DNA of 64,000 nt from Gammaproteobacteria bacterium (GTDB taxonomy: Bacteria > Pseudomonadota > Gammaproteobacteria > Steroidobacterales > Steroidobacteraceae), in contig VGUH01000009.1 in assembly GCA_016874295.1 (NCBI GenBank), positions 1 through 64,000 on the forward strand, in the 5' to 3' direction. Under the pieces are notes generated by a model. It saw only the letters and a list, made by a program, of their open reading frames with translations, searched no databases and was not told where the DNA came from. The translations under genes were made by a program, and so were the position numbers. Position 1 is the stretch's first letter. The number at the start of each line of letters is the position of its first letter. Positions 1-64,000 of this stretch are shown piece by piece.

Positions 1-99
1 CGTGTCATTGGAGAGTGGATCCGCTTCTACAACCACCGTCGGCCCCACCAGGCCCTCGGCATGAAAACCCCCGCTATGGCGTATGCTTTAGCGGCCTGA
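1..99 (+). CDS. IS3-type transposase (integrase core), C-terminal end only
   Basis: The reading frame enters from the left edge and stops at 97-99. The visible 32 residues contain FYNHRRPHQALGMKTPA. This is the hallmark tail of the DDE integrase core of IS3/IS481-type transposases, where the last catalytic Glu helix is followed by YNxxRPHxAL and then P-A-x-x-Y. The protein would cut and join insertion-sequence ends. Only the last fragment is in the window, so whether the element is intact cannot be judged. It sits directly upstream of the accessory catabolic block, consistent with a mobile boundary there. Confidence 0.85.
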   Translation, partial: RVIGEWIRFYNHRRPHQALGMKTPAMAYALAA

Positions 100-101
100 C
101 C

Positions 102-122
102 TGTGCAGAAACCGGTGGGTCA
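102..122 (+). mobile_element. Possible right terminal inverted repeat of the IS element
   Basis: Immediately after the transposase stop, the complement of this stretch begins TGACCCACCGG, resembling the TGA-starting outer ends of IS3-family repeats. The left end lies outside the window, so the match between ends and a target duplication (GTAC follows) cannot be confirmed. Confidence 0.3.
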
Positions 123-194
123 GTACAACGGTGCGCGCGACCGGTTCGAGTTCGACTTGGGCGAGGTCCGCTCGTACGCGCGCCGTGCGCAGGA

Positions 195-2048
195 CTAGCG
201 GCCGATTTCAGCCACCAGCGCCGCATTTCGCTCCGCCACCATCCCCTTCTCGGGCGCCTCGACCTGCCCCGCCACCGGCAACCGCTCGCGGACCCAGTCC
301 TGGAATCCGGCGAGCACGATTTCCTTCGACGACAGGATGCCCTGCGTGTAACCGCCCGAGGCGAGGCCGCGCTGCACAGACTCGGTCAGCTGCTCGTCCT
401 CCGCCTGCACGCGACGGTTGAGGCGGGTGCAGAGGTAGCGCGCGGCCTTCATCTCGCGGCGCTCGTCCGGGAATCCGAACGAGCGCCCGCGCAGGAGCGT
501 CCGGCCCGCGCCGAGCGGCAGCACGTGGAAGAAGTCCATCCACTCCGGGTAGATGTCGAAGAAGACATTCGGGTACAGGCCGAAGTAGCTCCAGCGCCGG
601 CGCAGCTCCGCCGGCAGGTGCTCCACGACCGGCAGGAACTTCGCGTAGCGCTCCGCGCTCCAGCTCTTCAGCGGCTGCTCCCGCAGGCGGTGCGAGAGCC
701 GCATTGTCCCGCCCGGGAAACTCTCGCGGTCGTACTCCGCCTCCGTCAGCGCCGAGAGCCCGGGGTGGCCCATCGGGAAGTGGTAGTCCTCGACGTAGTT
801 CTCGATCACGTTCTTCCAGTCGATCGGCAGCTCTTGGGTCCAGGTCTTGCCGAGCGGCACCATCCGGTCGAGCCGGTAATGCGAAAGCTCATCAACGTGC
901 GGCGCCATGCGCTCGGCGACCGAGGGCTCGCCGCCGCGGAAGCGCACGAACAGGAAACCCATGAAGTTCTCGAGCTCGATCGGCTTCAGTCCGTACTGAG
1001 CCCGGTCGAACTTCGGGAAGGTCTCGGAAGCGCTGACGCTGCGGTTGCGGCCGTCGAGGTGATAGGTCCAGCCGTGGTACATGCAGGTCAGGTGTTTCGC
1101 GCAGCGGCCCCGCTCGCCCGAGACGACGGCGTGCGCGCGATGTGCGCAGACATTGTGGAAAGCGCGGATCGCGCCGTCCCTGTCGCGCACGATGAAGCCG
1201 CGGCGGCCGAAGAACTCGAATGTCAGGTAGTCGCCGGTCTCCGGCACTTCGCTCTGGTGGCCGACGATCTGCCAGGACGACAGAAAGATCCGCTCCTTCT
1301 CAAGATCGTGGAATTCCTCGTTGTGATAGATCCAGCCGGGCAATGTCAGCTTGATTGCCGGGTCGGCCAGGGCCGCGGGTTCCGCAAGCCGCGGCCGCAC
1401 GGCTGCGGTCGCCTCGATCCGCGGGGCAAACCACGGAAAAACGCTGCACAGGTAGGCCCGGCACTGGCGGCGCGCGGCTTCACGATCGAATGCGTCGCCT
1501 TCGAAAAGAATCCCCTGCCACTGCTGGTCGATCAGGCCCATCAGGCCCTGGGCGACGGCCTCGGCGTCCGGCCAGGGGGAGTCCTTGCCGCGCGCGGCGA
1601 TGAGCTGCCTGCAGAGGCCTATCACCATCCGGTTCCACGCCGTGTCGCGCTCTCCGCAGATGCGCTGATAGTCGCCTCGCGCCTTGCTCTCGGCGAGGAA
1701 CGAATACCAGACGGCGATCTTGTCCGAACCGGACAACCCCCGGCCCAGGCTCGCATCGACGATGCCGAGGAGCGCGCGCAGCTCATCCCCGCCCGCCTCC
1801 TCCATCACCCGCGCCATCGCGTCCGAGAATTCCTCCGAAACCTCGCGCAGCGTCGCGAGCAGCAGCGCCTCCTTGCTGCCGAAATGGAAATTGATCGAAG
1901 CCGCCGTATGTCCCGCTGCGCCGGCGATCTTCGCGGAGGTCAGCGCCGCGAGACCGTGCTGCGATATGGCGGCGACCGTCGCCTGGATCAACTCGAGCTT
2001 CGAACCGGTGGGACGGACAACGCTGCCAGGCTTGAGATTTGCGGCCAT
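195..2048 (-). CDS. BetI-like TetR regulator fused to Rieske non-heme iron oxygenase (617 aa)
   Basis: One uninterrupted frame encodes two proteins that are normally separate. Residues ~15-63 form a TetR helix-turn-helix (TSAKIAGAAGHTAASINFHF), and ~64-207 match the BetI-type ligand domain, including LIDQQWQGILF. After a linker of ~25 residues, residues ~235-590 form a Rieske oxygenase alpha subunit. The Rieske cluster ligands are C301, H303, C322 and H325. The mononuclear iron site is H423 and H428 in ENYVEDYHFPMGHP with D551, and E420 is the likely bridging acid. The oxygenase half resembles glycine-betaine/carnitine-type monooxygenases, and BetI senses choline, so a quaternary-amine substrate is a reasonable guess, not shown. 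I start at 2048 rather than 2096 because GGAG lies 5 nt upstream. No reductase gene is nearby. The gene is divergent from the hydrolase operon. Confidence 0.85.
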   Translation of the reverse strand: MAANLKPGSVVRPTGSKLELIQATVAAISQHGLAALTSAKIAGAAGHTAASINFHFGSKEALLLATLREVSEEFSDAMARVMEEAGGDELRALLGIVDASLGRGLSGSDKIAVWYSFLAESKARGDYQRICGERDTAWNRMVIGLCRQLIAARGKDSPWPDAEAVAQGLMGLIDQQWQGILFEGDAFDREAARRQCRAYLCSVFPWFAPRIEATAAVRPRLAEPAALADPAIKLTLPGWIYHNEEFHDLEKERIFLSSWQIVGHQSEVPETGDYLTFEFFGRRGFIVRDRDGAIRAFHNVCAHRAHAVVSGERGRCAKHLTCMYHGWTYHLDGRNRSVSASETFPKFDRAQYGLKPIELENFMGFLFVRFRGGEPSVAERMAPHVDELSHYRLDRMVPLGKTWTQELPIDWKNVIENYVEDYHFPMGHPGLSALTEAEYDRESFPGGTMRLSHRLREQPLKSWSAERYAKFLPVVEHLPAELRRRWSYFGLYPNVFFDIYPEWMDFFHVLPLGAGRTLLRGRSFGFPDERREMKAARYLCTRLNRRVQAEDEQLTESVQRGLASGGYTQGILSSKEIVLAGFQDWVRERLPVAGQVEAPEKGMVAERNAALVAEIGR

Positions 2049-2074
2049 GGAAACTCCGGTGCGGAATGCCGTAC

Positions 2075-2104
2075 ATTCTATCCCGCTTGGCCCCACGCAC
2101 TCAA
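2075..2104 (-). promoter_or_regulatory. Sigma-70-like promoter for the TetR-Rieske gene
   Basis: On the minus strand there is TTGAGT (2104-2099), an 18-nt spacer and TAGAAT (2080-2075). The predicted start of transcription lies about 20 nt upstream of the ATG at 2048, leaving room for the GGAG ribosome site. Inferred from consensus only. Confidence 0.5.
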
Positions 2105-2120
2105 CGGCTGTTTAGTTTAG

Positions 2121-2134
2121 TGAATGGCTATTCA
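2121..2134. promoter_or_regulatory. Perfect palindrome TGAATGGCTATTCA, candidate TetR operator
   Basis: TGAAT-GGCT-ATTCA is a perfect 5-bp inverted repeat with a 4-bp centre. It ends one base before the ATG of the CocE gene, in the 86-bp divergent region shared with the TetR-Rieske gene. TetR proteins typically bind short palindromes between divergent genes. It lies ~17 bp upstream of the predicted -35 of the minus promoter and over the likely transcript start or leader of the plus operon, so it could control both. No binding data. Confidence 0.45.
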
Positions 2135-4201
2135 ATGTCATATAAGACTCTGTTTTTAATGATTTTATCGCTATTACCGGCCGTTGACGCCGGCGCGGCC
2201 GTGGAAAAGCCGGCCACATATGGCATGGAAATCCAGACCGCCTGGATCCCGATGCCGGACGGCGTGCGCCTCTCGGCCGATGTCTACCGGCCGACCGGCG
2301 GGAAAGCAGGCGAACGCTTCCCGGTCCTGCTCGAGTACCTGCCCTACCGCAAGCACGAGGCGCGCAGCCGCAACTGGCCGCTCTATTCCTATTTCGTGCA
2401 ACGTGGTTACGTGGTTGCCGCAGTCGACATCCGCGGCACCGGCAACAGCGAGGGCCTGCTGATTCCCTACGAGTACTCCGACGTCGAACATGCGGACGGC
2501 GACGTCGTCATCGGCTGGCTGGCGAAGCAGGACTGGTCGAACGGCAACGTCGGCATGTTCGGCATCTCCTGGGGCGGCTTCAATTCCATCCAGATGGCGG
2601 CGCGCGACGTGCCCGCGCTCAAGGCGATCATCGCCGTCGACGCCACCGAGGACCTCTACCAGGACGATGTCCATTACATGGACGGGATCATGCACCTCGA
2701 TTCCTGGGAGATGAGCCAGGACCTCGACAACGCGCGGCCCGGCGCGCCGGACTACGTCGTCAACGACGACAACTTCAGGAACCGTTTCGACACGGAGCCG
2801 TGGACGCTCTCGCACAAGCGCCAGCAGCGCGACGGCCCGTACTGGGACCGCGCGTCGCTGCGCGACCGGTACGACACCATCCGCATCCCGACCTTTCACA
2901 TCGGCGGCTGGTACGACGGCTACCGCGACAGCGTCGCGCGCATGCTCGAGCACGTGAAGGGCGCGCCCGTGAAGGCGATGATCGGCGCCTGGCACCACAC
3001 CTGGCCGCACCAGCCCTACCCCGGCCCCGGCATGGAGTGGCGGCACGAGGCCGTGCGCTGGTTCGACCACTGGCTGAAAGGCGAGGACACCGGAATCATG
3101 GACGAGCCGCGCTTCGCGGTGTTCGTGCGCGACTGGCACCCGCCAGGCCCGAGGCTCGACGACGCGCCGGGCCGCTGGCGGTACGAGGACGGCTGGCCGG
3201 TCGCGCGCATCCGCGACCAGGTGCTGTACCCGCAGGACAACCACACGCTCGCAGACGCTCAACCTGCCGCGACCACACATCGCCTGCGCTACCTGCCGTC
3301 GATCGGCTTCGAGGCCGGCGGGCCGGTCATGTGGTGGGGCGACGTCGCGCACGACCAGCGCGGCACGGACGCCTTCAGCCTGGTCTACGACAGCGGGCCG
3401 CTCGAGCAGGACCTCGAGATCCTCGGCTTCCCGCACGCGCTCCTGACGGTGTCTACCGACGCAAAGCGCGCGAACTGGATCGCGCGGCTCTCGGATGTCG
3501 CGCCCGACGGCACGGTCACGCAGGTCGCGGGCGCGGCGATGAACGGCACGCACCGCGAGTCGGCGCGCGCGCCGAAAGACCTCGAGCCCGGCAAGCCCTT
3601 CGAGCTCGACATCGAGATGCACTTCACCTCCTGGGTCTTCCCCAAGGGCCACCGCATCCGGCTCGCGGTCAACAATGCGCAGTGGCCCATGCTCTGGCCG
3701 ACGCCCGAGGCGATGATGACGGAGCTCAGGCTCAGCCCCTCCCGACTGACGATTCCCGTGGTGCCGTTCGAACAGCGGCCGGTACCGGATTTCCTGCCGC
3801 CCGCGAACGACGACCCGGAATTCGCGGGCGTCGAGTCGATCGAGAGCGGCACGGTGTCGGGCTATGGCGAGGTTTCCTCGGTGGACCGCAATCCGCAGAC
3901 CGGAACGGTGGTCGCAAAGCTGACCAATGGCTCCGGCACGCGCTACCCCTGGGGCGAGGAGCGCAGCCTCGAGACCATCCGCTACGAGGTGGACGACGAC
4001 AACCCGGCCGAGGCGCGCATGAACGGCACGCACCGCATGGAGGTGGACCTCCCGGGCCGCAAGCTGCTCTGGGAGGCCGAGCTCGATTTCCGCAGCGACC
4101 GCGAGAATTTCTACTACAGTTACTACCGGCGGCTGACCGAGAATGGCAGGCCGGTGCGCGAAAAGACCTGGAAAGAAACCATACCTAGGGATCACCAATG
4201 A
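2135..4201 (+). CDS. CocE/NonD family hydrolase (S15-type esterase/acylase), exported
   Basis: The 688-aa product starts with a signal peptide (K4, hydrophobic core LFLMILSLLPAV, cleavage near AGAA ~22). The alpha/beta-hydrolase core has RGTGNS (~100) and the nucleophile elbow GISWGG with Ser145. The catalytic Asp is expected in GGWYDGYRDS and the His in GAWHHTWPH. The C-terminal half is the jelly-roll of the X-Pro dipeptidyl-peptidase/cocaine esterase family. It hydrolyses ester or amide bonds; the substrate is unknown. I chose the ATG at 2135 because it gives a proper signal peptide; the longer frame upstream runs into the divergent gene. It overlaps the next gene by 4 nt (ATGA), so the two are coupled. 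Codon use in the first 20 codons is noticeably AT-richer than the rest. Confidence 0.85.
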   Translation: MSYKTLFLMILSLLPAVDAGAAVEKPATYGMEIQTAWIPMPDGVRLSADVYRPTGGKAGERFPVLLEYLPYRKHEARSRNWPLYSYFVQRGYVVAAVDIRGTGNSEGLLIPYEYSDVEHADGDVVIGWLAKQDWSNGNVGMFGISWGGFNSIQMAARDVPALKAIIAVDATEDLYQDDVHYMDGIMHLDSWEMSQDLDNARPGAPDYVVNDDNFRNRFDTEPWTLSHKRQQRDGPYWDRASLRDRYDTIRIPTFHIGGWYDGYRDSVARMLEHVKGAPVKAMIGAWHHTWPHQPYPGPGMEWRHEAVRWFDHWLKGEDTGIMDEPRFAVFVRDWHPPGPRLDDAPGRWRYEDGWPVARIRDQVLYPQDNHTLADAQPAATTHRLRYLPSIGFEAGGPVMWWGDVAHDQRGTDAFSLVYDSGPLEQDLEILGFPHALLTVSTDAKRANWIARLSDVAPDGTVTQVAGAAMNGTHRESARAPKDLEPGKPFELDIEMHFTSWVFPKGHRIRLAVNNAQWPMLWPTPEAMMTELRLSPSRLTIPVVPFEQRPVPDFLPPANDDPEFAGVESIESGTVSGYGEVSSVDRNPQTGTVVAKLTNGSGTRYPWGEERSLETIRYEVDDDNPAEARMNGTHRMEVDLPGRKLLWEAELDFRSDRENFYYSYYRRLTENGRPVREKTWKETIPRDHQ

Positions 4202-5925
4202 CCAAGCACACGATCGCAATTGTCCTGGCCGCTACGGCGCTCGCCGGCTGCGCGCGCGAAGGCAAGGACGCGGGGGACGACAAGAAATCCGCGGTGGCCG
4301 ACCTCGCGCTCAGGAACGGCGCGATCTACACGGTGGACGGCGCCCGGAGCTGGGCGGAGACGGTCGCGATCGACGACGGCCGCATCGTCTACGTCGGCAA
4401 TGACGCCGGCGCGAAAGATTACATCGGTCCGCAGACCCAGGTCATCGACCTCAAGGGCCGCATGGTCCTGCCCGGCATGCAGGACGTGCATATCCACCCG
4501 ATCTCGGGCGGAATCGAGGCGAACGGCTGCGACCTGAACGCGGCGAACACGGTCGATGAATACCTCGCCATCATCAAGAAATACGCCGAAGAAAACCCGA
4601 ACGAGCCCTGGATCAAGGGCGGCGGCTGGTCGATGGCGTCCTTCGGCCCCGGCGCGCTGGCGCGCAAGGAGTTGATCGACGCGATCGTGCCCGATCGCCC
4701 GGTCATCCTCTGGAGCCGCGACGGGCACACGACCTGGGTCAACAGCAAGGCGCTCGAAGTCGCCGGCATCATCAAGGAAACGCCGGACCCGGAGGACGGC
4801 CGCATCGACCGCGACCCGAAGACCGGCGAGCCGTCGGGCAGCCTGCAAGAGGGCGCGAGCAGCCTCGTCTCCAGCAAGGCGCCGTCCGACACAGACCAGG
4901 TGCGCGATGACGGCCTGCGGTATGCGGTCAAGATGCTGAACGGCTACGGCATCACCGGCATCCAGGTCGCCTCGGCCGACGAGGCGGACCTCAAGACCTA
5001 CCGGCGCCTCGACGACGCCGGCGAGCTCTCGCTGCATGTCGTCGCCTCGATCTGGTGGGATCGCGACGAGGGACTGGAGCAGGTCGAGGACATCAAGCGG
5101 CTGCGCAGCGGCTACACGAAAGGCCGCGTGGATGCGGGCACCGTCAAGATCATGCAGGACGGCGTGATGGAGAATTACACCGCCGTCGTGCTCGAACCGT
5201 ACAAGCTGAAGGGCAAGAAGGACGTGCGCGGCATCCCGATGGTCGAGCCAGAGCTGCTCAAGCAGGTTGTCACGCAGCTCGACGCGGACGGCTTCCAGGT
5301 GCACTTCCACGCGATCGGCGACGGCGCGGTGCGCCAGGCGCTGGACGCGGTCGCCGCGGCGCGCGGCGCGAACGGCGATCTCGACCATCGCCACCACATC
5401 TCCCACATCCAGCTGATCCACCCGGCCGACCAGCCGCGCTTCCGCCAGCTCGGCGTGGTCGCCAACTTCCAGCCGCTGTGGGCCTACGCGGACGAATACA
5501 TCAACGACCTGACGCTGCCCTTCATCAGCAAGGAAACCGCCGCCTACATGTACCCGATCGGCAGCATGCAGCGGAGCGGCGCGGTGGTCGCCTTCGGCAG
5601 CGACTGGTCGGTCTCGACCGCCAACCCGTTCGAGGAGATGGAGACCGCGATCACGCGCATGGACGCGCTCAACGACGCCACGAAGCCGTGGATGCCTGAG
5701 GAGCGCATCGGCCTGCACGAGTCGCTCGCGGCCTTCACCATCAACGCGGCCTACACGAATCACGACGAGAAGAACACCGGTTCGCTCGAGGTGGGCAAGC
5801 TGGCGAACCTCGCGGTGCTCGACCGCAACCTGTTCGAGATCCCGGCCACGCAGATCTCGGATACGAAGGTGCTGCTGACGCTGTTCGAGGGCAAACCGGT
5901 GCACGGCGACCCGGCCGGGCTCTGA
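4198..5925 (+). CDS. YtcJ-like amidohydrolase (metal-dependent, family 3), lipoprotein
   Basis: The 575-aa protein has a lipoprotein signal with lipobox LAGC (Cys18), so it should be membrane-anchored outside the cytoplasm. The core is an amidohydrolase/urease-superfamily TIM barrel: the small beta-domain strand LRNGAIYTVD (~38-47), the metal-binding HxH in DVHIHP (H98, H100), later barrel histidines in VHFHAIGDGAV and HRHHISHIQ, and the catalytic Asp in FGSDWSVST. YtcJ/AepA-type enzymes hydrolyse N-substituted amides or formamides; the substrate here is unknown. It starts within the stop of the CocE gene and ends 5 nt before the next amidohydrolase, so all three are almost certainly one operon. 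Confidence 0.85.
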   Translation: MTKHTIAIVLAATALAGCAREGKDAGDDKKSAVADLALRNGAIYTVDGARSWAETVAIDDGRIVYVGNDAGAKDYIGPQTQVIDLKGRMVLPGMQDVHIHPISGGIEANGCDLNAANTVDEYLAIIKKYAEENPNEPWIKGGGWSMASFGPGALARKELIDAIVPDRPVILWSRDGHTTWVNSKALEVAGIIKETPDPEDGRIDRDPKTGEPSGSLQEGASSLVSSKAPSDTDQVRDDGLRYAVKMLNGYGITGIQVASADEADLKTYRRLDDAGELSLHVVASIWWDRDEGLEQVEDIKRLRSGYTKGRVDAGTVKIMQDGVMENYTAVVLEPYKLKGKKDVRGIPMVEPELLKQVVTQLDADGFQVHFHAIGDGAVRQALDAVAAARGANGDLDHRHHISHIQLIHPADQPRFRQLGVVANFQPLWAYADEYINDLTLPFISKETAAYMYPIGSMQRSGAVVAFGSDWSVSTANPFEEMETAITRMDALNDATKPWMPEERIGLHESLAAFTINAAYTNHDEKNTGSLEVGKLANLAVLDRNLFEIPATQISDTKVLLTLFEGKPVHGDPAGL

Positions 5926-5930
5926 CGCGA

Positions 5931-7406
5931 ATGCCGCGCCATCGCATCGACTCCGAGGACCAGCGGCTCCCCATCAAGCTCGACTCGACCAGCAATGGCG
6001 AGTTCCTGCCGGTGCCGCTGTCGCGCGCGAATCGCCACGCGAACGCGCTGGCGCAGGAGGCGGCGGGATTCCATGCGCGGCGGCTCGCGATGGGCCGGCG
6101 CGACTTCCTGCTCGGCAGCTGCGGCGCGGCAAGCACCCTGCTCGCCTTCAATGCGGCGAACGCGGCCGCGGGCCGGACCGGTGGGTTCTTCGACCTGCCG
6201 GCCGTCGCCGCGACCGAGCCGGCCGCGGCTGCGGCGACGCTCGAGACCGGCGAATTCATCTTCGACGTGCAGGGCCACTACGTCGACCCGACCGAGGCCT
6301 GGCTGAAGGTCGCGCCGGAGTCCGCATTCTCGTGGGCGCCCAAGGCCGGCTGCGCGCTCGCCGACGGCAAGACGCCGCGTGGCCATCTCGCCTGCCTGTC
6401 GTCCGAGGAGTTCGTGAAGGACGTGTTCCTCGACAGCGACACCGACATGATGGTGCTGTCGTTCGTGCCGTCGCGCCGCGAGGCCTCGCCGCTCGAGATC
6501 GAGTCGGCGGACGCCGTGCGGCGCATCGTCGATCGGCTCGAGGGCAATCACCGGCTGATGATCCACGGCCGCGTCAATCCCAACCAGCCGGGCGACGTCG
6601 AGGACATGCCGCGCCTCAAGGAACAGTTCGGCGTCTGCGCCTGGAAAACCTATACGCAGTGGGGTCCGGACGGCCAGGGTTTCTTCCTTGACGACGACGT
6701 CGGCATCCGTTTCGTCGAGGAGGCGCGCCGGCTTGGCGTGAAGGTCATCTGCGTGCACAAGGGACTGCCGTTCGGAGCCGAGTCGTACCAGCACAGCCAG
6801 TGCCGCGACATCGGCCCGATCGCGAAGCGCTTCCCGGACGTCAGCTTCCTCGTCTACCACTCGGGCTTCGTGACCGAGGTCGAGGAGAAGGCCTACGGGC
6901 TGAATGCCGGCGGCGACGGGATCGACACGCTGATCCGCTCGCTCGAGGAGAGCGGCGTCGGGCGAGGCTCGAACGTCTACGCCGAGCTCGGCAGCACCTG
7001 GCGCTTCCTGATGCGCGATCCCACGCAGGCTGCGCACGCGCTCGGCAAGCTCCTGAAGCACTGCGGCCCGGACAACGTGCTCTGGGGCACGGACTCGATC
7101 TGGTACGGCTCGCCGCAGGACCAGATCCAGGCGTTTCGCGCCTTCCAGATCGCGCCGGAACTCCGCGAGAAACACGGCTACCCGGAGATCACGCCGGCCT
7201 TGCGCGCGAAGATATTCGGGCTGAACGCGATGCGCCCCTACGGAATCTCCGCGGAGGAGATGAAGCTGCGCGCGCGACACGACGCGGTCGCCGGCGAGCG
7301 CTTCGCCTACCGCGAGCGGCCCGAGCCGCACTTCCGCACGCGCGGACCGAAGACGCGGCGCGAGTTCCTGAACCTGCTCGCCTGGAACGGCGGCTCGCGG
7401 GCCTGA
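5931..7406 (+). CDS. Tat-exported amidohydrolase (Amidohydro_2 family)
   Basis: The 491-aa protein has a charged N-terminal extension of ~55 residues, then the twin-arginine signal GRRDFLLGSCGAASTLLAF. It should be exported folded, probably with its metal. The barrel domain contains DVQGHYVDP near the first strand, a histidine in KVICVHKGLP, another in FLVYHSGF, and the terminal Asp in LWGTDSIWYG, the usual layout of Amidohydro_2 hydrolases/decarboxylases. A long N-terminus before RR is common in this subfamily, so the ATG at 5931 is kept although the ribosome site is weak. It belongs to the operon with the two preceding hydrolases. The substrate is not predictable. Confidence 0.8.
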   Translation: MPRHRIDSEDQRLPIKLDSTSNGEFLPVPLSRANRHANALAQEAAGFHARRLAMGRRDFLLGSCGAASTLLAFNAANAAAGRTGGFFDLPAVAATEPAAAAATLETGEFIFDVQGHYVDPTEAWLKVAPESAFSWAPKAGCALADGKTPRGHLACLSSEEFVKDVFLDSDTDMMVLSFVPSRREASPLEIESADAVRRIVDRLEGNHRLMIHGRVNPNQPGDVEDMPRLKEQFGVCAWKTYTQWGPDGQGFFLDDDVGIRFVEEARRLGVKVICVHKGLPFGAESYQHSQCRDIGPIAKRFPDVSFLVYHSGFVTEVEEKAYGLNAGGDGIDTLIRSLEESGVGRGSNVYAELGSTWRFLMRDPTQAAHALGKLLKHCGPDNVLWGTDSIWYGSPQDQIQAFRAFQIAPELREKHGYPEITPALRAKIFGLNAMRPYGISAEEMKLRARHDAVAGERFAYRERPEPHFRTRGPKTRREFLNLLAWNGGSRA

Positions 7407-7420
7407 GCCGGGGCAGCCGT

Positions 7421-8017
7421 ATGCGTCACGCGCCGGTCGCGGTCGCGGTCCTGGCAGCGGTGGCGGTCGGCGTCGGCATTGCGCTGCGCGAGCGCGGCCC
7501 CGTGCCGCCCGCGCTGCAGTCCGGAACCGCGCTGCCGGAGCCGCGCGCGATCGCGGATTTCGCGCTGGTCGACGGGAACGGGCAGCCGTTCACGCGCGAG
7601 GACCTCCGCGGCGAGTGGACGCTGCTGTTCACCGGGTTCACGAACTGCCCAGACATCTGCCCGCTCACGGTCGCCATGATGGCGGAGCTGCGCCGCCGCC
7701 TCGCCCGCGACGACCTGCGCTTCCTGTTCGTCAGCGTGGACCCGGAGCGCGACACGCCCGAGGTGGTCCGGCGCTACCTCGCGCATTTCGACCCCGCGCT
7801 CGTCGGGGCGACCGGCCCGCGCCCGGCGCTGGAGGCATTCACGAGCGGGCTCGGCCTCGCCCAGGTCGTGAACCCGGACGCCGGCGGCGAGTACACCGTG
7901 GACCACTCGACGGCGCTCGTGCTGATCGATCCCGAGGCGCGGCTCGCCGGCTACTTCCAGGCGCCGCATCAGCCCGAAGCGCTCGCCGCCGATCTGGCGG
8001 GACTTCCGCGCCGCTAG
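7421..8017 (+). CDS. SCO1/SenC family copper/thiol protein
   Basis: The 198-aa product begins with an uncleaved or signal-type hydrophobic segment (residues ~5-22). It contains the Sco fingerprint CPDIC (Cys76/Cys80) and the copper-ligand histidine in YTVDHSTALVLID, within a thioredoxin fold. Sco proteins deliver copper to cytochrome oxidase CuA or act as periplasmic thiol-disulfide proteins. It lies 14 nt after the Tat amidohydrolase and may be cotranscribed, possibly supporting a metalloenzyme rather than an oxidase; no oxidase genes are nearby. Its stop overlaps the stop of the convergent TPR gene by 4 nt. Confidence 0.88.
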   Translation: MRHAPVAVAVLAAVAVGVGIALRERGPVPPALQSGTALPEPRAIADFALVDGNGQPFTREDLRGEWTLLFTGFTNCPDICPLTVAMMAELRRRLARDDLRFLFVSVDPERDTPEVVRRYLAHFDPALVGATGPRPALEAFTSGLGLAQVVNPDAGGEYTVDHSTALVLIDPEARLAGYFQAPHQPEALAADLAGLPRR

Positions 8018-9684
8018 ATCTTCCCGAGATCCACGTCGGCGTTCGCCCAGGCCTTCGCAAAGCGCTCGGCGACTTCCTTCGATTCCTGCGTCTTTCCCTG
8101 CTTCTTCAAGGCGCGGGCGAGACCGTGCAGTGACCACCCGTTCTCGGGATTGCGCTTCAGCTCGTCGCGAAATACCTGCTCGGCGTCAGCGGCCTTGCCC
8201 GCGTCGAGCAGCACGTTGCCGAGGGCCTGGCGCGCCGGCCAGTTCCAGCCGGGCGGCTCGTCGTAGGGCAGCGTGTCCTCGACGGTCATCGCGGTGTTCA
8301 GGGCCGCGATCGCGTCGTCGTAGCGCTTTTCCGCGCGCGCGATCTCCGCGGCGACGAAGCGCTCCGCGACCTGCACGCCGCCGATCAGCGAGTAGCGGTC
8401 CCAAGCCAGCATCTTCTCGATCACCGGGTCCTTGGCCGCCGGCTCGAGTGCGGCGTGGAACTGCTTCGCGTCGTCGAGACGCCCCTGGCCCACGGCCGCT
8501 ATCGCCTGGCCGTAGTTCCACATCGCCTGCATGTACGGCAGGTCGTCGGCCGGCTTCGGCATCGCCACGACGTTGTCCCAGCGGCCGAAGCGGACCGCGG
8601 CGAACAGCAGCGTCAGCGAGAAGTTCTGCATCGCCTCGAAACCCGGCGTGCGCATGAGCTGCGGGTCGCTGGTCCGCTCGCCGGTATGCGCCGCGGCGGC
8701 GCGCGCGATTTCTCCCGCGCCCTCCATCGTCGCCGCGAACCAGAGGAAATGGTGGTTGTGCGGCACGTAGCCGAGCGGGTAGACCCCCGGGCCCGGCTTG
8801 CAGATGGCGAGATAGCTGTCGTCGGCGACGATCGCCTTCTGGTTCGCCACGACGGCGTCGTGCCAGCGGCCGACGCGCGCGTAGATGTGCGCCGGCATGT
8901 GCACCAGGTGGCCGGAACCGGGCAGCAGCTCGCGCAACGTGTCCGCCGCCGCGACGCCCTTGGAAGGATCCGGCGAGGCCTCGACCGCGTGCACGTAGAG
9001 GTGCAGCGCCCCGGCATGCTCGGGGTCGCGTGCGATCACGGACTCGAGCGTGGAGACGACCTCGGCCGTGTGACCGTTCGGCTGCCCGGACGCGTCCCAG
9101 TAGTCCCAGGGCTGCAGGTTCATCATGGACTCGGCGAACAGCGACTGTGCGTCGAGGTCTTCCGGGTATTGGGCGACGAGCTCGCGCATGGCCGCGACGT
9201 AGGCCTCGTCGAGCGGTCGCCGGTTCTCCGGCGGGTTCTCGGCGTAGCGGGCCGCCAGCGCCTGGATGAAGGCCTTTTCCTTGTCCGTCGCGTCGGAGGC
9301 CGCGCGCTGGGCCCGCTGCAGCCGGTCCCAGGCTTTCGGGTTATTCGCCGGTTCCATGCCGGCGTTCACGTGCGGGCCGAGCACGAGCGCGGCGCCCCAC
9401 CAGCACATCGCGCAGTCCGGGTCGAGCTCCGCGGCCTTGAGGTAGGAGCGCTCCGCTGCGTCGTGATTGAAGCCGTAGGTCATCGCGAGCCCCTAGTCGA
9501 ACCAGCGCTGCACGTCGGCGTTCTTCGCCGTCACGGGCATGCTGTAGTCGCCGAGGCCCTCGATCAGGTTGGTGCCGACGGGCGCGAGCTCGGGCAGGGG
9601 CGGCTCCGCGGTGCGCCTGTAGAGATAGAGACCGGCGGCCACGACGACGATGGCGACCACCGCCACCCACAGGTTGCGATTCAT
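8014..9684 (-). pseudogene. Membrane-anchored TPR protein interrupted by an in-frame amber codon
   Basis: The full frame of 556 codons starts at an ATG (9684) with a strong GGGGAGG ribosome site. It encodes an N-terminal membrane anchor (VAVVAIVVVAAGLYLY) and VTAKNADVQRWFD, then TAG at 9493-9495. Reading continues in the same frame with GLAMTYGFNHDAAERSYLKA and the rest of a tetratricopeptide protein (~490 aa, including MPAHIYARVGRWHDA). Related proteins typically have Q at the TAG position (WFDQGL), so CAG to TAG is the simplest explanation. Without readthrough only a 63-residue peptide is made, unless translation restarts at the ATG at 9483, 10 nt further on. Function of this TPR family is unknown. 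A sequencing error is equally possible. Confidence 0.8.
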
Positions 9685-9777
9685 GCTGCCTCCCCCCGGA
9701 TTTACGAAGGGCTTCGGGATACTCCCATTTGCCGGAAAATTCAACCGGGCCCTAGAATCGCCGCAGAAGGAGTCCGC

Positions 9778-11406
9778 ATGACAATTCTCCACGCTCTGGG
9801 CCGGTTGGCGCCGGCGCTGGTGGCACTCGTGCTCGCGGGGCCCGCGGAGGCCGCCGAGGCGCCCGCACCCTCCGGTTACGACACCCTCGTGAATCTGTTC
9901 GCCGAATGGCGCGCCTTCGAGCGGCCGCCGCTGCGCGACGGCGCGCCGGATTACACGGCTGCGACCTTCGCGCGCCGGCACGCGGAACTTCCCGCCTGGC
10001 AGGCGCGACTCGCCGCCATCGACACGACAGGGTGGCCGGTCGCGGCACGCGTGGACCACCGACTGGTCGCGGCCGAGATGAACGGTTTCGACTTCTACGT
10101 GCGCGTATTGAAGCCCTGGGAGCGCGACCCGGCCTTCTACCAGACGATCTGGGACGAGCAGAGCGACACACCGGCGCACGAGGGCCCCGAGCACCACGCG
10201 ATCATCGACGTCTGGATGTATTCGTTCCCGCTCTCGCGGGCGGACGAGGCGAAGCTCGCCGCCGCGCTCGCCATCATCCCGCCGCTCAACGCGCAGGCGC
10301 GCCTGAACCTGACCGGCAACGCGCGCGACCTCTGGGTCACCGGCGCGGGCACGATCAGGAAGCAGATCGATTCGCTGGACGGGCTCGCGAAACGCATCGA
10401 GGGCAGCGGCCGGGCGCTCAAGCGGGCAATCGCCGCGGCCCGCGAATCGACCGTGCAGTTCGTCGAATGGCTGGACGCCGAAGCGCCGAGGAAGAACGGC
10501 CCGTCCGGCATCAGCCGCGAGAACTACAGCTGGGCGCTGCAGAACGTCCACCTCGTGCCGATGACCTGGGAGCAGGAAGTCGAACTGCTGCGCCGCGAGC
10601 TCGCGAGAACCCACGCCTCCTTGAAGGCGGAAGAGGAGCGCAACCGCGGCCTGTCGGAGATGCCGGTCATCCAGACGCCCGAGGAGTACGACCGCCGCGC
10701 CAACGAGGCGGTGACGCGCTTCCTCGACTTCCTGCGCGAACGCAAGCTCTACCCGATGCGCGACAGCATGGACCCGGCGCTGCGGGCGCAGCTCGGCAGC
10801 TACGTGCCGATCGAGACGCGCAATTTCTTCGCGATCGCGACGCACTACGAGCCGCTCGTGCTGTACACCCACTTCTACCACTGGTGGGACCTCGCGCGCA
10901 TGCGCGACGAGCTGCACCCGAGTCCGATCCGGCGCGAAGCGCTGCTCTACAACATCTGGGACAGCCGTGCCGAGGGCATGGCGACCGCGATGGAGGAGCT
11001 GATGCTGAACGCCGGGCTGTTCGACGACCAGCCGCGTGCACGCGAGGTGGTCTGGATCATGCTCGCACAGCGCGCCGCCCGTGGCCTAGCGTCGCTGCTC
11101 GCGCATGACAACCAGTTCGACATCGCGAAAGCCAAGGCCTTCCAAGTCGAGTGGACGCCGCGCGGCTGGATGAGCCCGCACCTTGACCTGCTCGGCTTTG
11201 AGCAGCAACTCTACCTGCGCCAGCCCGGCTACGGCACCAGCTACGTGACCGGCAAGCACCTGCTCGACGAGCTGATCCGCATCCGCGCCCACCAGCTCGG
11301 GCCGGATTTCTCGCTGTACCGGTTCTTCGACGAGGTGAACGGAGCCGGTATGATCCCGATGTCCATGATCCACTGGCAGCTCACCGGGCAGGAGACCCTG
11401 CAATGA
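9778..11406 (+). CDS. DUF885 family protein, exported
   Basis: The 542-aa product has a signal peptide (LAPALVALVLAGPAEA, cleavage ~26). A mostly helical body has the histidine/acid-rich stretches typical of DUF885 (HEGPEHHAIIDVW, THFYHWWDL). DUF885 proteins are widespread in Proteobacteria and Actinobacteria; some are suspected hydrolases but no activity is firmly established, so I give none. The start is well supported: AGAAGGAG lies 5 nt before the ATG at 9778. It is divergent from the TPR gene across 93 bp and overlaps the next amidohydrolase by 4 nt (ATGA), so these two genes are translationally coupled. Confidence 0.85.
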   Translation: MTILHALGRLAPALVALVLAGPAEAAEAPAPSGYDTLVNLFAEWRAFERPPLRDGAPDYTAATFARRHAELPAWQARLAAIDTTGWPVAARVDHRLVAAEMNGFDFYVRVLKPWERDPAFYQTIWDEQSDTPAHEGPEHHAIIDVWMYSFPLSRADEAKLAAALAIIPPLNAQARLNLTGNARDLWVTGAGTIRKQIDSLDGLAKRIEGSGRALKRAIAAARESTVQFVEWLDAEAPRKNGPSGISRENYSWALQNVHLVPMTWEQEVELLRRELARTHASLKAEEERNRGLSEMPVIQTPEEYDRRANEAVTRFLDFLRERKLYPMRDSMDPALRAQLGSYVPIETRNFFAIATHYEPLVLYTHFYHWWDLARMRDELHPSPIRREALLYNIWDSRAEGMATAMEELMLNAGLFDDQPRAREVVWIMLAQRAARGLASLLAHDNQFDIAKAKAFQVEWTPRGWMSPHLDLLGFEQQLYLRQPGYGTSYVTGKHLLDELIRIRAHQLGPDFSLYRFFDEVNGAGMIPMSMIHWQLTGQETLQ

Positions 11407-13433
11407 AGCGACTCGCCGCCGCCGCCCTCGCCTGCACCGCCGCGCTAACCGTGTCTGCCGCGCAGGGGGACACGACGCTCGACTACGACGTCCTGTACGT
11501 CGGCAAGAAGTCCGGCGCGCAGACGGTCGTGCTCGGAGACGGCGGCCGTGTGCGCGTCAGCTTCTCCTACCGCGACAACGGCCGCGGGCCGGATATCGAG
11601 GAAGACTTCACGCTGCTGCAGGACGGGACCTTCGGGCGCTACCGGCAGACCGGCCGGACGACCTTCGGTGCGGTCCTCGACGAGCGCTTCACGATCTCGG
11701 GCCGGCGCGCGAGCTGGCAGTCACCCTCGGAGCGCGGGCAGCAGGCGCTCACCGGCCCCGCGATCTACCTCCCCTCCCAGGGCAGCCCGGAGACCAATGC
11801 CGTAATCGTGCGCGCCACGCAGAAGGCGGGCGGCAGGCTCGCGGCCCTGCCGGGCAGCGAGCTGCGCAGCGAACGCCTGGCGAGCGCGCGGGTCGGTCCT
11901 GCGGGCAGCGAACGCGAGGTCGCGCTGTACGCGATTTTCGGCACCGGTCTGCAGCCGGATTACGTGTGGCTAGAGACCGCGGGCGACATGCCGCTTTTCG
12001 CCAGCATCAACATCGGCGGCAGCCGCGTGATGCGCGCGGGCTTTGCCGACGCGGGCGATGAGCTGGAACGCCTGCAGCGGGACGCCGAATCCGGCTGGCT
12101 GGCCGGCATTGCGAAGTCGGCGACCCAGGCGCTCCCGCAGCCGATCCTGATCCGCAACGTGCGCATATTCGACACTCGGGCCAGGAGCCTTGGCGAGCCC
12201 GCCGACGTCTACGTCAACGAGGGGCGCATCGCGGCGATCTATCCGGCCAGCTCGCCGGCCAGGGACCCCGCGACCGTGATCGACGGCGCGGGCCGCGCGC
12301 TGCTGCCGGGCCTGTTCGATATGCATTCGCACGAGGACGCCTGGAATGCGGCCCTGCAGATCGCGGGCGGCGTCACGACCTCGCGCGACCTGGGCAACTA
12401 CAACGACGACCTCGCGCGCCTCCGGGCCGATATCGCCGCGGGACGCGCCGTGGGCCCGCACATCGAGCCGGCGGGCTACATCGAAGGCGAGAGTCCGTTC
12501 GCTTCCCGCGGCGGGTTCGTGGTCGCAAGCGTCGCCGAGGCGGAGCAGGCGGTCGACTGGTACGCAGAGCGCGGCTACCGGCAGGTGAAGCTGTACAACT
12601 CGATCAAGCCCGAATGGGCCGGGCCGATCGCCGCCTACGCCCACGCGCGCGGCCTGCGCGTCAGCGGCCACGTCCCCGCGTTCTCGCGCTCCGAGCGCGT
12701 GGTGCGCGAGGGCTACGACGAGCTGCAGCACATCAACCAGATGGTGCTCAACTTCGTCTCCGACCAGGACACGGACTCGCGCACGATCCTGCGCTTCAAC
12801 CTGGTCGGCGACAGGGCCAAGGACCTCGACCTCGACTCGCCGCAGGTGAAGGATTTCATCCAGCTGCTGGCCGAGCGCCAGACGGTGATCGACGCGACCA
12901 TGGCGACCTTCGAGGCTTCCTATACGCAGAAGCCCGGCGACATGAATCCGTCACTGGCCATGGTCGTTGATCACCTGCCATTCGCGACCCAGCGCAGCCT
13001 GCGCGGCAACTCGACCGACGTGAGCGGCGGCAAGCTCGAGACCTACCGCGCCTCCTGGCAGCGCATGATGCAGCTCTTCGGGCGCCTGTACGCGGCGGGC
13101 GTGCCGCTGGTGGCAGGCACCGATCACATCGCGGGCTTCATGCTGCATCGCGAGCTCGAGCTCTACGTGGCGGCCGGCGTGCCGCCCGGCGAGGCGGTGC
13201 GCATCGCCACCGAGAACGGCGCGCGCTACGCCGGCGTGCTCGCCGACCGAGGCACGATCGAGCGCGGCAAGCGCGCCGACCTGATCCTGGTGGACGGCGA
13301 CCCGACCCGGAACATCTCCGACATCCGCAACGTGAGCTACGTCCTGAAGGACGGCGGCGGCTACGCGCCGGCGGAACTCTACGAGGCGTTCGGGATCCGC
13401 CGCTTCGTCGACCCGCCCGCGATCAGCCGCTGA
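11403..13433 (+). CDS. Exported amidohydrolase with N-terminal extra domain
   Basis: The 676-aa protein has a signal peptide (residues 1-~20, ending VSAAQG). A beta-rich N-terminal region of ~230 residues has no recognised family. The rest is an amidohydrolase barrel: ILIRNVRIFDTRA, the first metal site LFDMHSHEDAW, a lysine in RQVKLYNS, histidines in VSGHVPAF and ELQHINQM, and Asp in LVAGTDHIAGF. The tail RGTIERGKRADLILVDGDP is the classic imidazolonepropionase/dipeptidase-like ending. It probably cleaves amide or cyclic-amide bonds outside the cytoplasm. Coupling to the DUF885 gene suggests a shared pathway. It stops 12 nt before the convergent GGDEF-EAL gene. Confidence 0.82.
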   Translation: MKRLAAAALACTAALTVSAAQGDTTLDYDVLYVGKKSGAQTVVLGDGGRVRVSFSYRDNGRGPDIEEDFTLLQDGTFGRYRQTGRTTFGAVLDERFTISGRRASWQSPSERGQQALTGPAIYLPSQGSPETNAVIVRATQKAGGRLAALPGSELRSERLASARVGPAGSEREVALYAIFGTGLQPDYVWLETAGDMPLFASINIGGSRVMRAGFADAGDELERLQRDAESGWLAGIAKSATQALPQPILIRNVRIFDTRARSLGEPADVYVNEGRIAAIYPASSPARDPATVIDGAGRALLPGLFDMHSHEDAWNAALQIAGGVTTSRDLGNYNDDLARLRADIAAGRAVGPHIEPAGYIEGESPFASRGGFVVASVAEAEQAVDWYAERGYRQVKLYNSIKPEWAGPIAAYAHARGLRVSGHVPAFSRSERVVREGYDELQHINQMVLNFVSDQDTDSRTILRFNLVGDRAKDLDLDSPQVKDFIQLLAERQTVIDATMATFEASYTQKPGDMNPSLAMVVDHLPFATQRSLRGNSTDVSGGKLETYRASWQRMMQLFGRLYAAGVPLVAGTDHIAGFMLHRELELYVAAGVPPGEAVRIATENGARYAGVLADRGTIERGKRADLILVDGDPTRNISDIRNVSYVLKDGGGYAPAELYEAFGIRRFVDPPAISR

Positions 13434-13445
13434 GCACGGCCTGCG

Positions 13446-15624
13446 TCAGGCAGCCGGCGCGAGCGGCTTCGGGCGGCCGATCGCGTGGCCCTGGACGAAG
13501 TCGATGGCCATCGCGCGCGCGGCCTCGAGCGCGGCCACGTCCTCGACCTGCTCGGCAACCAGCCGGAAATTCAGCGTGCGCGCCATGCCGACCACCGCGC
13601 TCACCATCGCCTGGCTCACCGTGTCGCGCCCGAGGTCGCGCATGAACGAGCCGTCGATCTTGAGGTAGTCCATCGGCAGCGTCTTGAGGTTAGCGAACCC
13701 GCCGAGATCGGTGCCGAAGTCGTCGAGCGCGAAGCGGCAGCCCATGCCGTGCAGCACGTCCACGAAGCGCCGCGCATGGTCCATGTTGCCGATCACCGCG
13801 GTCTCGGCGACCTCGAAGCAGATCTGCGCGGGCTGAACGCCGGTGCGGTCGAGCTCGTCCACCACGAACTCGAGAAACGAAGGGTCGGCGAGCGTCTGGC
13901 CCGAGATGTTGATGGACAGGCTCCGCCCCGGCGGCAGCCGGATCGCGCCGGCCGAGAGCGCGGCGAGCGCCGAGCCCAGGACCCAGCGATCGATCATGGA
14001 CATCAGGCGATAGCGTTCCGCCGCGGGGAAGAATTCCGCCAGCGCGACCGGCTGGCCCTCGTCATGCAGGCGCACGAACACCTCGAGCGCGGGGCCGCTC
14101 GGCGCGCCCGGGCGCGCGGGCTCGATCGGCTGCACGTACAGCTCGAAGAAGCCGTCGCGCAGCGCCGACTGCAGCCGCTGCAGCCAGTGGATCTCGCCGC
14201 GGCTGCGGGCCACGGCCTCGTCGTGCGAGGAGTAGACGTAAACGCGGTTGTCAGGCTGCTTCTTGGCGACGTAGCAGGCGGAGTCCGCGGCGCTCAAGAC
14301 TTCCTCCAGCGAATTGCTCTCGGCGGTCAGCTCGACGATGCCGATGCTGACGCCGACGCTGAAGATGCGGTCTTTCCAGACGAAGCGGTACTCGGCGATC
14401 GCGCGCGCGATGTCGTCGGCGATCTGGCGCGCCTTGTCGAGCGGGCAGCCGACCAGCAGCACGCCGAACTCGTCGCCGCCGAGCCGCGCTACGGTATCCG
14501 AGTCGCGCACGCCCTCGCGCACCAGCGCCGCGACCTCGCGCAGCATGTTGTCGCCCGCGAGATGGCCGCTCGTGTCGTTGACGGCCTTGAACCGGTCGAG
14601 ATCGAGGTAGCACATCACGTGAGCCTGCCGGCCCGAGCGCGCGACCTCGAGCGCCTCGCCGAGCCGGCGCTCGAATTCGCGCCGGTTGACCAGGCCGGTG
14701 AGCGCGTCGTGGCTCGCCTGGTAGGACATTTGCTGCGTGAGGCCGCGCAACTCGCTCATATCGTGCAGCATCACCGCGACGCCGGCGAGGTCGCCGTCCG
14801 GCCCGCGGATCGGCGAGGCGGTCGCCTCGACGCCGAGCTCGACGCCCGTCGCGCGCGAGATCAGCAGCGACCGCCGGCCGAGGTTCACGCGGTTGCCGGT
14901 CACGAGGCACTGCTGCACCGGATCCGCGAGCGCGCGCCGGTCGTGCTCGTCGACGAAGCCGAGCATCGCGCCGAAGCCCTGGCCGACCGCGTCCTCGCGC
15001 CGCATGCCCGTGATCGCCTCCGCGGAGGCGTTGAGGTAGTCGATGACCCCGTGCGCATCGGTGGTGACGATTCCCTCGCCGAACGAATCGAGCGCGAACT
15101 GCGCGCGCGCCGGCGGCGCCGACGTGCCCTCGCCCTCCCGGCGCGGCAGCATCTCTGCGGCGGTGACCAGCACCAGGCGCCGGCCAGCGGCGTCGATCGC
15201 GGAGCCGCTGATCTCGAGCCGCGAGACCTGGCCGTGCGGGTCGGCAACCTCGATTTCGGCGAGTACCGGGCCGGGTTCGCCCGCGCGCGCGCGCGAGGGC
15301 GCCGGCCGCGAGCTCCGCGTACTCCGCCGACACGACCTCCGCGAGCGTGCGCCCCGCCAACCGGTCGGCCGGGATGCCGGTGAGGGTTGCAAAGGCGGAA
15401 TTGACGGCCTCGATGTGCTCGCCGTGCAGCAGCGCCGGCTCGCGCAGCGCCGCCAGCATCGCCTGCATGGCATCGCTTTCGGCCGGGCCGGCCGGCGGCT
15501 GCGGCAGCCCGTCCGGCAGGCGCGCCAGTGCCCGGTGCTGCCGCCAGGCGACCCACGCGAGCACTGCAGCCAGCACCGCCAGCGCAATGGCGGCGATCGT
15601 CGGGACCGTCATCTGGCCTGTCAT
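13446..15624 (-). pseudogene. PAS-PAS-GGDEF-EAL cyclic-di-GMP protein, frameshifted
   Basis: The N-terminus (start near 15624 or 15612) encodes a membrane helix (IAAIALAVLAAVLAWVAW) and a PAS domain up to ELAAGALARAR. At a CG dinucleotide tract (15282-15295) the frame shifts. The adjacent frame continues with AGEPGPVLAEIEV, a second PAS, a GGDEF domain with an intact GGDEF motif (RLGGDEFGVLL), and an EAL domain with EVFVRL, DDFGTDLGG, LKIDGSF and VAEQVED. Both catalytic domains look potentially active, so the ancestral protein would synthesise and/or degrade c-di-GMP at the inner membrane. One extra CG unit restores a single ~725-residue reading frame. Either the gene is slipped OFF, is a pseudogene, or the tract is miscalled. 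Confidence 0.8.
15282..15295. repeat. (CG)7 dinucleotide tract at a frameshift
   Basis: Seven CG units lie between the first PAS domain and the rest of the GGDEF-EAL gene. The two halves are out of register by exactly the amount that adding one CG unit (two bases) would correct. Dinucleotide tracts are classic slippage sites. Confidence 0.8.
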
Positions 15625-15728
15625 CCCCCTCGCATCCGCGGCCCGCGGGACCGCCAATTTCGTTTACATTGCGCGGCCTTGGGCAGCATATCCCACGCTT
15701 GAACCATGACCCGCAGCGATTCACCATA

Positions 15729-16391
15729 ATGGCGATGGACGCCCGAACGGAAGCCGCCCGGCGGCAGATGATCGACCAGCAGCTGCGCGCCTCGGCGGTG
15801 CTGGATCCGCGCGTGCTGGCGACGCTGGCGGCCGTGCCGCGCGAACGCTTCGTGCCCGAAGCCTACCGCGCGGTCGCATTCGCCGACGCGCCGATTCCGA
15901 TCGGCCACGGGCAGTGGATGCTGCCGCCGGCGCTCGAGGGACGGACCCTGCAGGCACTCGCGCCGGTTCGCGGCGAGCGGGTGCTCGAGATCGGCACGGG
16001 CAGCGGCTATTTCGCCGCCTGCCTCGCGCACCTGACCGGATCGGTGGACAGCATCGAGATCCACGCCGATCTCGCCGCCGGCGCTGCACGCGCGCTCGTC
16101 GACCTCGGCAGCGCACGCGTGTCGGTCGAAACCGGCGACGCCCTGGCGCGCGAGTACGACGCTGCCTACGAGATCGTCGCCGTCACGGGCTCGCTGCCCG
16201 CCGCAAGCCGCGAGCTCGAGCGGGCGCTCGTGATCGGCGGGCGCATGTTCGTCGCGATCGGCAGCGGACCCGTCATGGAGGCCTGCCGCGTGACCCGGAC
16301 GGGCGAAGACTCGTGGCTGACCGAAGCCCTGTTCGAGACCTGCATCGAGCCGCTCATTCTCAAGAAGGCGCCTTCCCGATTCAGCTTCTGA
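15729..16391 (+). CDS. Protein-L-isoaspartate O-methyltransferase family protein
   Basis: The 220-aa product has the Pcm-type N-terminal helix (RRQMIDQQLR) and the SAM-binding motif VLEIGTGSGYFAACLA (~85-100) of class I methyltransferases. Pcm repairs isoaspartyl residues with SAM. This branch, encoded just upstream of tolC as in Pseudomonas and relatives, lacks strict conservation of the substrate loop and its real substrate is uncertain. Two in-frame ATGs (15729 and 15735) are possible; I use the first. A strong terminator follows the stop, separating it from tolC. It is divergent from the GGDEF-EAL gene. Confidence 0.8.
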   Translation: MAMDARTEAARRQMIDQQLRASAVLDPRVLATLAAVPRERFVPEAYRAVAFADAPIPIGHGQWMLPPALEGRTLQALAPVRGERVLEIGTGSGYFAACLAHLTGSVDSIEIHADLAAGAARALVDLGSARVSVETGDALAREYDAAYEIVAVTGSLPAASRELERALVIGGRMFVAIGSGPVMEACRVTRTGEDSWLTEALFETCIEPLILKKAPSRFSF

Positions 16392-16404
16392 TCGGGTCAC
16401 GCCG

Positions 16405-16426
16405 AGGGGTCATTCGACCCCTTTTT
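16405..16426 (+). terminator. Rho-independent terminator after pcm-like gene
   Basis: The stem AGGGGTC / GACCCCT with loop ATTC is followed by a run of T residues (16422-16426), 13 nt after the methyltransferase stop. Confidence 0.85.
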
Positions 16427-16487
16427 CGGCCGTTCCGGCTCAAATGGGTCCCGGAATTGGCCGCCCCGGTGGCAGTATCGAGTCCAC

Positions 16488-16515
16488 TTGAGCATAGGTT
16501 AGCTGGTGATATACA
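16488..16515 (+). promoter_or_regulatory. Extended -10 promoter for tolC
   Basis: TTGAGC (16488-16493) is followed after 16 nt by TATACA (16510-16515), with TG at 16507-16508 giving an extended -10. The region is much AT-richer than its surroundings and leaves a ~45-nt leader before the tolC start. Confidence 0.55.
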
Positions 16516-16568
16516 CTAGTAGTACAGTAACTCTCTCCCCTCCGATCTTAGCGAAGGAATGCCTGCGC

Positions 16569-17951
16569 ATGAACACCCGATGCATGGTCCAAACCATCCT
16601 CGCCGTCGCGAGCCTCGCGAGCGGCGCCGTCTCGGCCGCCGATCTCAAGGACGTCTATGAGCGCGCGCTCACGAACGATCCCTTGATCCGCGAGGCCGAC
16701 GCCAACCGCCTCGCGACCCGCGAGTCGCGGCCGCAGGCGATCGCCGCCCTGCTCCCGCAGGTCAGGGCCGACGGCACCTGGTACGACACGATCGACTCGA
16801 ACAGCACCGGCACGTTCGTGGCGCCGGGCGTGCCGCTGACGCCCGACGTGCGCAACTTCGACGGCGACCGCGAGGCCTGGAATCTCTCGCTGCGCCAGAG
16901 CGTCTTCAGCTGGGAAAGCTGGGCGGCGCTCAGGCGCGCGGACTCCGAGCGCGCCCAGGCCGAAGCCGATTACCTGGTCGCGCAGCAGGACCTCGTGGTG
17001 CGCACCGCAGCGGCCTATTTCAACGTGCTCGCGGCGCGCGACACGCTCGAGGCCGGGCAGGCGGCGTACGACGCCATTGGCCGGCAGCTCGAACAGTCCG
17101 AGAAGCGCTTCGAGGTCGGCCTCATCGCTGTCACCGACGTGCAAGATGCGAAGGCCGCCTTCGACTCCGCCACCGCCGCGCTGATTCAGGCCAAGCGCAA
17201 CCTGGCGACGTCCGGCGAGATCCTGCGCGAGCTGACCGGCGATACCTGGGATGTGCTAGAGCGGCCGGGCGATGACATGCCGCTCAAGAGCCCGGATCCG
17301 GAGAGCCCGGACGACTGGGTCAAGCTCGCGATGGACCAGAATGCGCGGCTCATCTCCAGCCAGCTCGCCGCGGACATCACGCGGGCCAATGTCAACGTGG
17401 AACGCGGCGGGCATGTCCCGTCGGTGGACTTCGTCGTGAACCGCGGCTTCAACGAAACCACCGGCACGCTCAAGGGCACGACCGCGGGCGAGACGTCCGA
17501 CCGCGGATACGACACGGTTTACGGCCTCCAAGTCACGGTCCCGATTTTCTCCGGCGGCCAGACTTCCTCGCGCGTGCGCCAGGCGGAGTACCGCAACATC
17601 GCGGCCCGCGAGCGGCTCGAGCGCACGGCGCGCGAAACCGAGCGCTCGACGCGCGACGCCTACCTCGGCGTGAACTCCGAGGTCGCGCGCGTGAAGTCGT
17701 TGCAGCAGGCCGTGGAGTCGGCGAAGACGGCGCTCGAGGCAACGGAAGCCGGCTACGAGGTCGGCACGCGCACCTCAGTCGACGTGCTGCAGGCCCGCCA
17801 GCGCCTGTTCCAGTCGCAGACGGATTTCGCGCGCAGCCGCTACGACTATCTGCTCAATGTGCTGCGCCTGCAGCAGGCGGCCGGGACCCTGGACCGCAAG
17901 GGGCTCGAGGACATCAACGCACTACTGTCGGAGAACGTCACGGTCCGCTGA
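16569..17951 (+). CDS. tolC: TolC family outer membrane efflux channel
   Basis: The 460-aa protein has a signal peptide (VQTILAVASLASGAVSA, cleavage after SAA ~25). Two OEP-family repeats follow, with the typical start DLKDVYERALTNDPLIREA and the second-repeat signature TVPIFSGGQTSSRVRQAE. TolC trimers form the outer-membrane duct for type I secretion and RND/MFS multidrug pumps. The length fits the family. The upstream Met (16506) lies inside the promoter region, so I start at 16569, with AAGGA ~12 nt upstream. It has its own promoter after the pcm terminator. Its 3' end overlaps the convergent tsaC stop by 14 nt. Confidence 0.9.
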   Translation: MNTRCMVQTILAVASLASGAVSAADLKDVYERALTNDPLIREADANRLATRESRPQAIAALLPQVRADGTWYDTIDSNSTGTFVAPGVPLTPDVRNFDGDREAWNLSLRQSVFSWESWAALRRADSERAQAEADYLVAQQDLVVRTAAAYFNVLAARDTLEAGQAAYDAIGRQLEQSEKRFEVGLIAVTDVQDAKAAFDSATAALIQAKRNLATSGEILRELTGDTWDVLERPGDDMPLKSPDPESPDDWVKLAMDQNARLISSQLAADITRANVNVERGGHVPSVDFVVNRGFNETTGTLKGTTAGETSDRGYDTVYGLQVTVPIFSGGQTSSRVRQAEYRNIAARERLERTARETERSTRDAYLGVNSEVARVKSLQQAVESAKTALEATEAGYEVGTRTSVDVLQARQRLFQSQTDFARSRYDYLLNVLRLQQAAGTLDRKGLEDINALLSENVTVR

Positions 17952-18927
17952 GGCCGTCCTCCGCCGCGCCCGGCGCCGAGGCGCGCGCGAGCCGGTCCGC
18001 GATCGCCGCCCAGGCCTCGCCCGGCGGCACGGTCTCGGCCAGGATGCGGTCCGCCCCGGCCGCATCGAGCGCGCGCAGCGCCGCGTACAGTGCGCGCGCG
18101 TAGGCCGCGGGCGCCTCGGGCATCCGTCGCCAGGTCACGCGATCCGACTCGACGAAACCGGCGGCGCGCGCCAGCACGGCCACGCGCTCGCCGCGCGCCA
18201 GCGCCGCATCGACCGCGCGTGCGAGTCCATTCGCGTCCACCAGCGCGAGCGGCGTGCCGGGCGCGTAATGCGAGCGGGCCCGCCCCGGCGCGCGCGGTGC
18301 GCCCGTATCCGGGTCGTCGACCTGGCCGACGACGTCTTCGAGCTGCGAGCGCGAAATCGCGCCGGGCCGCAGCAGCGTGACGCGCCCGCCGAGGCAGGCG
18401 ACGATCGTGGACTCGAGCCCGACTTCACAGTCACCGCCGTCGAGCACCAGCGCGACGCGGTCGCCGAGCTCCTCGCGCACGTCGGCCGCGCACGTCGGGC
18501 TGATGCGGCCATAGCGGTTCGCCGAGGGCGCCGCAATGCCGCGACCGAAGGCCGCGAGCAAGGCACGCGCGACCGGGTGCGCCGGCGCGCGCAGCGCCAC
18601 GCTGTCCTGTCCGCCCGTCACCGCGGCCGGCACGGCCGCGGCCTTCGGCAGCACGAGCGTCAGCGGTCCCGGCCAGAATGCCTCGGCCAGGCGCTCGGCG
18701 GCCGGCGGCACCCTGGCGGCCCAGGCGCGCGCGGCCGCGAAGTTGCTGAAGTGCACGATCAGCGGGTGGCTGGCCGGGCGGCCCTTGGCCGCGAAGATGC
18801 GCGCGACCGCAAACGCGTTCTCGGCGTCGGCGCCGAGACCGTAGACGGTTTCGGTCGGGAAGGCGACCAGCTCGCCCGCATTCAGCAGGGCGACGGCCTC
18901 CTCGATCCGGCGGGCGTCGGGCAGCAT
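17938..18927 (-). CDS. L-threonylcarbamoyladenylate synthase, Sua5 type
   Basis: The 329-aa enzyme makes threonylcarbamoyl-AMP from Thr, bicarbonate and ATP for the t6A37 modification of ANN-decoding tRNAs. The YrdC domain carries FPTETVYGLGADA (~23-35), the phosphate-binding KGRPASHPL and SANRYGRISPT. Unlike the short TsaC of E. coli it has the C-terminal Sua5 domain (from about residue 210, with RSHYAPGTPL). It overlaps the tolC end convergently. The next gene upstream on the same strand ends 1 nt before its start, so it is likely cotranscribed with the large protease gene. Confidence 0.9.
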   Translation of the reverse strand: MLPDARRIEEAVALLNAGELVAFPTETVYGLGADAENAFAVARIFAAKGRPASHPLIVHFSNFAAARAWAARVPPAAERLAEAFWPGPLTLVLPKAAAVPAAVTGGQDSVALRAPAHPVARALLAAFGRGIAAPSANRYGRISPTCAADVREELGDRVALVLDGGDCEVGLESTIVACLGGRVTLLRPGAISRSQLEDVVGQVDDPDTGAPRAPGRARSHYAPGTPLALVDANGLARAVDAALARGERVAVLARAAGFVESDRVTWRRMPEAPAAYARALYAALRALDAAGADRILAETVPPGEAWAAIADRLARASAPGAAEDGLSGP

Positions 18928-18928
18928 T

Positions 18929-21865
18929 TCAGTCGATGGGGATTCGCTTCCAGCCGGTCCCGGTGCGCCGCAACTCGTAGGCGGGCCAGTAATGCTGGTC
19001 GAGGCGCAGCGTCATGATGCCCACCGAGCCGTTCCAGGTCACGGTCTTGAGCCGGACCGAGGTGCTGTCGGGCCGTCCGGAAACCGCGCGGATGAAGGCG
19101 TCGAGGTCTGCGACCGGGATCCCGTCCACTTCGGTGATGCGCCGACCGGCCCACAGCTTGTAGCGCGCGGCCGGCGAGCCGTACATGAAGAAAGCGACGA
19201 ACACGCCGGTCGGCTCGATGTTGCGCTGCACGGCCATCGCGCGATGCGGCGACTGCAGCGTCGCGCCGGCCCACACCAGCACGCGGTCCACGTCGCGGCC
19301 ATCCAGCGCAACCGTCGGCAGCGCGACCGTGCGCTCCGCGCCGTCGCGCCAGATCGTGAACGCAACCTCGGGCGCGCGCACCACGGCGCTCACATCGGCA
19401 AAGCTGTTGACCACCTTGCCGTCGATGGCGAGCAGGAGGTCACCCGTCTCCAGCAGCCGCTCGGCGGGCGAGCCTGCGACCAGGCGGTCGATCGTCAACA
19501 CGTGGCGGCGGCGCGAGCTGTGCGCGGTGATGCGCTCGATCCAGGCCTCGTCGAGTCCGAGCTGGCGCGCCTCGGCCAGCGACAGCAGACCGAATTCGGC
19601 CTCCGCTGAGTACAGCGTGCGTTCGCCGCGAGCGTACTCCAGCATGTCCCGGACCATGGAGGCCGGCACGCCCAGGTTCTGCTGCACCAGCTCGCGGTCC
19701 TCTTCGTAGGCGAAGCTCGACCAGAGCGCCAGCACGTCGCCGCGCTTGTCGGTGACCACGCCGTCGAACTCCGACGGGCCGTTGACCAGGCGCAGGACTT
19801 CGAGGTTGGCGTCGCGGAATTGCAGCGTGCGCGACGGCGGGAACCCCACCGGCCCGATCGAGGACAGCGTCGCCTGCTGGGACGCGACGCGGTTGTCGGG
19901 CTGGATGCCGACGACATACACCGTCTCACCGGTCGCCGGTACGCGCTCGGCGAAGCGCACCGCCGCCACGGGCGTATCGCCGATCTGGCGCGGGTCGTAG
20001 CGCAGCACCGCGAGATTGTGCAGCGGGTGCACGTACTCCACGGCCGCATCCACCTGGAGCGTACCCGCGAAGGTCAGCCGCACGTCGCCGAGCGCGACCG
20101 GGACCGTGTTGCGGTCCACCGCCACGAGCCCGTGCGCCGCGTCCAGCACGGCCCCCGTACCGTGGTAGTTCCGTTCGGTCACGCCGGAGATCGAGTACGG
20201 CATGTTGAATTCGACCAGCACCAGGGACGGCGCAAGCGCATCCACCAGCTTGTCGCCCGTGCGGTCGAAGCGCGTCGTGCCGGCCTGCTGCGGCGGCGCA
20301 TCCGGGCCGGCCGCGATCGGCGTGCAGGGCCAGAGGCCGATCGCGTCGTCGCGCACGCAGTGACGCGCGGGAAACCAGGCCCGGTCCACGCGGATCGAGG
20401 TCAGCTGCAGCGTGCGCGTGTCATTCATCGTGAAGTAACGCACCATCGCGCGCTGGCCTTGGCCTATCGCCGAGAAGATGGCGAGCGCGTCTGCGAGGTT
20501 ACGCAACGGCTTGCCGTCAAGCTCGGTCAGCACTGCGCCGCGCGGGATGCCGGCGACACCGAGCATGTAGCCGGGATTGGCGACGTGCACGCCCGAGATC
20601 GGCACGTTCATGTGCCGCGCCATCTGCCAGGAGAGCGTGTGCAGCACGCCGTCGCCGATCTCGAGGTAGTCCGCGGGCGTGATCGCGTGCAGGTCCTGCA
20701 CCGGTAGCATGACCCGGCGCGTGCCGCCGCCGCGCACCACGGTCAGCTCGATCTGGCGCCCGACGCTTTCGTCGAGCAGTGCGTCGAGTGTGTCGAAGTC
20801 GGCCATCGTCCGTCCGTCGACCGCGACCAGCACGTCGCCGACCTCGAGCTGCCGCTCGGCGGACGCTCCGGGCTGGACCTCGGTGACGACCAGCATGCCG
20901 GTGCGGCCGGGCGCCGCCTTGCGCGCCTCCTGCTCGACCGCGGGCGGCAGGCCGAGGCGGCGCAACTCGTCATAGGGCGTGTAGCGGAACACGGTCTGCA
21001 GCGTGCCGCGCGGCACCGGCTTGCCCTCCTGGACCAGTTTCAGCGCGCGGACGACCCGCGTGAGCGGCAGGTAAAAGCTCGATTGCGCGCCGGTCGAGCC
21101 GCCGGCGTTCAGCGCCAGCACGCGGCCCTGGATGTCGATCACCGGCGAGCCCGAGGAACCGCCGGAGGTTCCGGATGCGGCCTGGAGGTAGAAAGTATTG
21201 AAGTCGTTGTAGCGTCCGATGCCGTACTCGGGCGCCTGGCGGTCCAGGCGCGCGAGCGTGCCGGCGAGGATCGAGAGCTGTTCGCCGGCGTCATTGCCGA
21301 CCACACGGATCTCCACGCCGACCTGTGCGCCCTGCGGGTAGAGCGGCATCCTGGCCGGCTGGATGAAGCGCAGCTTCGACGGGTCGTAACGGTAGAACCC
21401 GAAGTCGTGCACCGGGTCGCGGAACACCGGCTCGAGCGCGACTTCCTCGCGGTTCAGGAAGGTCGCGGACGCCCGCACCGGGCCCGGCGTCACGACGTGA
21501 CGATTGGTCAGGATCAGTCCGCGCTCGGCATCCACGATGAAGCCGGTGGCCTGCGAGGAAGTGTTCCACTCCGTGTCGAAGGCGCGGGCGGCGTCGATCT
21601 GGATGGCGACCACACCGGTCGAGATCCGCTCCAGCGTCTTGCTCCAGCGCGTCGACTCCTCGAATTCGATTGGCTGCGGAACCGGCGGCACCGGCAGTCG
21701 CGGCTGCAGGGGTGTCTGGTCGATCTCGGGTACGGGCGGCGGCTGTGGCTGGGCCTGCGGCGCGTCCTCGGCCCGCGCGGGCCCCGCGGCAAGCATGACC
21801 AGGACGATTGCGAATGCGGGCCGCCTGATGAAGTCCTCAGTCCAGCCGGTAGCCGAATGTCTCAT
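18929..21865 (-). CDS. Tandem HtrA-like serine protease with PDZ domains (Nma111p-like), exported
   Basis: The 978-aa protein has a signal peptide (residues ~17-32, ending GPARA) and a Pro/Gln-rich spacer. The first trypsin-like domain has an intact triad: H123 in LTNRHVVTPGP, D154 in DPVHDFGFYRYD, S238 in SGTSGGSSGSPV. Two PDZ-like segments follow (LLVVTEVQPGASAERQLEVG and GAVLTELDGKPLRN). Residues ~560-740 form a second protease domain whose catalytic positions are changed (VDRNTVP for RHVV, HPLHNLAVLRYD), then more PDZ-like sequence. This double HtrA order, length and wording are those of yeast Nma111p/Ynm3 and related bacterial proteins, not of DegP. Probable envelope protein quality control. 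It overlaps the kinase gene by 29 nt. Confidence 0.82.
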   Translation of the reverse strand: MRHSATGWTEDFIRRPAFAIVLVMLAAGPARAEDAPQAQPQPPPVPEIDQTPLQPRLPVPPVPQPIEFEESTRWSKTLERISTGVVAIQIDAARAFDTEWNTSSQATGFIVDAERGLILTNRHVVTPGPVRASATFLNREEVALEPVFRDPVHDFGFYRYDPSKLRFIQPARMPLYPQGAQVGVEIRVVGNDAGEQLSILAGTLARLDRQAPEYGIGRYNDFNTFYLQAASGTSGGSSGSPVIDIQGRVLALNAGGSTGAQSSFYLPLTRVVRALKLVQEGKPVPRGTLQTVFRYTPYDELRRLGLPPAVEQEARKAAPGRTGMLVVTEVQPGASAERQLEVGDVLVAVDGRTMADFDTLDALLDESVGRQIELTVVRGGGTRRVMLPVQDLHAITPADYLEIGDGVLHTLSWQMARHMNVPISGVHVANPGYMLGVAGIPRGAVLTELDGKPLRNLADALAIFSAIGQGQRAMVRYFTMNDTRTLQLTSIRVDRAWFPARHCVRDDAIGLWPCTPIAAGPDAPPQQAGTTRFDRTGDKLVDALAPSLVLVEFNMPYSISGVTERNYHGTGAVLDAAHGLVAVDRNTVPVALGDVRLTFAGTLQVDAAVEYVHPLHNLAVLRYDPRQIGDTPVAAVRFAERVPATGETVYVVGIQPDNRVASQQATLSSIGPVGFPPSRTLQFRDANLEVLRLVNGPSEFDGVVTDKRGDVLALWSSFAYEEDRELVQQNLGVPASMVRDMLEYARGERTLYSAEAEFGLLSLAEARQLGLDEAWIERITAHSSRRRHVLTIDRLVAGSPAERLLETGDLLLAIDGKVVNSFADVSAVVRAPEVAFTIWRDGAERTVALPTVALDGRDVDRVLVWAGATLQSPHRAMAVQRNIEPTGVFVAFFMYGSPAARYKLWAGRRITEVDGIPVADLDAFIRAVSGRPDSTSVRLKTVTWNGSVGIMTLRLDQHYWPAYELRRTGTGWKRIPID

Positions 21866-22772
21866 GAAAGCGGTCCCCGAACTCGTTCATCGTGAAGCGG
21901 TGATTCTGCGTGCCGACCGTCGCGATCTTGAGCGCGCCCATCAGCGAAGCGATCCGTCCCGTTGTCTCCCAGTCGATGCCGCGCATGAGGCCGTAGACCA
22001 GCCCGGCGCGGTACGCGTCGCCGCAGCCGGTCGGATCGACCACCGCGGCGGCGCGCACCGCAGGTATGTCGATGCGGCGGTCGCCGGCGTGCACCGTCGA
22101 TCCTTCCGCGCCGCGCGTCACCACATAGGCCGCGACCCGCGCCGCAAGTTCCCCGGTGACGAGGCCCGTGCGTTCCTCGAGCAGCGTCGCCTCGTAATCG
22201 TTGACGGTGACCCAGTCCGCCTGCTCGATGAACGTGTTGAGCTCGTCGCCGCCGAACAGCGTCATCGCCTGGCCCGGGTCGAAGATGAAGGGGATCCGCG
22301 CCGCCGCGAACTGTGCGGCGTGCGCGATCATGCCGTCGCGCCCGTCCGGCGCGCAGACACCGAGCGTGATACCGCCGTCTGCTGGCACCCGCAGCCGGCC
22401 CGAGTGCGTCATCGCGCCAGGGTGGAACGCCGTCAGCTGGTTGGCGTCGAGATCGGTCGTGATGTAGGCCTGGGCGGTGTACTCCTCCGGGAGCTCGCGC
22501 ACGTGGCGCAGCGACATGCCGTTCTGCAGCATCCACTCGCGGTACGGCCCGAAGTCATGTCCCACCGTGCCCATCGCGTGCCCCGGACAATCCAGCAGGC
22601 GCAGGTTGTAGGCGATGTTGCCCGCGCAGCCTCCGAAATTGCGCCGCAGCGTCGGCACCACGAATGACAGGTTCAGCAGGTGGATCTTGTCCGGCAGGAT
22701 ATGGTCCCGGAACAGGCCCGGATAGACCATCACCGTGTCGTAGGCCAGCGAACCGCAGATCAATGCCGCCAT
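21837..22772 (-). CDS. PfkB-family carbohydrate/nucleoside kinase (adenosine kinase-like)
   Basis: The 311-aa kinase has N-terminal [13 protein letters not shown], substrate-side FGGCAGNIAYNL (~46-57) and the PfkB signature DPTGCGDAYRAGLVYGL with catalytic Asp. The GCGD variant is usual for this adenosine-kinase-like subgroup. It phosphorylates a sugar or nucleoside with ATP; annotations of close relatives favour adenosine. It sits downstream of the glycine cleavage genes on the same strand, and the following protease gene starts inside it. Link to purine/one-carbon metabolism is suggestive only. Confidence 0.85.
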   Translation of the reverse strand: MAALICGSLAYDTVMVYPGLFRDHILPDKIHLLNLSFVVPTLRRNFGGCAGNIAYNLRLLDCPGHAMGTVGHDFGPYREWMLQNGMSLRHVRELPEEYTAQAYITTDLDANQLTAFHPGAMTHSGRLRVPADGGITLGVCAPDGRDGMIAHAAQFAAARIPFIFDPGQAMTLFGGDELNTFIEQADWVTVNDYEATLLEERTGLVTGELAARVAAYVVTRGAEGSTVHAGDRRIDIPAVRAAAVVDPTGCGDAYRAGLVYGLMRGIDWETTGRIASLMGALKIATVGTQNHRFTMNEFGDRFHETFGYRLD

Positions 22773-22825
22773 GCGAGCACCAGGATCCAGTTGACGAACA
22801 GCAGCATCAACGCGCGCGCCTTCAC
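22760..22825 (-). CDS. Possible 21-residue hydrophobic micro-ORF between gcvPB and the kinase
   Basis: A GTG overlaps the gcvPB stop (GTGA) and opens a 21-codon frame, [20 protein letters not shown] plus His, ending inside the start of the kinase gene. The hydrophobic run could form one short membrane helix. It exactly bridges the two genes and may serve only for translational coupling. No homology can be claimed. Confidence 0.25.
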
Positions 22826-24300
22826 GCGACTTCCGGCTTCCAGGCGACGTCGAGCTGGCGCGCCGCGCGCACGTCGTCGAGCCTGCGCACCGGCATCGTG
22901 TGCGGCGCCGCCTTGACGGCGGCCGCGTCGGTCGCGGCCTCGCGGCGAATGGCGATCAGCGCCTCGACGAATCCGTCGAGCTCCTCGCGCGTCTCGGTTT
23001 CCGTCGGCTCGATCAGCAGGCACTCCGGTACCAGCAACGGGAAGTAGGTCGTCGGCGCATGGTATCCGTGATCGAGCAGCCGCTTGGCGAAATCCATCGC
23101 GGTCACGCCGAGCTGCCTCGCCTCGCGCCTCAGCGTCACGATGAACTCGTGGCTGGCGCGCCGGCCCGGGCAGGCCGCCTCGAAGCCCGCCTCGACCAGC
23201 CGCGCGAGCAGGTAGTTGGCATTGAGCGTGGAGTACTCGGCGACGCGGCGCATGCCGGCCGCGCCCAGGATCCGCATGTAGACCCAGGCGCGCAGCAGCA
23301 CGCCGGTGTTGCCCATGAAGCCCGACAGGCGCCCGATCGTGTCCGGCAGGTCGCGCTCGTCGAGCCAGCGGTAGCGCTCGCCCTCGCGCCCCACGACCGG
23401 CACGGGCAGGTGCGGCAGCAGCCACTGGCCGACGCCGACCGCGCCCGAGCCCGGCCCGCCGCCACCGTGCGGCGTCGAGAACGTCTTGTGCAGGTTCATG
23501 TGGATGACGTCGAAGCCCATGTCGCCGGGGCGCGCCTTGCCGAGGATCGCGTTCAGGTTCGCGCCGTCGTAGTACAGCAGGCCGCCCGCGTCGTGCACCT
23601 TGCGCGCGATCTCGACGATCCGCCGCTCGAACACGCCGAGCGTGCTCGGGTTGGTCAGCATGATGCCGGCGGTGGCCGGCGACAGAGCCGCATCGAGCGC
23701 GGCGAGGTCCACGTCGCCGTCCGGCCGCGTCGGAATCTCGCGCACCTTCATGCCGCACATCGTCGCCGTCGCCGGATTGGTCCCGTGCGCGGCGTCCGGG
23801 ACGATGATCTCGGTGCGCGTGAGGTCGCCGCGCGCGCGGTGATAGGCGCGGATCATCGCAACGCCTGCGAACTCGCCCTGGGCGCCGGCCATCGGCGTGA
23901 GCGAGACACCGGCCATGCCCGTGACGTCTTTCAGCATCTCCTGGAGCTCAAACAGGCAGCCGAGCACGCCCTGGCCGGTCGCCGCGTCCGCGAGCGGGTG
24001 GCGGCCGAGGAAGCCCGGCAGCATCGCGAGCGCGTTGCAGGCCCGCGGGTTGTACTTCATCGTGCAGGAGCCGAGCGGGTAGAAGTGCGTGTCGATGCCG
24101 AAGTTGAGCTGCGAGAGCCGCGTGTAGTGGCGCACGGCCTGCAGCTCAGAGACCTCGGGCAGCGGCGGCAAGCCGCGGCGCCGGTATCCCGCGGGAACCT
24201 CGCCGCCCGGCTCCGCCGCCGGATGCTGTGCCGTCGCGCCGCGGCCCGGGCGCGAGAGCTCGAATATGAGCGGTTCAGGCTTGCGCAGGGAACCGCTCAT
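22822..24300 (-). CDS. gcvPB: Glycine dehydrogenase (decarboxylating) subunit 2
   Basis: The 492-aa PLP-binding half of a split P-protein. The lysine that binds PLP lies in [21 protein letters not shown]; other family motifs are [13 protein letters not shown] and [12 protein letters not shown]. Together with GcvPA it decarboxylates glycine and passes the aminomethyl group to lipoyl-GcvH. E. coli has a single fused GcvP; the split form is common in other bacteria. The start overlaps the gcvPA stop by 4 nt (ATGA), so synthesis of the two subunits is coupled. Confidence 0.95.
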
Positions 24301-25670
24301 GCGGCCGCCGCGCGGCCGAGCAGCCGGCCGAGCGCCTTCGCGTAGGTTTCCACGTCCGCGCGCGTGCGCATCTCCGTCGCGCAGACGAGCAGCGCGTCGC
24401 CGAGCTGCGGGTAATCGCGCGCGAGGTCGTGGCCGCCGATGATGCCTTCGCCGGCAAGGGCGGCGAGCACCGGCGCCACCGGCCGGTCGAGTTTCAAGAC
24501 CGCCTCGTGGAAACGCGGCCCGGCGAACGCGGCACGCACCCCGGGCAGCCGGGTCAGAGCTGCCACGAGCTCGGACGTGCGCGCGATACAGGCCCGCGCG
24601 ACGCGCTCGAGGCCGGCCGGGCCGACCAGCGCGAGGTAGATCGTGGCCGCGCTCATCAGCAGGCCCTGGTTGGTGCAGATGTTCGAGGTCGCTTTCGCGC
24701 GGCGGATGTGCTGCTCGCGCGCCTGCAGGGTGAGGGTGTATCCGGGCCGGCCGTCGAGATCCACCGTGCGCCCGGCGATGCGGCCGGGCAACTGGCGGAC
24801 GTGCTCCATGCGGCAGGCCATGAAGCCGACATACGGGCCGCCCGAGGAGAGCGGCACGCCGAACGGCTGCGCATCGCCGCAGGCGATGTCCGCGCCGCCG
24901 TCGCCCCACTCACCGGGCGGCTTCAGCACCGCGAGCGACGTCGGGTTGACGGCGGCGATCACCAGCGCGCCGTTCGCCCGCGCCCAGCGCGTCAGCGCGT
25001 CGGCGTCCTCGAGCTGGCCGAAGTAGTTCGGCTGCGGGACGACCAGCGCCGTGACGTCCTCGCCCGCATGGGCCGCGAGCGACGCCGGGTCGATGCGGCC
25101 GCTGGCCGGGTCACAGGCGAGCGTGTCGAGCTGGAGGCCCTGGCCCCCCGTGATCGCGCGCACCACGCGCCGCCAGGCGGGATTGACCGTCTCGGGCAGC
25201 AGGATACGCGCACTCTTCGAGCGCCGGTGCGCGCGCACCGCCATCAGGCAGGCTTCCGCGAGCGCCGAGGCGCCGTCGTAGAGCGAGGCATTCGACACGT
25301 CGAGTGCGGTCAGCCCTGCGATCATGGACTGGTACTCGTACATGATCTGCAGCGTGCCCTGGCTCGCCTCGGCCTGGTACGGCGTGTAGGCGCTGTAGAT
25401 CTCGCCGCGGGTCACGAGCGCCCAGACCGGCGCCGGGATGTGGTGCTCGTAGGCGCCGGCGCCGATGAAATTGAGCGGCCGGCCATCGGCGGCGGCCCGC
25501 TCCGCCGCGAGGCGGGAGACATCCATCTCCGACAGCGCGTCCGGCACGCCTGGCAGCGACGGCACGAGAAGCGCCGGCGGGATCTCGTCGAACAGGTCGT
25601 CGAGCGAGCGCGCCCCGATGCGCTCGAGCATCGCGCGCACGTCGTCCGGGGTATGCGGGATGTAGGGCAC
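24297..25670 (-). CDS. gcvPA: Glycine dehydrogenase (decarboxylating) subunit 1
   Basis: The 457-aa subunit starts with [15 protein letters not shown], the usual N-terminus of GcvPA. It carries [20 protein letters not shown] and [20 protein letters not shown] of the P-protein fold, without the PLP lysine. It pairs with GcvPB. The stop of gcvH directly abuts its start codon, so gcvT-gcvH-gcvPA-gcvPB form one tight operon. Confidence 0.95.
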
Positions 25671-26060
25671 TCAGCCCCCCGACGCCGCGACGGCCGCATA
25701 GGCGGCCGCATCGAGGCCCCCTGCCGAGGCCCCGGCCAAGGGTTTCAGGCGCAGGATCCAGCCCGAGCCGTAGGGGTCCTTGTTGATCAGCTCCGGCTGG
25801 GTCGCGAGCGCCGGGTTTCCGGCCGCCACTTCGCCGGCGAGCGGGCTGTACACGTCGGATGCCGCCTTCACCGACTCGACGACGGCGCAGGTATCGCCGG
25901 CGGCGAGCTTGCGACCGGACTCGGGCACTTCCACGAACACCAGATCGCCGAGCGACTGCTGCGCATGGTCGGTGATGCCGATCTCGATCGTGCCGTCCGG
26001 CAGCGTGCGCATCCATTCGTGGCTCTTCGTGTAGCGCAGGTCGGCGGGAATCTCGCTCAT
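25671..26060 (-). CDS. gcvH: Glycine cleavage system H protein
   Basis: The 129-aa lipoyl carrier. The lipoylation site is the lysine in [14 protein letters not shown] (~65). N-terminal [11 protein letters not shown] is typical. It shuttles the aminomethyl group between the P, T and L proteins. It lies 16 nt after gcvT, with the GGAG-type ribosome site in that gap. No L-protein gene is present here. Confidence 0.96.
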
Positions 26061-26076
26061 GCAGGCCTCCGGGGAC

Positions 26077-27162
26077 TCAGGATTCGATCACGGGCTTGCC
26101 GCGGCGCACGAAGAGCGACCTGACGAGACGCGCCGGGCTGCGCTTGCCGCGGATGTCGACCTCGACTGCGCCCTCGGCCGCGGCCGGCACGCGCGCGAAG
26201 CCGATCGAGCGCTCGAGCGTCGGCGAGAAGCTGCCGCTCGTGACTTCGCCCTCGCCCGCCGCGGTGAACACCTTCTGGTGCGAGCGCAGCACGCCGCGGT
26301 CCGCGAGCACGAGACCGGTGAGCTTGCGCGCCGGCCCGCCGGCGCGCTGGCGCTCGAGGGCCTGCCGGCCGATGAAGTCGCGATTGCCCGCGAACGACAC
26401 GGTCCACGCGAGGCCCGACTCGAGCGGCGTCACGGTCTCGTCCATGTCGCTGCCGTACAGGTTCATGCCCGCCTCGAGCCGGAGCGTGTCGCGCGCGCCG
26501 AGACCGCAACGCGCGACGCCGGCGGCCGCGAGAGCATTCCAGAATTCGCCCGCGGACTCGGTGGGCAGTGCGACCTCGAAGCCGTCCTCGCCGGTATACC
26601 CGGTGCGCGAGACGAACCAGTCGTCGAAGGCGGCGCCGAAAAAGACGCCGAGCCGGCCGGCCGCCGCCCGGGCGGACTCCGGCAGCAGCGGAATCGCCTT
26701 GGCGCGCGCAAACGGCCCCTGCACCGCGACCATGGCGAGGTCGCGGCGCGGGACGACCGCGACGCCGAGCTGCCTCGCGTGCTCCTTGACCCAGGCGATG
26801 TCCTTGTCGGCGGTGCCCGCATTGACGACCAGCCGGAACCACTTCTCGTCGAGGAAGCAGGCGATCAGGTCGTCGATCACGCCGCCTTCCGGGCGCAGCA
26901 TGCAGGTATAGAGCGCCTTGCCGGGCGCGGTAAGCCGGCCCACGTCGTTCGCGAGCAGGCGCAGGAGCAGCGGGCGCACACCCGCACCGCGCAGGTCGAG
27001 CGTGCACATGTGCGAAACGTCGAACATCCCGGCGTCGCGCCGCACGGCGTGGTGCTCCTCGATCTGGGATCCGTAGGCGACCGGCATGTCCCAGCCGCCG
27101 AAATCGACCATCCGTGCGCCGGCGGCGAGGTGCAGGTCGTGGAGTGGTGTGCGTCGTCCCAT
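26077..27162 (-). CDS. gcvT: Aminomethyltransferase (glycine cleavage T protein)
   Basis: The 361-aa enzyme transfers the methylene from aminomethyl-lipoyl-GcvH to tetrahydrofolate, releasing ammonia. Visible family motifs are [20 protein letters not shown] near the N-terminus, [29 protein letters not shown] and [21 protein letters not shown] start at 27162 (MGRRTPL) rather than the long upstream extension, which runs into ispG. First gene of the operon; divergent from ispG over 58 bp. No glycine riboswitch is evident in this short region. Confidence 0.95.
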
Positions 27163-27220
27163 GTCGCGGCCCGGGGATTCTAGCGGAAAGCGTGGGCAGG
27201 CACAGGGTATAGTCGCGCGC

Positions 27221-28438
27221 ATGTTCAGGAGGGCCTCGGTCGCAATCCGCATCGGCGCCGTCACGGTCGGCGGCGGCGCCCCGGTCGTCGTGCAATCGAT
27301 GACCAATACCGACACTGCGGATGTCGCGGCCACCGCCCACCAGGTGCGCGAACTCGCCGAGGCGGGCTCGGAACTGGTGCGCGTGACCGTGAACACCGAT
27401 GAAGCGGCAGCGGCGGTGCCGCACATCCGCGACCGCCTGTCCGCGTCCGGCTGCGACGTGCCGATCGTCGGCGACTTCCACTTCAACGGCCACAAGCTGC
27501 TCGCGGCGCACCCGGCCTGCGCGGACGCCCTCGCCAAGTACCGCATCAACCCCGGCAACGTCGGCCGCGGCAGCAAGCGCGATCCGCAGTTCGCGGCGAT
27601 GATCGAGACGGCCTGCCGGCACCGCAAGCCGGTGCGCATCGGCGTCAACTGGGGCAGCCTCGACCAGGACCTGCTGACCCGGATGATGGACGAGAACTCG
27701 CGCCTTGCCGCGCCGCTCGACGCGCTCGAGGTCTTGCGCGAAGCGACGGTCGTCTCGGCGCTCGCCTCCGCCGCGCGCGCGGAGGAGCTGGGGCTGCCCC
27801 ATGACGCGATCGTGGTCAGCGCCAAGGTCAGCGGCGTGCAGGACCTAGTCGCGATCTACCGCGCGCTCGCGGCGCGCTGCGATTACCCGCTGCACCTCGG
27901 CCTGACCGAGGCCGGCATGGGCGCCAAGGGCATCGTCTCCTCGACCGCGGCGCTCGCGATCCTGCTGCAGGAGGGTATCGGCGACACGATCCGCGTCTCG
28001 TTGACGCCCGAGCCAGGCGGCGACCGGCGCCAGGAGGTGCGCGTCGCGCAGGAGATCCTGCAGAGCCTGGGCCTGCGCGCCTTCCTGCCGCGGGTCGTCG
28101 CCTGTCCGGGCTGCGGTCGCACCACCAGCAGCTTTTTCCAGGAACTCGCGCAGCGCATCCAGGAGCACGTGCGCGCGCGCATGCCGGTCTGGCGGCGCGA
28201 CTACGTGGGCGCCGAGACGATGACGGTCGCGGTCATGGGCTGCGTCGTGAACGGGCCCGGCGAGAGCAAGCATGCGAACATCGGCATCAGCCTGCCGGGC
28301 ACCGGCGAGCGGCCGGTGGCCCCGGTCTACGAGGACGGCGAGAAGACGGTGACGCTCAAGGGCGAGCGCATCGCCGAGGAGTTCCAGGAACTGGTCGAAC
28401 GCTACGTCGCGCGCCGGTTTGCGCGCCGGGAGGCCTGA
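27221..28438 (+). CDS. ispG: (E)-4-hydroxy-3-methylbut-2-enyl-diphosphate synthase
   Basis: The 405-aa 4Fe-4S enzyme of the MEP isoprenoid pathway converts MEcPP to HMBPP. N-terminal [11 protein letters not shown] and RINPGNVG are diagnostic. The cluster cysteines are in VACPGCGRT and [19 protein letters not shown]. The ATG at 27221 gives the usual N-terminus; the frame extends further upstream without homology. A TATAGT (27208-27213) lies only 7 nt before the ATG, so the message could be leaderless or nearly so. It overlaps phhB by 1 nt (TGATG). Confidence 0.95.
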
Positions 28439-28773
28439 TGGAAGCGCTGAAGGAAAGGAAGTGCGTGCCCTGCGAGGGCGGCGTGCGGCCGCTCGACGCC
28501 GCGCAGGCGGGCGCCATGATGAAGCTGCTGCATGCGGATTGGCAGCTGGTCGAGGACGGCAAGGCGATCCGCCGCGCGCTGAAGTTCCCGGACTTCTGGC
28601 GCACCATGAGCTTCGTCAACGCGCTCGCCCACGTCGCCAACGCCGAGGACCATCACCCTGACCTCGAGATCGGCTACAACTACTGCCGCATCCGTTACTC
28701 GACCCACGCCATCGGCGGGCTGTCCGACAACGACTTCATCTGCGCGGCGAAGGCGGACGCGCTGCTTGGCTAA
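28438..28773 (+). CDS. 4a-hydroxytetrahydrobiopterin dehydratase
   Basis: The 111-aa pterin-4a-carbinolamine dehydratase (PhhB/PCD) contains the active-site motif EDHHPDLEIGYNYCRIRYSTHA, with the paired histidines conserved. It regenerates quinonoid dihydropterin after pterin-dependent hydroxylases; in bacteria lacking phenylalanine hydroxylase nearby it may act in molybdopterin or pterin repair. Start and stop overlap the neighbours by 1 and 8 nt, so ispG, this gene and the transporter are coupled. Confidence 0.9.
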   Translation: MEALKERKCVPCEGGVRPLDAAQAGAMMKLLHADWQLVEDGKAIRRALKFPDFWRTMSFVNALAHVANAEDHHPDLEIGYNYCRIRYSTHAIGGLSDNDFICAAKADALLG

Positions 28774-30355
28774 GGCGCCGGCCCGCGCCACAGGCATCGA
28801 CGCGGCGCATCGCCGCGTCATCTTCGCTTCCTCGCTCGGCACGGTCTTCGAGTGGTACGACTTCTACCTGTACGGCACGCTCGCCGTGTTCTTCTCGGCG
28901 CTGTTCTTTCCGCCGGGCAATGAGACCGCCGCCTTTCTCGCGAGCCTCGCGACCTTCGGCGCCGGTTTCGCGGTGCGCCCACTCGGCGCGCTGCTGTTCG
29001 GGCGCATCGGCGACCGGGTCGGGCGCAAGTACACCTTCCTGGTCACGATCGTCGTCATGGGCCTCGCGACCGCGCTGGTCGGCGTGCTGCCGACCTACGC
29101 GCAGATCGGCATCTGGGCGCCGATCCTGCTCGTCAGCCTGCGTCTCGCGCAGGGCCTCGCACTCGGCGGCGAGTACGGCGGGGCCGCGACCTACGTCGCC
29201 GAGCATGCGCCACCCGGCAAGCGCGGCTACTACACGAGCTGGATCCAGACCACGGCGACGCTCGGCTTCTTCCTGTCGCTCGCGGTCATTCTTGCGTGCC
29301 GTCTTGGCTTCGGCGAGGACGCATTCAAGGCCTGGGGCTGGCGCGTGCCATTCCTGATCTCGGTCGCGCTGCTCGCGGTCTCGGTCTACATCCGCCTGCG
29401 GCTCCAGGAATCGCCGGTGTTCGCGGAAATCAAGGCCGAGGGCGGGCTGTCGAAAGCGCCGCTGCGCGAGAGCTTTGGCCAGTGGCGGAATGTCCGCATC
29501 GTGCTGCTCGCGTTGCTCGGCGCGACCGCCGGCCAGGGCGTCGTCTGGTACACGGGGCAGTTCTACGCCCTCTTCTTCCTGCAGAACACGCTGAAGCTCG
29601 ACTTCCAGACCGCTTACCTGCTGATCGCCGCGGCGCTCGTGATCGGCACGCCGTTCTTCGTGTACTTCGGCCGGCTCAGCGACCGCATCGGCCGCAAGCG
29701 CATCATGGTCGCGGGCTGCCTGCTCGCGGCACTCACATTCATCCCGATCTTCAAGGGTCTGACGCAGTCGGTGAACCCGGCGCTCGCGGAGTTCCAGGCG
29801 CGCGCGGCCGTGACGGTCGCGGGCGCCGACTGCCGCTTCCGGATTTTCGCCAAGCCGGCGACGCCCTGCGACCAGGCGCGCGACTTCCTGACCAAGGCCG
29901 GCGTGAACTACGATCGGATCGCGCCCGAGCCGGGCGAAACACTGGTCACGACCATCGCCGGCCAGCAACTCGCAGGCTTCGACGAGGCGGCTTACCGCGC
30001 GGCGCTCGACGCCGCGGGCCACCCGGGCGCGCCCGACCCGGCACGCATGAACCTGCCGGTCACGCTGCTACTGCTCGTGATCCTGATGCTGTACGTGACG
30101 ATGGTCTACGGGCCGATCGCCGCGTACCTGGTCGAATTGTTCCCGACGCGGATCCGCTATTCCTCGATGAGCCTGCCGTACCACATCGGCAACGGCTGGT
30201 TCGGCGGCTTCCTGCCGTTCCTCGCCGCTGCACTCGTCGTGCTGACCGGAAACATCTATTACGGGTTGTGGTACCCGATTGTCGTCGCCGCGATGAGCGG
30301 CCTGGTCGGCCTCATCGGCCTGCGGGAAACGAAGGACACGGACCTGCGCTCATGA
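28766..30355 (+). CDS. MFS transporter, metabolite:H+ symporter (MHS/ProP-like) family
   Basis: The 529-aa membrane protein starts from TTG (no closer ATG), giving RRVIFASSLGTVFEWYDFYLYG, the classic MHS first helix. The loop motif GRIGDRVGRKYTFL follows, then QGLALGGEYGGAATYVAE and PTRIRYSSMSLPYHIGNG, all MHS/ProP signatures. An extra domain of ~90 residues is inserted in the loop near residues 335-425 and contains two Cys residues (ADCRF, TPCDQ); longer loops occur in some MHS members. Import of organic acids or osmolytes with protons is typical; the substrate is unknown. It overlaps the convergent ubiI-like stop by 6 nt. Confidence 0.88.
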   Translation: MAKAPARATGIDAAHRRVIFASSLGTVFEWYDFYLYGTLAVFFSALFFPPGNETAAFLASLATFGAGFAVRPLGALLFGRIGDRVGRKYTFLVTIVVMGLATALVGVLPTYAQIGIWAPILLVSLRLAQGLALGGEYGGAATYVAEHAPPGKRGYYTSWIQTTATLGFFLSLAVILACRLGFGEDAFKAWGWRVPFLISVALLAVSVYIRLRLQESPVFAEIKAEGGLSKAPLRESFGQWRNVRIVLLALLGATAGQGVVWYTGQFYALFFLQNTLKLDFQTAYLLIAAALVIGTPFFVYFGRLSDRIGRKRIMVAGCLLAALTFIPIFKGLTQSVNPALAEFQARAAVTVAGADCRFRIFAKPATPCDQARDFLTKAGVNYDRIAPEPGETLVTTIAGQQLAGFDEAAYRAALDAAGHPGAPDPARMNLPVTLLLLVILMLYVTMVYGPIAAYLVELFPTRIRYSSMSLPYHIGNGWFGGFLPFLAAALVVLTGNIYYGLWYPIVVAAMSGLVGLIGLRETKDTDLRS

Positions 30356-31582
30356 CGGCGCGCGCCGGACCGACGCAGGCACCTCGCCTGCGACGCCGAG
30401 CGCACGCCGCATCAGCGCGCGCTTGAACGTCCCCGAGGACTGCGCAAGACCGAGCGCCCCCCGGCGCAGGCGGGACTGCAGCGGGTTGCCGCCGAGATAG
30501 AGCCGCTGGATGCCGTCCAGCAGCGCGATCGCCGGCAGCGCCTCGGCCTTGCGCCAGCGCTCGTAGCGGCGCAGCACCGCAAGCTCGCCCGGGTCGTCGC
30601 CCGCGGCCAGCGCCTCCCCGAGCACGTCGACGAGCGCGGCCGCGTCGAGGAGAGCGAGGTTGATGCCCTGGCCCGCGAGCGGGTGCACGGTGTGCGCGGC
30701 GTCGCCCACGAGCGCGACGCGCTCGGCGGCATAGCGGCGTGCGTGCATCAGGCGCAGCGGAAACGACGCGCGCGCCGTGGTCGGCACGAGCCGCCCCAGC
30801 ACGCCGCCCGAAGCGGCCGTCACCCTGACGGAGAACTCGTCCTCCGGACATTGCGTCAATTCCTGCGCCAGTTCAGGGAGCGTCGACCAGACAAGCGAGC
30901 AACGACCGTCCGCGAGCGGCAGCAGCGCGAGCGGCCCGGTGTCTAGGAAACGCTGGCGGGCGGTGTCCCCGTGTGGCCGCTCCGAAGCGAGGTGCGCGAC
31001 GAGCGCGCGCTGCCCGTAGTCCCGGCCGCGCGTGTCGATGCCCGCCTGCCGGCGCACGGCGGACTCGGCGCCGTCCGCGCCGACCACGAGGCCGGCGCGG
31101 AACTCGCGGCCGTCGCCGAGTCCGAGCCGCACCGCGTCGCGCGTCGCCTCCAGCGTCGCCAGATCGGCGCGCAGCAGCACGACGCCCAGCGCCTCGGCGC
31201 GCTCGGTGAGTGCCGCCTGGATCGTCAGGTTCTCGCCGATGTGGCCGAGGTCCGGCTCGCCGAGTTCCGCGGCGTCGAATACCAGCGCGTCCGGCCCGGC
31301 CGGGTCCTGCCGCTCCTCCCAGACCTCCATGCGCTGGTACGGCGCCGCGCGCGCGGCGACCGCGGTCCAGGCGCCGGTACGCTCGAGCAGCTGCTGCGAG
31401 GCGCGCGACAGCGCGGAGACGCGCAGGTCTAGCGGTGCATCGGCGGCAGGCGGCGTCGCGGGCCGCGGCTCGACCAGCGCGATCCTGAGACCCTGCGTCG
31501 CCGGCGTCGCGGCGAGCAGCGCGGCCGTCCCGGCGCCGGCCATCGCGCCGCCGACCACGACCACGTCGAAGTCGCGCTTCAC
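30350..31582 (-). CDS. ubiI: Ubiquinone biosynthesis FAD-dependent hydroxylase (UbiI/VisC-like)
   Basis: The 410-aa flavin monooxygenase has the N-terminal dinucleotide motif VVVGGAMAGAGTAALL, the DG motif GLVVGADGAESAVR and the second FAD motif ALVGDAAHTVHPLAGQGINL. It is encoded directly downstream of ubiH in the ygfB-pepP-ubiH-ubiI order known from E. coli, where UbiI hydroxylates C5 of the ubiquinone ring. The assignment among UbiH/UbiI/UbiF paralogs rests on position. It overlaps ubiH by 4 nt. Confidence 0.85.
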   Translation of the reverse strand: MKRDFDVVVVGGAMAGAGTAALLAATPATQGLRIALVEPRPATPPAADAPLDLRVSALSRASQQLLERTGAWTAVAARAAPYQRMEVWEERQDPAGPDALVFDAAELGEPDLGHIGENLTIQAALTERAEALGVVLLRADLATLEATRDAVRLGLGDGREFRAGLVVGADGAESAVRRQAGIDTRGRDYGQRALVAHLASERPHGDTARQRFLDTGPLALLPLADGRCSLVWSTLPELAQELTQCPEDEFSVRVTAASGGVLGRLVPTTARASFPLRLMHARRYAAERVALVGDAAHTVHPLAGQGINLALLDAAALVDVLGEALAAGDDPGELAVLRRYERWRKAEALPAIALLDGIQRLYLGGNPLQSRLRRGALGLAQSSGTFKRALMRRALGVAGEVPASVRRAPS

Positions 31583-32799
31583 GCGCGCCCGCCCGGGAGC
31601 GGGACGCCGCGCACCAGCCGCGGCTGCTGCCCCGCGAGTCCCATGGTTCGACGCGCGAACTCGCGCTTGACCGGGCGCAGCAGGTCGAACAACAGGAGTC
31701 CCTGGCCGCGCACGCGGGCGAGCGGGCCGAGCGGCAGGCCGAAGCCGCGGACCAGCGAATCCGTGAAGCGCACGACCGCCTCGCGGTCCGGCGCGCGCGA
31801 ATCCTCGTAGCGCGCCAGCAGCTCCGGCGCGCCCGGGTCGCCGCCCTCGGCCAGCAACTCCGCAAGCATCGCGACGTCCCGCAGCGCGAGATTGAAACCC
31901 TGCCCCGCCACGGGATGCAGCGACTGGGCCGCGTTGCCGAGGATCGCGGCGCGCGGCGCCACGATTCGATCCGCGGTGGTCAGCGCGAGCGGATAGGCCT
32001 GGCGGCGCCCGACGCGCGTAAAGCGGCCGAGCCGCAGCCCGAAGGCCTGCTGCAGCCCCGCGAGGAACGCGGCGTCGTCGAGCGCGAGCACGCGCCGCGC
32101 CTCCTCGCTCGCGAGCGTCCAGACGACCGCCGAGCGGCCCTCGGCGATCGGCAGGACCGCGATCGGCCCGGCGGCGGTGAAACGCTCGTAGGCCGTGTAG
32201 CCGTGGAAGCGCGTCGTATCCACGTGCGCGATGACGGCCTGCTGGCCGTAGTCGGCGATGCTCGCACCGATGCCGAGCGCGCCGCGCGCGGCCGACTGCG
32301 CGCCATCGGCGGCGACCGCCAGCCGGGCCTCGACCGTCCCGCCCGTGTCCGTCGCCACCCGCACCGCGTCCGCGCCGGTCTCGAGTGCGGCGACGCGCGC
32401 CGGCATCAGGCGCACGCGGGCGAATTTGCCGACCCGCTCGCGCAGCGCCCGGCCGAGCAGGCGATTCTCGATCGTGTAGCCGAGCGCGGCGAGTCCCTGC
32501 TCCCCGGCGTCGAGGATGGTCGTGCCGAAGCGGCCGCGCTCGGAGACGTGGATGCGCCGGATCGGCGTGGTCCGGCCGGCGAGCGCGGGCCAGGCGCCGA
32601 TCCCCTCGAGCACGCGGCGGCTGCCGCTCGACAAGGCGGTGGTGCGCGCATCGAAGCTCGGCTGCTCGTCGGCGTCCGGCGCAACCGGTTCGATCACGAC
32701 CACCTCGAGCGGCAGCTCGGCAAGGGCGGCGGCCAGCGACAGCCCGACCATGCCGCCCCCGGCAATGGCGACGTCATAGCGCTTCGGACTGGCGCTCAC
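31579..32799 (-). CDS. ubiH: 2-octaprenyl-6-methoxyphenyl hydroxylase
   Basis: The 406-aa FAD monooxygenase has VAIAGGGMVGLSLAAAL at the N-terminus, LAVAADGAQSAARGALG, and AAILGNAAQSLHPVAGQGFNL; GNAAQ(S/T)LHP is the version typical of UbiH. It hydroxylates C1 of the ubiquinone ring. The GTG start at 32799 overlaps the pepP stop (GTGA), which fits a coupled operon; upstream residues in this frame are the shadow of pepP. Confidence 0.9.
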   Translation of the reverse strand: MSASPKRYDVAIAGGGMVGLSLAAALAELPLEVVVIEPVAPDADEQPSFDARTTALSSGSRRVLEGIGAWPALAGRTTPIRRIHVSERGRFGTTILDAGEQGLAALGYTIENRLLGRALRERVGKFARVRLMPARVAALETGADAVRVATDTGGTVEARLAVAADGAQSAARGALGIGASIADYGQQAVIAHVDTTRFHGYTAYERFTAAGPIAVLPIAEGRSAVVWTLASEEARRVLALDDAAFLAGLQQAFGLRLGRFTRVGRRQAYPLALTTADRIVAPRAAILGNAAQSLHPVAGQGFNLALRDVAMLAELLAEGGDPGAPELLARYEDSRAPDREAVVRFTDSLVRGFGLPLGPLARVRGQGLLLFDLLRPVKREFARRTMGLAGQQPRLVRGVPLPGGRA

Positions 32800-34103
32800 G
32801 CGGCTGCCATCAGCCGCTCGATCTCGTCCGGGTCGCTCGGCATCGCGGCGGTCAGGACTTCGGGCTTGCCGCCGGTGACGAGCACGTCGTCCTCGATCCG
32901 CACGCCGATGCCCCACCACTCGCGGCGCGCGTCCTTGCTGCCGTGCGGGATGTAGATCCCGGGCTCGATCGTCGTGACCATGCCGGGCTCCAGCAGGCGC
33001 CACTGGTCGCCGACCTTGTACTCGCCGACGTCGTGCACGTCCATGCCGATCCAGTGGCCCACGCGGTGCATGAAGAACCGGCGGTAGGCGCCTTGCCTGA
33101 CAAGCGTCGGCACACGGCCCCGCAACAGGCCGATCCGCACCAGCCCGCGGGTGATCGCCTGCACGGCCGCCTCGTGCGGCTCGTTCCAGTGCGCGCCCGC
33201 GCGCACCTTCGCGATCGCCGCCCGCTGCGCCTCCAGCACGACTTCGTAGACGGCCCGCTGCCGCCGGCTGTAGCGCCCGCCGACCGGCAGAGTGCGCGTG
33301 ACGTCCGAGGCGTAGTAGTCGTACTCGCAGCCGGCGTCGATCAGCAGCAACTCGCCGTCCTGCATCTGCCGGCTGTTCTCGCGGTAATGCAGCACGCAGG
33401 AGTTGGGCCCGCTGCCGACGATCGGGTGATACGAGATGTCCGCGCGGCGGCGATGGAACTCGTGCAGGATCTCGGCCATCACCTGGTATTCCATCGCGCC
33501 GGGCGCCGCGGCGCGCAGCGCCCGCCGGTGCGCCGCGCAGGCAATGGCCGCGGAACGGCGCATCGACACGAGCTCGGCGCGGCTCTTGGACAGGCGCATC
33601 TCGTGCAGCGGGTGGTCGAGCGCCACGAACTCGTGCGGCGTGCGCAGGCCGTGCCGGTCCTGCGAGCGCAGCTGGTTGACCCAGCCGATCACACGCTTGT
33701 CGAACTCGGGATGCGCGCCCATGGTGTAGAAGACGCGCGAGCGCCGCTCGAGCAGGCCCGGCAGGATCTCGTCGATGTCGCCGACCGGAAAGGCGTCGTC
33801 GGCTCCGAAACGGCGCACCGCGCCGTTCGGGCCCGCGCGCGCGCCGTCCCAGATCTCGCGCGCGGGATCACGGTCGCGCACGAACAGCAGGAATTCGCCC
33901 TGGGGCCGGCCGGGAATCAGGACGGTGACCGCCTCGGGCTCGTGGAAGGCCGTCAGGTAGTAGAAGTCGCTGTCCGGGCGGTAGTGGTACTCGACGTCGT
34001 TGTTGCGCAGGCGCACCGGCGCCGCGGGCAGGATCGCGATCGCGTCCTTGCCCATGTGGCGCATCAGCAGCCGGCGCCGCCTCGCGAACTCGTCACGCCG
34101 CAT
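32796..34103 (-). CDS. pepP: Xaa-Pro aminopeptidase P
   Basis: The 435-aa M24B metallopeptidase removes N-terminal residues preceding proline. The N-terminal control domain starts MRRDEFARRRRLLMRHMG. The pita-bread domain has the two-metal ligands Asp in LLIDAGCEYDYYASDVTR, His in HRVGHWIGMDVHD, and Glu in TTIEPGIYIP and GIGVRIEDDVLV. The ATG at 34103 overlaps the end of ygfB by 11 nt. Operon ygfB-pepP-ubiH-ubiI. Confidence 0.95.
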   Translation of the reverse strand: MRRDEFARRRRLLMRHMGKDAIAILPAAPVRLRNNDVEYHYRPDSDFYYLTAFHEPEAVTVLIPGRPQGEFLLFVRDRDPAREIWDGARAGPNGAVRRFGADDAFPVGDIDEILPGLLERRSRVFYTMGAHPEFDKRVIGWVNQLRSQDRHGLRTPHEFVALDHPLHEMRLSKSRAELVSMRRSAAIACAAHRRALRAAAPGAMEYQVMAEILHEFHRRRADISYHPIVGSGPNSCVLHYRENSRQMQDGELLLIDAGCEYDYYASDVTRTLPVGGRYSRRQRAVYEVVLEAQRAAIAKVRAGAHWNEPHEAAVQAITRGLVRIGLLRGRVPTLVRQGAYRRFFMHRVGHWIGMDVHDVGEYKVGDQWRLLEPGMVTTIEPGIYIPHGSKDARREWWGIGVRIEDDVLVTGGKPEVLTAAMPSDPDEIERLMAAA

Positions 34104-34623
34104 GAGACCTCGCCTCCGCCAGCTCGTCGAAGGCAAGCTGCGCGCCTGCGCGCACAAACTCGACCAGCTCGAAATAGTCGCCCTCGCCGGCGTCGGCGTC
34201 GCGACCCGGCTCGAGTTCCGCGCGCGCGATATCCGCGAGATCGCGCAGGTACTCGCCGACGTCGCCGTCCCGGAGCAGCTCCGGTTTCGGAGCGCCGGCC
34301 GCGGCGCCGTACAGGTAGCCGTCGCACCAGGCGGCGAGCGCCGCAACCCGCTCGGCGAGCGGGGCATCGTCGGCCGGCAGCAGGGGCTCGAACTCGAGGT
34401 CGGACGAATGCAGCGCCTCGAGCACCTGCCGGGGCAGCCGCAGCAGCGCCGGATCCGGTTGCGACACGGCGACTCCCTGGTCGGCCGCGAGCTCGCCGAG
34501 CCACTCCCGGGCGCCGTAGCTCGCGCGCGTGCACAGCGCCCCGCACAGGCGGCCATGGGCCTCGGACGCGTCCGCGCTCAGGTCCGCACGTGCCAGGGCG
34601 GCCTGCAATTCCTCGTGGTTCAC
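34093..34623 (-). CDS. UPF0149 (YgfB/YecA) family protein
   Basis: The 176-aa acidic protein contains the YgfB family features: GRLCGALCTRA (~25), RVAALAAWCDGYLYGAAAG (~95) and a Glu/Asp-rich C-terminus (DYFELVEFVRAGAQL). Position first in the ygfB-pepP-ubiH-ubiI operon matches E. coli and Pseudomonas, where YgfB can affect gene regulation. I prefer the GTG at 34623 (VNHEELQAAL); an ATG at 34674 overlaps the divergent TIGR02449 gene start. Confidence 0.82.
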   Translation of the reverse strand: MNHEELQAALARADLSADASEAHGRLCGALCTRASYGAREWLGELAADQGVAVSQPDPALLRLPRQVLEALHSSDLEFEPLLPADDAPLAERVAALAAWCDGYLYGAAAGAPKPELLRDGDVGEYLRDLADIARAELEPGRDADAGEGDYFELVEFVRAGAQLAFDELAEARSHAA

Positions 34624-34672
34624 GACGCGAACGGTAGCAGCAATCGCCGCGTCGTGGCAGCATAGCGATCTC

Positions 34673-34903
34673 ATGGACGAATCCAGCAAACCGGGCCTCG
34701 AACGCGAGTTCAAGCGGCTCGAAAAGCGCCTCGACGAACTGGTCGGCGTCGTTGCCCAGCTGAAGGAAGAGAACCGGGCGCTGCGCCAGCGACAGGACAC
34801 CCTGTCCGCGGAGCGGGCGACCCTGACGCAGAAGAACGAGCGGGTGCGCGCGCGCGTCGAGGCCATGATAGGCCGGCTGAAGGCGATGGAGGGCGGGGCA
34901 TGA
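34673..34903 (+). CDS. TIGR02449-type small coiled-coil protein
   Basis: The 76-residue, highly charged product is almost entirely heptad-like (FKRLEKRLDELVGVVAQLKE), as in the TIGR02449/ZapB-like proteins encoded immediately before zapA in many gammaproteobacteria. A role in cell division or Z-ring organisation is suggested only by that association. Its end overlaps zapA by 4 nt (ATGA), so the two are coupled. The start lies almost back to back with ygfB. Confidence 0.8.
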   Translation: MDESSKPGLEREFKRLEKRLDELVGVVAQLKEENRALRQRQDTLSAERATLTQKNERVRARVEAMIGRLKAMEGGA

Positions 34904-35211
34904 GCGAGCCGAGCCAGGTCAGCGTGAAGATCCTGGAGAAGGAATACCACGTCACCTGCCCCGCAGAAGAGCGGCCGGCGCTGCTCGATTCCGCGGAGTA
35001 CCTCAACCGCAAGATGCGGGAGATCCGTGATAGCGGCAAGGTGATCGGCCTCGACCGCATCGCCGTCATGGCCGCCCTGAACATCGTCAACGAGCTGCTG
35101 CAGGCGCGCGGCCAGGACGAGGTGACCGAGACCGACCTGGCAGCGCGGCTCAAGGCCATGCGCGAGCGCGTCGAGGGCGTGCTGACGCGCAGCCATTCGC
35201 TCGGCAACTGA
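34900..35211 (+). CDS. zapA: Cell division protein ZapA
   Basis: The 103-aa protein has VSVKILEKEYHVTCPAEE at the N-terminus, DSAEYLNRKMREIRDSGKV, and the helix IAVMAALNIVNELLQA, all standard in ZapA. ZapA tetramers cross-link FtsZ filaments at midcell. The zapA-6S RNA-ygfA order is conserved in gammaproteobacteria and supports the call. Confidence 0.93.
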   Translation: MSEPSQVSVKILEKEYHVTCPAEERPALLDSAEYLNRKMREIRDSGKVIGLDRIAVMAALNIVNELLQARGQDEVTETDLAARLKAMRERVEGVLTRSHSLGN

Positions 35212-35250
35212 TTGCAGGGCGCTCGCGCGCGGCGCGGGCGCCGAAAGTTT

Positions 35251-35440
35251 GGCGCCACCTGCGGTGTTCGATGCGGGCCTGGGTACCTCTCGACCCTAAT
35301 GTGAAACACCCAGGAGCCCGGCTCAGCGGCAGCATTGTGCAAGTCCGCCTCGTAGCGGAAAGCCTTAAATGCCGCGGCTTGCTCCACCTGTTGCTCCGTG
35401 TCGAGAGCAGCGGCCCAAGACGGCACAGGCGGGTGGCGCC
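35251..35440 (+). ncRNA. ssrS: 6S RNA
   Basis: This ~190-nt non-coding stretch lies exactly between zapA and ygfA, the conserved site of 6S RNA. Its ends pair over about 12 bp (GGCGCCACCTGC with GCGGGTGGCGCC, one wobble). It carries AGCCTTAAA in the position of the AAGCCTTAAAACT of E. coli 6S RNA, at the 3' side of the central bubble. 6S RNA mimics open promoter DNA and sequesters sigma-70 RNA polymerase in stationary phase. The ends are inferred from the closing stem; processing of a longer zapA-linked transcript is possible. Confidence 0.88.
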
Positions 35441-35454
35441 TCTCCCCTTCGCCC

Positions 35455-36012
35455 ATGGCTGACGGGCGGCACGCGCTGCGACGCCGGCTGCGGGCCGCGC
35501 GCCGCGCCGTACCTGCGGCCGAGCGCCCCGCCGCCGCGGCCGCGATCGACCGCGCGCTCGCGCGGCTCGGGTGGCCGAAGCCCGGCACGCGCATCTCGGC
35601 ATTTCACCCGTTCGATGGCGAGATCGACCCCGCGATCGTATTGCGCCGCGCGGCCCGCATGGGCTGCCGGATCTACTATCCCGTGGTCACCAGCCTGCGC
35701 AACCGCCGCATGCGCTTCGTCGCCTCCGCGGATGACGCCGGTCGCGACCGGATCGACCCCCGCTGGCTCGACCTCGTGCTGGTGCCGCTGGTCGGTTTCG
35801 ACCCGCGCGGGCATCGGCTCGGCATGGGCGCCGGATTCTACGACCGGCACTTCGATTTCCTGCGCCATCGCCGCGCCTGGCACCGGCCCCGTCTGGTCGG
35901 GATCGCTTTCGAAGTGCAGAAAGTCGCCCGCCTCGCCGAAGCGGCGCACGACGTGCGGCTGGACGGCATCGTGACCGAGCGCGCTGTCTACAGGAGGATC
36001 GCCGGCGCATGA
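35455..36012 (+). CDS. 5-formyltetrahydrofolate cyclo-ligase
   Basis: The 185-aa enzyme (YgfA/MTHFS) converts 5-formyl-THF to 5,10-methenyl-THF with ATP. N-terminal RHALRRRLRAARRAV and the phosphate/substrate loop RLGMGAGFYDRHFDFL (typical G-x-G-x-G-x-YDR) are present. It is encoded just after 6S RNA, as in E. coli, where processing and expression of the two are linked. It overlaps the EVE-domain gene by 4 nt. Fits the one-carbon theme of the nearby gcv and pur genes. Confidence 0.92.
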   Translation: MADGRHALRRRLRAARRAVPAAERPAAAAAIDRALARLGWPKPGTRISAFHPFDGEIDPAIVLRRAARMGCRIYYPVVTSLRNRRMRFVASADDAGRDRIDPRWLDLVLVPLVGFDPRGHRLGMGAGFYDRHFDFLRHRRAWHRPRLVGIAFEVQKVARLAEAAHDVRLDGIVTERAVYRRIAGA

Positions 36013-36491
36013 GGTACTGGCTGATGAAGTCGGAACCCGAGGCATTCGGCATCGACCACCTCGCCAGGGCGCCGGGCCGTCGCTCAGGCTGGGACGGCGT
36101 GCGCAACTACCAGGCGCGCAACATGCTGCGCGACGATTTTGCCGCCGGGGACCGCGCCTTTTTCCACCACTCGAGCTGCGCAGTGCCCGGCATTTACGGG
36201 ACGATGGAAATCGTGCGCGCCGGTCATCCCGATCCCGCGCAGTTCGACCGCAGGAGCAGGTACTACGATGCCGGCAGCGATCCCGCGAACCCGCGCTGGT
36301 ACCAGGTTGAGGTGCGCCTGCTGAAGAAATTCGCGCGTCCGGTCACGCTCGAGGCGCTGCGCGAGCACGCTGGCAGCGCGCTGCGCAACCTCGTCGTGCT
36401 GCGCCGTGGCAATCGCCTGTCGGTGATGCCGGTGAGCGCCGAGGAGTGGCGATTCATCCACCGTCTCGCGCGCGAACCGGATGAGAAGTGA
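36009..36491 (+). CDS. EVE domain-containing protein
   Basis: The 160-aa product is a full EVE domain: MRYWLMKSEPEAFGIDHLA, WDGVRNYQARNMLRD, FFHHSSCAVPGIYGTMEI and NPRWYQVEVRLL. EVE domains are PUA-like folds that bind modified bases. In bacteria this stand-alone form is common next to ygfA; its ligand is unknown, with roles in RNA or modified-DNA recognition proposed. It is coupled to ygfA by an ATGA overlap. Confidence 0.9.
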   Translation: MRYWLMKSEPEAFGIDHLARAPGRRSGWDGVRNYQARNMLRDDFAAGDRAFFHHSSCAVPGIYGTMEIVRAGHPDPAQFDRRSRYYDAGSDPANPRWYQVEVRLLKKFARPVTLEALREHAGSALRNLVVLRRGNRLSVMPVSAEEWRFIHRLAREPDEK

Positions 36492-36535
36492 CGATCACGC
36501 GCGTCGCCGACGCGTTCGCGGCGCATACGCCTTGC

Positions 36536-36563
36536 TTGCATTCCCGTCAAGCGTGTATATACT
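36536..36563 (+). promoter_or_regulatory. Sigma-70-like promoter of the lysine-rich peptide unit
   Basis: TTGCAT (36536-36541), a 16-nt spacer and TATACT (36558-36563) form a good consensus promoter in an otherwise GC-rich region, about 34 nt upstream of the small peptide start. Confidence 0.6.
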
Positions 36564-36597
36564 CGACCTCGGATTAACCCCGACATGGAGATCCAAC

Positions 36598-36645
36598 ATG
36601 GCTGCGAAGAAGAAGGCAAAGAAGAAGGCTTCCAAGAAGAAGTAA
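36598..36645 (+). CDS. 15-residue lysine-rich micropeptide
   Basis: The frame encodes MAAKKKAKKKASKKK and a TAA stop, 10 of 15 residues being Lys. GGAG at 36587-36590 sits 7 nt before the ATG, and a sigma-70-like promoter precedes it. It resembles the (K/A)-rich tails of bacterial histone H1-like proteins but is free-standing. Two stable hairpins, the second an intrinsic terminator, follow. It is too short for homology arguments; the regular promoter, ribosome site, peptide and terminator make it a credible independent gene. It may bind nucleic acid, or the peptide could be a leader in front of rpiA. Confidence 0.5.
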   Translation: MAAKKKAKKKASKKK

Positions 36646-36663
36646 GCCTTTTGCCTGATGAAT

Positions 36664-36698
36664 CGGTGGTTGGCTGATCGCGAGATCACCAACCGCCG
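36664..36698 (+). other. Stable RNA hairpin with GCGA tetraloop
   Basis: CGGTGGTTGG/CCAACCGCCG (one wobble) with a one-base bulge and an inner TGATC/GATCA helix closes on a GCGA (GNRA) loop. It lies between the lysine-rich peptide stop and the terminator, and could be part of a small stable RNA. Confidence 0.6.
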
Positions 36699-36712
36699 CT
36701 TCAGGAAGAGAC

Positions 36713-36746
36713 AAGACTGTGCCCGCGCAAGCGGGCACAGTCTTTT
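36713..36746 (+). terminator. Perfect intrinsic terminator upstream of rpiA
   Basis: A 14-bp perfect stem, AAGACTGTGCCCGC / GCGGGCACAGTCTT, closes on a GCAA loop and runs straight into T residues. It lies 14 nt before the rpiA start codon, with the rpiA GGAG right after it, so rpiA expression would depend on readthrough or on a promoter not visible here. Confidence 0.85.
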
Positions 36747-36759
36747 CCGGAGCCCGCAC

Positions 36760-37419
36760 ATGGACGCCGACGCGAAGAAGAAGGCCGCAGCCCGCGCAGC
36801 GCTCGACTACGTCGAGGACGGGATGACGGTCGGCGTCGGGACCGGCTCGACGGTCAATCATTTCATCGCCGCGCTCAAGGACCGGCGTCACCGCATCGCG
36901 GGCGCCGTGTCCTCGTCCGAGGCGAGCACCCGCCTGCTGGCCGAGTCAGGCATCGAGGTGAAGTCCCTCAACGACACCGGGGACCTCGCGCTCTACGTCG
37001 ACGGCGCCGACGAGGCGACGCGGCACCTCGCCCTGATCAAGGGTGGCGGCGGCGCGCTGACCCGCGAGAAGATCGTGGCAGCGGCAAGCCGGCGCTTCGT
37101 CTGCATCGTGGACGACACCAAGCTGGTCGACGTGCTGGGGCGCTTCCCGCTGCCCGTCGAGGTCATCCCGATGGCCCGGTCGCTGGTGGCCCGCAAGCTC
37201 GCCGGCATGGGTGGCCAGCCGGTGCTGCGCCAGGGATTCCGGACCGACAACGGCAACGAGATCCTGGACGTGCACAATCTGAAGATCACCGACCCCGTCG
37301 CGCTCGAGGAGAAGATCGGCCTGCTGGTCGGCGTGGTCGAAGTCGGCCTCTTCGCCCGGCGCGGAGCGGACGTGCTGCTGGTCGCGGGCGACGGCGGGGT
37401 CCGGAAACTCACGCGCTGA
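36760..37419 (+). CDS. rpiA: Ribose-5-phosphate isomerase A
   Basis: The 219-aa enzyme interconverts ribose-5-P and ribulose-5-P in the pentose phosphate pathway. Visible motifs are [38 protein letters not shown] (Asp residues of the active site), IVDDTKLV and [19 protein letters not shown] lies 7 nt upstream of the ATG. An unusual feature is the strong terminator immediately before the ribosome site. A bidirectional terminator follows. Confidence 0.95.
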
Positions 37420-37427
37420 AAACAAGT

Positions 37428-37456
37428 GAGCCGGCACCGGGCCGGCTCTCTCGTCT
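37428..37456. terminator. Bidirectional terminator between rpiA and tRNA-Gln
   Basis: The stem GAGCCGGC / GCCGGCTC has loop ACCGG. On the plus strand TCTCGTCT follows, and on the minus strand ACTTGTTTT follows. It can therefore end both the rpiA message and the converging tRNA transcript. Confidence 0.7.
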
Positions 37457-37459
37457 GAC

Positions 37460-37533
37460 TGGCTGGGGGACTAGGATTCGAACCTAGGTTGACGGAGTCA
37501 GAGTCCGTAGTCCTACCGCTAGACGATCCCCCA
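37460..37533 (-). tRNA. tRNA-Gln (anticodon CTG)
   Basis: The complement forms a full cloverleaf: acceptor TGGGGGA/TCCCCCA, anticodon stem ACGGA/TCCGT around loop CTCTGAC (anticodon CTG, reading CAG), T arm with GGTTCGAATCC, discriminator G and an encoded CCA. It lies 42 nt downstream of rpsI on the same strand, so it may be cotranscribed with the ribosomal protein operon. Confidence 0.95.
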
Positions 37534-37575
37534 AATCGGTTGTCCGCTGGGCGGCGCCGGTAGCGGGAATCCAAC

Positions 37576-37968
37576 TCAGCGCTTGCTGAACTGCGTCCCG
37601 CGGCGCGCCTTGCGCCGGCCGACTTTCTTGCGCTCGACTTCGCGCGCATCGCGCGTCACGAAGCCGGCGGCACGCAGCGGCTTGCGCAGCTCCGAATCGT
37701 AGTCGATCAGCGCGCGCGTGATCCCGTGGCGGATGGCGCCGGCCTGGCCGGTGATACCGCCGCCCTCGACCCGCACGCTGATGTCGAGGCGGTCCGACAT
37801 CTGCACCAGCTCGAGCGGCTGCCGGACGATCATGACGCCCGTCTTGCGTCCGAAGAATTCGTCGAGTGGCCGGCCATTGACCGTAATCGTGCCCTTGCCG
37901 GGCTTCAGGACGACGCGGGCCGAGGAAGACTTGCGTCGTCCGGTCGCGATGCTTGCGCTCGTTGCCAT
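37576..37968 (-). CDS. rpsI: 30S ribosomal protein S9
   Basis: The 130-aa protein has [20 protein letters not shown] at the N-terminus, [20 protein letters not shown] in the middle, and the conserved basic tail [16 protein letters not shown], whose last residues reach the P-site tRNA. It lies 9 nt after rplM in the standard rplM-rpsI operon. Confidence 0.98.
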
Positions 37969-37977
37969 GTCGGGTCC

Positions 37978-38406
37978 TCAGATCTCGAGCTGCTTGGGCT
38001 GCTGCGCCGCGTGCGGGTGGGCGCCGCCGGCGAACACGTGCAGCTTCCTGAACATCTGGCGGCCGAGGATCGTCTTCGGCAGCATGCCTTTCACCGCGTA
38101 TTCGATCGCGCGCTCCGGGTGTTCCGCGAGCAGCTTGCCGAGCGCCACCGTCTTCAGGTTGCCCAGGTAGCCGGTGTGCTGCCGGTAGAGCTTGTCGCGG
38201 GTCTTGTTGCCGGTGACCGCGACCCTCTCGGCGTTGATCACGATGATGTGATCGCCGCAGTCGACGTGCGGGGTGAACTCCGGCTTGTGCTTGCCGCGCA
38301 GCCGCATGGCAATCTGGGTCGCGAGGCGCCCCAGCGTCTTGCCGGACGCATCCACCAGGTACCAGTCGCGTCGCACGCGCTCTGGCTTCGCGAAAGCCGT
38401 CTTCAT
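37978..38406 (-). CDS. rplM: 50S ribosomal protein L13
   Basis: The 142-aa early-assembly protein of the large subunit has [51 protein letters not shown] and [20 protein letters not shown], all standard. The ATG at 38406 gives the usual length; longer forms upstream have no homology. It is the first gene of the rplM-rpsI operon. Confidence 0.98.
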
Positions 38407-38500
38407 CTTGGGCCCCTGGAAAGGGTCGGGTTCGAGAAAGGCCGGCAAGTTTACACAGATGGCCGGGGCTTGCAAAGCCGCCGCGCGCCGCTCGCAAGTC

Positions 38501-38514
38501 CTTGTCGCGACAAG
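38501..38514. promoter_or_regulatory. Perfect palindrome CTTGTCGCGACAAG upstream of coq7
   Basis: A 14-bp perfect inverted repeat lies in the divergent rplM/coq7 region. A candidate operator; the regulator is unknown. Confidence 0.3.
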
Positions 38515-38542
38515 GGAAGCTGGAAGGGGCTCGCTATACAAT

Positions 38543-39190
38543 ATGCGTTGCATGGACCCGCGCGTGCTCTCCCCCCTCGACCGGCTGCTGGAACTCGCGG
38601 ACGCGGGCCTGCGCGCCAGCTTCGGGCGCTCCCCCGGCAGCCGACCGACTCCGGGGAATCCGACCGTCACGCCGGCCGATCCGGGACTGCGCCGCCATGT
38701 CGCCGGCCTCATGCGGGTGAACCATGCCGGGGAAATCGCGGCCCAGGGGCTCTATCACGGGCAGGCGCTGGCGGCCCGCGCGGTGGATACGCGCGCGGCC
38801 CTGCGCCAGGCCGCCGCCGAGGAAGGCGACCATCTCGCCTGGTGCCGGGAACGACTGGATGAGCTCGGATCGCGGCCCAGCCTGCTGGATCCGCTGTGGT
38901 ACGCGGGATCGGTCGCGATCGGCGCGCTGGCCGGCCTCGCCGGCGACCGCGTGAGTCTCGGATTCATGGCGGAAACGGAGCGGCAGGTCGAAGGGCACCT
39001 GGCGGATCACCTCGAGCGCCTGCCCGCGGACGACTCGCGCAGCCGCGCGATCGTTCAGCAGATGCAGGCCGACGAGGTGGGCCACGGACGCGCGGCCGTT
39101 GCAGCCGGCGCCGAGCCGCTGCCGGAACCAGTGCCGAAACTCATGCGCCTGACCGCAGGTATCATGACCGGCACCGCGTACTGGATCTGA
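38543..39190 (+). CDS. coq7: 2-polyprenyl-3-methyl-6-methoxy-1,4-benzoquinone monooxygenase
   Basis: The 215-aa di-iron hydroxylase (Coq7/UbiF-type) carries out C6 hydroxylation in ubiquinone synthesis. The ferritin-like iron ligands are visible in [44 protein letters not shown] and QADEVGHGR. It replaces flavin-dependent UbiF in many Proteobacteria. The start could be 38543 or 38552; TATACA (38535-38540) lies so close that the leader must be very short, or transcription starts further upstream. Confidence 0.93.
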
Positions 39191-39262
39191 CCGATGTCCC
39201 ATTATGTCTTGCGATGCGCGCTTGGCTGTAATACAACGACGGGCGGTTAGCAGGGGTTCTCC

Positions 39263-39933
39263 ATGGAAGAAGCCGTCAAGCAGCTGACCGACATTCCGGC
39301 CATCAACCGATTCCTGAGCTATTGCCGCGTGCGCACCGTGCCGTCCAAGACGGCGCTGATCCACGCCGGCGACCTGCCGGACGTTCTTTACTACATCATC
39401 CGCGGCTCGGCGGAAGGGATGATCGAGGACGAGGACGGCAACGAGATGGTCCTCGCCTACCTGAACAAGGGGCAGTTCTTCGGCGAGATGGGCCTGTTCT
39501 CGGACAGCCAGCAGCGCAGCGCCTGAGTGCGCACGCGCACGCAGTGCGAGCTCGCCGAGATGACCTATCCGCGCTTCCGCCAGGTGGCCTCGGAGAGTCC
39601 GGGTCTCGTGTTCGAGCTCGCGACCCAGCTCGCGACGCGCCTCGATCGCACCAACCGCAAGCTCGGCGACCTCGCCTTCGTGGACGTCACCGGCCGCATC
39701 GCGCACGCGATCATGGACCTGTGCGGCGAGCCGGATGCGATGACGCATCCCCAGGGCATGCAGATCAAGGTCAGCCGCCAGGAGCTCTCGCGCCTGGTCG
39801 GCTGCTCGCGCGAGATGGCCGGCCGCGTGCTGAAGGTGCTCGAGGAGCAGGGCCTGCTGACGGCGCGCGGCCGAAGGTCAAGGCCCGCGCGTTGCCCGAA
39901 GCGACGAAGACCGCCGCCGCCGCGGCGAAGTAA
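39263..39933 (+). pseudogene. Crp/Vfr-family cyclic-nucleotide regulator, broken by an opal codon and a 3' frameshift
   Basis: Residues 1-87 match the cNMP-binding domain (VLYYIIRGSAEGMIEDEDG, LNKGQFFGEMGLF, QQRSA). A TGA (39524-39526) then stands exactly where CRP proteins have Trp (ERSAWVRAK), and reading continues in frame with VRTRTQCELAEMTYPRFRQ. The dimerisation helix and HTH follow (KVSRQELSRLVGCSREMAGR, LKVLEEQGLLTARG). Near 39871 the open frame turns into an Arg/Pro-rich tail overlapping rpe, while the adjacent frame ends at 39933 right at the rpe stop. One missing base is therefore likely. TGA is followed directly by GTG, so the DNA-binding half could be restarted. Nonfunctional gene, split regulator or sequencing error all remain possible. 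Confidence 0.8.
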
Positions 39934-40596
39934 TCAGGCCATCGCCGCGCGCATGGCGCGGATGGTCGCCGCGTAGTCCTTCGTCCCGAAGATCGCGCTG
40001 CCGGCCACGAACGTGTCGGCGCCAGCCCGCGCGATCTTCGCGATGTTGTCGAGCTTGACCCCGCCGTCGATCTCGAGGCGTACCTCGCGTCCGCTCGCGG
40101 CGATGAGTCGCCGCGCCCCGGCGAGCTTTTCGAGTACCGGCTCGATGAACTGCTGCCCCGCGAAGCCGGGGTTGACCGACATGAGCAGCACCAGGTCGAT
40201 GGACCCGAGCGTGTGGTCGAGCCAGGCGAGCGGCGTTGCCGGGTTCAGCACGATGCCGGGCCGGCAGCCGGAGTCGCGGATCAGCTGGATGGTGCGGTCC
40301 ACGTGGCGGCTCGCCTCGGGGTGGAAGCTGATCCAGGTCGCCCCCGCCTCCGCGAAATCCGGCACCAGCCGGTCCACGGGCTCGACCATCAGGTGCACGT
40401 CGATCGGCGCCGTGATGCCGTGCTTGCGCAGCGCCTTGCAGACCAGCGGCCCGATCGTGAGGTTCGGGACGTAGTGGTTGTCCATCACGTCGAAGTGGAT
40501 CCAGTCGGCACCGGCCGCGAGCACGGCCTCGCACTCGGCGCCGAGGCGCGCGAAATCCGCGGACAGGATCGACGGCGCGATGACGGCTGACGGCAT
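39934..40596 (-). CDS. rpe: Ribulose-phosphate 3-epimerase
   Basis: The 220-aa TIM-barrel enzyme converts ribulose-5-P to xylulose-5-P. Motifs: [33 protein letters not shown] (metal-binding His/Asp), [22 protein letters not shown] and [10 protein letters not shown]. It abuts the end of the crp remnant convergently. With rpiA it covers both pentose-5-P isomerisation steps in this window. Confidence 0.96.
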
Positions 40597-40617
40597 GGAA
40601 CTCCTCCGGGCGCTACT

Positions 40618-41430
40618 CTAGCGCATGCCGCGCGCCTCGCGGACGCGCTCCCAGGCCGCCTGGATGGCCTGTGTCTTCTGCTTCGCGACTTCGAGCATTG
40701 ATTCCGGCAGGCCGCGTGCGACCAGCTTGTCCGGGTGGTTCTCGCTCATGAGCTTGCGATAGGCGCGCTTCACTTCGGCGTCGGTCGCCTGCGGACGCAC
40801 GCCGAGCACCTCGTAGGCCTCGTCCAGCGAACCGCAGCCCCCGGGCGCCGCGCGCGGCCCGCCCGCGCTTGCGCCACCGTACCCGCCGACCTGCGCCTGG
40901 AAGCGCAGGAAGGCCTCGAGGTGGGCGAACTCCAGCGCGCCGACGCCGAGTGCCGACGCGATGCGCGCCAGCGTCTCGCGCGAGGCACCCTGCAGCCCGT
41001 CCGCCATCAACGCCGCGCGCATCTGGATCTCGAGGAACATGCGCAGCACCTCGGGGCGCCCGCGGCAGGCGGCGGCGAGCTCGCCGAGCACGCCCTCGGC
41101 GTTGAAGTCCGGCTGCTTGCCCTGCGTGTACAGCTCGATCGCCGCGCGGGTGTCGGCCTCGCCGAGGTTGAACTGGCCGAAGATGCGCCGCGCGGCGGCG
41201 ATGTCCTGCTCGGAGACGCGGCCGTCGGACTTCGCGACGTGGCCCATGACCGAGAACGTCGCGCGGAAGAAGGCGGCGCGGACGGCGGTTGCCTCGACGC
41301 GCGCCGCGCCGCCGCGCGCCGCGTACTGGTCCCACAGGTGCCCCAGGATCAGGCCGATCAGGATGCCCGTCGGCCGGCGCGTGAGGAGGTAGCCGAGCAC
41401 CGCGCCGATGATCTTGCCGGTCCAGTTCAT
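40618..41430 (-). CDS. djlA: Membrane co-chaperone DjlA
   Basis: The 270-aa protein has an N-terminal membrane segment (IIGAVLGYLLTRRPTGILIG), a TerB-like domain (VMGHVAKSDGRVSEQDIAAA) and a C-terminal J domain with the HPD motif in RKLMSENHPDKLVARGLPE. DjlA stimulates DnaK ATPase at the inner membrane. The domain order and length fit the family; a short Gly/Ala spacer separates TerB and J. It is divergent from purC. Confidence 0.93.
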   Translation of the reverse strand: MNWTGKIIGAVLGYLLTRRPTGILIGLILGHLWDQYAARGGAARVEATAVRAAFFRATFSVMGHVAKSDGRVSEQDIAAARRIFGQFNLGEADTRAAIELYTQGKQPDFNAEGVLGELAAACRGRPEVLRMFLEIQMRAALMADGLQGASRETLARIASALGVGALEFAHLEAFLRFQAQVGGYGGASAGGPRAAPGGCGSLDEAYEVLGVRPQATDAEVKRAYRKLMSENHPDKLVARGLPESMLEVAKQKTQAIQAAWERVREARGMR

Positions 41431-41489
41431 GCGCCGGATCGTCCTGTCCTTGACCGCCCGAAGCGCGCCATGTTAGCAAGGGCGCCCGC

Positions 41490-42395
41490 ATGAATTCCGA
41501 AGCGCTGTTCGAATCCCGGGTCCGCTCGCTGCCGCTCCTGCACCGCGGCAAGGTGCGCGACAACTACGCGATCGGCGACGACCGGATGCTGATCGTCGCG
41601 AGCGACCGCCTGTCCGCCTTCGATGTCGTGCTGCCGGACCCGATTCCGGGCAAGGGCCGCGTGCTCACGGCGATCTCGAACTTCTGGTTTGCGAAGACAA
41701 GGCACATCGTCGCGAATCACCTGACCGGCGAGCCGCTGGCTCGCTGGCTGCCGGACGCCGCCGAGCGCGCGCCGCTCGAGGAGCGCTCCGTGGTCGTGCA
41801 GCGGCTCCGGCCCCTGCCGGTCGAGGCCGTAGTGCGCGGCTACCTGATCGGCTCGGGTTGGAAGGACTACCAGATGAGCGGCAAGGTCTGCGGCATCGCC
41901 CTCCCCGCCGGGCTGCGGCAGGCCGCCAGGCTGCCGGCGCCGCTGTTCACGCCGGCGACCAAGGCGGCGGCCGGGCAGCACGACGAGAATGTTTCCTTCG
42001 CGGCAATCGCGGACGCGATCGGCGCCACCGTCGCCGCGCGCGTGCGCGACCTCTCGCTTGCGATCTACGATTTCGCCGCGGAGTACGCGCGCGGCCGCGG
42101 GATCCTGATTGCCGACACCAAGTTCGAGTTCGGGCTCGATCCGCGCGGCGAGGTGATCCTCATGGACGAGGCGCTGACGCCGGACTCGTCGCGCTTCTGG
42201 CCGGCCGATGGTTACCGGGAGGGCACGAGCCCGCCGTCCTTCGACAAGCAGTACGTCCGCGACTACCTGGAGACGCTCGACTGGGACAAGCGCCCGCCCG
42301 GGCCGCATCTGCCCGCCGAGGTGATTGCCGGCACGGCGCAACGCTACCGCGAGGCGGAACGGCGGCTCACCGCAAATGGAAGGGGACGGCAGTGA
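41490..42395 (+). CDS. purC: Phosphoribosylaminoimidazole-succinocarboxamide synthase
   Basis: The 301-aa SAICAR synthetase joins CAIR and aspartate with ATP in purine synthesis. Motifs: [75 protein letters not shown] and [13 protein letters not shown]. It is of the longer type found in Pseudomonas relatives and yeast. purE-purK lie ~5 kb downstream. Confidence 0.96.
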
Positions 42396-42444
42396 AGGGG
42401 CGCGTCCCCTTCATTGCCCGTCGGCCTTGTGCCACGCTCGCGCG

Positions 42445-43770
42445 ATGACCCCGTTCGCCAGGCTGCGGGAGCGCGCCGAGCGGCTGCTGTTCGACCGCCA
42501 CGACCTGCCCGTCAAGCCGGCGAACTGGCTGCTCGACCTGCTGCGCTACCCGTTCGCGCTGGTGCGCGACCTGCTGACCGGCGAGCTCAACCTGCGCGCC
42601 ATGAGCCTCGTCTATACGACGCTGCTCTCGCTGGTGCCGCTCGCCGCATTCGCCTTCGCGGTGCTGAAGGGCCTCGACGTGCACCGCGACCTCGAGCCGC
42701 TGATCTACGAATTCCTGAAGCCGATCGGCGAGCGCGCCTTCGAACTGACCGAGCAGTTCATGCACTTCGTGGACAACGTGCGCGGCGACGTGCTCGGCTC
42801 GGTCGGTCTCGCGTTCCTGCTCTACACGGTGATGTCCACGATCCAGAAGCTGGAGGAGGCCTTCAATTTCGCCTGGCACGTCGAGCGCCCGCGTTCGATC
42901 ATGCGCCGTGTCAGCGAGTACCTGAGCCTGATGGTGATCGGGCCGATCTTCCTGGTCGTGGTGATCGGCATGTTCGGGGCGATCGCGGATCACCGCTCGA
43001 TGGCCTGGCTGGCCTCCCACGAGCCGTTCGGCACGATCACGCGCACGCTCGGCCTGCTCGGGCCGTACCTGTTCGTGACCGTCGTGTTCACTTTCCTGTA
43101 TGCCTTCGTGCCGAACACTCGCGTCCGGTTCCGCGCCGCGCTGATCGGCGGCATCGCCGCGGGCCTGCTGTGGGCCGCGGGCGGCGCCCTGTTCGCCAAG
43201 GTGGTCTCCGCCTCGACGCAGATGGTCGCGATCTACGCGGGGTTCGCGATCTTCCTGGCCGCGCTCATCTGGATCTATTTCAGCTGGCTGATCCTGCTGA
43301 TCGGGGCGCAGCTCTCCTTCTACGTGCAGAACCCTCGCTACCTGCGGGTCGGCCAGGGGCAGGTGCGGCTCACCAGCGCGCTGCGCGAGCGGCTCGCCTT
43401 CACGGTCATGCTGCTGATCGCGCGCAAGTTCATTGCCGGCGACCCGCCCTGGCGGCAGCGCGACCTCGCCGAGGACCTGGAGATCCCGGGCAGCGCGCTC
43501 GCGACGGTGATCGGCTCGCTCGAGCGCGCGGGGCTGCTCACGCTGACCGAGGACGAGGAGCTGGTCCCCGCCCGTGACCTGGAGGGCATCGCGCTGACCG
43601 ACATCCTGCACGCGGTGCGCGACGAGCGGCAGTACGAGAGCTGGCTGCTGTGGCGCGCACGCACCGAGCCGGTCGCGGATGAAGTCACGAACTCCGTCGA
43701 AGCCGGCATGCGCGAGCGGATCGCCGGCATGACGCTGCGCGAGCTGGCCTCGCAACCCGCATCGCCCTAG
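42445..43770 (+). CDS. YihY/BrkB-family inner membrane protein with C-terminal winged-helix-like domain
   Basis: The 441-aa protein has the YihY (former RNase BN) membrane domain, about six helices: RAMSLVYTTLLSLVPLAAFA, GSVGLAFLLYTVMSTIQKLE, FLVVVIGMFGAIA, YLFVTVVFTFLYAFVPNTRV, and IFLAALIWIYFSWLILLIGA. Residues ~330-441 are soluble and resemble a winged-helix (RQRDLAEDLEIPGSALATVI, then ERAGLLTLTEDEEL), as in longer members of the family. Function is not established; it is not an RNase. I start at 42445 because the longer frame overlaps purC. Confidence 0.85.
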   Translation: MTPFARLRERAERLLFDRHDLPVKPANWLLDLLRYPFALVRDLLTGELNLRAMSLVYTTLLSLVPLAAFAFAVLKGLDVHRDLEPLIYEFLKPIGERAFELTEQFMHFVDNVRGDVLGSVGLAFLLYTVMSTIQKLEEAFNFAWHVERPRSIMRRVSEYLSLMVIGPIFLVVVIGMFGAIADHRSMAWLASHEPFGTITRTLGLLGPYLFVTVVFTFLYAFVPNTRVRFRAALIGGIAAGLLWAAGGALFAKVVSASTQMVAIYAGFAIFLAALIWIYFSWLILLIGAQLSFYVQNPRYLRVGQGQVRLTSALRERLAFTVMLLIARKFIAGDPPWRQRDLAEDLEIPGSALATVIGSLERAGLLTLTEDEELVPARDLEGIALTDILHAVRDERQYESWLLWRARTEPVADEVTNSVEAGMRERIAGMTLRELASQPASP

Positions 43771-43831
43771 TACACGTCGCACTGCTCGCGCGCGTGACGT
43801 GCCGCGGCGCATCGCGCGCGCACGAGCCGTT

Positions 43832-43888
43832 GCGGGACCCCCGAGTGAGCGAGTGTCCGTTCTTCCGAGCGAACGAGGGGAGTCCCGC
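43832..43888. terminator. Inverted repeat between convergent yihY-like gene and pmbA
   Basis: GCGGGACCCCC is complementary to GGGGAGTCCCGC across a ~34-nt loop, with one bulged A. There is no T-run, so a role in ending the two convergent transcripts is only possible. Confidence 0.35.
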
Positions 43889-43918
43889 CGGCGAAGTGCG
43901 CGCCGCGATGAACCGCGC

Positions 43919-45256
43919 TCAGTCCCCCGCGATCGTCATCTCGTCGATGAGCAGCGAGCCGCAATGGATCGCGCCCCGCGTGTCCACGTCGTCGCCGAGC
44001 GCGATGATGCCGAGGTACATCTGGCGCAGGTTGCCCGCGACCGTGATCTCGTGCACCGGCCGCGCCAGTTCGCCGCCCTCGACCCAGAAGCCCGCCGCAC
44101 CACGCGAATAATCGCCGGTCACCGGGTTGACGCCGTGCCCCATCATCTCGGTCACGAACAGGCCCGTGCCGAGCTTCCTGAGCAGCGTCTTCGGATCGAG
44201 CATGTGGCCCTGCACCACGAGGTTGTGCACGCCGCCTGCGTTGCCGGTCGTGACGAGCCCGAGCTTGCGCGCCGAGTAGGAGTCGAGCAGGTAGCCGTCC
44301 AGCACGCCGTCGATCACGAGCTCGCGATCGCGGGTCGCGACGCCTTCGCCGTCGAACGGCGCCGAGCCGAGTGCGCCGCGCAGGTGCGGCCGCTCGATCA
44401 GCGAAATCGCCTCGGGAAATACCTGCTGGCCACTTGCGTCGAGCAGGAAGCTGCTGCGCCGGTACTGAGCGCCGCCGCCGATCGCACCGGTGAAGTTCCC
44501 GATCAGGCCGCGCGCGAGCTCCGGGGCGAACAGCACCGGCGCCTTGCGGGTGGACAGCTTGCCGGCGCCGAGCCTGCCCACGGCCTTCTCGGCCGCCTTG
44601 CGGCCGACCAACTCGACGTCCTCGAGCGCGCGCCAGTCGCGCGCGGCGGTGTACCAGTAATCGCGCTGCATGTCGCCCTGGTCCTGGCCGACCACGACGC
44701 AGCTCACACTGTGCGAGGTGGACGGATAGCCGCCGACGAAGCCGTGGCTGTTGCCGAAGACGCGGAGCTTGCGGTGTGTCGCGACCGACGCGCCCTCGGA
44801 GTTCCTGATACGCGCATCGTGCGCAAGGCCGGCAGCTTCGCAGCGCCGCGCAAGTTCGACGGCCTGCGGTGCCTCCAGCTCCCAGGGATGGCTCAGATCG
44901 AGGTCGGGCAGGCGGTCCGCCATCAGCTCTGCCTCGGGGAGCCCCGCGTACTGGTCGTCGGCCGTGAAGCTCGCGATCGAGAGCGCCTTGCGCACCGTCT
45001 CCTCGATCGCCGCCGGAGTCAGGTTGGCGGTGCTCGCGGAGCCCTTGCGATGTCCTGCGTAGACCGTGACGCCCAGGCTGCGGTCGCGCTGGTATTCGAG
45101 GGTCTCCACTTCGCCGAGCCGCACCGTGACGGAGAGGCCGGTCGAAACGCCGACCGCGGCTTCCGCGGCCGTCGCGCCGCCGCCGCGCGCGAGCGCAAGC
45201 GCGCGCTCCACGACCTGCTCGAGTGCCTTCTGGTCGTGTTGGGCGGCCGGAGTCAT
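43919..45256 (-). CDS. pmbA: Metalloprotease PmbA (TldE), TldD partner
   Basis: The 445-aa protein has the N-terminal TldD/PmbA motif SVTVRLGEVETLEYQRDRSL and C-terminal LVVQGHMLDPKTLLRKLGTG, VTEMMGHGVNPVTGDYSRGA and GFWVEGGELARPVHEITVAG. It is the catalytically silent subunit of the TldD/TldE heterodimer, which degrades small unstructured peptides such as the CcdA antitoxin and matures microcin B17. tldD is also in this window (50.5 kb). Divergent from yjgA, as in E. coli. Confidence 0.95.
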   Translation of the reverse strand: MTPAAQHDQKALEQVVERALALARGGGATAAEAAVGVSTGLSVTVRLGEVETLEYQRDRSLGVTVYAGHRKGSASTANLTPAAIEETVRKALSIASFTADDQYAGLPEAELMADRLPDLDLSHPWELEAPQAVELARRCEAAGLAHDARIRNSEGASVATHRKLRVFGNSHGFVGGYPSTSHSVSCVVVGQDQGDMQRDYWYTAARDWRALEDVELVGRKAAEKAVGRLGAGKLSTRKAPVLFAPELARGLIGNFTGAIGGGAQYRRSSFLLDASGQQVFPEAISLIERPHLRGALGSAPFDGEGVATRDRELVIDGVLDGYLLDSYSARKLGLVTTGNAGGVHNLVVQGHMLDPKTLLRKLGTGLFVTEMMGHGVNPVTGDYSRGAAGFWVEGGELARPVHEITVAGNLRQMYLGIIALGDDVDTRGAIHCGSLLIDEMTIAGD

Positions 45257-45290
45257 GGATTCGCTGGATTGTAACGGCTAGCATCGACGC

Positions 45291-45800
45291 ATGCGCCGCC
45301 GCGAGCTGCCCGGCGGCATCGCGCCGCCCACCAAGACCGAGCTCAAGCGCCAGGCCCAGGCCGTGCAGGCGCTGGCCGACCGGCTGATCGCCGCGCCGCC
45401 TGAGCTGGTCGATCGCCTCGGCCTGCCGGACAAATTGACCGATGCGACCGCCCTTGCCCGCCGGATCCCGGGGGGCGGCGCCCTGGTCCGCCAGCGGCAA
45501 TTCGTCGCCAAGCTGATGCGCGGCCTGGACCTCGAACCGATCGAAGCAGCCCTCGACGCCGATGAGGACTCGGCGCGCCTCGAAGCCGCCCGCTTCCGGC
45601 GCGCGGAGCGCTGGCGGGACCGGCTCGTCGCGGGCGGCGAGGCGGAGCTGACGGAATTCCTGGCAGGATGTTCCGTGGACCGCGACGAACTGGCGCGCCT
45701 CGTCGCCGCCGCGCGCGCCGAGCAGCGTGGCGGCAGGGCGTCGGGCGCCGGCCGGCGCCTGTTTCGCTGCGTGCAGGCGGCGTTCGACGCCGGCGGCTGA
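45291..45800 (+). CDS. Ribosome biogenesis protein YjgA/DarP (DUF615)
   Basis: The 169-aa basic protein has the family motifs PPTKTELKRQAQAVQALADR near the start, LADKL-like LGLPDKLTDAT and LVRQRQFVAKLMRGLD. YjgA/DarP associates with late 50S precursors. The divergent pmbA-yjgA pairing is conserved. The stop is 2 nt from the convergent dipeptidase stop. Confidence 0.92.
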   Translation: MRRRELPGGIAPPTKTELKRQAQAVQALADRLIAAPPELVDRLGLPDKLTDATALARRIPGGGALVRQRQFVAKLMRGLDLEPIEAALDADEDSARLEAARFRRAERWRDRLVAGGEAELTEFLAGCSVDRDELARLVAAARAEQRGGRASGAGRRLFRCVQAAFDAGG

Positions 45801-45802
45801 GC

Positions 45803-47116
45803 TCAGTACTTGTCCGGCAGCGCCTTGCCGCCGTCCAGCTGCTCGATCGTCGCGTGGGACGGCGGCCGCTCGCGCTGCCGCCCCGCCGCCGCCTGCTCCG
45901 CCTGGCGCAGGACCCTGAGGACGTTGCCCCGCGCGAGCCTGGCAAGGTCCCCCTCGGACCAGCCGCGGCGCAGGAGCTCTGCGAACAGCGCCGGATAGGC
46001 AGCGACGTCCTCGAGCCCCGCCGCCATCCAGTCGGGTTCGCCGAAGAAGTCGGCGCCGATGCCGACGTGGTCGATACCGGCGACGTCGCGCAGGTACTCG
46101 ACGTGGTCCGCAACGTCGGCAAGCGTCGCGCGCGGCTCCGGGTGGGCGACCGTGTACTTCGCGTAGGCCGCGTCGTACTCCGCGTCGCCAAGCTTCACTC
46201 CGGTCGCCTGCTCGAACGCCGCCTGCCAGCGCGCGTGCTCATCGCCCTGCACGGCGAACAGCGAGATGAAGCTGAGCATCACGACGCCGCCGTTCTGCGG
46301 CAGGCGCCTCAGCACGGCGTCCGGCACGTTGCGCGGCGTCGGCGATAGCGCGCGCGCATTCGAATGCGAGAAGATCACCGGCGCTTCAGCGACGTCAAGG
46401 ACGTCGTTCATGGTGTCCTCGGACACGTGCGAGAGATCCACCAGCATCCCGAGCCGGTTCATCTCGCGCACGACCTCGATGCCGAATTTCGAGAGGCCGC
46501 CGTGCCGCGCGGCGGCGGTCGCCGAGTCGGCCCAGTCGTTGCCGTCGAAATGCGTCAGCGTCATGTAGCGGACGCCCAACCGGTAATAGGCGCGCAATGC
46601 GCCGAGCGAGTTCTCGATGGCATGCCCGCCCTCGATGCCGAGCAGCGATGCGATTCGCCCCGCGGCCGTCGCGCGCTCCAGGTCGTCGGCCGTGAGCGCC
46701 AGCGCGAACGCCTCCGGGTAGCGTTCGATCATGCGCAGCGCGATGTCGATCTGCTCGAGCTGGGCGCGCGCGAAGCCGCGTGCGCCGACGGCCGCCGTGC
46801 TCGGGATGTACACCGACCAGAATTGCCCGCCCACGCCGCCCGCGCGCAGGCGCGCAATGTCGGTGTCGCCAATGGCGTGCTTGCGCAGATCGAAGGCCGC
46901 GACGTCGCGCGGCGGCACGCCGCGCTCGCGGATCACGTTCGGCAGGTCGTTGTGCCCGTCGATCAGCGGGTGGCGCGCGAGGATCGCGCGCGCTTCGGCG
47001 AGGGCGGCATCCTCGGCGTGGGCGAAACCCGCCGCCAGGGACAAAAGACCGGCCGCCACGAGTGCGCAGAGCGCCGCGGCGCGCCGGCAGATTGCCGCAA
47101 AGTGGAATCGCTGCAT
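45803..47116 (-). CDS. Membrane dipeptidase (peptidase M19), exported
   Basis: The 437-aa zinc dipeptidase has a signal peptide (AALCALVAAGLLSLAAGFAHA). The M19 metal site residues appear in PLIDGHNDLPNVIRE (His, Asp), LLGIEGGHAIENS (Glu), VDLSHVSEDTMNDV and FSHSNARALS (His), and GIDHVGIGADFFGEPDW (Asp). It hydrolyses dipeptides, including some with D-residues, outside the cytoplasm. The upstream 42 codons of the same frame have no signal, so I start at 47116, with AGGA 8 nt before. Confidence 0.92.
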   Translation of the reverse strand: MQRFHFAAICRRAAALCALVAAGLLSLAAGFAHAEDAALAEARAILARHPLIDGHNDLPNVIRERGVPPRDVAAFDLRKHAIGDTDIARLRAGGVGGQFWSVYIPSTAAVGARGFARAQLEQIDIALRMIERYPEAFALALTADDLERATAAGRIASLLGIEGGHAIENSLGALRAYYRLGVRYMTLTHFDGNDWADSATAAARHGGLSKFGIEVVREMNRLGMLVDLSHVSEDTMNDVLDVAEAPVIFSHSNARALSPTPRNVPDAVLRRLPQNGGVVMLSFISLFAVQGDEHARWQAAFEQATGVKLGDAEYDAAYAKYTVAHPEPRATLADVADHVEYLRDVAGIDHVGIGADFFGEPDWMAAGLEDVAAYPALFAELLRRGWSEGDLARLARGNVLRVLRQAEQAAAGRQRERPPSHATIEQLDGGKALPDKY

Positions 47117-47368
47117 CGCTGGTTCCTGTTCCTGTAGGACGCTGTCGCCTGGCAGAGACAGTGCCCGGGTTGTGGCCGCCGCCGGGCACGCTAGTCTGAC
47201 CGCGTTGCCCAGCGTATCAAGCATCCCCTGATCTTCGGGCATCCCCCCTGCGCCGGACCACTCCCTGTCGGCGCAGGGGTTGTTTCTTTCGGGCTCCAGG
47301 TTTCAAGAATCTCTTGGTACTCAGCGGGTTACGATCGGGCCCGCGCGCCCGCGTGCTAGACTTCCGCG
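47117..47368. other. 252-bp intergenic region, possible plus-strand small RNA
   Basis: This region lies between divergent dipeptidase and purE. Apart from the terminator-like hairpin at 47245-47290 on the plus strand, I see no convincing frame. Because no plus-strand gene precedes that terminator, it may end a small RNA transcribed from within this region. Confidence 0.35.
47245..47290 (+). terminator. Intrinsic terminator without a preceding plus-strand gene
   Basis: The perfect 11-bp stem CCCCTGCGCCG / CGGCGCAGGGG has a 13-nt loop, followed by TTGTTTCTTTC. The closest plus-strand gene ends 1.4 kb upstream, beyond the antisense dipeptidase gene. Confidence 0.65.
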
Positions 47369-47860
47369 ATGAAACCGCTGGTCGGCATCATCATGGGTTC
47401 ATCTTCCGACTGGGAGACGATGCGGCACGCGGCCGACATGCTCGCGGCGCTCTCGGTGCCGTTCGAGAGCCGCGTCATTTCCGCGCATCGCACGCCGGAC
47501 CTGCTGTTCGAGTACGCCTGCAATGCCGTGGCGCGCGGCCTCGAGGTCATCATCGCCGGCGCCGGCGGCGCGGCGCACCTGCCGGGCATGGCGGCGTCGA
47601 AGACGCTGCTGCCCGTCATCGGCGTGCCGATCCAGTCGAAGGCGATGAACGGCCTCGACTCGCTGCTCTCGATCGCGCAGATGCCGGCGGGCGTGCCGGT
47701 CGCGACCGTCGCGATCGGCGAGCCGGGCGCCCGCAACGCCGCGCTGCTCGCGACCGCGATCCTCGCCGGCAAGCACCCGCCGCTGCGCGACGCGCTCGCG
47801 GCCTTTCGCGAGCGCCAGACCGCCGAGGTCCTCGCGAGGCCCGATCCCGCCGCCGGCTGA
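47369..47860 (+). CDS. purE: 5-(carboxyamino)imidazole ribonucleotide mutase
   Basis: The 163-aa enzyme converts N5-CAIR to CAIR. Motifs: [37 protein letters not shown] (catalytic His) and [17 protein letters not shown]. It is followed 7 nt later by purK, the usual pair. Confidence 0.97.
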
Positions 47861-47867
47861 GGCCTCC

Positions 47868-48959
47868 ATGCGCATCGGCATCGTCGGCGCCGGCCAGCTC
47901 GGCCGGATGATGGCACTGTCCGGGATTCCGCTCGGGATCGAGTTCGCGATGTACGACACGCATGCGGGCGTGCCCGGCGCGGCGGTCGCCGAGATCTTCA
48001 CCGGCGCCTTCGACGACCGCAGGAAGCTGGCGCGCTTCGCGCGTGCCGTCGACGTGCTCACCTTCGACTGGGAGAACGTGCCGGTCGCCTCGGCACGCGC
48101 GATCGCGGCCATCCGGCCGGTCTGGCCGCCGCCGCGCGCCCTCGAGGTCGCGCAGGACCGCGTTGCGGAAAAGCGGTTGTTCCGGCGGCTCGGCATCCCC
48201 GTCGCGCCGTTCGCCGCCGTGGACTCGGCGGCCGGCCTCGCGCGCGCCATCGGCTCGCTCGGCATGCCCGGCATCCTGAAGACGCGCCGGCTCGGCTACG
48301 ACGGCAAGGGCCAGGTGCGCATCCGCCGCGTGCGGGACGCCGCGGCCGCCTACCAGCAACTCGCCGGGCAGCCGCTGGTCTACGAACGCTTCGTGGATTT
48401 TGCGCGCGAGGTTTCGCTGATCGGCGTGCGCGACCGCCACGGGGCCGTCCGCCACTATCCGCTCGCCGAGAACGAGCACGTCGCGGGGATCCTCGCGGTG
48501 ACGCGGGCCCCCTATTCCGATGTCCGGCTGCAGCGCCTGGCGGAGCGCAACCACCGGCGGCTGATGCATGTGCTCGGCTACGTCGGCGTGCTGTGCGTCG
48601 AGTTTTTCGTCGCGCACGGCCGCCTGGTCGCGAACGAGATGGCGCCGCGCGTGCACAACTCCGGTCACTGGACCATCGAGGGCGCCGTGACCAGCCAGTT
48701 CGAAAACCACGTGCGCGCGGTCGCCGGCCTGCCGCTCGGCGATACGCGCGCGCTCGGCCATGCGGCGATGGTGAACGTGATCGGCACCCGCCCGCGGGCG
48801 CGCGACTTCCTCGCCATGCCCGGCCTGCACTGGCACGACTATGGCAAGGCGGAGCGACCCGGGCGCAAGCTCGGCCATGTGACGCTGGTCGCTGCCAGCC
48901 GCGGGCAGCGCGACCGCGCCGCCCGGCGCCTGCGCCGCCGGTTGATTGTCCAACGATAA
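47868..48959 (+). CDS. purK: 5-(carboxyamino)imidazole ribonucleotide synthase
   Basis: The 363-aa ATP-grasp enzyme makes N5-CAIR from AIR, ATP and bicarbonate. Motifs: IGIVGAGQLGRMMALSGIPL, ILKTRRLGYDGKGQVRIR, YERFVDFAREVSLIGVR and NEMAPRVHNSGHWTIEGAVT. Operon with purE. The ExeA-FHA gene starts 35 nt downstream. Confidence 0.96.
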   Translation: MRIGIVGAGQLGRMMALSGIPLGIEFAMYDTHAGVPGAAVAEIFTGAFDDRRKLARFARAVDVLTFDWENVPVASARAIAAIRPVWPPPRALEVAQDRVAEKRLFRRLGIPVAPFAAVDSAAGLARAIGSLGMPGILKTRRLGYDGKGQVRIRRVRDAAAAYQQLAGQPLVYERFVDFAREVSLIGVRDRHGAVRHYPLAENEHVAGILAVTRAPYSDVRLQRLAERNHRRLMHVLGYVGVLCVEFFVAHGRLVANEMAPRVHNSGHWTIEGAVTSQFENHVRAVAGLPLGDTRALGHAAMVNVIGTRPRARDFLAMPGLHWHDYGKAERPGRKLGHVTLVAASRGQRDRAARRLRRRLIVQR

Positions 48960-48994
48960 CCGGCACTTGCGCCTGTGATAGCCTGTAACACTTC

Positions 48995-50269
48995 ATGTAC
49001 CTCGAACACTTCAAGCTGACCGAGCTGCCGTTCCGGCTGAGCCCGGACCCGACGCTCCTGTACCTGTCCAAGCACCATGCGCGCGCCAAGGCGTACATGG
49101 AGTCGACGATCTGGTTCACGGACGGCTTCGTGGTCATCACCGGCGAGATCGGCTCGGGCAAGACCACGCTGCTCGAGACCTTCCTGCGCGAGCTCGAGAA
49201 GGACGTGGTGGTCGCGCAGGTCGCGCAGACGCAGGTCTCGCCGATCGAGTTCCTGCAGGCGGTGCTGGTCCAGTTCGGATTCACGCCGTTCAAGATGCGC
49301 AAGGCTGAACTGATTGCGACCCTGAACCAGTTCCTGGTGGAGCAGTACGCCGCCGGCCGGAAGGTCCTGCTGATCGTCGATGAGGCGCAGAACCTCTCCA
49401 ACCGCGTGCTGGAGGAGATCCGGCTTCTATCCGGCGTCGAGACCACCAAGGAGAAAGTGCTGCGGATCATCCTCGCCGGCCAGCCGGAACTCAGCGAGAA
49501 GCTCGATTCTCCGGAACTGGTGCAGCTCATGCAGCGCATCCGCCTGCGCTTCCACCTCGCGGCGCTGACCCCGGAGGAGACGCAGGCCTATATCCTGCAC
49601 CGGCTCGAAGTTGCAGGCGCCCACGGCCGGCAGCTGTTCACTCCGGACACACAGCCCGTCATCTACCGCTACACGGGCGGCGTGCCGCGCCTCATCAACA
49701 CGCTGTGCGACACCGCGCTCATGATCGCCTTTTCTTCCGGCCAGCCGGTCGTGACACCGGTCGAGCTCAAGGCCGCAATCGACGAACTGCAGTGGGTCGA
49801 GTTCGCGGCGCGCACCAGTCGGCTGCGCGCCGGAGTCGAGCATCAGGCCCCGGCGCCGCGTCCGCCGGGCAGCGACGAGGTCCTGGCGCGCATCATCGTG
49901 GCGCACGGCGGCGAACACGTCGAGGAGCGCCCGCTGCGCGTCGGCCGCGTCATCGTCGGCCGGACCGTGGACAACGACGTGCAGATCGACAGCAAGTTCA
50001 TCAGCCGCCACCACTGCCAGATCACGACCACCGCCGAAGGCAGCATCTTCGAAGACGTCAACAGCACCAACGGCATCTACCTGAAGAGCAAGCGCGTGCG
50101 CCGCCACCACCTGAACGACGGCGACGTCGTGGTACTCGGCAAGCACGAGATCGTGTACGTCGACGAGCGCTCCGGGCGCGCGCGCCCGGCGTCGTCCGAG
50201 CCTACCGGCGACCACTCGGCGATCGACGAATCCGGCAGCTACTCGCCCGCCTCGAACTCAGAGCCGTAG
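48995..50269 (+). CDS. ExeA-like AAA ATPase fused to a C-terminal FHA domain
   Basis: In the 424-aa protein, residues 1-~270 are an ExeA/GspA-type AAA_22 ATPase: FRLSPDPTLLYLSKHHARA, Walker A GEIGSGKTTLLE, Walker B VLLIVDEAQNLS, and GVPRLINTLCDTALM. A linker (~290-310) leads to an FHA domain: VGRVIVGRTVDNDVQIDSKF, ISRHHCQI and NSTNGIYL, the phosphothreonine-binding signature. Typical ExeA proteins carry a membrane helix and peptidoglycan-binding domain in this place; here neither is seen. It is probably a phospho-regulated assembly ATPase; no secretion genes lie nearby. Its end overlaps the small membrane protein gene on the other strand by 31 nt. Confidence 0.85.
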   Translation: MYLEHFKLTELPFRLSPDPTLLYLSKHHARAKAYMESTIWFTDGFVVITGEIGSGKTTLLETFLRELEKDVVVAQVAQTQVSPIEFLQAVLVQFGFTPFKMRKAELIATLNQFLVEQYAAGRKVLLIVDEAQNLSNRVLEEIRLLSGVETTKEKVLRIILAGQPELSEKLDSPELVQLMQRIRLRFHLAALTPEETQAYILHRLEVAGAHGRQLFTPDTQPVIYRYTGGVPRLINTLCDTALMIAFSSGQPVVTPVELKAAIDELQWVEFAARTSRLRAGVEHQAPAPRPPGSDEVLARIIVAHGGEHVEERPLRVGRVIVGRTVDNDVQIDSKFISRHHCQITTTAEGSIFEDVNSTNGIYLKSKRVRRHHLNDGDVVVLGKHEIVYVDERSGRARPASSEPTGDHSAIDESGSYSPASNSEP

Positions 50270-50463
50270 TGCCGCCTCTGGATGCGGTAGTCGCGCCGCC
50301 TGAGCGCGAGCACGAGCCCGCCGAGGACCGCGACCAGGCCGAACGCGGCTAGCACCCACGACCAGTCGGCGACCCGCCAGGCGAATGAGGTCGCGAACGC
50401 TGCGAGCCCTAGCGCGATGTAGAGATAGGGCAGCGCCTCGTACAGGGACCGCGCGATGCGCAC
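50239..50463 (-). CDS. Small two-helix membrane protein
   Basis: The 74-aa product has two hydrophobic segments (LPYLYIALGLAAFATSF and WVLAAFGLVAVLGGLVLAL) and a basic, then acidic tail (RRRDYRIQRRHYGSEFEAG). It follows tldD after 10 nt on the same strand, so it is probably the last gene of that operon. Family not recognised. The ATG at 50463 is preceded by GGCGG only. Confidence 0.65.
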   Translation of the reverse strand: MRIARSLYEALPYLYIALGLAAFATSFAWRVADWSWVLAAFGLVAVLGGLVLALRRRDYRIQRRHYGSEFEAGE

Positions 50464-50473
50464 CGCCGCCGCC

Positions 50474-51916
50474 TCAGGCCGTGCCGCCGACCGTCAGCGC
50501 GTCGACGCGCAGTGTCGGCTGGCCGACACCGACGGGCACGGTCTGCCCGTCCTTGCCGCAGATGCCGATGCCGTCGTCCAGCTTGAGGTCGTTGCCGACC
50601 ATGCTAACGCGCGTCAGCACGTCCGGACCGTTGCCGACGAGCGTCGCGCCCTTGACCGGCGCGGTGACCTTGCCATCCTCGATCAGGTAAGCCTCGCTCG
50701 CCGAAAAGACGAACTTGCCGGAGGTGATGTCCACCTGTCCACCGCCGAAGTTGACCGCGTACAGGCCCTTTTTCACCGAGCGGATGATCTCCTCGGGCTG
50801 GTGCGGGCCGGCCAGCATGTAGGTATTGGTCATGCGCGGCAGCGTCACGTGCGCGAACGACTCGCGCCGCCCGTTGCCGGTCGGCTGCATCCCCATCAGA
50901 CGCGCATTCAGCTTGTCCTGCAGGTAGCCCCTCAGCACGCCGTTCTCGATCAGCGTGGTGCAGGAGGTCGGCGTGCCCTCATCATCGATGTTCAGCGAGC
51001 CGCGACGGCCCGGGAGCGTGCCGTCATCGACGACGGTGCACAGGGGCGAGGCGACCTGCTCGCCGATGCGGCCGGTGAAGGCCGAAGTGCCGCGGCGATT
51101 GAAGTCTCCTTCGAGCCCATGACCGATCGCCTCATGCAGCAGCACGCCCGGCCAGCCGGAAGCAAGCACGACGGTCATGGTGCCCGCGGGTGCGGGTACC
51201 GACTCCAGGTTCACGGTCGCCTGGCGCACGGCCTCGCGCGCGAGGCGCGCCGGCTGCTCGCCCTTGATGAACTCCTCGAGCGAGTAACGGCCACCGGCGC
51301 CCGCGAAGCCCTGCTCGCGCCGCCCGTCTTGCTCGACGATCACGGAGATATTCATGCGCACCAGCGGACGCACGTCCGCGGCGAGCGTGCCGTCGCTCGC
51401 TGCCACCAGCATGATCTCGTGCACGGCGGCGAGCGATGCCACTACCTGCTTCACGCGCGGGTCGAGCGCGCGCGCGCGCCGGTCTAGCTCGGTGAGCAGT
51501 GCGACCTTGTCCACATCGGCGAGCATCGCGATCGGGTCGTCCGCCAAATAGAGCTGGTGCGCCGCCGTGGCGCGCCAGGCCTGGACCCGGCCTTCCCCGC
51601 CGTCGCGCGCGATGGCGCGGGCCGCGCGCGCCGCCTCGAGCAGCGCTGTAGGGACGACTTCGTCGGAATAGGCGAATCCTGTGCGCTCGCCGGCCATCGC
51701 GCGGACGCCGACGCCCTGCTCGATGCCGTGGCTGCCCTCCTTGACGATGCCGTCCTCGAGCGCCCAGTGCTCCTCGCGCGCGAGCTGGAAATAGAGGTCG
51801 CCCGCATCGACGCTGGCGCCGAGCAGGGAGCCGAGCGCCTGCTCGAGGCGGCGGTCGTCGAGTCCGGAGGGCGCGAGGATCTGGTCGCGCGCGCACTGCA
51901 GGGCGTCGGTTGTCAT
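50474..51916 (-). CDS. tldD: Metalloprotease TldD
   Basis: The 480-aa catalytic subunit of the TldD/PmbA protease has the zinc motif [19 protein letters not shown] (HExxxH), followed by the family stretch [20 protein letters not shown] and C-terminal [17 protein letters not shown]. It degrades or trims small flexible peptides. A GTG 6 nt upstream of the chosen ATG (51916) is an alternative start. It follows the nitrilase gene by 22 nt in the maf-yhdP-nit-tldD series. Confidence 0.95.
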
Positions 51917-51938
51917 GCGCACTCGCCCAGCGGCTGGC

Positions 51939-52757
51939 TCACGCGAGTACCCGGTGCTTCAGGGCGGGGAAGCTCTCGCGCGTCGCCTTCTGGCCGTCCG
52001 TGTCGAGCGCGGCGAGGACCACGTGGGTGCCGCGCGGCTCGCGCGCGAGCACGCGGCCCCAGTAGTCCGCGATCAGCGAATCGCCGTAGGTTTCCCGGTT
52101 GCTGTCGTGAATGCCGCTCTGCGCGGCGGCGATCACGAAGCAGAGATCCTCGATCGCGCGCGCGCGCAGCAGCGTTTCCCAGTGCGCGCGGCCGGTCGGG
52201 CCCGTGAAAGCCGATGGCACGCTGAAGATCTCGGCGCCCTCCGAAACGAGTTTGCGGAACAGCTCGGGGAAACGCAGATCGTAACATACGGTCAAGCCGA
52301 GCCGGCCGGCGGGCGTGTCGACCAGGACCGGCTCGCTGCCCGGTACCGCGTTCGCGGATTCGCGGTAGCCCTCGCGTCCGCCCGGCAGGTCGACGTCGAA
52401 CAGGTGGATCTTGTCGTAGCGCGCAGCGCGGCGGCCCCGGTCATCGTAGACCACGCAGGCGCTCGCCGGCCGCGGGTCGCCCGGCACCGCGATCGACTGC
52501 GTGCCGGCGACGATCCAGAGGCCGAGCTCCTTCGCGGCAGCCGACATCGCGGCCTGGGCCGGCCCGTCGCCGTCACGCTCGACGTTCGCGCGGCGTTCCG
52601 CTTCGTTCCTGCCCATGAAGGAGAAATTCTCGGGCAGCACGGCAAGGCAGGCGCCCTGCTCGCGCGCCTCGCGCAGCAGGCGCCGCGCCGTCTCGAGATT
52701 CCGGCCGACGTCGGCGAGCGAAGTCATCTGCAGGGCGGCGACGATGGGTTGGCTCAT
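51939..52757 (-). CDS. Carbon-nitrogen hydrolase (Nit1/deaminated-glutathione amidase-like)
   Basis: The 272-aa nitrilase-superfamily enzyme has the triad Glu in [12 protein letters not shown], Lys in [16 protein letters not shown] and Cys in [24 protein letters not shown] plus [10 protein letters not shown] is typical of Nit1-type omega-amidases that repair deaminated glutathione. It is encoded between yhdP and tldD, as in Pseudomonas and related genera. It overlaps yhdP by 4 nt (ATGA). Confidence 0.9.
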
Positions 52758-55700
52758 TGGGATCCTTGCGAGGCTTGCTGATCATCCTCCATCTCGCGCG
52801 CGTCGATGCGGCGGATCTGCGGATCGTCCCAGCTCCCGGTGATGCGATAGTAGCCGCGCGTGACGCCCTTGAGGGGCTCCTTGAAGATCTGCGAGAACAG
52901 CAGCAGCGCCGCGCCGACCGCCGGCCCGCCGGCAAGCGCGCCGGCGACGCCGAGCGAGGCGCCGAGCTGCCCGGTGACCACGACGGTCTGGTCGTAGCTG
53001 CGATCGCGCAGGTTGGTCTGGCCGGCGACACCGATCTCGGCCGCCGATCCGCGCAAGGTCAGGTTGTCGGTCGAGGCGATACCGTCCGCGAGGCGGAACG
53101 TGCCGGTCAGCGTGTCGAACGACAGGCCTGCGCCGGTCAGGTCGTCGAAGTCGAGCTGCAGCCGGCGGCCCAGGTGGGCGAGACTCATGAGCCCGAACAC
53201 GCGACCCGCGCCAGGTTCGACCGCCGTGAGGTAGCCGTTCTTCGCCGAGATCTCGAGGCGCCCCGACAGCCGGCCGATTGCGCTGATTTCCGGCGGACCG
53301 GGCCAGTTCAGGTCGGCGATGACGCGCCCTTGCTCGCCCTCGACCTGCGTGCCAAGCCGCATTGTGCCCATGAGTCCCTTGACGTCGCCGGTGTCGGCCT
53401 CGAAGGCGAGACGGCATTCCGCGCCGTCGCCGCGCACCAGCCAGCTGCCGCGGCCTTGCGCGGTGAATGCCGGGTGCTGCATGGCAAACCGGTTGAGCGT
53501 GATGCCGGCCGTGCCGCGCGTGAACTCCGCTTCGACGCTGCCGAAGTTGCGTTCGTCGAAGACGAACTCGCCGAGTTGCGCACGAATCGCCGGCAGGTTG
53601 CGCGGATCGGGGTCGGGACGCTCGCCTGCCGCCGTATCGCGCTCTCCGAGTCGCAGCCGCTCGAGGTCGAGCACCAGCGGCACCTCGCCCGGGAAGCTGA
53701 AGGGCACGCTCACGTGGCCGGCCACCGCACTGCCGTCGACGTCGACATTCCAGGCGCGGTTGCCCGGCCGGAGCCGCCCGCTGACGTCGGTGAAGACGTA
53801 GCCGAGCGCCTCGAAGCGGCCCACCGTGAGGTCAACCCCGCCGAGATAGTCCTGGATCGGGCGGCCGCGTGGCTCCTGCCACTTTAGATCGAGGAGCCTC
53901 GTCAGGCTCGCGGATTCGAGGCGGCCGGCAAGCCAGAGTCCCGCTGAATGCGGCAGCGTCGCGGGCGTTGCGCCGCCGAACAGGATGATGCCGCGCTCGA
54001 CGGGCGGATCGGACGGCTTCGTGCGCCATTGCAGCAGCGCATGCACGTCGCGCCCGTATGAGCCCTCGATGCGGGGCCCGGCCGCGCCGTCGAAGCTGGC
54101 CTCAAGCGTAAGCGGCCGGGCGCTGTCGGCGGTCTTGTCGAATGGCCCCGGAAGGCCGGACGCGAGTCCCCGCAGGTCGCTCTGGACGCGCGCCGTGCCG
54201 CGCGCGGGCTGCCTGGGGTCCGCATCGCGCGTGACGTCGAGCGAGCCGCGCCACTCCGTTGCGCCCTCGAGCCCGGCGTTCACCGGCAGCCGCGCAACGG
54301 GCGCAATGGCCGGTCCCTGCGCCGTTCCGGATGCGCTCACCTCGGTACGCAGGTTGCCGCCCGGGAGCACCGTGGTCGCGATCGAGGCCTGGAAGGGCCC
54401 GCCAAGCGCGTGGCCGTCGAGCGCCGGAGCCTGAATCTCCCGGTTGCGTACCCAGAGCGTTCCGGCGAGGCCGGTCACTTCCGCCGGCTGCTGCCGGTAC
54501 CGCAGGCTGACCCCGTCGAGATTCGCCATGACGGTGACCACCCGCCGGTCGAGCTCCTTGACCGGCAGGGCGATCGCGACCTCCGCGCGCACCGGACCGG
54601 TCGCCGACAACTCGGGGAACATCGCGCCGAAGGACGGCGCAAGCGGCGTCGCCTGCAGCATGCGGAGCGCGCGGCCCGCCTCGGTGTCTGTCCTGCCGCG
54701 CAGGGCGAAGATCGCCTCGCGCAAGTCGCCGCTCTGCACCTCGCCATCCGTGAAACCGATCCCGCCGATGCTGCCCCGGCTCGCCACCGCGTGCAGCGCC
54801 GGCCCGTCGAAGCTGAACTCGGCGTCGATGCCGCGAATCTCCGGCCAGCCGGGCGCGTAGAACAGGTTGATGCCGGCCGCATGGCCGCGCGCGTGAAACT
54901 CGCCTTGCCCCTCGCGATACGGAAAACCGCGGATCGGTCCGGTGATCGAGGCCTGCGCCTCCGTCACGCGGCCGCCCCGGAATGCCGCATCGAGCCAGCG
55001 TACCGACCTGGGCGACAGGCGCCCGATCTGCAGGTAGCGCCACAACTGAGTCACGTCAAGGTCCTCGACGGTCGCACTGACGTCCACGAGCGGCAGCTCG
55101 CCGGGGCGTACGAACATGCGGACTTTGCCGCGCACGATGCCGTGGCCGGTGTCCACGAAGCCGTCGTCCAGCCAGAGGCGCACGCCGTCGCCGAAGCGCT
55201 GCCACTCGACGCGGCCGTGGCCGCGCTTCAGCACCGCCGCCGCGCGCCATTGCTGCGGCCAGTCGATCGTCGCGTCGCGCGCGGCGAGTTCGACGCCGCC
55301 GCCCGCGCCGCGCGCGCTGATCGTGCCGTCGAGCCCGGTCATCCCGGCCGCCTTGTCGAGCGGGCTGAAACCGACGTCCGTAAAGCGCAACCGCCCGTCG
55401 ATGTCCGGCAGCCGGCGACCGCCGACGTCACGCACCGTGAGATCGACCTCGGTCAGTTCGCCGCGCGGCGCCAGTGTCTCGATGCGTTGGCGCAGCGTCC
55501 CGGCTGGCAGCAGCGCGGCGAACGCCGCGAGGTTTTCGACCCGCAGGTAGTCCGCCTCCAGGGTGGCCGCCGAGGGCCGGCCATCGCGCCGCGTGAAGCT
55601 CGCCGACAGGCTTGCCGGGCGCCACGGCGCACCCGACCGTGACAGCTCGAGCTCCGTGGCCTCGAGCGATACCGTGCTCGCATCGCGCTGGATGCGGATG

Positions 55701-56602
55701 TTGCCGGCAATTCGCGAGAACGCCGTGGTCGATTCCGGCAGCTGCAGGTCCATGAGCTCCGGCTCGAGACGCAGGCTCGCGAGGGAGCGGCCAGCGCCGC
55801 GCGCCGACGCGCGGATCGAGCCGTGGCCTGCGGCCGGCACCTTGAAGCTGTCCGGCAGCATCGCCGCCCACTCCCCGAAATCGAGGCCCTGCGCGTCGAT
55901 CGACGCGCGCCAGGCGACGGCGTCGTTGTCGGCCAGCGGCCCGCCGGCCTCGGCCGTGAACTCGATCGAGGAGCCGAGGTGCTCGGGCAGCGCGACCTGC
56001 CCGGCCAGCGTGATTTCGTTGCCCCGACGCAGGACCTCGATGTCGACCCCGGTCAGCTGGAAACGCCCCTGGCGCGCGCGCAGGTCGAGGACCTCGAGCA
56101 CTGCGTCATTCACGCCGTAGCGGCCCCGCGGCACACGATCGAGCGTCAGCGGCCGCGCCTCCCGCTCCGCGTGCGGGAGCGCGGACTGGCCGACGAATCG
56201 CACCTGGCCGTCGGGCGTGATGACGAGGCCGAGTTGCGGCTGCAAGAGCACGATGCGCGCCACTTCGAGGCGCCGGTACCAGATCGAGCGCGGGATCGAG
56301 AGGCCGACGCGCCCGGCAGTCGCGGTGACCAGCGGGTCCGTGCCCGTCTCCGGCAGGACGCGCACGCCGCGGAACACGACTTCGGGGCCGTAGCGGCCGA
56401 TGCGCGCGTAAACGGAATCGAACTGCAGCCGCAGCCCCGTGGCCTCGCGCACGCGCTCGACGATCCGCTGCTGGTAGCCGGGCAGGAGCTCGATGGCGAG
56501 GCGAAACGCCCCGATGCCGAGCGCGACCAGCAGCGCCGCGAGGCCGGCGAGCGCGGCCAGCCAGCGCCCGAGTCGCTGCAGCCAGGAAATCCACGGGTTC
56601 AC
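52754..56602 (-). CDS. yhdP: AsmA-like protein YhdP
   Basis: This very long (1282 aa) protein has an N-terminal membrane anchor (LAALAGLAALLVALGIGAFRLA) and a periplasmic repeat-rich beta-groove domain, ending in the AsmA-type segment (RLSGRLEISAKNGYLTAVEP, GRVFGLMSLAHLGRRLQLD). YhdP-like proteins carry phospholipids from inner to outer membrane, redundantly with TamB and YdbH. The length and C-terminal DUF3971/TIGR02099 features fit. Only 40 nt separate it from maf; the rng gene found at this place in many relatives is absent. Confidence 0.92.
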   Translation of the reverse strand: MNPWISWLQRLGRWLAALAGLAALLVALGIGAFRLAIELLPGYQQRIVERVREATGLRLQFDSVYARIGRYGPEVVFRGVRVLPETGTDPLVTATAGRVGLSIPRSIWYRRLEVARIVLLQPQLGLVITPDGQVRFVGQSALPHAEREARPLTLDRVPRGRYGVNDAVLEVLDLRARQGRFQLTGVDIEVLRRGNEITLAGQVALPEHLGSSIEFTAEAGGPLADNDAVAWRASIDAQGLDFGEWAAMLPDSFKVPAAGHGSIRASARGAGRSLASLRLEPELMDLQLPESTTAFSRIAGNIRIQRDASTVSLEATELELSRSGAPWRPASLSASFTRRDGRPSAATLEADYLRVENLAAFAALLPAGTLRQRIETLAPRGELTEVDLTVRDVGGRRLPDIDGRLRFTDVGFSPLDKAAGMTGLDGTISARGAGGGVELAARDATIDWPQQWRAAAVLKRGHGRVEWQRFGDGVRLWLDDGFVDTGHGIVRGKVRMFVRPGELPLVDVSATVEDLDVTQLWRYLQIGRLSPRSVRWLDAAFRGGRVTEAQASITGPIRGFPYREGQGEFHARGHAAGINLFYAPGWPEIRGIDAEFSFDGPALHAVASRGSIGGIGFTDGEVQSGDLREAIFALRGRTDTEAGRALRMLQATPLAPSFGAMFPELSATGPVRAEVAIALPVKELDRRVVTVMANLDGVSLRYRQQPAEVTGLAGTLWVRNREIQAPALDGHALGGPFQASIATTVLPGGNLRTEVSASGTAQGPAIAPVARLPVNAGLEGATEWRGSLDVTRDADPRQPARGTARVQSDLRGLASGLPGPFDKTADSARPLTLEASFDGAAGPRIEGSYGRDVHALLQWRTKPSDPPVERGIILFGGATPATLPHSAGLWLAGRLESASLTRLLDLKWQEPRGRPIQDYLGGVDLTVGRFEALGYVFTDVSGRLRPGNRAWNVDVDGSAVAGHVSVPFSFPGEVPLVLDLERLRLGERDTAAGERPDPDPRNLPAIRAQLGEFVFDERNFGSVEAEFTRGTAGITLNRFAMQHPAFTAQGRGSWLVRGDGAECRLAFEADTGDVKGLMGTMRLGTQVEGEQGRVIADLNWPGPPEISAIGRLSGRLEISAKNGYLTAVEPGAGRVFGLMSLAHLGRRLQLDFDDLTGAGLSFDTLTGTFRLADGIASTDNLTLRGSAAEIGVAGQTNLRDRSYDQTVVVTGQLGASLGVAGALAGGPAVGAALLLFSQIFKEPLKGVTRGYYRITGSWDDPQIRRIDAREMEDDQQASQGSQ

Positions 56603-56642
56603 TGTGCTTGGACAAGGCCGGCGACGGCCTCGTTCCGGCGGC

Positions 56643-57236
56643 TCACGGAATTTGCCAGCGCTGCACGCCGGCAGCGTCGAGCAAGGTCGACGTCTCGAAC
56701 AGAGGCAAGCCCATCACGTTCGAGAAGCTGCCTTCCAGGCATTGCACGAACACCGCGCCCAATCCCTGGATGGCATAGGCGCCCGCCTTGCCGGCGGGCT
56801 CGCCGGTCGCCCAGTAGCGGCGGCACTCGGCGGCATCGATCGCACGGAACGTGACGTAACTCGTGCTGCGCGCCTCGTCGAGGCGCCCGTCGTGCCAGAG
56901 CGCGATGGCGGTCAGCACTTCATGCCTGCGCCCTGCGAGCTTCGTCAGCGTGGCAACGCATTCCGCCTCATCCGCCGGTTTGCCGAAAGTCGACCTGTCC
57001 AGCACCACGGTCGTATCGGCGGCCAGCACCGGGCAACCGGGCCGGCCACGCTCCGCCTCGACCGCCGCCCGTGCCTTGCCGGTGGCGAGACGCGCCACAT
57101 AGTCGCCCGGCGCCTCGCCCCCGCGCGGCGACTCGTCGATCTCTGTCGCCAGGATCCGGTGCCGGACACCGATCTGCGCCAGCAAGCGGCTGCGGCGCTC
57201 CGACGCCGAGGCCAGCACAATGGAGTCGTAAGCCAT
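56643..57236 (-). CDS. Maf-family nucleoside triphosphate pyrophosphatase
   Basis: The 197-aa protein has the Maf motif ASASERRSRLLAQIGV, ATEIDESPRGGEAPGDYVAR and AADTTVVLDRSTFGKPADEA. This YhdE-type member hydrolyses non-canonical or dTTP/UTP nucleotides and affects septum formation when overproduced. I start at 57236 (MAYDSIVLAS) since the upstream extension has no homology. It is downstream of rlmH on the same strand. Confidence 0.9.
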   Translation of the reverse strand: MAYDSIVLASASERRSRLLAQIGVRHRILATEIDESPRGGEAPGDYVARLATGKARAAVEAERGRPGCPVLAADTTVVLDRSTFGKPADEAECVATLTKLAGRRHEVLTAIALWHDGRLDEARSTSYVTFRAIDAAECRRYWATGEPAGKAGAYAIQGLGAVFVQCLEGSFSNVMGLPLFETSTLLDAAGVQRWQIP

Positions 57237-57253
57237 TGAGCCGCGAGAATAAC

Positions 57254-57685
57254 TCAGGCCCGGTGGTACGGGTGTCCCTGCAGCAAGCTGTGTGCGCGAT
57301 AGAGCTGCTCGGCGACCAGGATGCGCACCAGCGCATGCGGCCAGGTGAGGGGCGAAAGCGACCAGCGCAAGTCGGCGGAGGCGGAAAGCCGCGCATCGAG
57401 ACCCTCGGGGCCGCCGACCAGCAGCGCGAGATCGCGCCCGGAGGCCATGCGGGCCGCGAGCCACTCCGCAAGCTCCGGCGTCGTCATCGCGCGGCCCTTT
57501 ACCTCCAGCGCGACGACGTAATCGCCTGCGCGGAGCGCCTTGCGCATGCGCTCGGCCTCGCGCGCCAGCGGAATCTCGATGAGCTCGAAAGCGAGGCCGC
57601 GGCCGAAGCGGCGCGCGTAGTCCGCGACGCCCGCGTCGACCCAGTCAGGCAGGCGCGTGCCGGCCGCGATCAGCCGGATGCGCAT
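57254..57685 (-). CDS. rlmH: 23S rRNA pseudouridine1915 N3-methyltransferase
   Basis: The 143-aa SPOUT methyltransferase has N-terminal LIAAGTRLPDWVDAGVADYA, FELIEIPLA, the SAM knot LALLVGGPEGL and the tail VRILVAEQLYRAHSLLQGHP plus YHRA. It modifies position 1915 in helix 69. It is about 12 residues shorter than the E. coli protein, through a shortened middle helix. It sits between rsfS and maf, the conserved order. Confidence 0.94.
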   Translation of the reverse strand: MRIRLIAAGTRLPDWVDAGVADYARRFGRGLAFELIEIPLAREAERMRKALRAGDYVVALEVKGRAMTTPELAEWLAARMASGRDLALLVGGPEGLDARLSASADLRWSLSPLTWPHALVRILVAEQLYRAHSLLQGHPYHRA

Positions 57686-57694
57686 GGCGGCCGG

Positions 57695-58102
57695 TCAGGC
57701 GACGCTCGGCGCGTGCCGCACGGGGCGCAGGTCCCAGAGCTTCTCGAGCCCGTAGAACTCGCGGATGCGGGGCAGCATCACGTGAACGATGAGGTCCTGG
57801 AGATCGACCAGCACCCACTCGCCCTCCTGCTGGCCCTCGACGCCGTAGGCGCGGTGGCCTGCCGCACGGCAGCGCTCGATCACGCGGTCCGCGACCGACT
57901 TGACGTGCCGGTCCGAGTTGCCGGTCGCGACGATCATCGTGTCCGCGACATCGGTGAGCCTGCGCACGTCGAGCACCTTGACATTCACGGCCTTCATGTC
58001 TTCGAGCGCGGCAACGGCGATCCGGGTCAGGCTGCCAGGTCCGGTCCTGGTCTTCTTGTTGGCGGGCGACTTGCGTTTCGGCTTCGATCTCGTGGCGGTC
58101 AT
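57695..58102 (-). CDS. rsfS: Ribosomal silencing factor RsfS
   Basis: The 135-aa protein has ALEDMKAVNVKVLDVRRLTD, VADTMIVATGNSDRHVKSVA and GQQEGEWVLVDLQDLIVHVM, standard for RsfS/Iojap. It binds L14 and blocks subunit joining during starvation. A lysine/arginine-rich N-terminal extension of ~25 residues is unusual but in frame with the only good start; the gene overlaps nadD by 4 nt. Confidence 0.94.
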   Translation of the reverse strand: MTATRSKPKRKSPANKKTRTGPGSLTRIAVAALEDMKAVNVKVLDVRRLTDVADTMIVATGNSDRHVKSVADRVIERCRAAGHRAYGVEGQQEGEWVLVDLQDLIVHVMLPRIREFYGLEKLWDLRPVRHAPSVA

Positions 58103-58752
58103 TCCTTCGTTTCACCTGGCCGGGCGTAGCTGCCCGTGCCGAGGATGATCCTACGCGCCGCCTCGGGCATCAAGTAGCGCGGGTCGCGGCCTGCCGCGAC
58201 CACGGCGCGCACCGCGCTGGACGACAGGTCGAGCTGGGTGTTGTCGCTGACATGGACCAGGCCCGCGGGCAGCGTCGCGAGCTGCGCCGCGCCGGCCGCG
58301 CGCCGCTCGCGCAGCAGCCGGCCGGCGAGTCCTCCGGCCGGCAGCGATGCGTGCGGGCGCAGCGCCACGACGATGTGGGCGAGCGCGAGCAGGTCGCCGG
58401 CGCGGTGCCAGAGATCGATGCCCGCATAGGCATCCATGCCCATGATCAGGACGATGGGCTGGTCGCCGCGCTCCGCGCGCAATTCCTCCAGCGTCAGCAC
58501 CGTGTAGGACGGACCCCCGCGGCGCAGCTCGCGGTCGTCGACCAGGAACCGCGGATCGTCGCCGACGGCGGCGCGCAGCATGGCGAGCCGCGTCGCCGCG
58601 TCGGCGAGCGGCGCCGCGCGGTGCGGCGGGTCGCCGGCCGGCACGAATGCGACCGCCTCGAGGTCGAGCAGCTCATGCAGCTCGTGGGCCGTGCGCAGGT
58701 GCCCGAAGTGGATCGGGTCGAACATCCCGCCGAACACGCCGAATGGGCGCAC
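58099..58752 (-). CDS. nadD: Nicotinate-nucleotide adenylyltransferase
   Basis: The 217-aa enzyme makes NaAD from NaMN and ATP. Motifs: FGVFGGMFDPIHFGHLRTAH (nucleotidyltransferase), PAGDPPHR, MLRAAVGD and the C-terminal VHVSDNTQLDLSSSAVR (ISSTxIR-like). GTG start at 58752. It lies 12 nt after holA, in the order leuS-lptE...holA-nadD-rsfS-rlmH typical of gammaproteobacteria. Confidence 0.94.
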   Translation of the reverse strand: MRPFGVFGGMFDPIHFGHLRTAHELHELLDLEAVAFVPAGDPPHRAAPLADAATRLAMLRAAVGDDPRFLVDDRELRRGGPSYTVLTLEELRAERGDQPIVLIMGMDAYAGIDLWHRAGDLLALAHIVVALRPHASLPAGGLAGRLLRERRAAGAAQLATLPAGLVHVSDNTQLDLSSSAVRAVVAAGRDPRYLMPEAARRIILGTGSYARPGETKE

Positions 58753-58764
58753 GCGGATATTCGT

Positions 58765-59784
58765 TCAGCCGGGCGGCGTCGCGGCCGGCAGCCGGGCGCC
58801 CGCCATCGCGGCCACGAGACCGGTGAGCGTGGTCCAGGCGTCGCCGCCCGCCGCGCCCGCCTGGCCCTTGAACTCCCGGTCGACGCGCGCCGCGGCGGCG
58901 AACCAGGGCGCGATCGGCCGGCCGGCCGTGCGCGCGGCCGCGCGCTTCACGAGCGACTCGCGGCGCTCCGCGGCCGGACCGTAGGTCTTCCTGGAGATTC
59001 CGTTGCGCAGGTCCGCGAGCGCGCGCAGCTCGCGGCAGACGGCCCACAGCACGAGCGGCGGCTCCGCGCCTTCCGCGCGCAGCCCGTCGAGAATCCTGAG
59101 CGCGCGCGCCACGTCGCCGGCGAGTGCGGCCTCGCCGAGCTGGAATACGTCGTAGCGTGCGCTGTTCGCGACCGCGGACTGCACGGCCTCGAGATCCGCG
59201 CGCCCGCCCGCCTGGAGCAGGGCGAGCTTCTCGATCTCCTGGTGCGCGGCCAGCAGATTGCCTTCCACGCGCTCGGCCAGGAGCTCCGCGGCGCCCGCCT
59301 CGAAGCGCAGGCCCAGGCGCGCCGCCCGCGCCTCGATCCAGCGCGGCAGGCGGTCGATCTCGACCGGCTGCGCCTGGACGACGACGCCGTGCCTCTCGAA
59401 GGACTTGAACCAGGCGCTCGACCAGGTGTCTTTCTCGGGCCGCGTCGTGACGACTAGCAGCAGGTTGTCCGGGCCGGGATCCGCAGCGAGCGCCGCAAGT
59501 ACCTCATCGCCCTCCTTGCCGGGCCGCGGCGTGGGCATGCGGATCTCGAGGATGCGCCGCTCCGCGAACAGCGACAGCGACCGGCTCGCGGTGCTGACGT
59601 CGGACCAGTCAAAGCTGCGGTCCGTGACGAAGAAGTCGCGGCCGGTGAAGCCCTCGGCACGGGCACGGGCGCGCACCGCGTCAACCGCCTCGCCGGTCAG
59701 CAGCGCCTCGTCGCCGACGATCAGCCAGGCGGGCGCGAGGCGTTTCTCCAGCGTGCGCGCGACCTGGTCGGTATTGATGCGCAT
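58765..59784 (-). CDS. holA: DNA polymerase III subunit delta
   Basis: The 339-aa clamp-loader subunit has the N-terminal PAWLIVGDEALLTGEAVDAV, EIRMPTPRPGKEGDEVLAAL, LAAHQEIEKLALL and RYDVFQLGEAALAGDVARAL, as in HolA. It opens the beta clamp. Here holA is separated from lptE and leuS by an inserted block (outer-membrane protein, pip, sdaA), whereas the three are contiguous in many relatives. Confidence 0.93.
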   Translation of the reverse strand: MRINTDQVARTLEKRLAPAWLIVGDEALLTGEAVDAVRARARAEGFTGRDFFVTDRSFDWSDVSTASRSLSLFAERRILEIRMPTPRPGKEGDEVLAALAADPGPDNLLLVVTTRPEKDTWSSAWFKSFERHGVVVQAQPVEIDRLPRWIEARAARLGLRFEAGAAELLAERVEGNLLAAHQEIEKLALLQAGGRADLEAVQSAVANSARYDVFQLGEAALAGDVARALRILDGLRAEGAEPPLVLWAVCRELRALADLRNGISRKTYGPAAERRESLVKRAAARTAGRPIAPWFAAAARVDREFKGQAGAAGGDAWTTLTGLVAAMAGARLPAATPPG

Positions 59785-59887
59785 GACCGGTCAATTGTAG
59801 CCATCATCGGGCACCAGCAGGATTCTGACGCGAACGGGCCCTGTCGACGATGGCAGCAGGTCGGGTGCTGTGCGATAGTCAAATGGG

Positions 59888-61433
<1,546 letters not shown>

Positions 61434-61453
<20 letters not shown>

Positions 61454-62795
61454 CGGCGAGACCGCCCTGCGAAGTCTCCTTGTAGATCGACTTCATGTCG
61501 TAGCCGGTCTTGCGCATGGTCGCGATGACCTGGTCGAGCGACACCTTGTGCGTGCCGTCGCCGCGCAGCGCCAGCCGCGCTGCATTGATCGCCTTGACCG
61601 CACCCATCGCGTTCCGCTCGATGCAGGGGATTTGCACCAGCCCCGCGATCGGGTCGCAGGTGAGGCCGAGGTTGTGTTCCATGCCGATTTCGGCCGCATT
61701 CTCGACCTGGCTGTTCGTGCCGCCCAGCGCGGCCGTGAGGCCGCCGGCCGCCATCGAGCAGGCGACGCCCACCTCGCCCTGGCAGCCCATCTCGGCGCCG
61801 GAAATCGAGGCGTTGCGCTTGTAGAGGAGACCGATCGCGCCCGCCACCAGCAGGAAGCGCTGGATGCCGGCTTCGTTGCCGACCCTGCAGAACCGCGCGT
61901 AATAGTGCATGACCGCGGGCACGATGCCGGCCGCGCCATTCGTGGGCGCGGTCACGACCTGTCCGCCCGCAGCGTTCTCTTCATTGACCGCGAGCGCCCA
62001 GGCGTTGACCCACTCCATGGCATCGGCGCCCGCCGCATCCGCCTCGAGAGCCCGCGCGAGCTGCGGCGCGCGGCGCTTGACCTTCAGCGCGCCGGGCAGC
62101 AATCCCTCGGCGGCGAAGCCGCGCTCGACACAGGCCTGCATGACGGACCAGAGGCGCGCCAGCCGCGCGTTGACCTCCGCCGCAGGCCGCAGCGCCTCCT
62201 CGTTCGCGCGCATGAGCCCGTCGATCGTGAGCCCGGCGCGACTCGCCTGAGCGAGCAGTTCGTCGCCGCTGCCGAACGGCAGAGGCAACTCGGCGGTACC
62301 GGCAGCGGCCGGCCCGGGGGCATCGCCCGCGCGCTGCACCGCGCCGCCGCCGATCGAGTACATCTCTTCCGCCAGCAGCACCGCGCCCGACGCGTCCCGC
62401 GCGGTAAAGCGCATGCCGTTCGAGTGGCCGGGCAGCATCTGGTCACGATGGAACAGGAGGTTCATCGGCTCGTCGAAGGCGATCTCGCGGCGCCCGAGCA
62501 GGCACAGGCGGCCACTGCTCCGGATCCGCGCCAGCGTCGGCTCCATGACCGCCGGATCGAATTCGGACGGATCATGCCCCTCGAGGCCGAGCAGGACCGC
62601 CCGGTCGGTGCAGTGCCCGAGACCGGTGAGCGCGAGCGAGCCGTACAGCTGGACGAACACTTCCCCGGTCCGCGCGAGCAGCCCCTGCGCCTCGAGATCG
62701 AGCGCGAACAGGCGCGCCGCGAGCATCGGGCCCATGGTGTGCGACGACGACGGGCCGATGCCGACCTTGAAGACGTCGAAGACCGAGACGCTCAC
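61434..62795 (-). CDS. L-serine ammonia-lyase (iron-sulfur, single-chain)
   Basis: The 453-aa SdaA/SdaB-type enzyme deaminates serine to pyruvate. Motifs: [41 protein letters not shown], and cluster cysteines in [20 protein letters not shown] and [19 protein letters not shown]. The C-terminal VPEC ends in the cysteine that occupies the cluster in the resting enzyme. It overlaps lptE by 4 nt, so it is cotranscribed with leuS-lptE. Confidence 0.94.
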
Positions 62796-63271
62796 AGGGC
62801 CGCCAGCCGCCGCAGGATGAGGTCCGCGATCTCGCCCGCCAGCGCAGCGCGCAACGACGCTTCCTCGTGCTCCTTGGCGAGCACGGCGGACTCGTCGTAG
62901 CCGTAGTTGCGCGTGAGCCTGACCTGCGTGCGCGCGATCAGCTCAGCCGCGTCATTCGTGACCGAGAACTCCGCGGCATAGAAGACCTCGTATTCGCCGG
63001 GCTTGTTGTCCGCGGTCACCGAGAGCAGCTCGCGGCCGGTCTCGTCGACGTGCAGGCGCACCACGACGCTTGCCGCGGACGCGCTCGCGGCGGGCACCGC
63101 CCCTGCGGCGCGCAGCCGCCGCTCAAGCGCGGTGTAGAGCGGCGTGAAGCGGTCCGGCGAATCGACGTACGGCCGCGCGGCGACGGCCGGCAGCGGCACC
63201 TGGCCGCGCAGCTGGAATCCGCAGCTCGCCAGCAGTGCGGCCAGAGCGATGAAGGCGAGGGCGCGATGCAT
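62792..63271 (-). CDS. lptE: LPS-assembly lipoprotein LptE
   Basis: The 159-aa lipoprotein has lipobox LLASC (Cys17) followed by [11 protein letters not shown], the invariant LptE beginning, and the helical C-terminus [20 protein letters not shown]. It plugs LptD at the outer membrane for LPS delivery. It overlaps leuS by 4 nt (ATGA), the standard leuS-lptE arrangement. Confidence 0.93.
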
Positions 63272-64000
63272 CAGACCACCACGTTCACGAGCTTGCCCGG
63301 CACGTAGATCAGCTTGCGCACCGGCAGGCCGGCCACGCACTTCGCGACACCCGGGTCGGCGAGCGCCGCCGCGCGCGCCACCGACTCGTCGGCGCCGGCG
63401 GCCACCGCGATGCGCGCGCGCAGCTTGCCGTTCACCTGCACGACGATCTCGATCGTGTCCTTCACGAGCGCCGCGGCATCGGGCTCCGGCCAGCGCTCAT
63501 CCGCGACCAGGGTCGCATGACCGAGCGCCTGCCACATCGCCTGTGCCGCATGCGGGACGATGGGCGAGAGCATCAGCACCACGAGCTCGAGCGCCTCCTG
63601 CACGACGGCGCGGCCCTGCGGCGAGCGGTCCTGGCAGGCCGCGAGCGCGTTGTAGAGTTCCATCACGGCGGCGATCGCCGTGTTGAACATGCGCCGGCGG
63701 CCGATGTCGTCGCCGACCTTGACCAGCGTCTGGTGCACCTGGCGGCGCAGGTCGCGCGCGGCCCGGTCGAGCGCCGCGGTGTCGACCGGCCCGGCGGGGC
63801 CGGCCGCGACGTGCGCGTGCACGATTTTCCACAGCCGCTTCATGAAGCGGAACGCGCCCTCCACGCCCTCGTCCGACCACTCGAAGGTGTGCTCGGGCGG
63901 GACATTCGACATCGCGAACAGCCGCGCCGTGTCGGCGCCGTAGCGGTCCACGAGCTCCTGCGGGTCGACGCCGTTGCGGCGCGACTTCGACATCGTGCCG
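63271..64000 (-). CDS. leuS: Leucyl-tRNA synthetase, C-terminal part (cut by window end)
   Basis: The frame enters from the right edge with TMSKSRRNGVDPQELVDRYG, the KMSKS loop that binds ATP, followed by the anticodon-binding domain (FMKRLWKIVH, RRMFNTAIAAVMELYNAL, LSPIVPHAAQAMWQALG) and the C-terminal tail VNGKLRARIAV. It charges tRNA-Leu. Only about 240 of some 860 residues are in the window. Confidence 0.96.
   Translation of the reverse strand, partial: GTMSKSRRNGVDPQELVDRYGADTARLFAMSNVPPEHTFEWSDEGVEGAFRFMKRLWKIVHAHVAAGPAGPVDTAALDRAARDLRRQVHQTLVKVGDDIGRRRMFNTAIAAVMELYNALAACQDRSPQGRAVVQEALELVVLMLSPIVPHAAQAMWQALGHATLVADERWPEPDAAALVKDTIEIVVQVNGKLRARIAVAAGADESVARAAALADPGVAKCVAGLPVRKLIYVPGKLVNVVV

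Follow-up and report, generated by a model that had tools for sequence, protein, structure and literature searches.

The window analysed here is a stretch of 64,000 nucleotides, and close to its left end a reverse-strand frame (195-2048) joins a TetR-type regulator to a Rieske oxygenase. This raises the question of whether both are really encoded by one gene and, if so, whether the product works as a regulator, as an enzyme, or as both. The gene was defined by its open frame, its Pfam matches, its homologues and their alignment; it encodes 617 aa, and no stop codon was found between 195 and 2048. We infer that translation starts at the ATG at 2048, and the frame is open further upstream, to a GTG at 2096. 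Along the protein, all on the reverse strand, a TetR_N helix-turn-helix (residues 20-65, 1854-1991; 40.5 bits, cut-off 24) is followed by the BetI-type ligand/dimer domain TetR_C_6 (residues 92-203, 1440-1775; 51.5 bits, cut-off 27), an inter-domain linker (residues 217-230, 1359-1400), the Rieske [2Fe-2S] domain (residues 258-347, 1008-1277; 65.3 bits, cut-off 20.3) and the catalytic domain Ring_hydroxyl_A (residues 400-590, 279-851; 131.1 bits, cut-off 24.9). The cluster ligands are C301, H303, C322 and H325, in the pattern C-x-H...C-x2-H, and those of the catalytic domain are H423, H428 and D551; E420 is the bridging acid, and all seven metal ligands were invariant across a 21-sequence alignment. 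The first-pass annotation had proposed a regulator and an oxygenase within one polypeptide as well as a complete ligand set, and both proposals were borne out: four Pfam domains lie in order in the 617-aa frame, and the ligands are found exactly at the residues that had been named. When the protein was modelled as a single chain (mean pLDDT 76, pTM 0.60, 21 sequences in the alignment), the N-terminal half was helical, a stretch of low confidence came next (residues 217-230, pLDDT under 50), and then a Rieske oxygenase fold. The other strand also has an overlapping open frame of 701 aa (15-2120), which is presumably a by-product of high GC.

The gene lies at the very start of a draft-genome contig that begins with a transposase end (rve_3, 1-99), and the trivial explanation would be an assembly or sequencing error that merged two adjacent genes. 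This explanation was refuted by the recurrence of open full-length fusions and has next to no probability left: homologues were found in five other genomes at 63-75% identity and in four at 41-54%, and the fusion is therefore no artefact. Of the two refuting conditions that the first-pass annotation had set, neither held as far as homologues can tell: the linker, where a stop or frameshift would have spoken against the fusion, is open in these nine relatives as well, and close relatives do carry the fusion. In total, the full-length fusion (hereafter class A) was found in 10 genomes from five families, including the genome of the window (G000). Five of them belong to its own family (G000, G001, G004, G006 and G014), G286 to a second one, and G737 with G1141, G517 and G610 to three further families; at least four of the fused genomes are metagenome assemblies. 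Identity to the window protein was 72-75% within the genus, 66% in G014, 63-64% in G286, 52-54% in G737, G1141 and G517, and 41% in G610. The seven ligands and E420 are present in all nine aligned fused proteins, and in the tenth, from G1141, the ligand motifs were located by pattern search outside the alignment. The fusion was found in 5/98 relatives, 6/396 genomes of the order and 4/369 of the class, in 2/4 genomes of the order of G737, 1/1 of that of G517 and 1/2 of that of G610, in overlapping genome sets, each with the own or the centre genome among its members. In the phylum sample it was found in the own genome alone (1/398), and the matches in the other 21 genomes spanned the oxygenase half only. 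Within the own genus, 4/7 genomes carry it and it was not found in the other three, several of the seven being incomplete.

In order to place the two halves among known proteins, each was compared with characterized families. The regulator half had been likened to BetI, and this held for its type: it carries the BetI-type domain TetR_C_6. As BetI proper it was rejected, with 85.9 bits against a cut-off of 201.3 (TIGR03384) and 74.4 against 118 (NF001978), so that, judged from its sequence, this half is of BetI type, yet other than BetI. The oxygenase half had been compared with betaine and carnitine oxygenases; identity with the glycine betaine monooxygenase GbcA was rejected (151.3 bits, equivalog cut-off 670), and among solved structures CntA is the nearest, by sequence (E 1.5e-41) and by model. 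With Foldseek the first 13 hits were CntA chains, and other Rieske oxygenases, including stachydrine demethylase, came after them. CntA (group Va; PDB 6y8j, 6y9d) shares with the fusion the fold, the cluster and iron ligands, the bridging Glu and the pi-cation Tyr, whereas it is a 391-aa chain without a TetR half and is only about 24-26% identical to the fusion. According to PMC7948474, Y203 of CntA holds the quaternary ammonium by a pi-cation interaction, an aromatic side chain at this position is the mark of group Va, and the transfer of electrons from one subunit of the alpha3 trimer to another depends on E205. The fusion aligns Y418 with Y203 and E420 with E205, and it thus has the aromatic residue of group Va; position 418 is Tyr in 5/5 class A tails and in 55/57 free oxygenases. 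Cys206 and Cys209, which PMC10952381 describes as required for full activity of CntA, are replaced by Asp and Phe in the fusion, and the chemistry or the substrate may therefore differ from those of CntA. From this similarity, at 24-26% identity, the substrate is probably a quaternary or N-methylated amine. G737 and G517 each encode a second, free oxygenase after the fusion and in the same direction (L259:8114-9421 and L260:10664-12061), and there the fusion and the free enzyme may work together or share a trimer.

The neighbourhood of the gene also points to an amine substrate. Upstream of the fusion, and divergent from it, an S15-family alpha/beta hydrolase is encoded on the forward strand (2135-4201, start codon inferred; PF02129, PF08530); this arrangement is shared by G000, G001, G004 and G006, so that the fusion recurs in separate genomes with a common neighbour, as the first-pass annotation had asked. 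The hydrolase is followed by an Amidohydro_3 amidohydrolase (4198-5925, forward strand; Pfam), which is the next gene in G001 too. In G001 the fusion lies tail to tail with a run of amine-catabolic genes, which encode a class III aminotransferase, two FAD amine-oxidase-like proteins, a GCV_T protein, an ADP-forming acyl-CoA ligase, an aldehyde dehydrogenase, an enoyl-CoA hydratase and a glutamine-synthetase-like enzyme. The genes divergent from this run encode a second TetR, unfused and of BetI type, as well as an acyl-CoA dehydrogenase and an ABC importer. By BLAST, the aminotransferase, the two FAD proteins, the acyl-CoA ligase, the aldehyde dehydrogenase and the glutamine-synthetase-like gene face the fusion in G286 in the same order as in G001. 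The genes that face the fusion in G517 and G737, with other frames in between, are those for the acyl-CoA ligase, the aldehyde dehydrogenase, the hydratase and the glutamine-synthetase-like enzyme; in G610 they are ABC importer genes. In the own genome the amine gene run is on a separate contig, C3, whose end (L249:17600-17997) looks, on visual reading, like the beginning of a transposase gene. A contig break at an insertion sequence between the fusion and the amine run is likely, and this element may have broken either the assembly or the locus itself. Further into the window, a reverse-strand frame of 474 aa (9493-10917) beside a TPR protein had no Pfam match at 1e-6 and may be no gene.

If the TetR half binds DNA, its sites should be sought next to the gene, and 2049-2134 had been singled out as the region where a repressor would bind. 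Pattern matches placed a -10 box, TAGAAT, at 2075-2080 and a -35 box, TTGAGT, at 2099-2104, both on the reverse strand; among six aligned class A loci the -10 box was exact in four and one letter off in two, and the -35 box was invariant in all six. Within the same region, conserved tandem inverted repeats were found that form two predicted operator boxes: box 1, TNAAYNNNNRTTNA (2101-2114), overlaps the -35 box, and box 2 (2121-2134), with the same TNAAYNNNNRTTNA motif, lies 20 bp from it. This pair of inverted repeats, exactly 20 bp apart over the -35 box of the fusion, is a finding new to this analysis. The 64-kb window contained no further full box, and no tandem box appeared in 20 shuffled windows (single bases, 500-base blocks). 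The tandem scored 16/16 in G000, G001, G014, G286, G737 and G1141 and 15/16 in G004 and G610, which places the pair at 8/10 fused genes; it was absent from the fusion promoter in two, G006 with one full box and G517 with none, where a different palindrome was seen by eye upstream of the fusion. The six loci studied first served to define the motif, and in the later tests (G737, G517, G610 and G1141) it was found in 3/4. The promoter from which the genes for the second TetR and the aminotransferase diverge also bears a single full box, in 5/5 loci (G000, G001, G006, G014 and G286); in G014 it sits at the called starts of both genes, which may be too long. Extra full boxes were detected at L238:16727 and L098:13258. 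The second, unfused TetR, which is 36% identical, could be the user of the box, at least at the pathway promoter.

We then compared the selection that acts on the two halves. Five class A genes were compared in all 10 pairs, which gave dN/dS of 0.12-0.26 for the TetR half and 0.11-0.28 for the oxygenase half, figures that are rough because most dS values are near 1; in seven pairs of free oxygenases it was 0.08-0.23 in six, and the seventh was saturated. Both halves of the fusion are under similar purifying selection. These values bear on the proposal that the protein is simply an oxygenase whose TetR half has become a structural passenger. DNA binding by that half is a prediction, and the pathway has its own unfused TetR, as this proposal would have it; however, the TetR_N match is above the cut-off, the TetR dN/dS is that of a constrained domain, and the tandem box is conserved on the -35 of the fusion in 8/10 loci, which makes a mere passenger improbable.

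The opposite proposal is that the protein is only a regulator, in which the oxygenase half senses a ligand or the redox state and has no relevant turnover. An NAD_binding_1 reductase was encoded on the contig of the fusion in 0/9 genomes, which is consistent with this proposal; the reductase was on another contig in six, and was not found in the other three (G006, which is 77% complete, G014 and G286). A further argument for it comes from a sister lineage with a decayed oxygenase tail. In the own family, a second protein kind was matched in 74/217 genomes (E of 1e-35 or below), of which four belong to class A; the remaining 70 are referred to as class B (for example L106:10850-12628). Their tails are at least 120 aa long in 54/70 loci and shorter in 16, some of the short ones being cut by contig ends or a stop. 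Among the 53 tails of at least 200 aa, both iron histidines were lost in all 53 and H303 in 46, and the iron Asp was retained in 10; of the cluster ligands, C301 was kept in 52/53, C322 in 52/53 and H325 in 53/53. In addition, H306 was retained in 98% of the tails, and position 418 is Trp in 43/53. These counts were obtained from one automatic alignment of tails that average 35% identity. Although the iron site is gone, the class B tail is still constrained, weakly but genuinely (dN/dS 0.16-0.52 in 13 pairs; 0.05-0.16 for TetR in 12 pairs, one saturated), and class B seems to be a regulator of the kind proposed. In class A, on the other hand, every ligand and E420 are kept in 9/9 aligned proteins, and the oxygenase half has the same dN/dS as the TetR half, at a level (0.11-0.28) near the 0.08-0.23 of six pairs of free oxygenases. 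Furthermore, the other oxygenase-like matches in the own genome share just 27-37% identity with the fusion, and hence no second copy of its oxygenase subfamily was seen there. We therefore regard a pure regulator as unlikely for class A, albeit as a contender to be taken seriously.

A related possibility, which we hold to be tentative though less doubtful than a pure regulator, is that the occupancy or the redox state of the Rieske or iron centre gates the TetR half, and that class B evolved into a Rieske-derived regulator. The class B part of this idea refers to the retention of C301, C322, H325 and the nearby H306, with mostly Trp at 418 and without the iron site, and from class B one would expect a DNA-binding protein with an unusual Rieske-derived site of three ligands. 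Class B can be compared with Fe-S regulators such as RsrR, a transcription factor whose [2Fe-2S] CD spectra resemble those of Rieske clusters (PMC5015018); RsrR belongs to the Rrf2 family, whereas class B is a TetR protein with a putative cluster. A free oxygenase with full ligands was found in the same fetched stretch at 43/54 class B fused loci, and since the other 11 stretches span 3 to 17 kb, some class B loci are genuinely without such an enzyme nearby. The TetR tree has the short forms nested between fused ones, which speaks for repeated tail loss. No class A box was found within 350 bp upstream of class B genes (0/70, with 0.37 expected by chance against a background of 14 full boxes over the 936 kb that the class B loci span), and thus there is no sign that class B uses it. 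The commonest inverted repeats upstream of class B genes gave no pointer to its operators, because by position and sequence they seem to lie inside a divergent permease gene. A small HD-domain protein (L106:14394-14972) recurs beside class B genes and beside the class A gene of G014.

The origin of the fusion was approached through an unfused relative and through phylogenies. On contig C34 of G014 (L098:8049-9925), a tetR gene and an oxygenase gene run in one direction and overlap by 4 bases (ATGA), with a single box upstream of tetR. This pair and the fusion share the protein kinds, their order and the box upstream of tetR, but the former consists of two separate genes and the latter of a single one. 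The overlapping pair resembles a pre-fusion state, and a later split is also possible. It could also be taken to suggest that the fused gene still delivers two proteins, by cleavage of the linker or from an internal start, and the low confidence of residues 217-230 in the model would fit this. Separate products would not require a fusion, however, and the fused frame was kept in 10 genomes of five families, so that we consider two products quite improbable, even more so than a passenger TetR half. As to the relationship of classes A and B, the first oxygenase tree, which contained 27/53 class B tails and 22/53 adjacent free enzymes, hand-picked for spread, placed class B outside class A and the free enzymes, and a test of that tree left A and B as one clade acceptable (p 0.36). 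In a second tree, G517 and G737 were added, whereas G610 and a set of long-branched rows, five from class B and two from the outgroup, were left out, this set having been chosen after the first tree was seen; here A and B formed one clade (97/94). A repeat with G610 included and one more long class B row removed agreed. In the TetR-domain tree, from which three cut or odd rows were omitted, A and B were neighbours (93/52); the free TetR of L098 could be joined to A or to B alone (p 0.61 and 0.82), and it fell inside A+B in a later TetR tree. The support labels of the repeat oxygenase tree and of the later TetR tree were partly read after re-rooting and may be shifted. H306, which is shared by A and B and is mostly Ala in free enzymes, was discarded as a mark of common descent, as it also occurs in CntA; E416 and S557 weakly suggest such descent, and G610 is without both. 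Hence, the trees favour a single origin of A and B without proving it.

Taken together, at the level of sequence a regulator and a CntA-like oxygenase with full ligands form one conserved polypeptide, and its gene has a conserved tandem inverted repeat over the -35 box. We favour, somewhat above even chances, that class A is an autoregulated trigger enzyme, with DNA binding and catalysis both predicted; the first-pass annotation had raised this role, and its interpretation is supported in part. Its anatomy fits: both domains are complete, and operator-like sites lie at its own promoter. In the model that we propose, a TetR dimer, or a pair of dimers on the two boxes, would repress the gene of the fusion itself and likewise the divergent hydrolase, and perhaps also the linked amine-catabolic operon, whose main promoter bears a single box. 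The substrate or its product would fill the TetR pocket or the oxygenase site, upon which the fusion would come off the DNA and act as an oxygenase, supplied with electrons by an unlinked donor. In class B, with a separate oxygenase usually alongside, the fused copy would have decayed to a tail with a regulatory role, which later disappeared on several occasions. If the sensor-oxygenase model is true, one chain senses, degrades and derepresses. The unfused pair, the fusion and class B are likely stages, present in living genomes, of a path from operon to fusion to pseudoenzyme regulator, and this system makes it testable whether the active site of an enzyme can turn into a sensor.

The known systems closest to this one resemble it either in parts or in logic. 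BetI, the choline-responsive repressor, shares TetR_N and a BetI-type C-terminal domain with the fusion, but it is without the 400-aa oxygenase that the fusion carries, and the fusion scores below its cut-off. Few enzymes are known to repress their own genes; PutA, with a ribbon-helix-helix domain and proline/P5C dehydrogenase domains, is one of them. The DNA-binding and enzyme domains of PutA are unrelated to those of the fusion, and membership of the PutA family was rejected, the four Pfam families of the fusion being different from those of PutA. Among the papers listed for such fusions, from a literature outside of which most subscription journals lie, none describes a TetR-Rieske or BetI-Rieske protein in its title or opening abstract. 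PutA and BirA are described as moonlighting proteins in PMC6978683, where 'trigger enzymes' appear in the reference list, and both are like the fusion in logic, namely an enzyme that represses its own operon, with autorepression predicted in the case of the fusion. To this logic the locus would add a TetR-oxygenase example of a self-repressing enzyme, with a predicted operator and a natural unfused relative.
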